A stretch of DNA of 32,575 nt, taken from positions 1-32,575 of the IMG/VR virus record IMGVR_UViG_3300009507_000066; one strand, given 5' to 3'. This DNA comes from a virus. Under the pieces are notes generated by a model. That model did no database searches, was not told the origin of the DNA, and saw nothing but the letters and a program-made list of their open reading frames with translations. Made by a program: the position numbers and the translations under genes. Shown in pieces: positions 1 to 32,575 of the stretch. Position 1 is the stretch's first letter. The number at the start of each line of letters is the position of its first letter.

Positions 1-1
1 C

Positions 2-3000
2 GAGTTCCAAAGAGAGCTTGCAAGAATATACCCTACAGGCGCGCCGATCTCAGCGCTAACGCGGTTCTTTAATACTATCGGTAATTTTGTACGCCGTAAG
101 TTAGGTATGCAAACTAGACCTTTAGGGTCCGCGCTAAACAACACAGACACACTTATTGAGGCTATGCTAGCGCCAGCCCCGGACTCACGCGATGCGGGAG
201 AGATGTACTTATCAACATCTGGTGCCATTGATGGTATGATATATGAAGTAAAAAGCAGGGTAAAATCTGCTACACAAGATAAACCGACCTTTGTAGAAAA
301 CGTTGTAGAGTTTATCCAAAAAGCCCCCGCTGCGGCTAACTTTACGCTTCTGTACACGCTACCTCTGCAAGCAGTCCGTGATATCGCTGGTAAGTATAAG
401 ATGGAGGTACCGGCACGCGAGCTTCAAGAAGTTATAGAAGAGCAGGCGGGGCTACTTAGCAAAGCAGACGAGCGAGTAGACGGCACGTTAATTACGTTTA
501 CAAAGTGGGTTAAAAATCACCCTACGCTAAAAGAAACATTTGATAGCGTAGTTTACCGCAGTACGGTAGCGCGGGTAGACCCTAGCAAAAATAAAGATAT
601 CTATAAAGACGACCCCGAGAAGCTAGAAGTATGGGAGTCTATGAATGGTAAGAAAGGCGAGTGGACAAAACTTAAAGAATCTGGCGGGCAAGCTATATAT
701 AAAGAGATGCGCGATGCGTATAAGGCCATATACGAAGACATGAGAGAAACCATAGACGGGACAATCGATTCTCTAGTTAGCGACCCAGAACAGCGTAAAA
801 AACTTAAAGCCTCTGTGCTTTCTGGTATGTTTAACAAAAACACAATAGACCCTTATTTCCCCCTTACCCGTGAAGGTAAGTACTGGATAAGATACGAAGC
901 GAAGGTAGGTGAAACTACCGAAGTAGTGTACGAAGCGCTTATGACAATGGATAAAAGAAAGGCGCGGATAGCAGAGTTAAAGAACGACTCTAGAGTTGTA
1001 GTTGGTCCGGTACCCTACGACACAATAAAAGAGCTTACTATAAAAGGGGCTCCGTCGAACGAGTTTATGGAAGATGTACTACAGATACTAAAGCCCCCAA
1101 AAGGTGGTACTAAGGAGGAAGAAGCCCTTCTAGAAACCGAGTACGCGGAAAAACGAGAGCAGCTCATGCAGTTGTATCTGCAAGCGCTCCCAGAGACCGC
1201 CGTTACTAGGGCCATGCAAGGGCGTGGAGATGTCGCTGGATTCGATCAAGATGCTTTTGGGGCGTTCCGAGATAAAGCGTATAACCTAAATCGGAAAGTT
1301 GCGCAGCTTAAGTCTAGTAAAGCAATAATTGCTGCGGAAAGAAAACTAGAAGAGGCGTGGAATAGAAACAAAGAAACAGGGGTATACAACGAGTCCGAGT
1401 TGGCAGCTTCTAAACAGGTATTAGAGACGTTAAAGGAGAGGGCAAACTTCGCCCGTAACCCACCAACTGATTTAGTTAACCGTGCGGCTGCACAAGCTAA
1501 CCGCCTCGCGTTTATGGGCACTATTGGGTTCAATATATCTTCTGCAATCGTCAACGCCTCGCAGGTGCCCCTTATCTTTATGCCTATGCTTAATGGTAAA
1601 TACAGAAAGGCTCTTGGGGGGTCGGCAGCTTCGAAGGCAATATGGGGCGCGACAGCCGTCATCGGAAGTAGCGGTACGACCCGTAAGCTATCTCGCGTCG
1701 ATCAGGAGCAGGACAACGTAGATGCTAACGGCACTCCTTCTATAGACAACTATTATGAGTACAACAATAAAGGGGAGTTTGTACTTCGAAAAGATATGGA
1801 CCTCGACGCAGATAAAGTTGAACTGTTGGAGCGTTTAAAGCCTCTCGTAGAAATAGCTGGGTCGCGAGGGCTGCTGAGTCGTTCGCTGTTCTATGACACG
1901 TTGAATATTGATGATACTACTGGACGAGATAGAAGCCTGTGGGATACGGCTAACGGGTGGGGTGCCTTCGCGTTTCACTCAATAGAGCGGTACAACAGAC
2001 AAGTAGCCTTAATATCTTCATACGATCTCGAACTACAACGCATGCAGAAAGAAGGCACAACTATCGACGCCGCGGCTATGGAGCGTGCAGCGGAAGAAGC
2101 TATATACATGACCACAGAGATGAACGGTGGAGCTTCACTAACAACCACAGGTCAAATTGCTCAGACAGGTATCGGGCGTGTCGCTTGGATGTATAAATCT
2201 TACGGGACACAGATGTACTACACGTTGTTTAAAACTGGTGCTATAGCCTTAAACAATATGAAGACTAGTAATAAGCACACACCAGAAGAGATTAGGATAG
2301 CTAGAGAGCAATTCTTTGGGGTGCTACTTTCTTCGGCGCTGCTGGCTGGTGTGCAGGGTATGCCGCTTGTAGGCGCGGCGCTAATGCTAGCTAACTTGTT
2401 CTTAGATGAGGATGAGGACGACGCAGAGACTATATTACGTAAACATATCGGCGAATTAGCCTACAAAGGTCCGGTAAACGCCCTCACAGGCACAGATGTA
2501 GCCTCACGTATAGGTCTATCAAACTTACTATACCGAGATAATCCTTATAACACTGACGCCTCTGACGCAGATAAAATCTTGGAGATTATGGGCGGGCCTG
2601 CATGGAGCATAGCAACACAGTTCAAACGTGGGCTCACAGAAGTTATGAGTGAGGACGGAGATACGATACGCGGCGTAGAAGGTATGCTACCGGCGGCGTT
2701 CCGTAACGTCGCCAAAGGTATTCCGGGTATCGGTAGGTACGCGAGAGAGGACGGCATCCTAACGCGGCGGGGTGATCCTATCGTAGAAGATGTAACGACT
2801 GGAGGCTTGCTTGCGCAGATGCTGGGGTTCCCGCCAACTGAGTACACATTGAAGCAAGAGCAGAGCCAAGCCAGTAAGCGTATTGACCGTACCACAAATA
2901 AAAAACGCACTAAACTACTGCGTCGGTTATATGTAGACATTCGTATGGGCAGTGGTAGCAAAGACGTGATGGCAGAGATAAGAAAGTTTAACGCTCGGCA

Positions 3001-3151
3001 CCCCAATGCGGCTATAGGCTATGACTCAGTTAAAAAGTCTCTGAAGGGGCACATGCGCACTTCAGCTCTAATGGTCAACGGTGTTACCTTGAGTAAAAAC
3101 TATCGGCAACTTGCTATAGATTCAATAGCTGAGTACGACCGGGGATTTTAA
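2..3151 (+). CDS. Large virion-associated PLxRFG-type protein (5' end outside window)
   Basis: The reading frame is open from the first bases, about 35 codons before the first internal ATG at 107, so this is the C-terminal part (about 1,050 residues) of a larger protein. Counting from that ATG, residues 252-260 read PLTREGKYW, close to the PLxRFG signature of giant phage 'polyvalent' or internal virion proteins. The rest is charged and helical. A hydrophobic stretch near residues 736-770 (LLSSALLAG... GAALMLANLFL) is followed by an acidic patch (DEDEDD), and the C-terminus is basic. Such proteins are carried in the virion and are thought to enter the host with the DNA. No enzymatic domain is visible in this part; any would lie upstream. 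The gene ends against a leftward terminator and is convergent with the replication block. Confidence 0.75.
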   Translation, partial: EFQRELARIYPTGAPISALTRFFNTIGNFVRRKLGMQTRPLGSALNNTDTLIEAMLAPAPDSRDAGEMYLSTSGAIDGMIYEVKSRVKSATQDKPTFVENVVEFIQKAPAAANFTLLYTLPLQAVRDIAGKYKMEVPARELQEVIEEQAGLLSKADERVDGTLITFTKWVKNHPTLKETFDSVVYRSTVARVDPSKNKDIYKDDPEKLEVWESMNGKKGEWTKLKESGGQAIYKEMRDAYKAIYEDMRETIDGTIDSLVSDPEQRKKLKASVLSGMFNKNTIDPYFPLTREGKYWIRYEAKVGETTEVVYEALMTMDKRKARIAELKNDSRVVVGPVPYDTIKELTIKGAPSNEFMEDVLQILKPPKGGTKEEEALLETEYAEKREQLMQLYLQALPETAVTRAMQGRGDVAGFDQDAFGAFRDKAYNLNRKVAQLKSSKAIIAAERKLEEAWNRNKETGVYNESELAASKQVLETLKERANFARNPPTDLVNRAAAQANRLAFMGTIGFNISSAIVNASQVPLIFMPMLNGKYRKALGGSAASKAIWGATAVIGSSGTTRKLSRVDQEQDNVDANGTPSIDNYYEYNNKGEFVLRKDMDLDADKVELLERLKPLVEIAGSRGLLSRSLFYDTLNIDDTTGRDRSLWDTANGWGAFAFHSIERYNRQVALISSYDLELQRMQKEGTTIDAAAMERAAEEAIYMTTEMNGGASLTTTGQIAQTGIGRVAWMYKSYGTQMYYTLFKTGAIALNNMKTSNKHTPEEIRIAREQFFGVLLSSALLAGVQGMPLVGAALMLANLFLDEDEDDAETILRKHIGELAYKGPVNALTGTDVASRIGLSNLLYRDNPYNTDASDADKILEIMGGPAWSIATQFKRGLTEVMSEDGDTIRGVEGMLPAAFRNVAKGIPGIGRYAREDGILTRRGDPIVEDVTTGGLLAQMLGFPPTEYTLKQEQSQASKRIDRTTNKKRTKLLRRLYVDIRMGSGSKDVMAEIRKFNARHPNAAIGYDSVKKSLKGHMRTSALMVNGVTLSKNYRQLAIDSIAEYDRGF

Positions 3152-3179
3152 AAAATAGCCCCCGCCGAAGCGGGGGCTA
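3148..3179 (-). terminator. Strong leftward rho-independent terminator
   Basis: A perfect 10-bp stem (TAGCCCCCGC / GCGGGGGCTA, 3156-3165 and 3170-3179) has a four-base loop that reads TTCG on the minus strand. On the minus strand it is followed directly by six T residues; on the plus strand there is no T tract. It therefore ends the leftward replication transcript. It abuts and slightly overlaps the stop of the convergent virion gene. Confidence 0.85.
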
Positions 3180-3245
3180 ATACAGGAGAACTGACATCAA
3201 GGGAGGTACATCAGTAGCAGAGGGAGGTCTGCCATAAAAAACCTA

Positions 3246-3473
3246 TCATACCAGTCGCCACACGCGAACCCCTAATTTACTATCACATACAGTTACATGC
3301 GTATTAACCACAATATTTAGTTGTTTTGTGGTCTTTTTGACCTGCTCACAGGCTAAACTCGTGTTAATGCACGGTATAAACACTGACGCACCCACTGCAA
3401 ACCTATCCCAAGGCACTACAATGCGTATACCGTCAGGGTTAAGATTTCCCTTCTTTAGTATCCCCTGCGTCAT
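3246..3473 (-). CDS. Small conserved-type phage protein of unknown function
   Basis: This 75-residue product is the last gene of the leftward block. Its ATG lies inside the end of the primase/helicase gene (35-bp overlap), with an AGAGG motif about 7 bases upstream. The pattern 'VVPWDRFAVGASVFIPC ... LGVRVWR' (residues 19-35 and near the C-terminus) recalls a class of small phage proteins carrying a 'PW..l..G.SFFVPC ... GvR.WR' signature, remembered rather than searched. No catalytic motif or membrane segment is visible. Position and codon pattern support a real gene, but no function can be given. Confidence 0.6.
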   Translation of the reverse strand: MTQGILKKGNLNPDGIRIVVPWDRFAVGASVFIPCINTSLACEQVKKTTKQLNIVVNTHVTVCDSKLGVRVWRLV

Positions 3474-6276
3474 CTAAAGCCTCTATTGAGCAATCTACCA
3501 TAAGAACTTCTGTTGGAGGCAACTGCATGTGTGTGCCTTTGCTAAGACGCATCTTCCGTTTCTTAGCGCCCATCTCCTTCATCAAATCTTGTACAACAGA
3601 GCCATAGTTTATCTGCTGCTCAGCGCACCATGCTCGAAACGGTTTCGGTATCAAGTAAGCCCGTTTAATGTCTGTCTCGTACCGAGCAACTAGCTGGCCC
3701 CGTGGGAGTGCTTCCGGCACAATCAACGAATCGAGCGCTCCAGACTCACCTTTACGTAGGTCATCCGTGCTTTTGATCCACAGCACATTATTCCAATGCT
3801 CGTTTATATAATCGTTAAGCACCTCTTGGGCGGTAGTGGACATATCCGAAGCGGCGTTTAGATTTAGTTTAAGCATCTGGATAGCGAACTTAAAAATCTT
3901 TGCTATGTCGTAGTCTACAAGCCCTAGCTTCTTGGCAAATATGAGTCCGGTCAATGTGTGGGTTACGTGCGCAGACCAGAACCTGTTTTCAGAGGTCAAC
4001 TGTGCGCCCGCGTCAACTTTTGCTTGGACCTCAGCGGTAATTCTCTTCACCGCGTCTAAGTTTGCCATGACGTGCTGTACGAATACTGGCCCCGCATGTC
4101 CGTAGTTAGCTTCTAACGCTTTAGAGAATGCGTCTGTCTCTGCTTTGTCTTGAGATTTTTTAAACAGTCTATCGGCCTTCACTTCTAGCACCCTCTGTGC
4201 TTCCGCTTTCGGCAGAGATTTATAGAGACTTATCTTTTCTATGACGCTGAGGTTACCTGTAGTTACCGACAAGAACTGCCACGGCTCGCCACGATATCGT
4301 TCTGCGTTTGTGCTGCCGTGCATACGCGCCCGCTGCCTACCTCCGGTCACTTGGTAAGCAAAATCACTAAGCTCTTTCGGGCGGCTGTTTGTGACCTCAT
4401 CTATGTACAGAGGCAAGTTATGGTATACTTCTCCTCTGTGCATCTTAGTGTTATGTGTATCTTTCTCAAACATGACTAACTCTTTGGGGTCACCCCATAT
4501 AGACATCCCCGCCAGTATAGCAGTCGTCTTACCTACACCAGAATCTTTGCTGTACACGTGCATAGCCGCGCAGCTAATGGCGGATAACTTCATTAAAGCC
4601 GAGCCGAATCCTGTGCCGACCATGTATTGATGCAGCTCAAATCCGTCCCTATTGTAAAAATTAATCGTTTCTTTCCATGCCTCGAACGTACCCTTCGGCT
4701 CAAACGAAGCGAACAAACCTCCAGTCTGCGAAGACGGCGGGTTAAACTCTATCTTGTCTGCTAATATCTCTTGGTTACCTAATACAAACGCGCTCATAGT
4801 ATCATCAGTCCAGCCAAACTGCTTGCGCGCTTCATTTGCAGCGACCGACGAGTGTAATTCTTTTATCCAGTCCATTGTATACCCCATCAGTGGTTCTACT
4901 TTTACTACGGCTACACCTACTCGGTTAAGGGCTTTCCTAAACTCGTCCCTAGATGTGACAATCCCCATAGGCACCGTAAATTCTTTTACCCCGTCATGTG
5001 GCATATGTAGGCGCATCACTACTGCCTCGCCAGTTTCGGGGTCGTTTATCCGGCGGACCACATATAAATCGTGGTGGTACACCAAAACCTCTTCTACTTC
5101 CCCTTCGGGCTGCGTTATACGCGTGTAAACCCCACCGTTAGCCCCTCTAAAGTATGGGTATGGGTACTTAGGAATGACGTAAGTACTAGTTGGGTTATTA
5201 GGGAGAGATAGTGCCGGAGCCTCCACTACTATGTTATCTTCTTCTGAAGCCTCCCGAATCTTTCCCCCTAGTACGATAGGAGACTTTATCTTCCCCCAAT
5301 GTGGGCATGACGTGCACACCTCCGGCGCGTACTCATCGAAGGTAGCACACCGGTACGGACCTTTAATAAAGTCCATCTTCTTAGCTGTTTCGTACTGGTT
5401 ATAGTCGGGGTGGTTACGAGATATAGCACGTGCAGCTTTATCTCCGTCTTCGCAGAACTTTGCGATAGACAAGCCCGCCCTCCACAAAGGCTCAGGCACT
5501 TCAGCTTGGTTGCGTATGAGGTTGCCTAGTTGAGCGCACCCTGCGCCGCGTAAGGTCTTATCTAGAATGTCTTTGAACACGCTAGTCTTGTTCCCCATAA
5601 GGGCGTCCATAACAGCGCTAGCCCCGCTAGGTATATATTTGCTAGGTGGGGGCGCGATGTCTATGCCTAAGCACCCAGAGAACCTCTCTAAACTAATAGG
5701 CTTAATCGCCCCTACGTCGCCGAAATAGCCTACGCTATGGGGCGGGTCTCCTTTGTGGTTATGAGTACCCGGTATACGAAGCACCCGTGCGGCGTCAGAA
5801 GTTACTGCGGGGTCTGCAAACAAGTTATGCTGTGCGCATAAACGCTTGAGTCTTTCTGCTATAGGTACCCAATCGTCTTTACCGACTGCCTCGTCTAACA
5901 GCCAGTACGCATGTACCCCTCGACCTGAGTTTACTATTAGTGGTTTCGGTAACTTGGTCACCGTGCAGAACTGTCTCAGCGCTGAAAGCGCAGTGTTTTG
6001 GTCGGGGTAGTCCTTTGTTACGCCACAATCTAGGTCGAGAAAGAAAGACTTTAGTTGTTTAGCGTTGTCTACCTTACGAGAGTTATCCTCTTCAAAAGTA
6101 GATAGGGCGAAGTAAGCGTCATACCCGTCAGCGTCGAGGGTATGCGCGGCATCTAAAACAGCGCTTATCGAGGTGTAGAATTTTTGTACGCGTTTACTGT
6201 CTGAAGACCTAGACGCAAACATGCAGTAGTACCCGTCTCCCGATAGCACCTTTTCTAAAAATGTTTCTGTTTTCAT
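3439..6276 (-). CDS. Primase-helicase: AEP (prim-pol) domain fused to a DUF927-like helicase
   Basis: A 945-residue replication protein with two modules. The N-terminal archaeo-eukaryotic primase fold shows FFLDLD (residues 78-83, metal-binding acids), SGRGVHAYW (117-125, the histidine motif) and RVLRIPGTHNH (164-174). Cysteines at 310, 321 and 324 (CTSC) may bind zinc between the modules. The C-terminal ATPase has Walker A SKDSGVGKTT (576-585) and Walker B LPLYIDEVTN (621-630), spaced as in DUF927-type phage and plasmid primase-helicases. It would prime and unwind the replication fork. GGGAGG sits just before the ATG. The upstream neighbour is the candidate ssDNA-binding protein, a natural partner. 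The fold assignment is firm; which module dominates in vivo is inferred. Confidence 0.88.
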   Translation of the reverse strand: MKTETFLEKVLSGDGYYCMFASRSSDSKRVQKFYTSISAVLDAAHTLDADGYDAYFALSTFEEDNSRKVDNAKQLKSFFLDLDCGVTKDYPDQNTALSALRQFCTVTKLPKPLIVNSGRGVHAYWLLDEAVGKDDWVPIAERLKRLCAQHNLFADPAVTSDAARVLRIPGTHNHKGDPPHSVGYFGDVGAIKPISLERFSGCLGIDIAPPPSKYIPSGASAVMDALMGNKTSVFKDILDKTLRGAGCAQLGNLIRNQAEVPEPLWRAGLSIAKFCEDGDKAARAISRNHPDYNQYETAKKMDFIKGPYRCATFDEYAPEVCTSCPHWGKIKSPIVLGGKIREASEEDNIVVEAPALSLPNNPTSTYVIPKYPYPYFRGANGGVYTRITQPEGEVEEVLVYHHDLYVVRRINDPETGEAVVMRLHMPHDGVKEFTVPMGIVTSRDEFRKALNRVGVAVVKVEPLMGYTMDWIKELHSSVAANEARKQFGWTDDTMSAFVLGNQEILADKIEFNPPSSQTGGLFASFEPKGTFEAWKETINFYNRDGFELHQYMVGTGFGSALMKLSAISCAAMHVYSKDSGVGKTTAILAGMSIWGDPKELVMFEKDTHNTKMHRGEVYHNLPLYIDEVTNSRPKELSDFAYQVTGGRQRARMHGSTNAERYRGEPWQFLSVTTGNLSVIEKISLYKSLPKAEAQRVLEVKADRLFKKSQDKAETDAFSKALEANYGHAGPVFVQHVMANLDAVKRITAEVQAKVDAGAQLTSENRFWSAHVTHTLTGLIFAKKLGLVDYDIAKIFKFAIQMLKLNLNAASDMSTTAQEVLNDYINEHWNNVLWIKSTDDLRKGESGALDSLIVPEALPRGQLVARYETDIKRAYLIPKPFRAWCAEQQINYGSVVQDLMKEMGAKKRKMRLSKGTHMQLPPTEVLMVDCSIEALDDAGDTKEGKS

Positions 6277-6294
6277 TATTACCTCCCGAGAATA

Positions 6295-6320
6295 GCCGCG
6301 ACCACCTAAGTGATCGCGGC
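6295..6320 (-). other. Intercistronic hairpin
   Basis: Arms GCCGCGA (6295-6301) and TCGCGGC (6314-6320), extended inward by CAC/GTG, form a stem of about 10 pairs between the ssDNA-binding candidate and the primase gene. No T tract follows on either strand, so it is unlikely to be a full terminator. A role in mRNA processing, 3'-end stability or lowering primase expression is possible. Confidence 0.5.
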
Positions 6321-6336
6321 ATGGTGCTATAGTATG

Positions 6337-7242
6337 TTAGTCATCATCCCAAGCATCTACTATAGCATTTAAGTCGGGATCAGCATCTTTAGAGCCGCTA
6401 TCTGATTTCTTAGCGACTTTAGTCGGCTCTTCTGTAGGTTCTTCTGCTTTAACCTCTTTCTTAGCTTCTTTCGGTTTAGCTGCTGGCGCTGGTTTCTCTA
6501 AGGCGGCAGGAGCACTGACATCTTCTTTTGGTTTAGCCACAGACATTGTAAGCACCCGAGCGGTATCTGGGTCATCTAGTAATACTGCCGCTTCTTTTAA
6601 CTCTTCCTCAGAAAGAGGCCGTAGTGGTTTAAAGAATAGTTTAGGGCCATCGCTATCTTCGTCGAAATACATCTCGGTTACAACAGCAATGGGGGGTGTA
6701 TTGTGCGCGTTCAAGAAACGAGCGTAGGCTTGCATAGGCATCTTACCATCTTTCCCGTCCCCAAACACGCTAGTCGCTGGGAGTTGTAGCTGGTAAATTT
6801 TATCTAGGCTGTTCTCTAAAGCCACCGCAACTCGTTGTGAATAACGACAAGCGCGGCTCTCTCCTTGCCCAGAACCTTTCACGTTCATAGGGCAGTCCAT
6901 GCACCGTGCAGCCATGCGCTGATCTTCCGGCACATCAGGAGAAGGTGTTTGTGTGTCTGCGGACCAGCAGTGGGGAGTAGCAGGTTTATCTGGATCATAC
7001 ACGGCGTCATAGTAAGTACGAGAAATCTTAGCCGCGTTAATGATTACGATATTCATGCTGTCAGATTTGCTAACAGAAATCTGTTCGCTGCCTACAATCT
7101 CCCTAAACCTACGACCGCGGATACTAATGCGGCGCATACCGCCACCAGAACCACCAAGTAGGTTATTAGTTGTAGACTGCAACGACTTGAATAAATCGCT
7201 GTTAGCTAGTGCGTTACCTTCAAAAAGGGTAAGGTCAGACAT
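6337..7242 (-). CDS. Candidate single-stranded DNA-binding protein
   Basis: 301 residues. The N-terminal two-thirds is compact and carries four cysteines (C92, C114, C117, C132), compatible with a zinc site. The last 70 residues are a low-complexity Lys/Glu/Ala/Pro linker ending in an acidic tail (NAIVDAWDDD). A folded core, flexible linker and acidic tip is the usual architecture of phage and bacterial SSBs, where the tip recruits replication partners. The gene sits between an HTH gene and the primase/helicase. GGAGAA precedes the start. No OB-fold motif can be proven by eye, so SSB is inferred from architecture and context; a zinc-containing recombination mediator is the main alternative. 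Confidence 0.55.
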   Translation of the reverse strand: MSDLTLFEGNALANSDLFKSLQSTTNNLLGGSGGGMRRISIRGRRFREIVGSEQISVSKSDSMNIVIINAAKISRTYYDAVYDPDKPATPHCWSADTQTPSPDVPEDQRMAARCMDCPMNVKGSGQGESRACRYSQRVAVALENSLDKIYQLQLPATSVFGDGKDGKMPMQAYARFLNAHNTPPIAVVTEMYFDEDSDGPKLFFKPLRPLSEEELKEAAVLLDDPDTARVLTMSVAKPKEDVSAPAALEKPAPAAKPKEAKKEVKAEEPTEEPTKVAKKSDSGSKDADPDLNAIVDAWDDD

Positions 7243-7253
7243 GTTTAGTTCTC

Positions 7254-7529
7254 CTATAAGTCTTCATCTTCGTTTACATCAAAAGCAATTACCGATGGTT
7301 CGTCGGGCATTGCCAGCTCTTCGGCTACAACCGTAACTTCTACGGGCGTAGGTTCTACCGGCGTTCGCAGTGCAGAAACAACATCTGCTATACTAAACCG
7401 GTATGTATTCCCCACTTTAATAAATGTACTCGGTGGGATTTTACCCCTACGTACCCACCCCCGAATTGTTGAGGGCGATACGGAGAGATGTTTAGCGATA
7501 TCTTCGATAGGCACGTATGGGTCGCTCAT
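7254..7529 (-). CDS. Excisionase/MerR-like helix-turn-helix protein
   Basis: 91 residues. The first about 55 form a winged HTH_17/AlpA-type domain: PIEDIAKHLSVSPSTIRGWVRRGKI gives the two helices and IKVGNTYRFSIADV the wing (long strings described here only by their ends: residues 7-31 and 37-50). The tail is acidic and proline/valine rich. Relatives include phage Xis proteins and small transcription factors. No integrase lies in the window, so either excision or regulation is possible. AGGAGA precedes the ATG, overlapping the end of the previous gene. Confidence 0.75.
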   Translation of the reverse strand: MSDPYVPIEDIAKHLSVSPSTIRGWVRRGKIPPSTFIKVGNTYRFSIADVVSALRTPVEPTPVEVTVVAEELAMPDEPSVIAFDVNEDEDL

Positions 7530-7531
7530 AA

Positions 7532-7927
7532 CTATTTTCTCCTAACTGATACAGTGTATTCAGATTCTACGTTTAACCCCGGCGGTAGAACCTCGGGGTA
7601 CTCTTCTAAGAACTGCTTAACAGCAGTCTGGTTTAGTCGCTTCTCCAAGAACTCAGGGGCTGCATGTTCAAGAATAAAGTTGTGCATAGACTCCCAGTCA
7701 CTGGTCCAGTAGCGGCGCTTTAAACTGCGGTAAAACATCCCTTCAGAAGTTCTAACGCTATCCACACCATGAGCTTTGCAGTGAGCAAGTAGGCTAGCTT
7801 TTACTTTATCTTGCTGCTCCCTAAGAGCTTCGTCTTCTTCCTTAAACTTTGCAGTTAAATCCGCACGTTTGTCGCGTATTTTTATGTACACTTTAGTTAA
7901 CGTGCTTAGGTCTTGTTCGTCGTCCAT
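7532..7927 (-). CDS. Conserved-type phage replication-module protein, coiled coil N-terminus
   Basis: 131 residues. The N-terminal half is a charged helix (TKVYIKIRDKRADL...EEDEALREQQDKV) of coiled-coil type. It is followed by 'HGVDSVRTSEGMFY' (53-66) and a C-terminal 'LPPGLNVESEYTVSVRR'. This arrangement is common in small proteins of phage replication operons, but I know of no proven role. AGGAGG lies 8 bases before the ATG, and a near-consensus promoter lies just upstream, making this the first gene of a possible secondary transcript with the HTH, SSB-like and primase genes. Confidence 0.65.
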   Translation of the reverse strand: MDDEQDLSTLTKVYIKIRDKRADLTAKFKEEDEALREQQDKVKASLLAHCKAHGVDSVRTSEGMFYRSLKRRYWTSDWESMHNFILEHAAPEFLEKRLNQTAVKQFLEEYPEVLPPGLNVESEYTVSVRRK

Positions 7928-7960
7928 TAGTAAAACCTCCTGTTTTAGTACAAGAAGTGG

Positions 7961-7989
7961 ATTATAATGGGCTATTCTTATCTAGTCAA
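7961..7989 (-). promoter_or_regulatory. Near-consensus sigma-70 promoter inside the leftward block
   Basis: On the minus strand TTGACT (7989-7984) is separated by exactly 17 bases from TATAAT (7966-7961). The -35 overlaps the end of the SNF2 helicase gene and the start of the next gene follows at 7927. It would give separate expression of the downstream coiled-coil, HTH, SSB-like and primase genes. Confidence 0.65.
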
Positions 7990-9517
7990 GCAATTCTTTG
8001 TATAAGTCTATCATTTTTGTGTGTACGTCTATTCTGTTGTCAAGAAGCCTGTAAACGTGTTGCTCTACAGGTGACCCTTGTAGTTGGACTACCGTACACT
8101 TGTTCTTCTGCCCCGACCTGTGGATTCGGGCGTTGGCTTGAGCGTAAGTCTCCAGTGAGCTAGTAGGTGCCCACCAAACCACCGTGTTTGCAGCGGTTAA
8201 TGTAACCCCATGAGAGGCAGCGGCGGGCTGGATAACCAACACTTTAGGGCTATCTTGTTCTTGGAACGCTTTAAATATCGCTGTTCGTTTGTGTACCGGT
8301 ACGTCACCTTGGATTACCTCGTTAGAAACCCCGTCTGCCGTCAGCTTCTCCGAGAGGATACCTATAGTGTGTTTAAACGGTACGAACAATAACACCTTAG
8401 AACTGGTTTCTTGTATAGACTCCATAAGCACTTTGTATCGGTGCTTAATATCAAACTCTAGTGCCTCTCCGTTGTCGGTGTAGACTGCACCAGCAGATAT
8501 TTGTAGGAGTTTGTTCATGTTTACAGCAGCGTTTACTGCGGTAACTTCTTCCCCAGCAGCTTGCATAACCATACGTGTCTTAAGTTCTTTGTAGTACTTC
8601 TTTTGCTGCGGAGTAAGCTCTACGTTACGCTTAGTGTAGACCATCTCTGGCAGGTCTAGGCACTCGTCTTTTGTAAACCGTATAGCAGGTTGTAGTACAC
8701 GGTACACCGTGTCGGTTGCGTTATCCCTAACCTCCCACTTAAACCTACTAATTTTGTACATAACTTGGTCTCGGAAAGAGCCAAAGAACTTAGGGACGGC
8801 GGTAGGATTTATTAGTTTGGCTATACCGTACGCATCCAAAGGGCTTTGGGCAGCAGGAGTACCCGTCATCATCCACAGCCATGTGTCGTCTTTAAGTAAT
8901 TTACGGAGAGATTTCCAACGCCGTGTCTGTACGTTCTTATAGTGCGTAGCTTCATCTACAATTATAAGGTCAAAATTACCCGCTGCGATATCATCCGCTA
9001 CAATTTCAACCCCGTCGTAGTTTATTACTACGTAGTCAGCGTTGTTATCTAGTATCTTACGTCGTTTGGCGGGAGCCCCATACGCGATGTCAACGCTACG
9101 GTGCATGGCAAAACTAAATAAGTCTGCACGCCATGCAGAGTCCATGATAGATAGCGGGCATATAACCAATACGCGGTTAATAACCCCCTGCTTAAGTAAG
9201 AAATCAGACGCCCATATGGCGCTAGCTGTTTTCCCTGTGCCTTGCTCGTTAAAGCAAAAGGCACGCCTATTCATAGTAAGGAACGCAGAGGTAGTTCGCT
9301 GGTGGCCAAAAGGTTTATATTTTCCGGGCCAATCATACTTACCCGTTATAGGGGCAGGGATATCTATATCCATACTTTTTAGTTTGAGGGCTTCGTCAAC
9401 GCCCCACTTAACTAATACTGTGTTACCGCCAACGTCTTTGCTGTTAGGTAATACCGTAGTTACTTTCTGCGGGTTACGCAGCTTCAGTAACACCGCCTTG
9501 TTATCGACGATCTCCAT
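7982..9517 (-). CDS. SNF2-family DNA helicase/translocase
   Basis: A superfamily 2 ATPase of 511 residues. YKPFGHQ (67-73) is the Q-motif region, NEQGTGKT (90-97) Walker A, VDEATHYKN (187-195) the DEAx box, TGTP (218-221) motif III, and ARIHRSGQKNK near the C-terminus is the SNF2-type motif VI. It probably remodels forks or recombination intermediates during phage replication. I placed the start at the second in-frame ATG because AGGAGA lies 8 bases before it and this removes an overlap with the preceding gene; a start 19 codons earlier is possible but has no such signal. Neighbours are the HNH-like and Cas4-like nuclease genes. Confidence 0.9.
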   Translation of the reverse strand: MEIVDNKAVLLKLRNPQKVTTVLPNSKDVGGNTVLVKWGVDEALKLKSMDIDIPAPITGKYDWPGKYKPFGHQRTTSAFLTMNRRAFCFNEQGTGKTASAIWASDFLLKQGVINRVLVICPLSIMDSAWRADLFSFAMHRSVDIAYGAPAKRRKILDNNADYVVINYDGVEIVADDIAAGNFDLIIVDEATHYKNVQTRRWKSLRKLLKDDTWLWMMTGTPAAQSPLDAYGIAKLINPTAVPKFFGSFRDQVMYKISRFKWEVRDNATDTVYRVLQPAIRFTKDECLDLPEMVYTKRNVELTPQQKKYYKELKTRMVMQAAGEEVTAVNAAVNMNKLLQISAGAVYTDNGEALEFDIKHRYKVLMESIQETSSKVLLFVPFKHTIGILSEKLTADGVSNEVIQGDVPVHKRTAIFKAFQEQDSPKVLVIQPAAASHGVTLTAANTVVWWAPTSSLETYAQANARIHRSGQKNKCTVVQLQGSPVEQHVYRLLDNRIDVHTKMIDLYKELLD

Positions 9518-9545
9518 GTTAGTTCTCCTGTTGTACGCCCCACTA

Positions 9546-9839
9546 CTACGTAGTTTTGCGAGGCTTCTTCCCATTGCGACTTCTGTTTTTGCTAGCGCTC
9601 TCTATCCGGTAACCGTCTTTGTTGGTGCCCCCCTTGGATAGCATCTTGTTATGGCTGATATCTTTGCCCTCACGCTTGTCTGCTTTGCCGTTTTTATTCT
9701 TATCCACGCCGGTCTTATCTACTTTCCTACGTGCCCGCTGCCGCTCCATGCGGTCAGCATGTTCGCCACGCGCAACTTGTTTTTTATATTCGGCTTTGTA
9801 TGGGCGTTTCTTACCCGCGCCGGTTTTCTTATAGGTCAT
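9546..9839 (-). CDS. Small basic HNH-like protein
   Basis: 97 residues, very rich in Lys and Arg. The C-terminal part (KDISHNKMLSKGGTNKDGYR, then SASKNRSRNG) follows the spacing of the HNH signature 'D.H..plskGG.....N', with SH in place of DH and a final Asn-Arg. It could be a minimal HNH nuclease, an inactive derivative, or a basic DNA-binding protein. The chosen ATG has GGGAGA upstream and overlaps the stop of the Cas4-like nuclease by one base (TGATG), indicating coupled translation. An ATG eight codons earlier lies within that gene. Confidence 0.6.
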   Translation of the reverse strand: MTYKKTGAGKKRPYKAEYKKQVARGEHADRMERQRARRKVDKTGVDKNKNGKADKREGKDISHNKMLSKGGTNKDGYRIESASKNRSRNGKKPRKTT

Positions 9840-10504
9840 CAACTTCTCCCGTTGTGTGCACATTCAAGAACCGCGCAATGCCTACGGCACAGCCCACTGG
9901 GGCGAGGGTTCCATACATTTTTCTCTAACGCTTTTTTCATTCTAGCATAATCCGCTAGCCATTTGTTCCATAATATAGGGGCAATCGACACTTCATAGCG
10001 ATCTTTTATTAGCGCCTTAGCCACTACGAAGAACAATCCCCCCTTAACAACTTTTATTTCAGGGAAGTGCTTGAACGTAGCCAGCGCCATCAACTCTAAC
10101 TGCCCTTTATCCGCGTACCGTGCAGACTTACCAGTCTTGTAGTCTACCACCCATGCAGTATCCCCATCTAGAATAATAAGGTCTGCGATACCACGAAACC
10201 AAACGTCGTCGTCAAAAAATCCGCAGGGGTCTAGGTTCTCGGTAAGCCCTAACTTGTACTCACATAACTTCTTACCGGGCCTGTCTCGAAGGTTTATTAG
10301 CGCCTTCTCTGCGAACCGAAACTTTTCTGGTATAGGGGTATCATCTTTAATAAAATTCTCCGCGGCTTCGTGGAACAACGTCCCATACAGCATCGCCTCA
10401 GTCTCTTTCTCTACATACTCCTTAGCAATCTTCATGTGGTAGAACTGCTTAGGGCACTGCTCAAAGGCTTTGATTTTACTGAAAGACCACGGGGTAATAC
10501 TCAT
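9839..10504 (-). CDS. Cas4/RecB-like PD-(D/E)XK nuclease
   Basis: 221 residues from the chosen start. SFSKIKAFEQCPKQF (7-21) opens the domain, YGTLFHE (40-46) gives the His motif, GIADLIILDG (105-114) and VVDYKTGK (119-126) supply the catalytic Asp, Asp and Lys, and GQLELMAL (134-141) the Gln motif. One N-terminal cysteine (C17) and three near the C-terminus (C-x3-C-x4-C) match the iron-sulfur cluster layout of Cas4/AddB-type nucleases. It likely acts as a single-strand exonuclease in replication or recombination. Family members begin right before the 'SFSKI' motif, which supports this start, two bases after polA ends. No CRISPR genes are nearby, so it is a replication-type nuclease. Confidence 0.87.
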   Translation of the reverse strand: MSITPWSFSKIKAFEQCPKQFYHMKIAKEYVEKETEAMLYGTLFHEAAENFIKDDTPIPEKFRFAEKALINLRDRPGKKLCEYKLGLTENLDPCGFFDDDVWFRGIADLIILDGDTAWVVDYKTGKSARYADKGQLELMALATFKHFPEIKVVKGGLFFVVAKALIKDRYEVSIAPILWNKWLADYARMKKALEKNVWNPRPSGLCRRHCAVLECAHNGRS

Positions 10505-10505
10505 G

Positions 10506-12332
10506 TCATTCACACTCTCCATAAGATTTTCCAACCCCAGACTCACAGCTAATTGGTAGGCCCACTGCCCAGTCGGGGGTTATAGACATACAATGTTCAA
10601 CGTAAGCCTGCGCTTCTTCAACATCTTCGTCTGGTACACAGCACATAATAGAGTCGTGTACAGTTAAAACAACACGGTACTTCTTAGCGATATCCAACAT
10701 CTGGTCACCGATTATGCACCGTGCGATAGCTTGACACACATTCTCGACTACCTTCCCACCATAGATTCGGGTTCGGCCTCGTCTAGTTTGGTATGTGTAT
10801 TCAAACCCTTTATCAGTTTGCTCAGCCTGTAAGTCGTTATATCTTAAGAGCAAGCCAGAAGGTAATATCAGCGCGCTTTCTTCAGAAGAAACTTTTACGA
10901 AGTTATCCACCCCAAAGTAAACAGCGTCCCCGCGAGATAAGTTAGTTATAGTATTCTGCGCATCACGCCATAGCGTGTGTATTTTGTCGTTCGCTGTCCT
11001 GTATACATTTATTACGCGCCTAGCTTCCTCCAACTCCATATCAACCCCAACGGTCTTGAGCTGCTCTTTAAAACGTACTGCCCCCATGCCGTATCCGGCA
11101 CCCAGTATGGTAGTTTTTCCTACGGCGCGGTGAGCCTTAGTAACTTCTTCCTCTGCGACACCATAAATTCGAGAGGCCATCTTTTTATAAACGTCTTCTT
11201 TGTTCGTGAACGCGGTAACAAGGTCTTCCTGACCTGCTAGCCACGCCAGAACTCTAGCCTCGATCTGCGCTGAGTCAGCCTCAACTAAAGAGTACCCTTC
11301 AGGTGCAATGATACTGCGCTTTAACACCTTACCGTTAGGGCCACGGGACGGCAGGTTTTGTAGGTTAATCTTATCATCCCCACCCCACCTACCTGTGTGC
11401 GCCGCGTAGTATCTGACCGGAACCGGCAGCAGCCCTCGTTTAGAGATATCGATAAACCGTTGGGTCCGGGTCTCTTCTAGCGTACTCTTTATCCCTAGCC
11501 GTGCAGTTACCGCTGCCTGTACCCGTACATCTTCGTGGTCTAGTAACGCTTTAAAATCTTCGTCTGATTTGGCGAAAGCAAAAGCCTCTTTCCCTGTACG
11601 TAGACTAATTTTAGTAGGCGGCACCACCCCCAACGACTTCAATACTTCAGCAAACTTAGGGTTGCTCATAAGGTCTTCTTTAGTTACCCCAGAAGATGTT
11701 AGTAGGTCTTCTTTAGCCGACTTTGCGTTTTCTAAATGTTGTTCAAGCAGCCCCAAATCCAAGTCAAGTATGGGGTCAATGAACATACGTAAGGTTAAGT
11801 CTATTAGCTTTAACTCCTTACGCGGATACCCTACCCCCAGTACTCGAAACAACTCGTAGGTTAGGTTAACATCGTTGATGCAGTAGTCTCCGTATCGAGC
11901 TAATTCGGTGGGGGAGAAGTCTTCTCTACGTTTACCAAGGGCTTGGATAACTTCTGTTCCTTTAGCTCCGAGATCATATCTTTCGACAAGTGCTTTGAGA
12001 CTTCCACTAACTTCCACCCCGTGTACAGCACGGGCGATACACAGAGTATCGGTATAAGCCCGAGGAAAAATATTATAGCGCCAAGCAGCAATGGCACCAT
12101 CAAACATAGTATTGTGAGCGAGTAACATAGCCTCGTCCCAGTTGAATGTTTGTAAATAGGTCTTAATTTCTTCATGTGTCCCACTAGCCCACTCCGTTGG
12201 TCCGTTGTTAACTTTCACACTGACCCCGATTACTTGAAACCTAGGGTCACGTATGTACTCTTCTGTTGTCATCTTGGATAATGAGAAATCTTTAGCGTAG
12301 TACGTCTCAAAATCTATTGTTATGAGGTCCAC
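10506..12332 (-). CDS. polA: Family A DNA polymerase with 3'-5' exonuclease
   Basis: 608 residues. The N-terminal DEDDy proofreading exonuclease shows DFETY (7-11), HNTMFD (73-78) and YCINDV (150-155). Polymerase motif A is VEADSAQIEAR (350-360, catalytic D353). Motif B runs from R402 through K406 to Y414. Motif C is VHDS (558-561). The residue equivalent to E. coli Pol I Phe762 is Leu410. In surveys of viral PolA, Leu here has been linked to slower, often temperate viruses. The start is GTG with AGGAGG 8 bases upstream, directly after the preceding stop codon. No 5'-nuclease domain is present, as usual for phage enzymes. Confidence in the activity is very high. Confidence 0.95.
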   Translation of the reverse strand: MDLITIDFETYYAKDFSLSKMTTEEYIRDPRFQVIGVSVKVNNGPTEWASGTHEEIKTYLQTFNWDEAMLLAHNTMFDGAIAAWRYNIFPRAYTDTLCIARAVHGVEVSGSLKALVERYDLGAKGTEVIQALGKRREDFSPTELARYGDYCINDVNLTYELFRVLGVGYPRKELKLIDLTLRMFIDPILDLDLGLLEQHLENAKSAKEDLLTSSGVTKEDLMSNPKFAEVLKSLGVVPPTKISLRTGKEAFAFAKSDEDFKALLDHEDVRVQAAVTARLGIKSTLEETRTQRFIDISKRGLLPVPVRYYAAHTGRWGGDDKINLQNLPSRGPNGKVLKRSIIAPEGYSLVEADSAQIEARVLAWLAGQEDLVTAFTNKEDVYKKMASRIYGVAEEEVTKAHRAVGKTTILGAGYGMGAVRFKEQLKTVGVDMELEEARRVINVYRTANDKIHTLWRDAQNTITNLSRGDAVYFGVDNFVKVSSEESALILPSGLLLRYNDLQAEQTDKGFEYTYQTRRGRTRIYGGKVVENVCQAIARCIIGDQMLDIAKKYRVVLTVHDSIMCCVPDEDVEEAQAYVEHCMSITPDWAVGLPISCESGVGKSYGECE

Positions 12333-12334
12333 AG

Positions 12335-12661
12335 CTATGCCTCCTTACTTGTTAACTCGCCACCACAAGCCAAGTAACCGCACCCATCAACCCAGTTGTC
12401 TAAATTACCTGCGTTGCTCTTGATACGAGCGAGTTTAAGTAAAGACATCATCACCGCTACATCGACGGCGGTAACTGTATGCCCTATATGAGTCGTCCAG
12501 TACTCAGCTACACAAGTAAAATTAGCTTCCATGTCCCCATGAGTATTGGCTCGATCTTTAGTTATGTAGCCTTCTGCGGTTCTAAGCACCTTTGCACGCG
12601 CTGAAACGACTTCTAGTGGGGGATCAAAGGGAAGCTCTAGCTGTTCGGGAGTATTCTTCAT
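12335..12661 (-). CDS. DUF6378-like phage protein
   Basis: 108 residues. The core 'ITKDRANTHGDMEANFTCVAEYW' to 'NLDNWVDGCGYLA' (roughly residues 32-98) fits a widespread small phage family with the pattern 'R...yGd...nf..ia.lW ... mmalKlaR ... D...D.aGY', which resembles all-helical MazG-like pyrophosphatase folds; the resemblance is from memory. The ATG is preceded by a GGGGGA motif; an earlier ATG 31 codons upstream would run through the previous gene. The stop lies two bases before the polA GTG, so the two are probably coupled. A nucleotide-processing role is only a guess. Confidence 0.65.
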   Translation of the reverse strand: MKNTPEQLELPFDPPLEVVSARAKVLRTAEGYITKDRANTHGDMEANFTCVAEYWTTHIGHTVTAVDVAVMMSLLKLARIKSNAGNLDNWVDGCGYLACGGELTSKEA

Positions 12662-12662
12662 G

Positions 12663-12839
12663 TTACTTATCCCCCGCGCTATCTGAGTTCTTGTCCGTGT
12701 GGGTGCTGTCAGGCAACCGGCGCGCTCGTTTTGTAGATGATTTGTCGAGGGCATTTAACAAGTTATGCCGCTCTTCTACGGCATTGGAGCAAGCTAGCTT
12801 TGCCACAAAAAGGCTATATAGCCAGTTTATTAGTACCAT
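12663..12839 (-). CDS. Small protein with hydrophobic N-terminus
   Basis: 58 residues, below the usual ORF cutoff. The start has an excellent AGGAGA 6 bases upstream, and the stop falls one base before the next ATG. Residues 1-18 (MVLINWLYSLFVAKLACS) form a hydrophobic stretch ending in a cysteine, like a signal-anchor or possibly a lipoprotein signal. The rest is polar and basic (KRARRLPDS, THTDKNSDSAGDK). The short span allows at most one membrane pass. It might be a small membrane-associated phage protein; nothing more can be said. Confidence 0.55.
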   Translation of the reverse strand: MVLINWLYSLFVAKLACSNAVEERHNLLNALDKSSTKRARRLPDSTHTDKNSDSAGDK

Positions 12840-13002
12840 TTGTATCTCCTGTATTTTGTTTGTATTGACTAATTATTCTACTGTAGACCGCGTAGACGTT
12901 CTCCGGCCCTGTATAGCTGCTGTCTGTTTTGACCACAGCCAACTGTCGAAGCGGCCTGTCACGCGCCGCACAAGGTGTACAAAGTTTGATGTCCAAAACC
13001 AT
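12814..13002 (-). CDS. Small hypothetical protein
   Basis: 62 residues from the ATG that follows the preceding stop by a single base. The N-terminus MVLDIKLCTPCAARDRPLRQ contains a CxxC pair. The middle reads VVKTDSSYTGPENVYAVYSR, and the end overlaps the next gene's Shine-Dalgarno. It fills an otherwise empty stretch of a tightly packed operon, which is the main argument for it being real. A single CxxC is too little for a zinc finger unless it dimerises. Function unknown. Confidence 0.5.
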   Translation of the reverse strand: MVLDIKLCTPCAARDRPLRQLAVVKTDSSYTGPENVYAVYSRIISQYKQNTGDTNGTNKLAI

Positions 13003-13003
13003 G

Positions 13004-13183
13004 TCATTTATCCGTGTCCTTATTATCGTAATCAATAACTTGTTCAGCGGTCATGCCATTACAGCAGTCTGCGATTCCAGTTCCATTACACTCTGAGCAA
13101 GGGTGCTGCACAGCCATCGGCCCGTTAATTGTCTCAACGTCCCCATCCCAAATGCCTGTGCCTCCGCAAAATTCACACATCAT
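13004..13183 (-). CDS. DnaJ-type zinc-finger miniprotein
   Basis: 59 residues, below the usual ORF cutoff. It contains two CxxCxGxG motifs, CEFCGGTG near the N-terminus and CSECNGTG about 26 residues later, as in the cysteine-rich centre of DnaJ, followed by a CC pair. The tail is acidic and polar. There is no J domain. The first ATG overlaps the stop of the HTH gene (ATGATG with TGA), so translation is likely coupled. Such mini-fingers could bind protein or nucleic acid. The motif is plain in the sequence; the role is unknown. Confidence 0.65.
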   Translation of the reverse strand: MMCEFCGGTGIWDGDVETINGPMAVQHPCSECNGTGIADCCNGMTAEQVIDYDNKDTDK

Positions 13184-13374
13184 TGCTTTAGTACCACTTC
13201 GATCTCGTAGCCGAGTGCGTCGAGCACCATCTCCACCCGTGAGAGCGTCGGTGCGCTAATGCCGCGCCGCCAATTAAATAAGCAGGGTTCTGAGACGTTG
13301 GCCTTTTCGGCTAGGTGACGCCATTTCAAGCCCTGTTCTTTGCGTAGCTCGTCAACTATATTAACTATGTTCAT
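13180..13374 (-). CDS. Cro/XRE-type helix-turn-helix regulator
   Basis: 64 residues forming one XRE domain: LRKEQGLKWRHLAEKANVSE supplies the first helices, and PCLFNWRRGISAPTLSRVE the recognition helix and following turn. It ends LGYEIEVVLKQ, a typical Cro-like C-terminal strand. The ATG has AGGAGGG upstream. Being so short it would act as a dimer, and may regulate the phage's own promoters. The perfect palindromes at 18.4-22.2 kb are one conceivable target, but nothing in the sequence links them. Confidence 0.8.
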   Translation of the reverse strand: MNIVNIVDELRKEQGLKWRHLAEKANVSEPCLFNWRRGISAPTLSRVEMVLDALGYEIEVVLKQ

Positions 13375-13612
13375 TTTTACCCTCCTTTTTTTGTCTAGCC
13401 GCTTTTATCCGCCTATCCCATTCTATAGTGGCTAAGTGGTATGTATGGGGTACCCCCTCCTTCTGCACACTGGGGGGCCAGCCGTTATTATACGCCCTAG
13501 CACGTTTTGATGCGGCTTCCATTGCCTTTGACCTTTGCTCAGGCGTTAGCGATGCCATGCCAGACCCATTCCATACTTGGGGTTTGCCGCTTCTGTGATA
13601 TCCAATCGGCAT
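13361..13612 (-). CDS. Small hypothetical protein
   Basis: 83 residues, basic, no cysteines or membrane segment. It reads MPIGYHRSGKPQVWNGSG at the start, then an Ala/Lys/Arg helix (LTPEQRSKAMEAASKRAR), then 'HTYHLATIEWDRRIKAARQKK'. GGAGGAA lies 6 bases before the ATG, within the end of the upstream 45-aa gene. Its 3' end carries the next gene's ribosome binding site. Not recognised; possibly a nucleic-acid-binding protein from its charge. Confidence 0.55.
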   Translation of the reverse strand: MPIGYHRSGKPQVWNGSGMASLTPEQRSKAMEAASKRARAYNNGWPPSVQKEGVPHTYHLATIEWDRRIKAARQKKEGKNEHS

Positions 13613-13750
13613 CTACTTTTCCTCCGCTTTGCAATATTTGTATCCACACTCTTGATGTTCAATCATGTGGCGGTTGATCCCGTCGTAGATCGTCATCCAA
13701 GCAAGCACTGCAAATGTTAGTGCCCCTGCGCTAAACAATAATTTATTCAT
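13613..13750 (-). CDS. Very small single-pass membrane protein
   Basis: 45 residues, below the usual ORF cutoff. Residues 4-22 (LLFSAGALTFAVLAWMTIY) form a membrane helix after a short MNK start. The remainder is polar with two cysteines (QECGYKYCKAEEK). A strong AGGAGG precedes the ATG, which overlaps the end of the upstream 44-aa gene. The stop directly abuts the next ATG (TAGATG). Small inner-membrane proteins of this kind can be lysis accessories or regulators; here there is no evidence to choose. Confidence 0.6.
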   Translation of the reverse strand: MNKLLFSAGALTFAVLAWMTIYDGINRHMIEHQECGYKYCKAEEK

Positions 13751-13877
13751 CGTCGCCTCCTAACAAAGCCAGCGCCTTTGTTACTGTCAACCCGTGAACT
13801 TGCAGCCACTCAACGGCGTCCAGCGTGTCTATTTCCCCAGCTTGGATTCGGCTTTTAAGAATTTCACAATAAGTCAT
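13743..13877 (-). CDS. Very small hypothetical protein
   Basis: 44 residues, below the usual ORF cutoff. It is helical, with the pattern RIQAGEIDTLDAVEWLQVHG then LTVTKALALLG. GGGAGA lies 7 bases upstream of the ATG, and the Shine-Dalgarno and ATG of the next gene are embedded in its 3' end. The two helices joined by a turn could form a tiny HTH-like or protein-binding domain. Real by spacing and ribosome-binding signal; function unknown. Confidence 0.55.
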   Translation of the reverse strand: MTYCEILKSRIQAGEIDTLDAVEWLQVHGLTVTKALALLGGDDE

Positions 13878-14172
13878 TTTGTTCTCCCTCTACACGGTTT
13901 GCCAAAGAATAAAAGAAAGTATCAGAGCCTTGAAGTTTGCCCATTTGCCACCCGACGTAAGCGATATTGTCTACAATGTTGACGGGCACACCATATCTTC
14001 TTATGGACAGCAGCGCGTCTAAGTATCCTTGCTGCTCTTCATTTCCGGTCGGGTGTGTTTGTAAGTCATATATTACTTCGTCTAGGTCAAACTTATGCTC
14101 ACCATACTCTGAAACAGCGCTTACATAGCCGCCCATGTACCTGCTCGAAGGTGCTTCATTTTTACGCGACAT
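13864..14172 (-). CDS. Small hypothetical protein
   Basis: 102 residues. The ATG overlaps the preceding stop by one base (TGATG); a GTG one codon earlier is less likely. The middle has an acidic, tyrosine-containing segment (KFDLDEVIYDLQTHPTGNEE), followed by a leucine-rich helix (GYLDALLSIRRYG) and a mixed C-terminal half. No cysteines, no membrane segment, no recognised motif. The 3' end contains the ribosome binding site of the following gene. Not recognised. Confidence 0.55.
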   Translation of the reverse strand: MSRKNEAPSSRYMGGYVSAVSEYGEHKFDLDEVIYDLQTHPTGNEEQQGYLDALLSIRRYGVPVNIVDNIAYVGWQMGKLQGSDTFFYSLANRVEGEQNDLL

Positions 14173-14414
14173 CACTCGCCCTCCATTAGTCTAAGTTGAT
14201 CTTCGTATGCGGGGCACCACTCGGGATCAGTACGGGCAGTCTCCAGCAAATGACACTCTTCCCTACGATACCACTCGCAACCATCTGTGCATACCTCACC
14301 CACGTCAAAAACTTCCCCAACAACATCCCAACGCTGCTCCAACTCTTCTTGAAGGGGCTTTACTATGGGTTGTCTGAGACTTCGTTTAAGTGCGAGCCTG
14401 ATTGAATTGTGCAT
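14172..14414 (-). CDS. Small cysteine-containing protein, possible zinc binder
   Basis: 80 residues from an ATG preceded by GGGAGA (7 bases away) right after the VRR-NUC stop; a longer version beginning 27 codons earlier lacks support and overlaps that gene. The C-terminal half has CTDGCEWYRREEC and a later cysteine (PEWCPAYED), giving C-x3-C-x7-C-x13-C-like spacing compatible with one zinc ion. The N-terminal part is basic (LALKRSLRQP). It may bind DNA or a partner protein; no family recognised. Confidence 0.55.
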   Translation of the reverse strand: MHNSIRLALKRSLRQPIVKPLQEELEQRWDVVGEVFDVGEVCTDGCEWYRREECHLLETARTDPEWCPAYEDQLRLMEGE

Positions 14415-14416
14415 GG

Positions 14417-14761
14417 TTATTCTCCCTCTGTAACATCTACTACGGAACGATACCATTCGGGTAATTGGCGCTTTCGTTTCCAGCCCTCTAGCCACTTAGT
14501 AACGCCAGCCGCATTGTCTTCGTTAGCTACTAGCTGAGCGCCTCCGGCTTCGAGTATCTCTGCGAGGTTACGTTCCTGCAAAGGGGTAGGCTTGTTCCGT
14601 CCAGCTTTACACTCAATCGCAAAGAAAAAACCCTCCCAGCATCCTACGATATCCGGTACCCCGCTTCGACCATACCCGCCCGTTGCGGGGAAGAAGTAGT
14701 AGGCTCCCATCTCCTTTAGTTGTTTTGTAACAACACGTTTTACTTTAGCTTCCGGTGTCAT
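14417..14761 (-). CDS. VRR-NUC domain nuclease
   Basis: 114 residues, essentially a single VRR-NUC (PD-(D/E)XK) domain. GVPDIVGC (34-41) carries the first catalytic Asp, FFAIECKAG (46-54) the Glu and Lys, and PTPLQERNL (58-66) the conserved Gln helix, followed by AGGAQLVAN. Stand-alone phage versions are thought to be structure-specific nucleases acting on branched DNA, as the FAN1 family domain does. GGGAGA precedes the ATG. It is one of three PD-(D/E)XK-type nucleases in the leftward block. Confidence 0.9.
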   Translation of the reverse strand: MTPEAKVKRVVTKQLKEMGAYYFFPATGGYGRSGVPDIVGCWEGFFFAIECKAGRNKPTPLQERNLAEILEAGGAQLVANEDNAAGVTKWLEGWKRKRQLPEWYRSVVDVTEGE

Positions 14762-14773
14762 AATTTTCTCCCT

Positions 14774-15064
14774 TTAGGTATTTGTTGATACCAGTTCTCC
14801 GTCTGGCTCGTACAGCCAGTAAGTATCTTCGTCGATCCTCCTACCGATACCGATGACTTCTTGGGTGGGGGGCTCAGCGCTTGTCATTGATAGAATAGCG
14901 ACCCCCTCCTGTAGCCAATTTGGCAACGAGTCAACAGTATCGTATAGTGTGTTACACTCATCGTCAAGAGATTCCATAGCAATACGTAACACACTAACTT
15001 GTTTTGTTGCTTTGTTTATCTTTAGCCGGTAAAGGCTGTCGTTTTGTTTAGTCTGTGTATACAT
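14774..15064 (-). CDS. Small hypothetical protein
   Basis: 96 residues. Its ATG overlaps the end of the 298-aa gene and has GGAGA about 10 bases upstream. After a polar N-terminus comes LPNWLQEGVAILSM, then EVIGIGRRIDEDTYWLYEPDGE. A segment of the type 'lP.W....vAvL ... iGrR......w' recurs in small phage replication-region proteins in my recollection. No catalytic residues stand out. Function unknown. Confidence 0.55.
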   Translation of the reverse strand: MYTQTKQNDSLYRLKINKATKQVSVLRIAMESLDDECNTLYDTVDSLPNWLQEGVAILSMTSAEPPTQEVIGIGRRIDEDTYWLYEPDGELVSTNT

Positions 15065-15944
15065 AGAAGCAATTCTCCGCTACCCGAAACCCTACTTTAT
15101 CTACAAACGCGCCAGACTCACACATGCTCAGAGCCGCCACGCGCCCGCTTATGTCCTCGGGTAATTCTGCGTGGTTGTATGTAGCTAAATTACCTGTAAA
15201 GTCGTTACGGACATAGGGGTCAACGTCCGCGCTAGCTTTATGCACAACAGATACCGCGTCTTCTTTGCCGTATACAAACGCGATACCGTGCTGTCTCTCC
15301 TGCCTATCTTCCTCACATGCTTTATGGGCATCGGAGTAATTAGCTACTAGCTCCCTTACAGAAGTATCCATGAAAGTGTGCCCCGCCGTGTATAGGTGTA
15401 GCAGCTCCGCAACTACGGTTTCGGTACTCCCTATCGCACGGCGCGCTGTGTTAACAGCGCTCACTATATCGTATCTGCCTTCGCGCCACTCCCTGTGTAT
15501 ACTTAATTTTGTCCACAGGTAGGTCGCTAGTTCACTCGCACCCCACGGGCGTAGCTGCGTACACGCGTTCTTGACCGCCGTCTTTAAGTTCTTTGACGAA
15601 ACCATGTGGTACCCTTTGTCATAACTATCGTACCTCTCGTTGTATATAGTCCGAGACTCCACAACAAACTTAGCCTCCCCCTCGACGTTTTTCTGGTAGT
15701 CTCCATACCGTAAACATCCTAGCGCAAGAAGAGAATCTTCGTAGTATACGTAGGCCGTGTTCGTGCTTCTATACGGCATCAGGTTAGTTGGTCTCCCAAA
15801 CTTACACCCACGAAGCCGCTTCTTAACCTCCGTAAGTAACTGACCTAGCTCTTCGGAAAAGCAGGTTAGGTCTTGCTCCGCTAAGCTCGACACAAGCGGG
15901 GCTTCTCCAGATAAACAACGTGACACGTCAGTAGGTACTCGCAT
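15048..15944 (-). CDS. Unknown 298-aa phage protein
   Basis: Not recognised. The protein is mixed alpha/beta, with scattered cysteines and many tyrosines (NERYDSYDKGYH near residue 103), a central helix-rich part (SAVNTARRAIGSTETVVAELLHLY) and a C-terminal part resembling no family I know. No Walker, HTH or nuclease motif and no membrane segment. GGGAGA lies 8 bases before the ATG, inside the end of the 287-aa gene. The two genes are of similar size and adjacent, so they may work together; similarity between them is not evident. Confidence 0.7.
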   Translation of the reverse strand: MRVPTDVSRCLSGEAPLVSSLAEQDLTCFSEELGQLLTEVKKRLRGCKFGRPTNLMPYRSTNTAYVYYEDSLLALGCLRYGDYQKNVEGEAKFVVESRTIYNERYDSYDKGYHMVSSKNLKTAVKNACTQLRPWGASELATYLWTKLSIHREWREGRYDIVSAVNTARRAIGSTETVVAELLHLYTAGHTFMDTSVRELVANYSDAHKACEEDRQERQHGIAFVYGKEDAVSVVHKASADVDPYVRNDFTGNLATYNHAELPEDISGRVAALSMCESGAFVDKVGFRVAENCFYVYTD

Positions 15945-15946
15945 TT

Positions 15947-16810
15947 TTATTCTCCCAAAGTCTTAGTGGCTAATTTAAAAGAGTGGTTCACCCATGTATT
16001 ATATCTACTCCTAAACGACTTAAGTTGTTCTGGTGTAGTAATCGCTTTTACCGAGAAGTTCTGCATCCGATCTATGAAATCACACGCGAGAGCCACACGT
16101 AGTTCGTGTTCTGGGTCTTGTATGATCTTTGTGATCTCCTCAACCTTACTTTGACCGAATGGTAGCTTACGTACTTCCGCTCTAAGATCACTCCATGAGG
16201 TTGGAAGCAGCGGGCCGACAGCGCATAGCCAATCGAAAAACTCGTCGGTGTAGGGCTTCAGAGCTTTCTTTTTTTCTTTGTCAACCCGTACAGTCGGCTT
16301 GGTGTAACTCCCTGAAACATGTCTCCATGTGTAGTACGCTGTCCCCAGCATTGGGGGCGAGCTTGGGGAAGTATGCTTAAACACAAGCGGGGTCGGCTTA
16401 TGAGAAACTTTCTTATCGGCTGCTCTCGGTGCGTAGTAGCGGTGTTCCTGCTGCCCGTCCCATGCTCCCATGTAATGTGTGCTCCCGTTGATAAAGGATA
16501 GCCCTACTGGAAGCTGCGCGTGTAGAAACTGCTGCCTATATGTTTGAGTATAACTCGCTTCAGTGTCTACTGTTACAAAGTCTCCGGTATTAAGCCGCTC
16601 CCATGTTATTGGGGGTCGGTCGTCACCATAGAGATTACAAGTCAGGGCGTACTTCTTGCCCTGTATAATCTCCACAACACGCTCATGCTTGCGGCTACGT
16701 TTATCTATGGGTCGTATGTCATCTGCCAAACTATGGTGCTTACTCACCAAAGGTTTAATACTATTATAGAGTGCGACGATTTGATCGAAGTTGTTTACAC
16801 GCGGTTGCAT
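15947..16810 (-). CDS. Unknown 287-aa phage protein
   Basis: Not recognised. The N-terminal third is helical and basic (DKRSRKHERVVEIIQGKK). The middle is rich in aromatic, glycine and histidine residues (HYMGAWDGQQEHRYYAPR), then comes a lysine-rich linker (VDKEKKKALKPY) and a helical C-terminus (TTPEQLKSFRSRYNTWVNH). No catalytic motif is evident. AGGAGA before the ATG overlaps the stop of the SleB-type hydrolase gene, and the 298-aa gene follows after two bases. The pair may be coupled to the MoxR/VWA cassette, being in the same transcript. Confidence 0.7.
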   Translation of the reverse strand: MQPRVNNFDQIVALYNSIKPLVSKHHSLADDIRPIDKRSRKHERVVEIIQGKKYALTCNLYGDDRPPITWERLNTGDFVTVDTEASYTQTYRQQFLHAQLPVGLSFINGSTHYMGAWDGQQEHRYYAPRAADKKVSHKPTPLVFKHTSPSSPPMLGTAYYTWRHVSGSYTKPTVRVDKEKKKALKPYTDEFFDWLCAVGPLLPTSWSDLRAEVRKLPFGQSKVEEITKIIQDPEHELRVALACDFIDRMQNFSVKAITTPEQLKSFRSRYNTWVNHSFKLATKTLGE

Positions 16811-16811
16811 T

Positions 16812-17219
16812 TTAGTTCTCCTGTTTATAAAAAATGTGCTGCCCCAACCGTACCGTTACCTGCATACGATTTCTCCACTCGGGAAACACTGTTACTGCGT
16901 GGTACAGCGTAGCTCCATCGCTCACATCTAGCGGTGATACCAGTGCTGCGTTAGCGACGTTCTTTGATGTGGCCCACGCTTCCTCATCGGTAATGTCTTC
17001 AGGGCGTCCATCACAGTAGAACGAGAACTGACACATATGTAGTACCGGCTCTCCCCCATGCGTTGGCCCCTGCGTGATAACATCACATATGTTATCGGGA
17101 TACTTCTCACTGACTACTCGGTTTAGCACGACTTGTGCCACAGCTAGCTGTCCAGCCAACGGCTCCCCACGAGCCTCGAAGTATACGGCTACAGCCAAAC
17201 AAGTTAACGCGCTTATCAT
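16812..17219 (-). CDS. SleB-type cell-wall hydrolase (endolysin candidate)
   Basis: 135 residues, the length of a single Hydrolase_2 (SleB) domain. The signature CLAVAVYFEARGEP (7-20) holds the catalytic Glu15, followed by GQLAVAQVVLNRV (23-35), 'YPDNICDVITQ', CQFSFYCDG (63-71 region), GATLYHA and a C-terminal LGQHIFY. These enzymes are lytic transglycosylases cutting the peptidoglycan glycan backbone. There is no cleavable signal peptide and only a short hydrophobic start. Its ATG overlaps the VWA gene stop (ATGA), so it is translated with that cassette. It is probably the endolysin, though a role in wall entry or remodelling is possible. Confidence 0.88.
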   Translation of the reverse strand: MISALTCLAVAVYFEARGEPLAGQLAVAQVVLNRVVSEKYPDNICDVITQGPTHGGEPVLHMCQFSFYCDGRPEDITDEEAWATSKNVANAALVSPLDVSDGATLYHAVTVFPEWRNRMQVTVRLGQHIFYKQEN

Positions 17220-18406
17220 AACTCCCTCCCTTTTATGTGAACTACCTTACCGCTGTCAGGCGTAGCTCGTTCGTTGTCTAAGATGCACCATAGCAATGGT
17301 ATCGACCATGTGCCCCAAGCGCCAACGTACCCATCGGTCAACACTATCGCTGCTTGTGCGTTTATGCTGTGCTTCGCGATATACGCTGGCACACATGTAA
17401 CATCGGTGCCGCCCCCACCAACAGGCTTGGTGCTTGTCGCTAGACTGTCTAGCTCATTGCTCTCGTATGTCTCGTCACCACACACTGATGTATCCCAGTA
17501 CAGAAGCCGTACTCGCTCGGGGTGTACCGTGTCACACACGCCCTTGATCTCAGATAGGAACGCGGTCAACTGTCGGCTCCCGATAGACCCTGACGTGTCA
17601 ATGGCTACGACTAGCTCTCCCACTTGTTCGGTGATACCGCTCGGCATGTAGTATCCGCTACTGACGAAACGCCTGTTAGGTCGTCTCCATGTGGAGTAGT
17701 CACTGCCAGAACATGACGTAGTGATAAAGTCTCGTAGCACCTCGCGCCAATCTATCTGTGGTTTGAGTAGTTGCTCTAGGTCACGGTCACCACCGCTCCC
17801 CATCTTGCCAGCGATCAAAGCGCCTTTGCGTATCGCCTCGTCTAGATCACGTGCCAGCTCCCGTTGCTCGTCAGCGTCTAGTGATTGCGCGCCCTCCCAG
17901 TCATGCTCATCGAAGCCCTCGCCTTGACCTTGACCTTGGCCCTGACCGTCACCTTGCTCCTCATCATCTTTCAGTAAGGTGTATACCTGTGCGCTGTCCA
18001 TGCCGCGGAAGCGTGCATCCAGTAGACCGCCCTCCGGCATGACTGCGAAGCCATCCTTGTTGTCGTCGGATATCTTACAGTTGATAACATAGTCGCATGC
18101 TTGATTTGCGAGTTGAGGGTTTTCACGGTATAAATGCTCCCACGTGGTGAGATGTCTGTATAGCTTGTGATAGCTCTCATGCAAAACTAAGAACCTTAAC
18201 TGTGAGTCAGAGAGGTCAGAGACAAACTCCCTACCGTACATCTCATCACGACCATTCGTACATGCCGTGGGGACATCATCACATACCGTGCGATCACCGA
18301 TCATAAGCACACCAGCAAGCGCGACATACTTAGGGTTTGCCATGATATCGACAACGGCTTTGGATAACCGCTGCTCTACCGTTAGTGTCTTTCCCATTGC
18401 TAACAT
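17216..18406 (-). CDS. VWA-like metallopeptidase (DUF2201 type), partner of the MoxR ATPase
   Basis: 396 residues. The N-terminal domain has a zinc-metallopeptidase motif, LHESYH (75-80, HExxH), followed by ACDYVINCKISDD, as in DUF2201_N. A low-complexity Gly-Gln linker (GDGQGQGQGQGEG, 152-164) leads to a C-terminal von Willebrand A domain with MIDAS motif AIDTSGSIG (268-276), a GGGGTD motif and VLTDGY. Such proteins pair with MoxR AAA+ ATPases, the ATPase probably driving changes in a complex that the VWA protein scaffolds. AGGAGA precedes the ATG in the leader shared with the other two cassette genes. The substrate is unknown. Confidence 0.88.
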   Translation of the reverse strand: MLAMGKTLTVEQRLSKAVVDIMANPKYVALAGVLMIGDRTVCDDVPTACTNGRDEMYGREFVSDLSDSQLRFLVLHESYHKLYRHLTTWEHLYRENPQLANQACDYVINCKISDDNKDGFAVMPEGGLLDARFRGMDSAQVYTLLKDDEEQGDGQGQGQGQGEGFDEHDWEGAQSLDADEQRELARDLDEAIRKGALIAGKMGSGGDRDLEQLLKPQIDWREVLRDFITTSCSGSDYSTWRRPNRRFVSSGYYMPSGITEQVGELVVAIDTSGSIGSRQLTAFLSEIKGVCDTVHPERVRLLYWDTSVCGDETYESNELDSLATSTKPVGGGGTDVTCVPAYIAKHSINAQAAIVLTDGYVGAWGTWSIPLLWCILDNERATPDSGKVVHIKGREL

Positions 18407-18429
18407 AACTTGTTCTCCTGTGTGTTAGT

Positions 18430-18453
18430 GGGGTGCAGGTGTAACTGCACCCC
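18430..18453 (-). other. Intercistronic hairpin between MoxR and VWA genes
   Basis: Perfect 9-bp arms GGGGTGCAG (18430-18438) and CTGCACCCC (18445-18453) with a six-base loop. It lies between a copy of the 18-bp palindrome and the VWA ribosome-binding site. No T tract follows on the minus strand, so it probably affects mRNA stability or adjusts VWA expression relative to MoxR rather than terminating. Confidence 0.55.
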
Positions 18454-18457
18454 GTTT

Positions 18458-18475
18458 GTTAGTGAGCTCACTAAC
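18458..18475. repeat. 18-bp palindrome, copy 1 (perfect)
   Basis: GTTAGTGAGCTCACTAAC, its own reverse complement, flanked by T and A so the symmetry extends to 20 bp. It lies just after the MoxR stop codon and before the VWA gene. Confidence 0.95.
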
Positions 18476-18478
18476 ATG

Positions 18479-19576
18479 TTACGCCTTGTCTGCTGCGAAC
18501 ATGTAGTTGTTCTGCATGGCCCAGTCGGTGAACTTCCTGTTGGTCATCACCATTGACTGCTTGGAATACTTCGGATTACGTACCCCATTGGCGAACAGGC
18601 CCTGTGCTTCTTTATCGAGCCGCACCATGTAGTCCATCCATGAGTTGAGCCAAGTCTTGTCTAGACTTGCTAGTGTACGATACACCACCATACACACGGC
18701 TGCGGCACTGTCGGGCACCTTGGCACTGAGTGGGTCTTGCTTGATACTCTCCAATGACGGGAGCTGGTCGGCGAGCTTGACGAAGGCCATCAAGTCCATC
18801 GCCCCGCGATCACCGATAGTACCCATCAGTAAAGATGTCAGGGTTTGATCGTCGTACAGCGATCTCTGCTTGAGCCAGTCCGAGGCTGCTTCCAACGAGC
18901 GGGGTGTGACAAACGCTGCCCGCTGATCTCGGGGGTGGTAGATGTACGGGTTTTCTTGCGGGTCTTTGACATCCTCAAAGGACGCAAAGAGCTGCGGGTT
19001 ATCTTTTGCCCAGCCAAGTACACTGTGGTCGATGTCATTGTTGAAGCCCCATTCTATCCATTCAATGTTGTCAGGTTTACGTGCGGTGCTTACCGTCATG
19101 CGGTTACGTGCGTGGGGTGGTAACAAGTCTCCCACACCCTCCGCGCCGAGGTTGGTGGTCGCGAATACTATGCTGTCCTCATGCAGCGTGTAGCTCCCGA
19201 TCTTGCGCTCAAGCATAAGTCTAAGCATTGAGTTCTTAACAGCGGGGTTGGCCTTGCCGTACTCATCAACCATCAGGATGATCGGCCCATTGATATGCGC
19301 GCCAAGCTCCTCGTTGGTAGCATACGTGACGTAGTCGCTACCCTCGCTATCCAGCGTAGCAAGTTTGGGTATGCTGATATCCCCCAAGTCCTTGGTCGTG
19401 CAGTCGAAGTAGCACGGGGTATGCGTGGGAAGTTCCTTGGCTAAGGTCTTGAGCAACGAGCTCTTGCCCGTGCCCATGTGACCCTGTATCAGGACCGTCC
19501 GCTTGTTGCCGCCATGCCGTATGGCTGTGGCGATCTGGTCGAGGTTGAGTGCGTACATTTGCTGTGCGTTTGTCAT
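18479..19576 (-). CDS. MoxR-like AAA+ ATPase
   Basis: 365 residues from the chosen start. GHMGTGKS (32-39) is Walker A, LMVDEYGKA (101-109) Walker B, FATTN (138-142) sensor 1, and PPHARNRM (153-160) holds the arginine-finger region. The order and spacing match the MoxR/RavA/dynein-related branch. It should form a hexameric ring acting with the VWA protein encoded next. The ATG with AGGAGA and the leader ending GTTATGACA was preferred; a start 19 codons earlier lies within the preceding gene. Composition appears richer in G+C than the polA region, by hand count of a few lines only. Confidence 0.9.
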   Translation of the reverse strand: MTNAQQMYALNLDQIATAIRHGGNKRTVLIQGHMGTGKSSLLKTLAKELPTHTPCYFDCTTKDLGDISIPKLATLDSEGSDYVTYATNEELGAHINGPIILMVDEYGKANPAVKNSMLRLMLERKIGSYTLHEDSIVFATTNLGAEGVGDLLPPHARNRMTVSTARKPDNIEWIEWGFNNDIDHSVLGWAKDNPQLFASFEDVKDPQENPYIYHPRDQRAAFVTPRSLEAASDWLKQRSLYDDQTLTSLLMGTIGDRGAMDLMAFVKLADQLPSLESIKQDPLSAKVPDSAAAVCMVVYRTLASLDKTWLNSWMDYMVRLDKEAQGLFANGVRNPKYSKQSMVMTNRKFTDWAMQNNYMFAADKA

Positions 19577-19598
19577 AACATGTTCTCCTGTTGTGTTA

Positions 19599-20531
19599 TT
19601 AGATATCAAGTGATGGAAGTGAAGCGATAGCACTATCTACCGCCCGTTTGGTTTCGGCGCGAAGGTAGTTGTCCTCACGCAACGCGTCTGGCGTAATGCC
19701 TCGTAACGCGTTATCCAGATCATTCTTGATCTTGGACATCTGGCTGTCCTGTGTAATGTTGCAAACATCGAGTAGATCGATCATCTCAACTACGTTGTCT
19801 ACTAACGAGTCACGGAACACTTTCTTGGTCTCGGCCCCTGCGTAGTCGAGGCGCTCTGACATTGCGCTAAGTGCTTTGTGTGTGCGCTGCCATACATCGT
19901 TCATGGCATTAGTAAGTTGACGCGAGTAGTAATCCTTGTAATGCGCCTTGATCTGCTCGTTACCCTCGTTGCCGATATCGACGCGAAAGTCACCAGCCTC
20001 TGGCAATGGGATGTAGGAAAGGCGGAACGCGAATTTGTTAGTGAGCTCACTAACAGTCGGATAGTCAGTACTCAGGAACAAGTCACCAAGCGATGCTTGC
20101 GCGCTGCTAAGCTCCCAGTCGTACTCGGCAATGCACTCGTCGCGAAGTGTCTCCCATGCTGTCTGCATTTCAGTCATCTGTTGGTGATACTTGAAATACT
20201 TTGCGGTCGCTACCAGACGCAGCCCAGTGTCGGACCATGGCATTGTCATACTATAGTGCGCGTTTCGGATGCTGCCTGTTAACTTGTGCAGGGCGTCGAG
20301 CTTCTCCCATTTGCCCATCAGCTTCTTGTTGACTGATGCAACCCCGTTGTCCGCGTAATTGCGAGAGGTAACATCTGAACTGGCGCGCTTGTCTTTCTTA
20401 CGTCCTGTCCACTGTGAGATGCTAAGCTCCACCAACATGGCTGACGAGGCGATGCTTGAGACATCATTGTTAGTGAGCTCACTAACAAACTCACCTGACT
20501 GAACTGATAACGTGCTTAATTGACTTGTCAT
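19599..20531 (-). CDS. Third protein of the MoxR/VWA cassette, unknown, with two VSELTN insertions
   Basis: 310 residues, mainly helical and charged, with no cofactor or nucleotide motif. It is directly upstream of the MoxR gene and shares with it an almost identical start region (AGGAGAACA..GTTATGACA), so it is part of the same unit. The sequence VSELTN occurs twice, near residue 16 and near residue 170, and each is encoded by a copy of the 18-bp palindrome. Phage MoxR-VWA pairs often have a third helical partner; this fits that slot but I do not recognise a family. The upstream ATG 13 codons earlier lacks a comparable ribosome site. Confidence 0.75.
   Translation of the reverse strand: MTSQLSTLSVQSGEFVSELTNNDVSSIASSAMLVELSISQWTGRKKDKRASSDVTSRNYADNGVASVNKKLMGKWEKLDALHKLTGSIRNAHYSMTMPWSDTGLRLVATAKYFKYHQQMTEMQTAWETLRDECIAEYDWELSSAQASLGDLFLSTDYPTVSELTNKFAFRLSYIPLPEAGDFRVDIGNEGNEQIKAHYKDYYSRQLTNAMNDVWQRTHKALSAMSERLDYAGAETKKVFRDSLVDNVVEMIDLLDVCNITQDSQMSKIKNDLDNALRGITPDALREDNYLRAETKRAVDSAIASLPSLDI
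20037..20054. repeat. 18-bp palindrome, copy 2 (perfect, intragenic)
   Basis: The same perfect palindrome, with T and A flanks, within the 310-aa gene where it reads VSELTN. Confidence 0.95.
20469..20486. repeat. 18-bp palindrome, copy 3 (perfect, intragenic)
   Basis: Perfect copy within the first 65 bases of the 310-aa gene, again in the frame reading VSELTN. It is about 95 bp downstream of the predicted promoter, where bound protein could block transcription. Confidence 0.95.
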
Positions 20532-20550
20532 AACGTGTTCTCCTGTATGT

Positions 20551-20571
20551 GTTGATAGACTATCCATCAAC
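20551..20571. promoter_or_regulatory. Imperfect inverted repeat in the cassette leader (possible operator)
   Basis: GTTGAT and ATCAAC arms (20551-20556, 20566-20571) around GACTAT form a nearly symmetric 21-bp site between the -10 box and the ribosome-binding site of the 310-aa gene. It could be an operator or a weak leader hairpin. Confidence 0.45.
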
Positions 20572-20578
20572 TGTAGTA

Positions 20579-20607
20579 AGTGTAGCAGATGTGTCGGGGT
20601 ATGTCAA
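20579..20607 (-). promoter_or_regulatory. Near-consensus sigma-70 promoter for the MoxR/VWA cassette
   Basis: On the minus strand TTGACA (20607-20602) lies exactly 17 bases from TACACT (20584-20579), about 48 bp before the ATG of the 310-aa gene. A second TGTCAAGG occurs 20 bp further upstream (20622-20629). It is the best promoter for the start of the long leftward transcript. Confidence 0.7.
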
Positions 20608-20631
20608 GGTTTATCAGGACGTGTCAAGGTG

Positions 20632-20661
20632 TGTAATGTTCTGTAATGTTCTGTAATGTTC
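20632..20661. repeat. Tandem 10-bp repeat, three copies
   Basis: TGTAATGTTC is repeated three times head to tail, one copy per helical turn, so a bound protein would contact one face of the DNA. Related AATGTT words recur nearby. Iteron-like. Confidence 0.85.
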
Positions 20662-20927
20662 TTTAGTGGGGGCTGGCAAGTCATTGATAACAAAGTAATG
20701 TTGCAATGTTGCTGTTTTTCGTGATTTTAAGTGTACGGCAAAGAGGGGGACGGAGGGACGGAACAAAGGCGTTTGGGAATTAGGTAATCACATAGTTTTT
20801 TCAATTTGCAACATTATACTATATATATATAATAATAAACTAAACTGCACGTTTTGATAAGCAAACAATTCCACACCTTGCAAAACCCTGCCATGTTTTG
20901 GCATGAAACTATAATGTTCCCTCGGCT

Positions 20928-20959
20928 TGCTACATTAGGTCCATTTCTGCTACATTAGG
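20928..20959. repeat. 12-bp direct repeat pair
   Basis: TGCTACATTAGG occurs at 20928-20939 and 20948-20959, start to start 20 bp (two helical turns). Confidence 0.8.
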
Positions 20960-20994
20960 CGCGAAAAAAAAAGAACATCGTTTAGTATCAACAT

Positions 20995-21012
20995 GTTAGT
21001 GAGCTCACTAAC
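20995..21012. repeat. 18-bp palindrome, copy 4 (perfect)
   Basis: Perfect copy in non-coding DNA, 38 bp before the first 30-bp direct repeat. Confidence 0.95.
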
Positions 21013-21050
21013 AGAACAATCAAAAGAACATTGCATGTTTTCAATGACTT

Positions 21051-21080
21051 GGGCTCGACGCGACGACAAGAACTGGTATC
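21051..21080. repeat. 30-bp direct repeat R1
   Basis: Begins GGGCTCGACGCGACGA and continues CAAGAACTGGTATC. It differs from R2 and R3 at two positions. Same orientation as the others. Confidence 0.9.
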
Positions 21081-21115
21081 GATAGGCGACTACTACATAA
21101 TATACAGGGTAACTT

Positions 21116-21133
21116 GTTAGTGTGCTCACTAAC
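21116..21133. repeat. 18-bp palindrome, copy 5 (one mismatch)
   Basis: GTTAGTGTGCTCACTAAC, with T instead of A at the centre, so symmetry is broken at one position. It sits between R1 and R2 of the 30-bp repeat. Confidence 0.9.
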
Positions 21134-21141
21134 ATCCGCGT

Positions 21142-21171
21142 GGGCTCGACGCGACGATAAGAACTGGTTTC
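21142..21171. repeat. 30-bp direct repeat R2
   Basis: Begins GGGCTCGACGCGACGA and continues TAAGAACTGGTTTC. Identical to R3 across 30 bp; start-to-start distance to R3 is 56 bp and from R1 is 91 bp. Confidence 0.9.
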
Positions 21172-21197
21172 TTTCCGCGCCGAAATCAGCGGGGTAT

Positions 21198-21227
21198 GGG
21201 CTCGACGCGACGATAAGAACTGGTTTC
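21198..21227. repeat. 30-bp direct repeat R3
   Basis: Identical to R2. It lies about 8 bp before the T-tract side of a leftward terminator, at the edge of the gene-free region. Confidence 0.9.
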
Positions 21228-21235
21228 AAAGAGAC

Positions 21236-21264
21236 AAAAAAAGGGCCAGCCCGAAGGCCAGCCC
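21236..21264 (-). terminator. Leftward rho-independent terminator
   Basis: On the minus strand GGGCTGGCC, a TTCG loop, then GGCTGGCCC form a 9-pair stem (two G-U pairs) followed by seven T residues. It closes the short transcript carrying the 180-aa and 55-aa genes and shields the repeat region from read-through. Confidence 0.85.
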
Positions 21265-21270
21265 TAGATG

Positions 21271-21438
21271 TTAACGTCTTAGTGTGGAGCGAAATGCCAT
21301 GCAGATAAATTGTGATCCAACAACTAACACGCCCAATGCGATCCAATTACCACTGGGTGCCAGATCATACAATGCGAGCAGCACGGCAATGGTGCCGAGC
21401 ACGGCGAAAATAAATGTGAGAAGTTTGTTGATGTCCAT
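21271..21438 (-). CDS. 55-aa two-pass membrane protein
   Basis: A short gene, below the usual ORF cutoff, with AAGGAAAA ahead of its ATG. Residues 7-25 (LTFIFAVLGTIAVLLALYD) and about 33-48 (IALGVLVVGSQFICMA) form two membrane helices joined by a short polar turn. The tail is basic (FRSTLRR). Stop and terminator are seven bases apart, and a second hairpin lies just upstream. The layout resembles small class II holins (two helices, basic C-terminus), but other small inner-membrane proteins look the same, and the SleB-type hydrolase is 4 kb away. The reading frame and signals are clear; function is open. Confidence 0.65.
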   Translation of the reverse strand: MDINKLLTFIFAVLGTIAVLLALYDLAPSGNWIALGVLVVGSQFICMAFRSTLRR

Positions 21439-21450
21439 AATAGTTTTCCT

Positions 21451-21482
21451 TAGAAAAGCGGGTCCGGCATTGTGCCGGACCC
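21451..21482 (-). terminator. Leftward hairpin/terminator after the 180-aa gene
   Basis: Perfect 10-bp arms GGGTCCGGCA (21460-21469) and TGCCGGACCC (21473-21482) with a 3-base loop, followed on the minus strand by GCTTTTC. The short T tract suggests partial termination, so the 55-aa gene would get fewer transcripts than the 180-aa gene. Confidence 0.65.
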
Positions 21483-21489
21483 TGAGATG

Positions 21490-22032
21490 TTAGGCCTTGG
21501 TCGATAGCGCTTTGGTTAGTTGAACTAGTTGGTGTCTAACCTCGATGATATCGAATGTCGCGCCTTCACTTTTTTCTAAGCGCTTAAGCATTGCGGCCAC
21601 TCGTTCTAGGCAGAACGTCTTGTCGTCTGTCCGCTTGTCTGCCCCCTTGGTCTTAGACTTGGGGCTCAGGTAGTTTTCAAACGAGGTCTGGTAATCATTC
21701 CGCTTTGCCCCGATCTGCATCTGCGCTGTCCTACGCGCCGCCTTCTGGTTATCATCCAGAGACTTGATTGGTGCCGCCAGTAGTTTTTGGTCCGCCTTCT
21801 CAAATCCTGCAATGATTGCCGCGTTTAACTTGTCGAAAAAGCGCGTATGCAGCGTTTCACCTTCTTTGCCCGGTGATTTGAACCATTGGGCTTTTACGCC
21901 GTCCGCTTTGAACGCGTCATTAATGATCACGCGGCCGCCAGCCAATTTACGCTCGGCTTTTCCCTCGGCCGTGATTAAAGTGAACACGTTAACCTTGGCC
22001 GTCTTGGCCGTCTTGGTTGTCTTGGTTGTCAT
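21490..22032 (-). CDS. Unknown 180-aa protein
   Basis: Starts at an ATG with AGGAG 8 bases upstream; an in-frame ATG 36 codons earlier would begin inside a region with palindromes and no ribosome site. The N-terminus is a Thr/Lys repeat (TTKTTKTAKTAK). After that the protein is basic and helical, with KTKGADKRTDDKTFCLERVAAML-like charged segments (residues ~128-150, described by their ends) and one cysteine. No recognised motif. It is the first gene of a short leftward unit with the 55-aa membrane protein. A palindrome copy lies 115 bp upstream of its start, near a weak promoter-like TTGTTT-17-TCTATA, so it may be controlled by the palindrome-binding factor. Confidence 0.65.
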   Translation of the reverse strand: MTTKTTKTAKTAKVNVFTLITAEGKAERKLAGGRVIINDAFKADGVKAQWFKSPGKEGETLHTRFFDKLNAAIIAGFEKADQKLLAAPIKSLDDNQKAARRTAQMQIGAKRNDYQTSFENYLSPKSKTKGADKRTDDKTFCLERVAAMLKRLEKSEGATFDIIEVRHQLVQLTKALSTKA

Positions 22033-22055
22033 AGTATAGACTCCTGTTATCGCGA

Positions 22056-22070
22056 GCCACACAATGTGGC
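22056..22070 (-). other. Leader hairpin before the 180-aa gene
   Basis: GCCACA and TGTGGC arms with a 3-base loop lie about 25 bp before the ATG and 11 bp from the AGGAG motif. It may modulate translation; the stem is only six pairs. Confidence 0.4.
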
Positions 22071-22148
22071 CCGTTCGATAGATACACACTAACAGGTTAT
22101 GACGTGATGTATATAGATAGATTGGCATAAGACTAAACAAAAATGAAT

Positions 22149-22166
22149 GTTAGTGAGCTCACTAAC
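22149..22166. repeat. 18-bp palindrome, copy 6 (perfect)
   Basis: Perfect copy upstream of the 180-aa gene, immediately before a promoter-like sequence on the minus strand. Confidence 0.95.
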
Positions 22167-22234
22167 AAAAAACGCAAAACGCTGACAGGCCGAACCCACC
22201 CTACCCCCATGCCCCGCTTAGCTTTAGGAGTCCC

Positions 22235-22253
22235 GTAGTATCGTAGATACTAC
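22235..22253. promoter_or_regulatory. Inverted repeat, possible operator
   Basis: GTAGTATC and GATACTAC with a 3-base spacer, perfect 8-bp arms, in the gene-free stretch between the 180-aa gene and the 102-aa nuclease gene. TAGGAGTCCC occurs beside it (22225-22234) and again at 22328-22337. A 12-bp palindrome CCTATATATAGG lies at 22304-22315. Confidence 0.45.
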
Positions 22254-22342
22254 TAGTCTGGGTGAATATTTTTCTGTTTTTTGAGATTGGCGACCCCCAC
22301 CCCCCTATATATAGGAAAGGCCCCCCATAGGAGTCCCAAGCT

Positions 22343-22651
22343 CTATTTGATGGGGGGTACTATGTGAACCGCACGGGTATCAATATTAACATATGCAATA
22401 CGCACACCTAGTTTCTTTTGTACATCGGTGCGTTTTCGGTGAATCCTTGATGGCGACCTTCTGTTCTTTTGCTGCCTTATTCGATCTTTCTTAGCGTCCA
22501 GCAGTACAATTTTATGTGTTACCTTGTGGACTGCTATTAAGTCTGCTGGCCCGTTGGCAGCGAGGGGGATAAATACATAGTAATCTAACCGTAAAAAATG
22601 CTCAGTTAGTATTGTCTCACATATCCTACCGTAGAATTGGTGTTTAGACAT
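22343..22651 (-). CDS. Small PD-(D/E)XK-type nuclease
   Basis: 102 residues from an ATG with GGGGGCGG upstream. E12 in GRICETILTEHF, D37 in GPADLIAV and D52/K54 in LLDAKKD give the E...D...DxK arrangement of the PD-(D/E)XK superfamily, similar to Holliday-junction-resolvase-like or restriction-type small nucleases. The following segment is very basic (IRQQKNRRSPSRIHRKR), suited to DNA binding. It is the first leftward gene, divergent from the terminase genes, so it may be an early nuclease acting on branched DNA at packaging or on host DNA. Confidence 0.75.
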   Translation of the reverse strand: MSKHQFYGRICETILTEHFLRLDYYVFIPLAANGPADLIAVHKVTHKIVLLDAKKDRIRQQKNRRSPSRIHRKRTDVQKKLGVRIAYVNIDTRAVHIVPPIK

Positions 22652-22687
22652 ACCGCCCCCTAGATTTATTGCACCGCACCTATACAC

Positions 22688-22715
22688 AGTATAACAAAAT
22701 AGGTGGCCTTGTCAG
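22688..22715 (-). promoter_or_regulatory. Leftward promoter for the small nuclease
   Basis: On the minus strand CTGACA (22715-22710), a 16-base spacer and TATACT (22693-22688), about 36 bp before the nuclease ATG. Confidence 0.5.
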
Positions 22716-22738
22716 AAAATTACTGTATAGTGTGTTAA
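22709..22738 (+). promoter_or_regulatory. Possible rightward promoter for the structural genes
   Basis: TTGTCA (22709-22714) and TGTTAA (22733-22738), 18 bases apart, overlap the leftward promoter; TATAGT at 22726-22731 is another possible -10. A weak candidate, mentioned because the terminase block must start in this 112-bp divergent gap. Confidence 0.3.
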
Positions 22739-22763
22739 CGGTTAATTAAACCTGCGGAATATA

Positions 22764-23363
22764 ATGACTATAGTTGTAGAGACAGAGCTTAACGTGCCTT
22801 ACTCTAAAGACATGCCCTACGCGGACTTAAAGGCTCGCGTGGAGGCGGCTTGCAATACTGTGCAGGAACTAACCGAACACGGTTTAGAAGTTGACCCCAC
22901 TAAAGAAGATAAAGATGTAGCCGCTAGTATTGCGTTGGCGTATGCGGAAGACCCAGAGAAGACGAGTAAGAAGGTAACAGTTAAGAGAGCTGCTACCATG
23001 ACCCCCGCTTCGTTGGTCTTAACTAATAATATTTTGCAAGAGTTTGGGCGCTCCGTTGTAGAGAGCGCCGTTCAGATTCGGCATATGGTTACCAACAAGC
23101 TAGTACTTGAGTCAGATAACGCGGACCCCCGCGTGCGTCTTCGTGCACTTGAGTTACTGGGTAAGATATCTGACGTAGGTCTCTTCGCCGAAAAGTCCGA
23201 AGTTACTATAACTCATCAGTCTACAGATGACCTACGGCTCAAGTTACGGTCTAAGTTAGCTAGGCTAGTTAACCCTGAGTCGGATGACTGCATTATTATT
23301 GACGGGGATGCAGTGGACGTTGAGGAAGAACTTGGACTGAAGTCGAGCGCTGAGGATGAGTAG
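22764..23363 (+). CDS. terS: Terminase small subunit
   Basis: 199 residues, directly before and overlapping the large terminase. The N-terminal half has a helix-turn-helix-like stretch (DKDVAASIALAYAED, ~residues 49-63). The middle 'RVRLRALELLGKISDVGLF' (~123-141) and the Leu/Arg-rich segment after it match the C-terminal part of podovirus TerS proteins. The tail is acidic. It would recognise the packaging site and load TerL. The ribosome site is weak (GGAA, 5 bases from ATG). The assignment rests on position and this helical pattern rather than a firm motif. Confidence 0.75.
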   Translation: MTIVVETELNVPYSKDMPYADLKARVEAACNTVQELTEHGLEVDPTKEDKDVAASIALAYAEDPEKTSKKVTVKRAATMTPASLVLTNNILQEFGRSVVESAVQIRHMVTNKLVLESDNADPRVRLRALELLGKISDVGLFAEKSEVTITHQSTDDLRLKLRSKLARLVNPESDDCIIIDGDAVDVEEELGLKSSAEDE

Positions 23364-24906
23364 TACAGCTCTGGAATTTACGGAAGATGAAGTCCAAGCG
23401 ATGTTGGCAAACCTCGATGAGTATAGCGCCGAGGAAGTTGAAGAAATAGATAGGCTTGTAGATGAGCTAGCGGCTAGGAAACATAATGAAGCCGCGCACG
23501 AAGACCTCATTGAGTTCTGTAAACATATGATGCCGGAATTTATTGTTGGTAAACATCACAGGATTCTCGCTGATATGCTTATGGCTATCGAGCGTGACGA
23601 GAAAGACCGCATATGTGTTAACATCCCACCACGTCACGGGAAGTCGCAGCTTGTGTCTATTATGTACCCTGCGTGGTTTTTAGGGCGGAACCCGACTAAA
23701 AAAGTTATGATGGTCTCTCACACTACAGACCTAGCTGTGGATTTTGGGCGTAAGGTGCGGAACCTTATTAATACAGAACAATATCGCGAAATATTTCCAA
23801 ATGTTTCACTCGCATCGGACTCAAAATCTGCCGGTAGGTGGAACACAAGCGTTGGTGGAGAGTATTACGCGTGTGGTATTGGTAGCGCACTGGCGGGCCG
23901 TGGCGCTGACTTGTTATTGATAGATGACCCACACTCAGAACAAGACGTTATTAATGGTAATTTTGAAGTTTTTGCGAAAGCATACGAGTGGTTTACGTTT
24001 GGTGCTCGTACTCGACTTATGCCGGGGGGCCGTGTAGCCATTATTCAGACTAGATGGCACATGGATGACCTCACTGGGCGTGTTACAAGAGATATGAGCC
24101 AGAACGAAGGGGCGGATAAGTATGAAATAGTGGAGTTTCCTGCTATTTTAGACGTAGATAAGGAAGATGGCACCGCTGTCCAGAAGCCTTTATGGCCTGA
24201 GTTCTTTGATTTGGAGGCTTTGGCTCGTACAAAAGCCTCTATGCCGGTGTTTCAGTGGAACGCGCAGTACCAACAGCAGCCTACGGCGGAAGAAGCGGCG
24301 CTTATAAAGCGAGAATGGTGGGGGTCTTGGGAAAAAGAAGACCCGCCTAGCTGTGAATACATTATTATGTCCCTAGACGCCGCTGCGGAAACACATAACC
24401 GTGCAGATTACACCGCGCTCACGACATGGGGGGTGTTTTTTAACGAAGAAGTTAGTGAATACCACATTATACTACTAAATAGCATTAAACAGCGGGTAGA
24501 ATTTCCTGAATTGAAGAAGTTGGCTATGGAGGAGTACTCCGAGTGGGAGCCTGACTCGTTTATTGTGGAGAAAAAGAGTGCTGGAGCCGCGTTGTATCAA
24601 GAAATGCGGCGTATGGGGTTACCGGTATCTGAATACACCCCACATAGAGGGTCCGGGGATAAATTAGCGCGGTTAAATTCTGTAGCAGACATAGTAGCGT
24701 CCGGTATGGTATGGATACCACAGACGCGTTGGGGTGAAGAGCTTGTGGAAGAGATTGCAGGGTTTCCCTTTATGAGCCATGATGACTTAGTTGACTCAAC
24801 GGTTATGGCTCTTATGCGTTTTAGGCAAGGAGGGTTTATTACGTTGCCTTCTGATGAAGCAGAACCTATCAAATACTTTAAGCAACGCAGTGGTGGGTAT
24901 TATTAA
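23356..24906 (+). CDS. terL: Terminase large subunit
   Basis: 516 residues. The ATPase domain has PPRHGKSQ (91-98, Walker A), LLLIDDPH (186-193, Walker B) and the coupling motif region SHTTD / QTRWHMDD (231-238). The C-terminal nuclease has MSLDAAAE (338-345, D341), IVEKKSAG (403-410, E405) and HDDLVDS (475-481), the acidic residues of the RNase H-like packaging nuclease. It cuts concatemeric DNA and drives it into the prohead. The start overlaps the terS stop (8 bases), indicating coupling. The family assignment is secure. Confidence 0.95.
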   Translation: MSSTALEFTEDEVQAMLANLDEYSAEEVEEIDRLVDELAARKHNEAAHEDLIEFCKHMMPEFIVGKHHRILADMLMAIERDEKDRICVNIPPRHGKSQLVSIMYPAWFLGRNPTKKVMMVSHTTDLAVDFGRKVRNLINTEQYREIFPNVSLASDSKSAGRWNTSVGGEYYACGIGSALAGRGADLLLIDDPHSEQDVINGNFEVFAKAYEWFTFGARTRLMPGGRVAIIQTRWHMDDLTGRVTRDMSQNEGADKYEIVEFPAILDVDKEDGTAVQKPLWPEFFDLEALARTKASMPVFQWNAQYQQQPTAEEAALIKREWWGSWEKEDPPSCEYIIMSLDAAAETHNRADYTALTTWGVFFNEEVSEYHIILLNSIKQRVEFPELKKLAMEEYSEWEPDSFIVEKKSAGAALYQEMRRMGLPVSEYTPHRGSGDKLARLNSVADIVASGMVWIPQTRWGEELVEEIAGFPFMSHDDLVDSTVMALMRFRQGGFITLPSDEAEPIKYFKQRSGGYY

Positions 24907-24916
24907 GGAATAGAAT

Positions 24917-27376
24917 ATGGCTATTGAAAAAGGATTATATGAAGCCCCCGCTGGTATTGACGAAGATATGGGTGAGGGAGAAGAGGTAGGACTTGAGATT
25001 GAAGTCGTCAATCCAGACATGGTTACTTTGGATGACGGCAGTGTAGAGATTACCCTTGTGGCTGGAGAAGACCTTGGGGCTACCGAGTTTACCGCTAACC
25101 TTGCAGAAAACCTAGATGATAATGTGTTAGCTTCTCTTGCAGATGAACTCATTGATTATGTAGATAGTGACGTAGAAGGCCGCAAAGATTGGGCAGACAC
25201 TTTTGTTAAAGGGCTCGACGTATTAGGATTTAAATACGAGGAACGCACTGACCCATGGGATGGTGCGTGTGGCGTGTACTCTACAGTACTAGCTGAAGCC
25301 GCTATCCGCTTTCAGGCAGAGACTATGAGCGAGACGTTTCCCGCTGCAGGTCCGGTACGAACTAAAATTCTAGGCGAAGAAACATCTGAGAAAGAAGAAG
25401 CCGCTAATCGTGTCCGTGCGGATATGAACTATGAGCTTACTGAGCAAATGGTAGAGTATCGTCCCGAGCATGAGCGTATGCTTTATAGTCTTGGGCTAGC
25501 AGGTTCTGCATTTAAGAAAGTTTACTACGACCCTAACCTTGGTCGGCAGATAGCTATCTACATTCCAGCAGAAGATGTTATCGTGCCTTATGGAGCATCT
25601 CATATAGAGAGTGCCGAACGTGTTACTCATGTAATGCGTAAAACTAAAAACGAACTTAAGAAACTACAAGCTAATGGCTTCTATAGAGACGTAGACCTCG
25701 GAGACCCCCAAGCCTTCCACACAGATATTGAAAAACGTAAAGCAGAGGAAGGCGGGTTCTCTATTACTGATGACGAGCGGTATGCACTTTACGAGATTCA
25801 CGCAGACCTTGTTATCGATGGAGCAGGAGATTCTGAGGACGACGAGATTGCTCGCCCATATGTGGTTACTATTGAGCGGGGCACCTACGAAGTTCTATCT
25901 ATTCGCCGAAACTGGAACCCTGACGATCCGCTTATGCTTAAGCGCCAGCATTTTGTACATTATGTATACGTGCCGGGATTTGGATTTTATGGGCTTGGGC
26001 TGATCCACATTATTGGTGGGTACGCTCGTGCGGGTACTTCTATAATTCGCCAGCTCGTAGATGCGGGCACACTGTCTAACCTTCCGGGGGGCTTAAAGAC
26101 ACGTGGGCTACGTATTAAAGGAGATGATACGCCTATCGAGCCCGGTGAGTGGCGTGATGTAGACGTGCCGTCTGGTAGTGTTCGTGATAATATCATGCCC
26201 CTTCCGTACAAAGAGCCTTCACAAACTCTACTCGCCCTACTCGATAAAATTACAAACGAAGGCCGTAGGCTAGGCGCTATCAGTGACATGAACATCTCTG
26301 ATATGTCGGCTAATGCTCCGGTGGGCACGACACTTGCGTTGCTTGAGCGTACACTTAAACCTATGGCTGCAGTACAGGCCCGCGTACACTATGCTATGAA
26401 GCAGGAGTTTAAACTCTTAAAGGCTATTATGGCTGAGTACGCTCCTGCGGAATACGGGTATCAGCCTCTCCGAGGAGAGGTTACTGCACGACAGGCTGAC
26501 TACGCGCTAGTAGATGTAATTCCTGTTAGTGACCCTAATAGCTCTACTATGGCCCAACGTGTTGTGCAGTACCAAGCTGTCTTACAGATGGCCCAATCTG
26601 CCCCGCAGATTTACGACTTACCTGCGCTTCATAGGCAGATGATCGAGGTGCTAGGAGTTAAGAACGCAGATAAATTAGTGCCAACTACAGATGATATGAA
26701 ACCGGCTGATCCTGTTAGTGAGAACATGGACGCACTAAACGGCAAGCCTATGAAGGCGTTTATCTATCAGGACCACGACGCGCATATCGCTACACACACT
26801 TCGTTTATGCAAGACCCGATGGTCGCTAAATTAATTGGGCAGAACCCTCAAGCACAGCAGATTATGGCCTCACTACAAGCGCATATCGCTGAGCATCTTG
26901 GGTTTAGCTACCGTAAACAGATTGAGGAGCGGCTCGGTGTCCCACTACCTGCGCCAAATGAAAACTTACCTGAAGTTGTTGAAATCAATCTGGCGCGGCT
27001 TATGGCAGACGCTGGCAAACAACTTACTCAGTCCCATCAGCAGCAGGCTGCGCAACAACAAGCTCAGCAACAGAATCAAGACCCTGTATTACAACTGCAA
27101 CGCCAAGAGATGGCTACTAAGGAAGCTGAAGTTCAGCGCAAGACGCAGAAAGATCAGATGGATATGCAGTTACGTATGGCTGAGCAGCAACGTAAAGCTC
27201 AGTCTGATAAAGTTGGAGCTATTATTGAAGCTCAAAAACTTGAGTTGGAGAAAACTTCACTTATTGTGGACGCGCAGAAAGATAAAGTAAAAGTTGACGC
27301 TGCCCTTAAAGCAGACGCGGATAAACTAGACCTTGAGATATTTAAAACTGTAACCGCTCCTAACAAGGGGAAATAA
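24917..27376 (+). CDS. Portal protein (P22 gp1-type, long)
   Basis: 819 residues. The first about 90 are acidic and variable. The core contains 'RKDWADTFVKGLDVLGFKYEERTDPWDGACG' (described by its ends, ~90-122), SAFKKVYYDP (~196-205), IPAEDVIVPYGA (213-224) and RHFVHYVYVPGFGFYGLG-type motifs of the long portal family seen in P22-like and marine podoviruses. The C-terminal 180 residues are Gln-rich and coiled coil (QQQAAQQQAQQQ), typical of the extended portal barrel. Twelve copies form the DNA gate at one vertex. It lies in the expected position after terL. Confidence 0.92.
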   Translation: MAIEKGLYEAPAGIDEDMGEGEEVGLEIEVVNPDMVTLDDGSVEITLVAGEDLGATEFTANLAENLDDNVLASLADELIDYVDSDVEGRKDWADTFVKGLDVLGFKYEERTDPWDGACGVYSTVLAEAAIRFQAETMSETFPAAGPVRTKILGEETSEKEEAANRVRADMNYELTEQMVEYRPEHERMLYSLGLAGSAFKKVYYDPNLGRQIAIYIPAEDVIVPYGASHIESAERVTHVMRKTKNELKKLQANGFYRDVDLGDPQAFHTDIEKRKAEEGGFSITDDERYALYEIHADLVIDGAGDSEDDEIARPYVVTIERGTYEVLSIRRNWNPDDPLMLKRQHFVHYVYVPGFGFYGLGLIHIIGGYARAGTSIIRQLVDAGTLSNLPGGLKTRGLRIKGDDTPIEPGEWRDVDVPSGSVRDNIMPLPYKEPSQTLLALLDKITNEGRRLGAISDMNISDMSANAPVGTTLALLERTLKPMAAVQARVHYAMKQEFKLLKAIMAEYAPAEYGYQPLRGEVTARQADYALVDVIPVSDPNSSTMAQRVVQYQAVLQMAQSAPQIYDLPALHRQMIEVLGVKNADKLVPTTDDMKPADPVSENMDALNGKPMKAFIYQDHDAHIATHTSFMQDPMVAKLIGQNPQAQQIMASLQAHIAEHLGFSYRKQIEERLGVPLPAPNENLPEVVEINLARLMADAGKQLTQSHQQQAAQQQAQQQNQDPVLQLQRQEMATKEAEVQRKTQKDQMDMQLRMAEQQRKAQSDKVGAIIEAQKLELEKTSLIVDAQKDKVKVDAALKADADKLDLEIFKTVTAPNKGK

Positions 27377-27385
27377 GGACATTTT

Positions 27386-27583
27386 ATGGCTAACACCGTC
27401 TTTGGCGTGCTTAAAGAACGTATCGAGGAGCAGCGCTCCTCTGCAGTGGACTTCTTATCTACCGGTAGTACTAAAGACTACGCGGAATATAAGGAATTGT
27501 GCGGTTTAATTCGGGGTCTCGACTCCGCGCTCTTACACATGGAAGACCTCTTGCGAAACCATATGGAAACTGATGATGACTAA
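27386..27583 (+). CDS. Small coiled-coil protein between portal and GroES-like gene
   Basis: 65 residues, largely helical (VLKERIEEQRSSAVDFL, LIRGLDSALLHMEDLL), ending acidic (METDDD). A similar small helical gene sits after the portal in many podovirus-like genomes; function unknown. It begins ten bases after the portal stop, and its end overlaps the next gene by eleven bases, so translation is coupled. Confidence 0.7.
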   Translation: MANTVFGVLKERIEEQRSSAVDFLSTGSTKDYAEYKELCGLIRGLDSALLHMEDLLRNHMETDDD

Positions 27584-27956
27584 TGCAGCTAAAAAACAAC
27601 GTTCCGAGGAAGAAGTTTTTGAGGCCCAACTACCGCGACCTGCTGGGTATCATATTCTGATTGCTTTGCCTGAAATCGAAGAAACTTATGGGGATAGTGG
27701 GATTATTAAGACTGATACCGCGAAGCACCATGAGTACATCATGTCAATTATTGGCCTTGTGGTCGATATGGGAGACATGGCCTACAGCGACAAAGAGCGA
27801 TACCCAACCGGCCCTTGGTGTAAACCGGGGGATTTCGTAATGTTCCGGGCTAATAGTGGGACACGGTTTAAAATTGGGGAAAAGGAATTTCGTTTGATGA
27901 ACGATGACAGTGTAGAAGCTGTTGTTCCTGACCCCCGTGGTATTGTAAAAGCGTAG
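27573..27956 (+). CDS. GroES-like co-chaperonin
   Basis: 127 residues. After a charged N-terminus, PAGYHILIALPEIEE (23-37) gives the opening strand and SGIIKT (42-47) the hydrophobic Ile-containing mobile loop that docks on GroEL. IGLVVDMG (60-67), CKPGDFVMFR (83-92) and FRLMNDDSVEAVV (106-118) correspond to the 'GxVvavG', 'VkvGD.VlF' and 'll.e.dilAvv' strands of GroES. Phage GroES homologues (for example T4 gp31) adapt host GroEL to fold capsid proteins. Its place beside scaffold and capsid genes fits this. Identification by fold pattern; sequence identity to GroES is low. Confidence 0.78.
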   Translation: MMTNAAKKQRSEEEVFEAQLPRPAGYHILIALPEIEETYGDSGIIKTDTAKHHEYIMSIIGLVVDMGDMAYSDKERYPTGPWCKPGDFVMFRANSGTRFKIGEKEFRLMNDDSVEAVVPDPRGIVKA

Positions 27957-27967
27957 GAGATAATCTA

Positions 27968-28978
27968 ATGCCGTTTGAAAAAGTTGAGTTCTCACTTCCA
28001 GACCCAGATACAGGGGACGAAGGCATAGAGATAGAAGTTGCCCCGTCTTCAGCAAAAACTATGGGAGAGCCAGATGAAGCACCAGCTAGCCCGCCTGAAG
28101 AAGATTTTGCTGTTGAAGTCGTAGACGACACACCTAAAGCTGATCGTAATCGGAAAGCATCTGACCCTCCCGAAGATGTAACCGAGGATGAGCTAGGAGA
28201 GTACTCTGAAAAAGTACAGAAACGAATTAAGCATTTTAGTAAGGGCTACCACGATGAGCGAAGAGCTAAAGAAGCAGCGCTACGTGAACGCCAAGAACTA
28301 GAACGTGTTACACAGCAGCTTATAGAAGAGAATAAAAATCTAAAGGGCACAGTTGGAAAAAACCAAACTGCACTTTTGGATCAAGCTAAGCACGCTGTGG
28401 ATACGGAACTAACAGAAGCCAAACGTGCGTACAAAGATGCGTACGAGTCTGGTGACTCAGAAGCGGTACTAGAAGCACAAGAAAGTTTAACTACCGCTAA
28501 AATAAAGGCAGATAGGCTAAACAATATAAAGCTACCCCCTTTACAGAGTAACGAGTTACCTGTAGATTCAGAAGAACCGAACAACCAACCCGCTCCAGCG
28601 CAGGTTGATGCACGAGCCGAGGAATGGGCAAAGTCTAATCCATGGTTTGGCACAGACGATGAGATGACAGGTTACGCGCTGGGGTTGCATGAAAAACTTG
28701 TCAAATCGGGCGTAAGTCCGCAAAGTGATGAATACTACGAGGCACTTAACTCTCGTATGCAAAGGTTATTTCCTGAGAATTTCGATTCTGATGAGGTAGC
28801 TGAAGACGACACGCCGAGACGGCAAGCGAATGTGGTTGCCCCCGCTACGCGGAGCACAGCACCTAAGAAGGTGGTACTAACGCAAACACAAGTAACACTT
28901 GCAAAACGTCTAGGACTTACACCGAAACAATACGCCGAACAGGTTGCAATAGATATGAGGAAAGCAAAAAATGGCTGA
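27968..28978 (+). CDS. Scaffolding protein
   Basis: 336 residues. The N-terminal 100 are strongly acidic and proline/alanine rich, followed by a long charged coiled coil (ELERVTQQLIEENKN region) and a basic C-terminal segment with LTQTQVTLAKRLGLTPKQYA. This composition and location just before the capsid genes are typical of phage scaffolding proteins, which shape the prohead and then leave or are cleaved; the basic helix at the end would bind the capsid protein. AGGAGA precedes the ATG. Confidence 0.75.
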   Translation: MPFEKVEFSLPDPDTGDEGIEIEVAPSSAKTMGEPDEAPASPPEEDFAVEVVDDTPKADRNRKASDPPEDVTEDELGEYSEKVQKRIKHFSKGYHDERRAKEAALRERQELERVTQQLIEENKNLKGTVGKNQTALLDQAKHAVDTELTEAKRAYKDAYESGDSEAVLEAQESLTTAKIKADRLNNIKLPPLQSNELPVDSEEPNNQPAPAQVDARAEEWAKSNPWFGTDDEMTGYALGLHEKLVKSGVSPQSDEYYEALNSRMQRLFPENFDSDEVAEDDTPRRQANVVAPATRSTAPKKVVLTQTQVTLAKRLGLTPKQYAEQVAIDMRKAKNG

Positions 28979-29420
28979 GAACCGAATCGCCCGTGACAAT
29001 GAGACCCGTGAGAAGAGTACCCGCACAAGAGCTTGGCAGCGCCCGGAGGTTTTACCATCTCCCGATCCTGAGCCGGGGTATAAGTATCATTGGGTACGTG
29101 TTTCCACGCAAGGTCAAGTAGACGCCACTAATGTTTCCTCAAAACTCCGTGAAGGTTGGGAACCTGTAAAAGCAGTAGATCACCCAGAGATTACTATGGT
29201 TTCTGTGGAACAAGAGCGTTTCAAAGATAATGTAGTGATTGGTGGGCTTATGCTTTGCAAAGCTCCGGCTGAACTCGTTGAAGAACGTTCCGCTTATTAC
29301 AAAGAACAAAGCGATTCGCAGATACGGTCAGTAGACAACAACCTTATGCGGGAAAACGACCCTCGAATGCCGCTATTTAATGAGCGAAAGTCGAAGGTTA
29401 CTTTTGGCAATGGAACTTAA
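28971..29420 (+). CDS. Small protein of the head region, probably virion-associated
   Basis: 149 residues, overlapping the scaffold gene by eight bases. The N-terminus is basic and charged, with 'REKSTRTRAWQRPEVLPSPDPEPGY' around residues 13-37, then YHWVRVSTQGQVDATNVSS and a Lys/Glu-rich remainder. Several marine podovirus-like genomes have an equivalent gene between scaffold and capsid, and it may be a virion component or assembly factor. No catalytic motif. Its position is the main evidence. Confidence 0.6.
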   Translation: MAENRIARDNETREKSTRTRAWQRPEVLPSPDPEPGYKYHWVRVSTQGQVDATNVSSKLREGWEPVKAVDHPEITMVSVEQERFKDNVVIGGLMLCKAPAELVEERSAYYKEQSDSQIRSVDNNLMRENDPRMPLFNERKSKVTFGNGT

Positions 29421-29440
29421 ACCTAAATAGGATATAAATC

Positions 29441-30055
29441 ATGTCTACTACAAGTGCAGGTTACGGGCTTATCCCCGTAAAACGAGCTGACGGTATGCCA
29501 TATGCTGGTGCCCGCGATTCGTTTTTGATTACCCCTGCAGGTGTTTCTCAGAACATTGGCTACGGCTCAATCGTTGAGATCGCTGCAGGATACGTGCAAC
29601 TCGCTAGTGGTACTGGCGCAGATGCGACTACTAACAATCTCGGCGGTAGCTCTATCGGCGCGCTGGGTGTGTTTGTTGGCTGTGAGTACGTTAACGCTCA
29701 AAACCAAACAATCTTCTCTCAGTACTACCCTTCAGGTACGACTAACGCTACGGCGTTTGTTATCACTGATCCGGGTGTTACTTTCCAAGCACAGGCAGAC
29801 GGCCCAATCGCACAAACTGCATTGGGGCACAATGCTCCACTCACTGGTGCGCAAAACGCTACTACCTCTATCGATACCTTTACTGGCAAGTCTGTTATGC
29901 AGATCGACGCTACTACTGCTACAGCAACCAAGGCATTTAAAGTTATCGGGTTTGTAACCAGACCGGGGTCTACTATTGGCGATGCCTATACTGATGTATT
30001 GGTAAAGATTAACTCACCGTATCATCAGTATGGTACGGGCATCGTAGGAGAATAA
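29441..30055 (+). CDS. Capsid decoration-like protein
   Basis: 204 residues of Gly/Ala/Thr-rich, beta-strand-prone sequence (SIGALGVFVGCEYVNAQNQT, TTATATKAFKVIGFV), the composition of small phage virion proteins, directly upstream of the major capsid gene with only three bases between. Proteins of this size and place often stabilise the shell from outside. AGGATA lies before the ATG. Whether it is a decoration protein or a connector is not decided by sequence. Confidence 0.6.
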   Translation: MSTTSAGYGLIPVKRADGMPYAGARDSFLITPAGVSQNIGYGSIVEIAAGYVQLASGTGADATTNNLGGSSIGALGVFVGCEYVNAQNQTIFSQYYPSGTTNATAFVITDPGVTFQAQADGPIAQTALGHNAPLTGAQNATTSIDTFTGKSVMQIDATTATATKAFKVIGFVTRPGSTIGDAYTDVLVKINSPYHQYGTGIVGE

Positions 30056-30058
30056 ATC

Positions 30059-30964
30059 ATGGCTATTTCACGCTCCCAACTACTGAAAGAACTTCTCCCC
30101 GGACTTAACGCGTTATTCGGTTTGGAATACGCAAAGTACGGTGAGGAACACAAAGAGATTTTCGAAACGGAAAGCTCAGATCGTTCTTTCGAAGAAGAAG
30201 TAAAGCTGTCTGGCTTTTCTGCTGCACCTGTTAAAGGCGAAGGCTCTGCCATCGAATATGACAATGCACAAGAATCATGGTCAGCTCGCTATACGCACGA
30301 AACTGTTGCAATGGGCTTCTCTGTTACTGAAGAAGCTATTGAAGATAACTTGTACGACTCTCTGTCGTCTCGTTATACGAAGGCATTGGCTCGTGCTATG
30401 GCGTACACCAAACAAGTTAAAGGAGCAGCCGTTCTTAACAACGCTTTCTCCGGTACTACGTATGGTGACGGCAAAGTTCTTTGCACCACGGACCACCCAC
30501 TTGTTTCGGGCGGTACAAACTCCAACGAACCAGCGGTTGCTGCTGACCTCAACGAAACTTCGCTTGAGGCTGCTGTTATCCAAATCTCTGGTTGGACGGA
30601 CGAACGTGGTCTGTTGATTGCCGCTAAACCGCGCAAGCTCGTGATCCCACCAGCTCTTCAGTTCGTCGCTACTCGACTGCTGGAGACTGAAGGTCGCGTT
30701 GGCACGGCGGATAACGACCTCAACGCACTCCGCAATAACGGCTCGATTCCTGAAGGTTATGCTATCAACCACTATTTGACCGACACGAACGCTTGGTTCC
30801 TTTGCACCGACGTTCCAAATGGCTTGAAGCATTTCGTTCGTACCCCAATGAGCACATCTATGGATGCTGACTTTGATACGGGTAACAGCCGCTATAAAGC
30901 TCGTGAGCGTTATTCGTTTGGTGTATCTGATCCTCTTGGAATCTTTGGTTCACCCGGCGCATAA
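30059..30964 (+). CDS. Major capsid protein (Mu gpT-like)
   Basis: 301 residues. It shows the pattern of the Mu-like major head subunit family: SRSQLLKELLPGLNALFGLEY (start region), 'SARYTHETVAMGFSVTEEAIEDNLY' (around 77-101), KALARAMAYTKQVKGAAVLN (~108-127), LCTTDHPL, RGLLIAAKPRKLVIPP (~184-199), LYFGVSDP-type end RYSFGVSDPLGIFG. HK97-fold proteins of this family form the shell. GGAGAA lies just before the ATG. A strong terminator follows the gene, as expected for a very highly expressed gene. Confidence 0.9.
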   Translation: MAISRSQLLKELLPGLNALFGLEYAKYGEEHKEIFETESSDRSFEEEVKLSGFSAAPVKGEGSAIEYDNAQESWSARYTHETVAMGFSVTEEAIEDNLYDSLSSRYTKALARAMAYTKQVKGAAVLNNAFSGTTYGDGKVLCTTDHPLVSGGTNSNEPAVAADLNETSLEAAVIQISGWTDERGLLIAAKPRKLVIPPALQFVATRLLETEGRVGTADNDLNALRNNGSIPEGYAINHYLTDTNAWFLCTDVPNGLKHFVRTPMSTSMDADFDTGNSRYKARERYSFGVSDPLGIFGSPGA

Positions 30965-30985
30965 CAACTTACGTCGTATTATATT

Positions 30986-31018
30986 AAGGGGAGTACTTGC
31001 TACTCCCCTTTTTATTTT
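30986..31018 (+). terminator. Rightward rho-independent terminator after the capsid gene
   Basis: AAGGGGAGTA (30986-30995), five-base loop, TACTCCCCTT (31001-31010), then TTTATTTT. It separates high-level capsid transcription from the downstream genes. Confidence 0.9.
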
Positions 31019-31082
31019 GTATACTAACTCATCCCTGACAGTTACATTGTGTAGCTGACACCAGCCAAGACAGGAGATACTC

Positions 31083-31631
31083 ATGGCTAATACGACTTTT
31101 AATGGTCCCGTCCGTTCAGTGAACGGCTTTAAAGTTATCAATGAGAACGCAACTACAGGAGCTATTACTGAGACTTCTTCTGTTGCTTCTACAGGCGTTT
31201 TTACCAATAAATATATTAAGCACGTTGGTTATGCTACAGGCGTAACAGTGAACACTACTGCTGGCGACAGCCCTACTATTGGAGAGTTCACCCAACCAGC
31301 AAATACGATCCTCACAGCTATTACTATTTTCTGCGATGTAGCCCCTGTTATTGGAACGGGCGATATCGGCTACGAGGTTGGTACATCTAGCTCTGGCGCT
31401 CAGATTGTTGCTGCGGTTGCAGATGAAATCTTGGATGGCGGCACGACCGTTGTTGTAGGCAACACCACGCTTACTGCACTAGTCCAAACAACTCAAAATG
31501 CGGCAACAGCCCCTGTCTCTGCGCAATATACTTCTGCAGAAAGAACTATCTACTGCAACATCACAAATACTGTAAATGCGACAACAGCAGGTTCGTTTAC
31601 CTTTATTATTGAGTACACTCAGATTGCTTAA
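31083..31631 (+). CDS. Virion structural protein (beta-rich)
   Basis: 182 residues, Thr/Ala/Gly/Val rich with alternating strands (TGVTVNTTAGDSPTIGEF, TVVVGNTTLTALVQTTQN). No charged-helix or enzymatic motif. This composition is typical of head or tail surface proteins, and it follows the capsid gene in the structural block. AGGAGA lies 6 bases before the ATG. The exact role (decoration, neck, tail) is unknown. Confidence 0.6.
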   Translation: MANTTFNGPVRSVNGFKVINENATTGAITETSSVASTGVFTNKYIKHVGYATGVTVNTTAGDSPTIGEFTQPANTILTAITIFCDVAPVIGTGDIGYEVGTSSSGAQIVAAVADEILDGGTTVVVGNTTLTALVQTTQNAATAPVSAQYTSAERTIYCNITNTVNATTAGSFTFIIEYTQIA

Positions 31632-31639
31632 ATTAAATC

Positions 31640-31665
31640 GGGGGGAAAAGGCTTTCTCCCCTTTT
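31640..31665 (+). terminator. Rightward terminator with following strong ribosome site
   Basis: GGGGGGAAA (31640-31648), a four-base loop, TTTCTCCCC (31653-31661, one G-T pair), then TTTT. Immediately after it, AAGGAGGT (31666-31673) is an optimal Shine-Dalgarno for the gene that starts at 31678. Confidence 0.75.
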
Positions 31666-31677
31666 AAGGAGGTTTAG

Positions 31678-32091
31678 ATGGCAGATGCTGTAACAAGCCA
31701 GACTTTAACAGATACTACCCGCCGAGCAGTAATGAAGTTTACTAACTTATCTGACGGTAGCGGGGAGGCGTCTGTTACTAAAGTTGATGTTAGCGCGCTT
31801 GCCGCTGACCCAGTAACCGGTGCGGCGTGTACAGGTGTAGTTATTGAGCACATGTATTACGATGTACGAGGCTTAGAAGTCCATCTCTTATGGGACGCTA
31901 CTACAGACGTTCCTATCTGGTACGCTACTACTGGAAATACTGGAGATTATGACTTCACTAAATTTGGTGGCCTAACCAACAATGCCGGTAGTGGTAAAAC
32001 AGGGGATATTAACTTCCTTACGACCGCAGCAGCCTCTACTGCTGGGGATACGTACACCATAGTATTATCTATGCTAAAGAGTTACGGATAA
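31678..32091 (+). CDS. Virion structural protein
   Basis: 137 residues, beta-rich (EASVTKVDVSALAA, GVVIEHMYYDVRGLEVHLLWD), ending in a run of Ala/Thr with a short polar C-terminus. It is preceded by an exceptionally good ribosome-binding site (AAGGAGGT), so high expression is expected. Similar small proteins lie in the same place in other marine podovirus-like structural blocks. Role unknown. Confidence 0.6.
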   Translation: MADAVTSQTLTDTTRRAVMKFTNLSDGSGEASVTKVDVSALAADPVTGAACTGVVIEHMYYDVRGLEVHLLWDATTDVPIWYATTGNTGDYDFTKFGGLTNNAGSGKTGDINFLTTAAASTAGDTYTIVLSMLKSYG

Positions 32092-32096
32092 CAGTT

Positions 32097-32390
32097 ATGC
32101 GGCATTATTATAAGTCTGGGGGTCGAGTAAAGAAATCCAGTATGGCTTGTAATAGGCCGCGTAGAACTCCCTCCCACCCAAAAAAATCACATGTTGTAAA
32201 AGCATGTTCCGCGGGTAAGGAACGAGTTATTCGTTTCGGGCAGCAAGGTGCTTCTACGGCGGGTAAACCAAAACAAGGTGAATCTGCCCGGATGAAAGCA
32301 AAACGTAAATCGTTTAAGGCCCGCCACAGAAAAAACATTTCTCGTGGTAACATGTCTGCAGCGTACTGGGCGGACAAAGTCAAATGGTAA
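32097..32390 (+). CDS. Basic small protein (DUF6321-like)
   Basis: 97 residues, very rich in Lys and Arg, with no acidic tail. VVKACSAGKERVIRFGQQG (33-51), ESARMKAKRKSFKARHRKN (~62-80) and the ending SAAYWADKVKW match from memory a small family often annotated DUF6321 in marine phages. It may bind DNA in the capsid or act in packaging. It begins five bases after the preceding stop. Confidence 0.75.
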   Translation: MRHYYKSGGRVKKSSMACNRPRRTPSHPKKSHVVKACSAGKERVIRFGQQGASTAGKPKQGESARMKAKRKSFKARHRKNISRGNMSAAYWADKVKW

Positions 32391-32414
32391 CAACACTTAT
32401 AAAAGGATACTGAC

Positions 32415-32575
32415 ATGCCGATTAAAATTACACCGAAGATGTCATTCAAAGAAGCATTTGCGAAAGCGCGTAAAGAACAAGGCGCTGGCGGAGTATTTGA
32501 ATACAAAGGTAAAAAGTACACCACTAACCGTGCAGACGATAAGAAAAACATGGCGAAAACGGCTACTCCAAAAGA
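32415..32575 (+). CDS. Small basic protein, 3' end outside window
   Basis: Starts with MPIKITPKMSFKEAFAKARK, preceded by AAGGA, and is open to the window edge (53 codons shown). 'FKEAFAKARKEQG...GGVFEYKGKKYTTNR' (middle, residues 11-43) has the short motif 'F..AFa.ar..G...f.w.GK.YtT' seen in phage structural-region proteins. Function unknown; incomplete here. Confidence 0.6.
   Translation, partial: MPIKITPKMSFKEAFAKARKEQGAGGVFEYKGKKYTTNRADDKKNMAKTATPK

Follow-up and report, generated by a model that had tools for sequence, protein, structure and literature searches.

The stoperators of cluster A mycobacteriophages and the ESAS of cluster K phages are the closest described features to the palindrome array reported here. 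In cluster A (L5, Bxb1, Trixie), stoperators are present in 20–30 sites per genome, most of them away from promoters, and the bound repressor blocks elongation; the site version of each genome matches its own DNA-binding protein, and the distance between motifs tracks the distance between repressors (PMC6550527). Stoperators are 13-bp asymmetric sites recognised by a monomeric two-domain repressor of temperate phages (PMC9283540). ESAS are inverted repeats located just ahead of translation starts, with a consensus that varies by phage subgroup; their arms are 17-bp imperfect repeats, mostly separated by 4–13 bp spacers, and they are tied to a 13-bp SAS (PMC3203893).

The array described here belongs to a 32.6-kb virus fragment, which was analysed as a whole and is referred to as the window; no earlier description of it was found in the open-access literature. 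It resembles stoperators in its multi-copy, phage-specific sites, whose link to a phage protein is suggested by covariation, and in the many operon-internal sites between a stop codon and a ribosome-binding site (RBS), far from promoters. Unlike stoperators, which are oriented along transcription, the sites are 17–18 bp palindromes with asymmetry limited to flanks and spacer, and about 5–13 are present per phage, confined to one operon; in addition, the 180-aa protein proposed to bind them has no detected relation to known families and, differently from the setting of a temperate-phage repressor, no tyrosine integrase was found in nine records (control positive in 14 of 14). The start-codon-proximal inverted repeats and their phage-specific spelling recall ESAS, but the arms are 7 bp long and near-perfect, the spacer is of 3–4 bp and a cognate protein is proposed; moreover, neither a partner resembling the SAS motif GGGATAGGAGCCC nor any conserved motif at a fixed downstream distance was found. 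Due to these defining differences, the array is filed under neither class.

Another term of comparison is the cultivated cyanophage MinM2 (Synechococcus), which carries 22 copies of a 15-bp GGTTCA...TGAACC palindrome, many of them just upstream of an RBS. MinM2 has MoxR, DUF3150 and VWA genes in common with the window and its leftward genes begin with one for a 187-aa protein, again preceded by a site, but its arms are different (6 bp, with a 3-nt spacer), structural genes too have sites among them, and nothing in MinM2, the 187-aa protein included, was detectably related to the 180-aa protein. The hairpin promoters of N4 are likewise short hairpin-forming repeats in the early region, and a MoxR-type ATPase occurs in N4-like phages too; here, in contrast, about 8–13 copies are found at gene boundaries, and a search for a T7/N4-type RNA polymerase gave no match in eight genomes, with a control that was itself uninformative.

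The palindromes of the window and their dialects in related phages

The 18-bp palindrome GTTAGTGAGCTCACTAAC is present in five exact copies and one one-mismatch copy (Table 1), as the initial annotation had reported, and no further match with up to three mismatches was found in the whole window, for an expectation of 0.01 in dinucleotide shuffles. Its claim of a copy number far above chance also holds, base composition alone predicting 5e-7 exact copies; the symmetry that it had seen to continue into the flanks corresponds to a 20-bp dyad (TGTTAGTGAGCTCACTAACA) in all five exact copies and reaches 22 bp at 20468. The search of related phages that it had proposed reveals that site positions are kept; for example, contig L006, near-identical to the window, shares all six sites and the distances between them.

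Table 1. Features of the array region, with coordinates in the window.
Feature	Position	Strand	Remarks
Site 1, exact palindrome	22149..22166		Precedes the c27 start codon by 116 nt
180-aa gene (c27), predicted site-binding protein	21490..22032	-	First gene of the leftward operon
One-mismatch site	21116..21133		Operon-sense spacer AGCA instead of AGCT; arms intact
Exact site	20995..21012		Noncoding interval between c27 and the DUF3150-like gene
Largely noncoding interval	20538..21270		Two sites, AT-rich stretch, three copies of a second 31-bp repeat
Exact site	20469..20486		Within the coding N-terminus of the DUF3150-like gene (reads VSELTN)
Exact site	20037..20054		Middle of the DUF3150-like gene (reads VSELTN)
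DUF3150-like gene, 310 aa	19599..20531	-	Pfam PF11348, E 7.5e-4, under the curated cut-off
MoxR-type AAA ATPase	18479..19576	-	phrog_1297, E 3e-45
Exact site	18458..18475		Follows the MoxR stop codon directly; VWA gene downstream
VWA/DUF2201 gene	17216..18406	-	Pfam PF13203 and PF09967

The MoxR protein of the window has 292 relatives in IMG/VR, and sites were first counted in the best 80 of these 292 loci, with the window and L005 included: the totals are 376 for GTTAG-N7-CTAAC and 137 for GTTAG-N8-CTAAC, in comparison to about 3 for control patterns. Loci without the GTTAG form carry another palindrome in the same places (GTTATAC..GTATAAC, TTTAGGG..CCCTAAA, GTTATAG..CTATAAC). Two further MoxR queries led to about 200 IMG/VR loci in all, some of which are overlapping copies of one contig, and the site family was found in nearly all of them. 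In isolates, MoxR proteins are less than 60% identical, and a 22-kb query gave no megablast match among them.

In a de novo search, with no prior word, almost all contigs proved to have a single dominant arm of 7 bp. A site consists of this half-site followed by its mirror copy after a spacer of 3 or 4 bp; in particular, 371 non-redundant sites have a spacer of 3 bp, 249 of 4 and 6 of 5, and none of 2 or 6, so that the half-site centres are 10–11 bp apart, i.e., one turn of B-DNA. The arms differ across phages (GTTAGTG, GTTAGGG, GTTAGTC, GTTATAC, TTTAGGG, TTCGGGC and others, with TTTACGG, TTTACGC, GTTATGC and TGTAGTG also recovered de novo) and are uniform inside each phage, where arm positions 2–5 are nearly invariant. 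The word of the window is one dialect of a site family common to related phages, an aspect that the initial annotation had overlooked.

Location of the sites and their probable recognition as duplex DNA

In a positional map of eight long contigs (59–67 kb), the sites occupy the leftward operon and its leader, from ~4 kb before to ~13 kb after the MoxR start. Intergenic positions account for 62% of the sites vs. 18% for positions drawn at random from that stretch, and a start codon lies 5–60 nt downstream of 38% of sites vs. 7% at random, with a peak at 10–25 nt; the commonest setting is between a stop codon and the next RBS. Sites recur ahead of the 180-aa gene, in the noncoding interval that follows it and at the starts of the DUF3150-like, MoxR and VWA genes. 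Site 1 is kept upstream of the 180-aa gene in most of the checkable relatives, and the DUF3150-like coding sequence, which holds two sites in the window, hosts a site at the same N-terminal place in relatives, encoding different amino acids. A sigma-70 promoter unit with fixed boxes was rejected because no box is located at a constant distance from the sites; in fact, no promoter-like positional signal (-10/-35 at a fixed distance) was found within 70 nt of 390 sites in either direction. A point against the operator reading proposed below is that in L047 and L055, which have a clear TTGACA box, site 1 is upstream of the box and does not overlap it.

The sites centre on the repeat-rich noncoding interval, a possible origin or control region, and this, together with a minimum of the cumulative GC skew near the array in the window, G001 and G005 and with the tolerance of sites inside coding DNA, could point to a centromere-like or origin-binding set for initiation, partition or DNA organisation, in which the 180-aa protein would be an initiator or a ParB-like adaptor. 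However, G008 has no skew minimum at the array, the sites are spread over about 8–15 kb at gene boundaries instead of forming tandem iterons, and the 180-aa protein has no ParB or initiator family match. Sites of the classical parS type, suggested in the initial annotation, are also disfavoured: neither a ParA-type ATPase nor an integrase was found in eight genomes, PF13614 had no match in nine records (control positive), and the ParABS combination of this ATPase with parS and ParB was not found. A role in origin or centromere function is considered doubtful.

Concerning the molecule that is recognised, sequence constancy across sites is confined to the arms, with the spacer free to vary. Among the sites with a single arm mismatch (n = 55), the pair is broken in 50 and a G-U wobble is kept in the sense RNA in 4; one symmetric double change is observed vs. 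63 single mismatches, and the spacer is the self-complementary AATT in 9/9 copies of G001 and in 9/9 of L166. Pair-breaking mismatches, rare double changes and AATT spacers fit half-sites read independently by the halves of a dimer. The flanks and spacers have an asymmetry that does not fit a purely symmetric use of the site: in GTTAGTG sites the right arm is followed by A in 98–100%, T precedes the left arm in just 34% (RBS-proximal) to 81% (others), the ratio of ACA to TGT spacers is 29:1 and some spacers are strand-biased. Part of the flank asymmetry may be due to the stop codons that abut the left arm.

The almost invariant 3' A, the strand bias in some spacers and the peak of sites 10–25 nt ahead of start codons would also be compatible with an RNA hairpin (7-bp stem, 3–4 nt loop) by the RBS, bound by a protein or involved in mRNA processing or translation control. 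Nevertheless, the conservation of arms with a free loop is the opposite of most RNA hairpin targets, and the mismatch counts, the lone symmetric double change and a spacer that is itself self-complementary throughout the G001 and L166 arrays all oppose it; neither the compensatory changes nor the wobble tolerance of a structured RNA was found, and an RNA-hairpin function is unlikely.

The 180-aa protein and the change of dialect

The gene adjoining the first site encodes the likely cognate protein, a role overlooked in the initial annotation. The G004 and G005 phages, which use different dialects, are 93–98% identical in MoxR, TerL, portal, PolA and helicase, and about 88–98% in most core genes; their c27 proteins are 33% identical, and those of G005 and G006, which have a common dialect, 92%. 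In these comparisons the 180-aa protein behaves as expected of a specificity determinant. In a covariation set of 61 distinct c27 sequences and 1,239 alignment columns over four proteins, D113 of c27 is the top column as predictor of arm base 7, a rank to be taken as suggestive and not as a clean p-value since the association was seen first and tested later. Residue 113 is D in 50 of the 52 proteins with arm-final G and K or Q in 9/9 with arm-final C, the exceptions being L048 (Q) and L175 (G), whose arms both end in G; on the trees, arm base 7 has switched independently only three times, which makes a sign test too weak for significance. The TTTAGGG (second clade) and TTCGGGC proteins, fetched later, match the residue pattern and the distant TTTACGG/TTTACGC clade departs from it. 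Asp-cytosine and Lys-guanine are common contacts in protein-DNA complexes.

The excess identity of c27 pairs with the same dialect over the overall expectation peaks at residues 49–60 and 103–120; in the AlphaFold2 model, which is all-alpha (pLDDT 88), residues 103–120 are inside a long helix (94–122). The interpretation of IGAKRND as a classical helix-turn-helix was abandoned, since this motif is set within one long helix in the model. The c27 family has no convincing match in Pfam, PHROGs and PDB sequences and no relative was detected in the isolates of the phage collection; fold comparison gave a best PDB E of 1.3 with Foldseek and Z ≤6.3, an uninformative score, with VIA-align, and the fold search a single weak, uncharacterised viral match (A0A6J5RDQ4, E 9e-3). 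The 180-aa protein is probably the binder of the sites. As regards a 91-aa HTH_17 protein, present in 9/9 genomes, it was rejected as binder by comparing its 56-residue HTH domain, in which one residue differs between G004 (GTTAGGG) and G005 (GTTATAC).

The change of dialect is illustrated by naturally occurring variants. Identity between L224 and L233 is 85% as far as a point shortly ahead of the first site and 81% once the DUF3150-like gene is reached, and the block that holds the 180-aa gene shows no relation save for a 400-bp patch; the sites of L224 are TGTAGTG inside the swapped block and GTTAGTC beyond it, as in L233. In this recombinant, the 180-aa gene was swapped together with its local sites. 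In L064, L172 and L181, which are 97–99% identical, one site is GTTATGCCACGGCATAAC in two contigs and GTTAGTCCACGGACTAAC in the other; only a few flanking bases differ, and the arm change, GTTATGC to GTTAGTC, is symmetric. At the neighbouring site the distribution is reversed, indicating that adjacent sites change separately.

A swapped gene block adjoining sites and the location of sites at gene boundaries could be explained by intergenic linkers that are chiefly recombination points for gene cassettes, but dialect-wide uniformity and symmetric in-place changes in near-identical flanks need a sequence-reading factor, and the dyad would not be kept by homology alone; this explanation is very unlikely. 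Palindromes of such size are typical operator sites, which would also suit a host regulator, or the word could be a host repeat; both are highly implausible since dialects differ among phages with 88–98% identical core genes and covary with a phage gene, and no relative of the MoxR protein of the window was found in the bacterial genomes of GTDB. Finally, the HTH_3 protein of the XRE type encoded in the window, named in the initial annotation as a possible regulator, was rejected and its chances are practically negligible, as no homologue is found in eight related full-length genomes and ten further loci despite the sites there.

Proposed control of the leftward operon and its significance

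The sites can be interpreted, with reasonable though not high confidence, as duplex DNA operators of a phage-encoded, autoregulating 180-aa protein with a stoperator-like array; in this respect the initial annotation is partly supported, namely in its operator-type sites for a dimeric regulator, kept in position in related phages. Binding, dimerisation and repression by the 180-aa protein are deduced from the sequence patterns as follows. The protein, probably as a dimer, would bind two 7-bp half-sites one helical turn apart; autoregulation is suggested by the site that precedes its gene, and further binding would be spread along the leftward early/replication operon, both within the noncoding interval and at the short gaps between stop codons and RBS. 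The bound protein would most likely damp or block leftward transcription at many points, acting both as a stoperator-like roadblock and at an operator, although it is judged about as likely as not that its main effect is negative control of transcription. As neither a tyrosine integrase nor a ParA-type ATPase was found, lysogen immunity and partition would be less likely than control of early transcription in lytic growth. Protein and sites would evolve together, resulting in a private dialect in each phage. A more detailed version is tentative: the protein may represent an undescribed all-alpha DNA-binding family reading half-sites via the long helix (Asp for G, Lys/Gln for C) and exerting stoperator-like elongation control in apparently lytic aquatic phages, and its gene may be swapped with the local sites, the others being re-spelled singly later.

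MinM2 could be a cultivable test bed for the general arrangement. The related phages constitute a natural series of about ten dialects, hundreds of sites and many cognate proteins, with some contigs caught mid-change, which would address how a regulator and its many targets shift specificity jointly, in an unusually readable case of such joint change. The proposed control would assign a function to an unannotated gene family and would suggest how widespread uncultivated phages time their early genes without an integrase-linked repressor and, as far as the searches could tell, without an RNA polymerase of their own.

Repeats and inverted repeats next to the palindrome sites

The window also contains elements distinct from the 18-bp palindromes, which are the predicted operators of the phage's 180-aa protein. 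The second repeat of the noncoding interval is found in relatives as well, where its copies begin about 5 nt past palindrome sites, in the stretch that separates the 180-aa gene from the DUF3150-like gene; this repeat may be an origin or a promoter. The G-rich segment is resembled in many relatives (GGGACTCC..., GGGGGTAGGGTAGGG) and is a possible pac or origin element. A hairpin similar to that preceding the VWA gene occurs in the related locus L010. The HTH_17/MerR-like protein is encoded in all nine genomes (the window and eight related full-length phages), with its DNA-reading part almost unchanged.

Additional features of the window
Feature	Position	Details
HTH_17/MerR-like protein, 91 aa	7254-7529	
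GC-rich hairpin, GGGGTGCAG...CTGCACCCC	18430-18453	palindrome to VWA start
Second repeat, ~31 bp, GAAACCAGTTCTTATCGTCGCGTCGAGCCCA	21050-21227	sequence as on minus strand; three copies
Segment rich in G and inverted repeats	22180-22330	TerS to first palindrome site
Mu-gpT-DE RNA	31033-31085	Rfam match, 70.8 bits; immediately ahead of ORF at 31083

Palindromes in a cultivated phage

Synechococcus phage MinM2 (OQ594354), which is cultivated and has the MoxR-DUF3150-VWA genes in common with the window phage, carries the palindrome GGTTCA-N3-TGAACC in 22 copies. The spacer is longer in one copy, and many copies are located immediately 5' of an RBS.

Mixed dialects

At 7094 of the related locus L172, the MoxR stop codon is seemingly provided by a palindrome site (CGT TAG inside GTTAGTC). 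The arm spelling, or dialect, is as a rule one per phage; L224 and L172/L064/L181 have two dialects together in single contigs, in which a change of specificity is apparently in progress.
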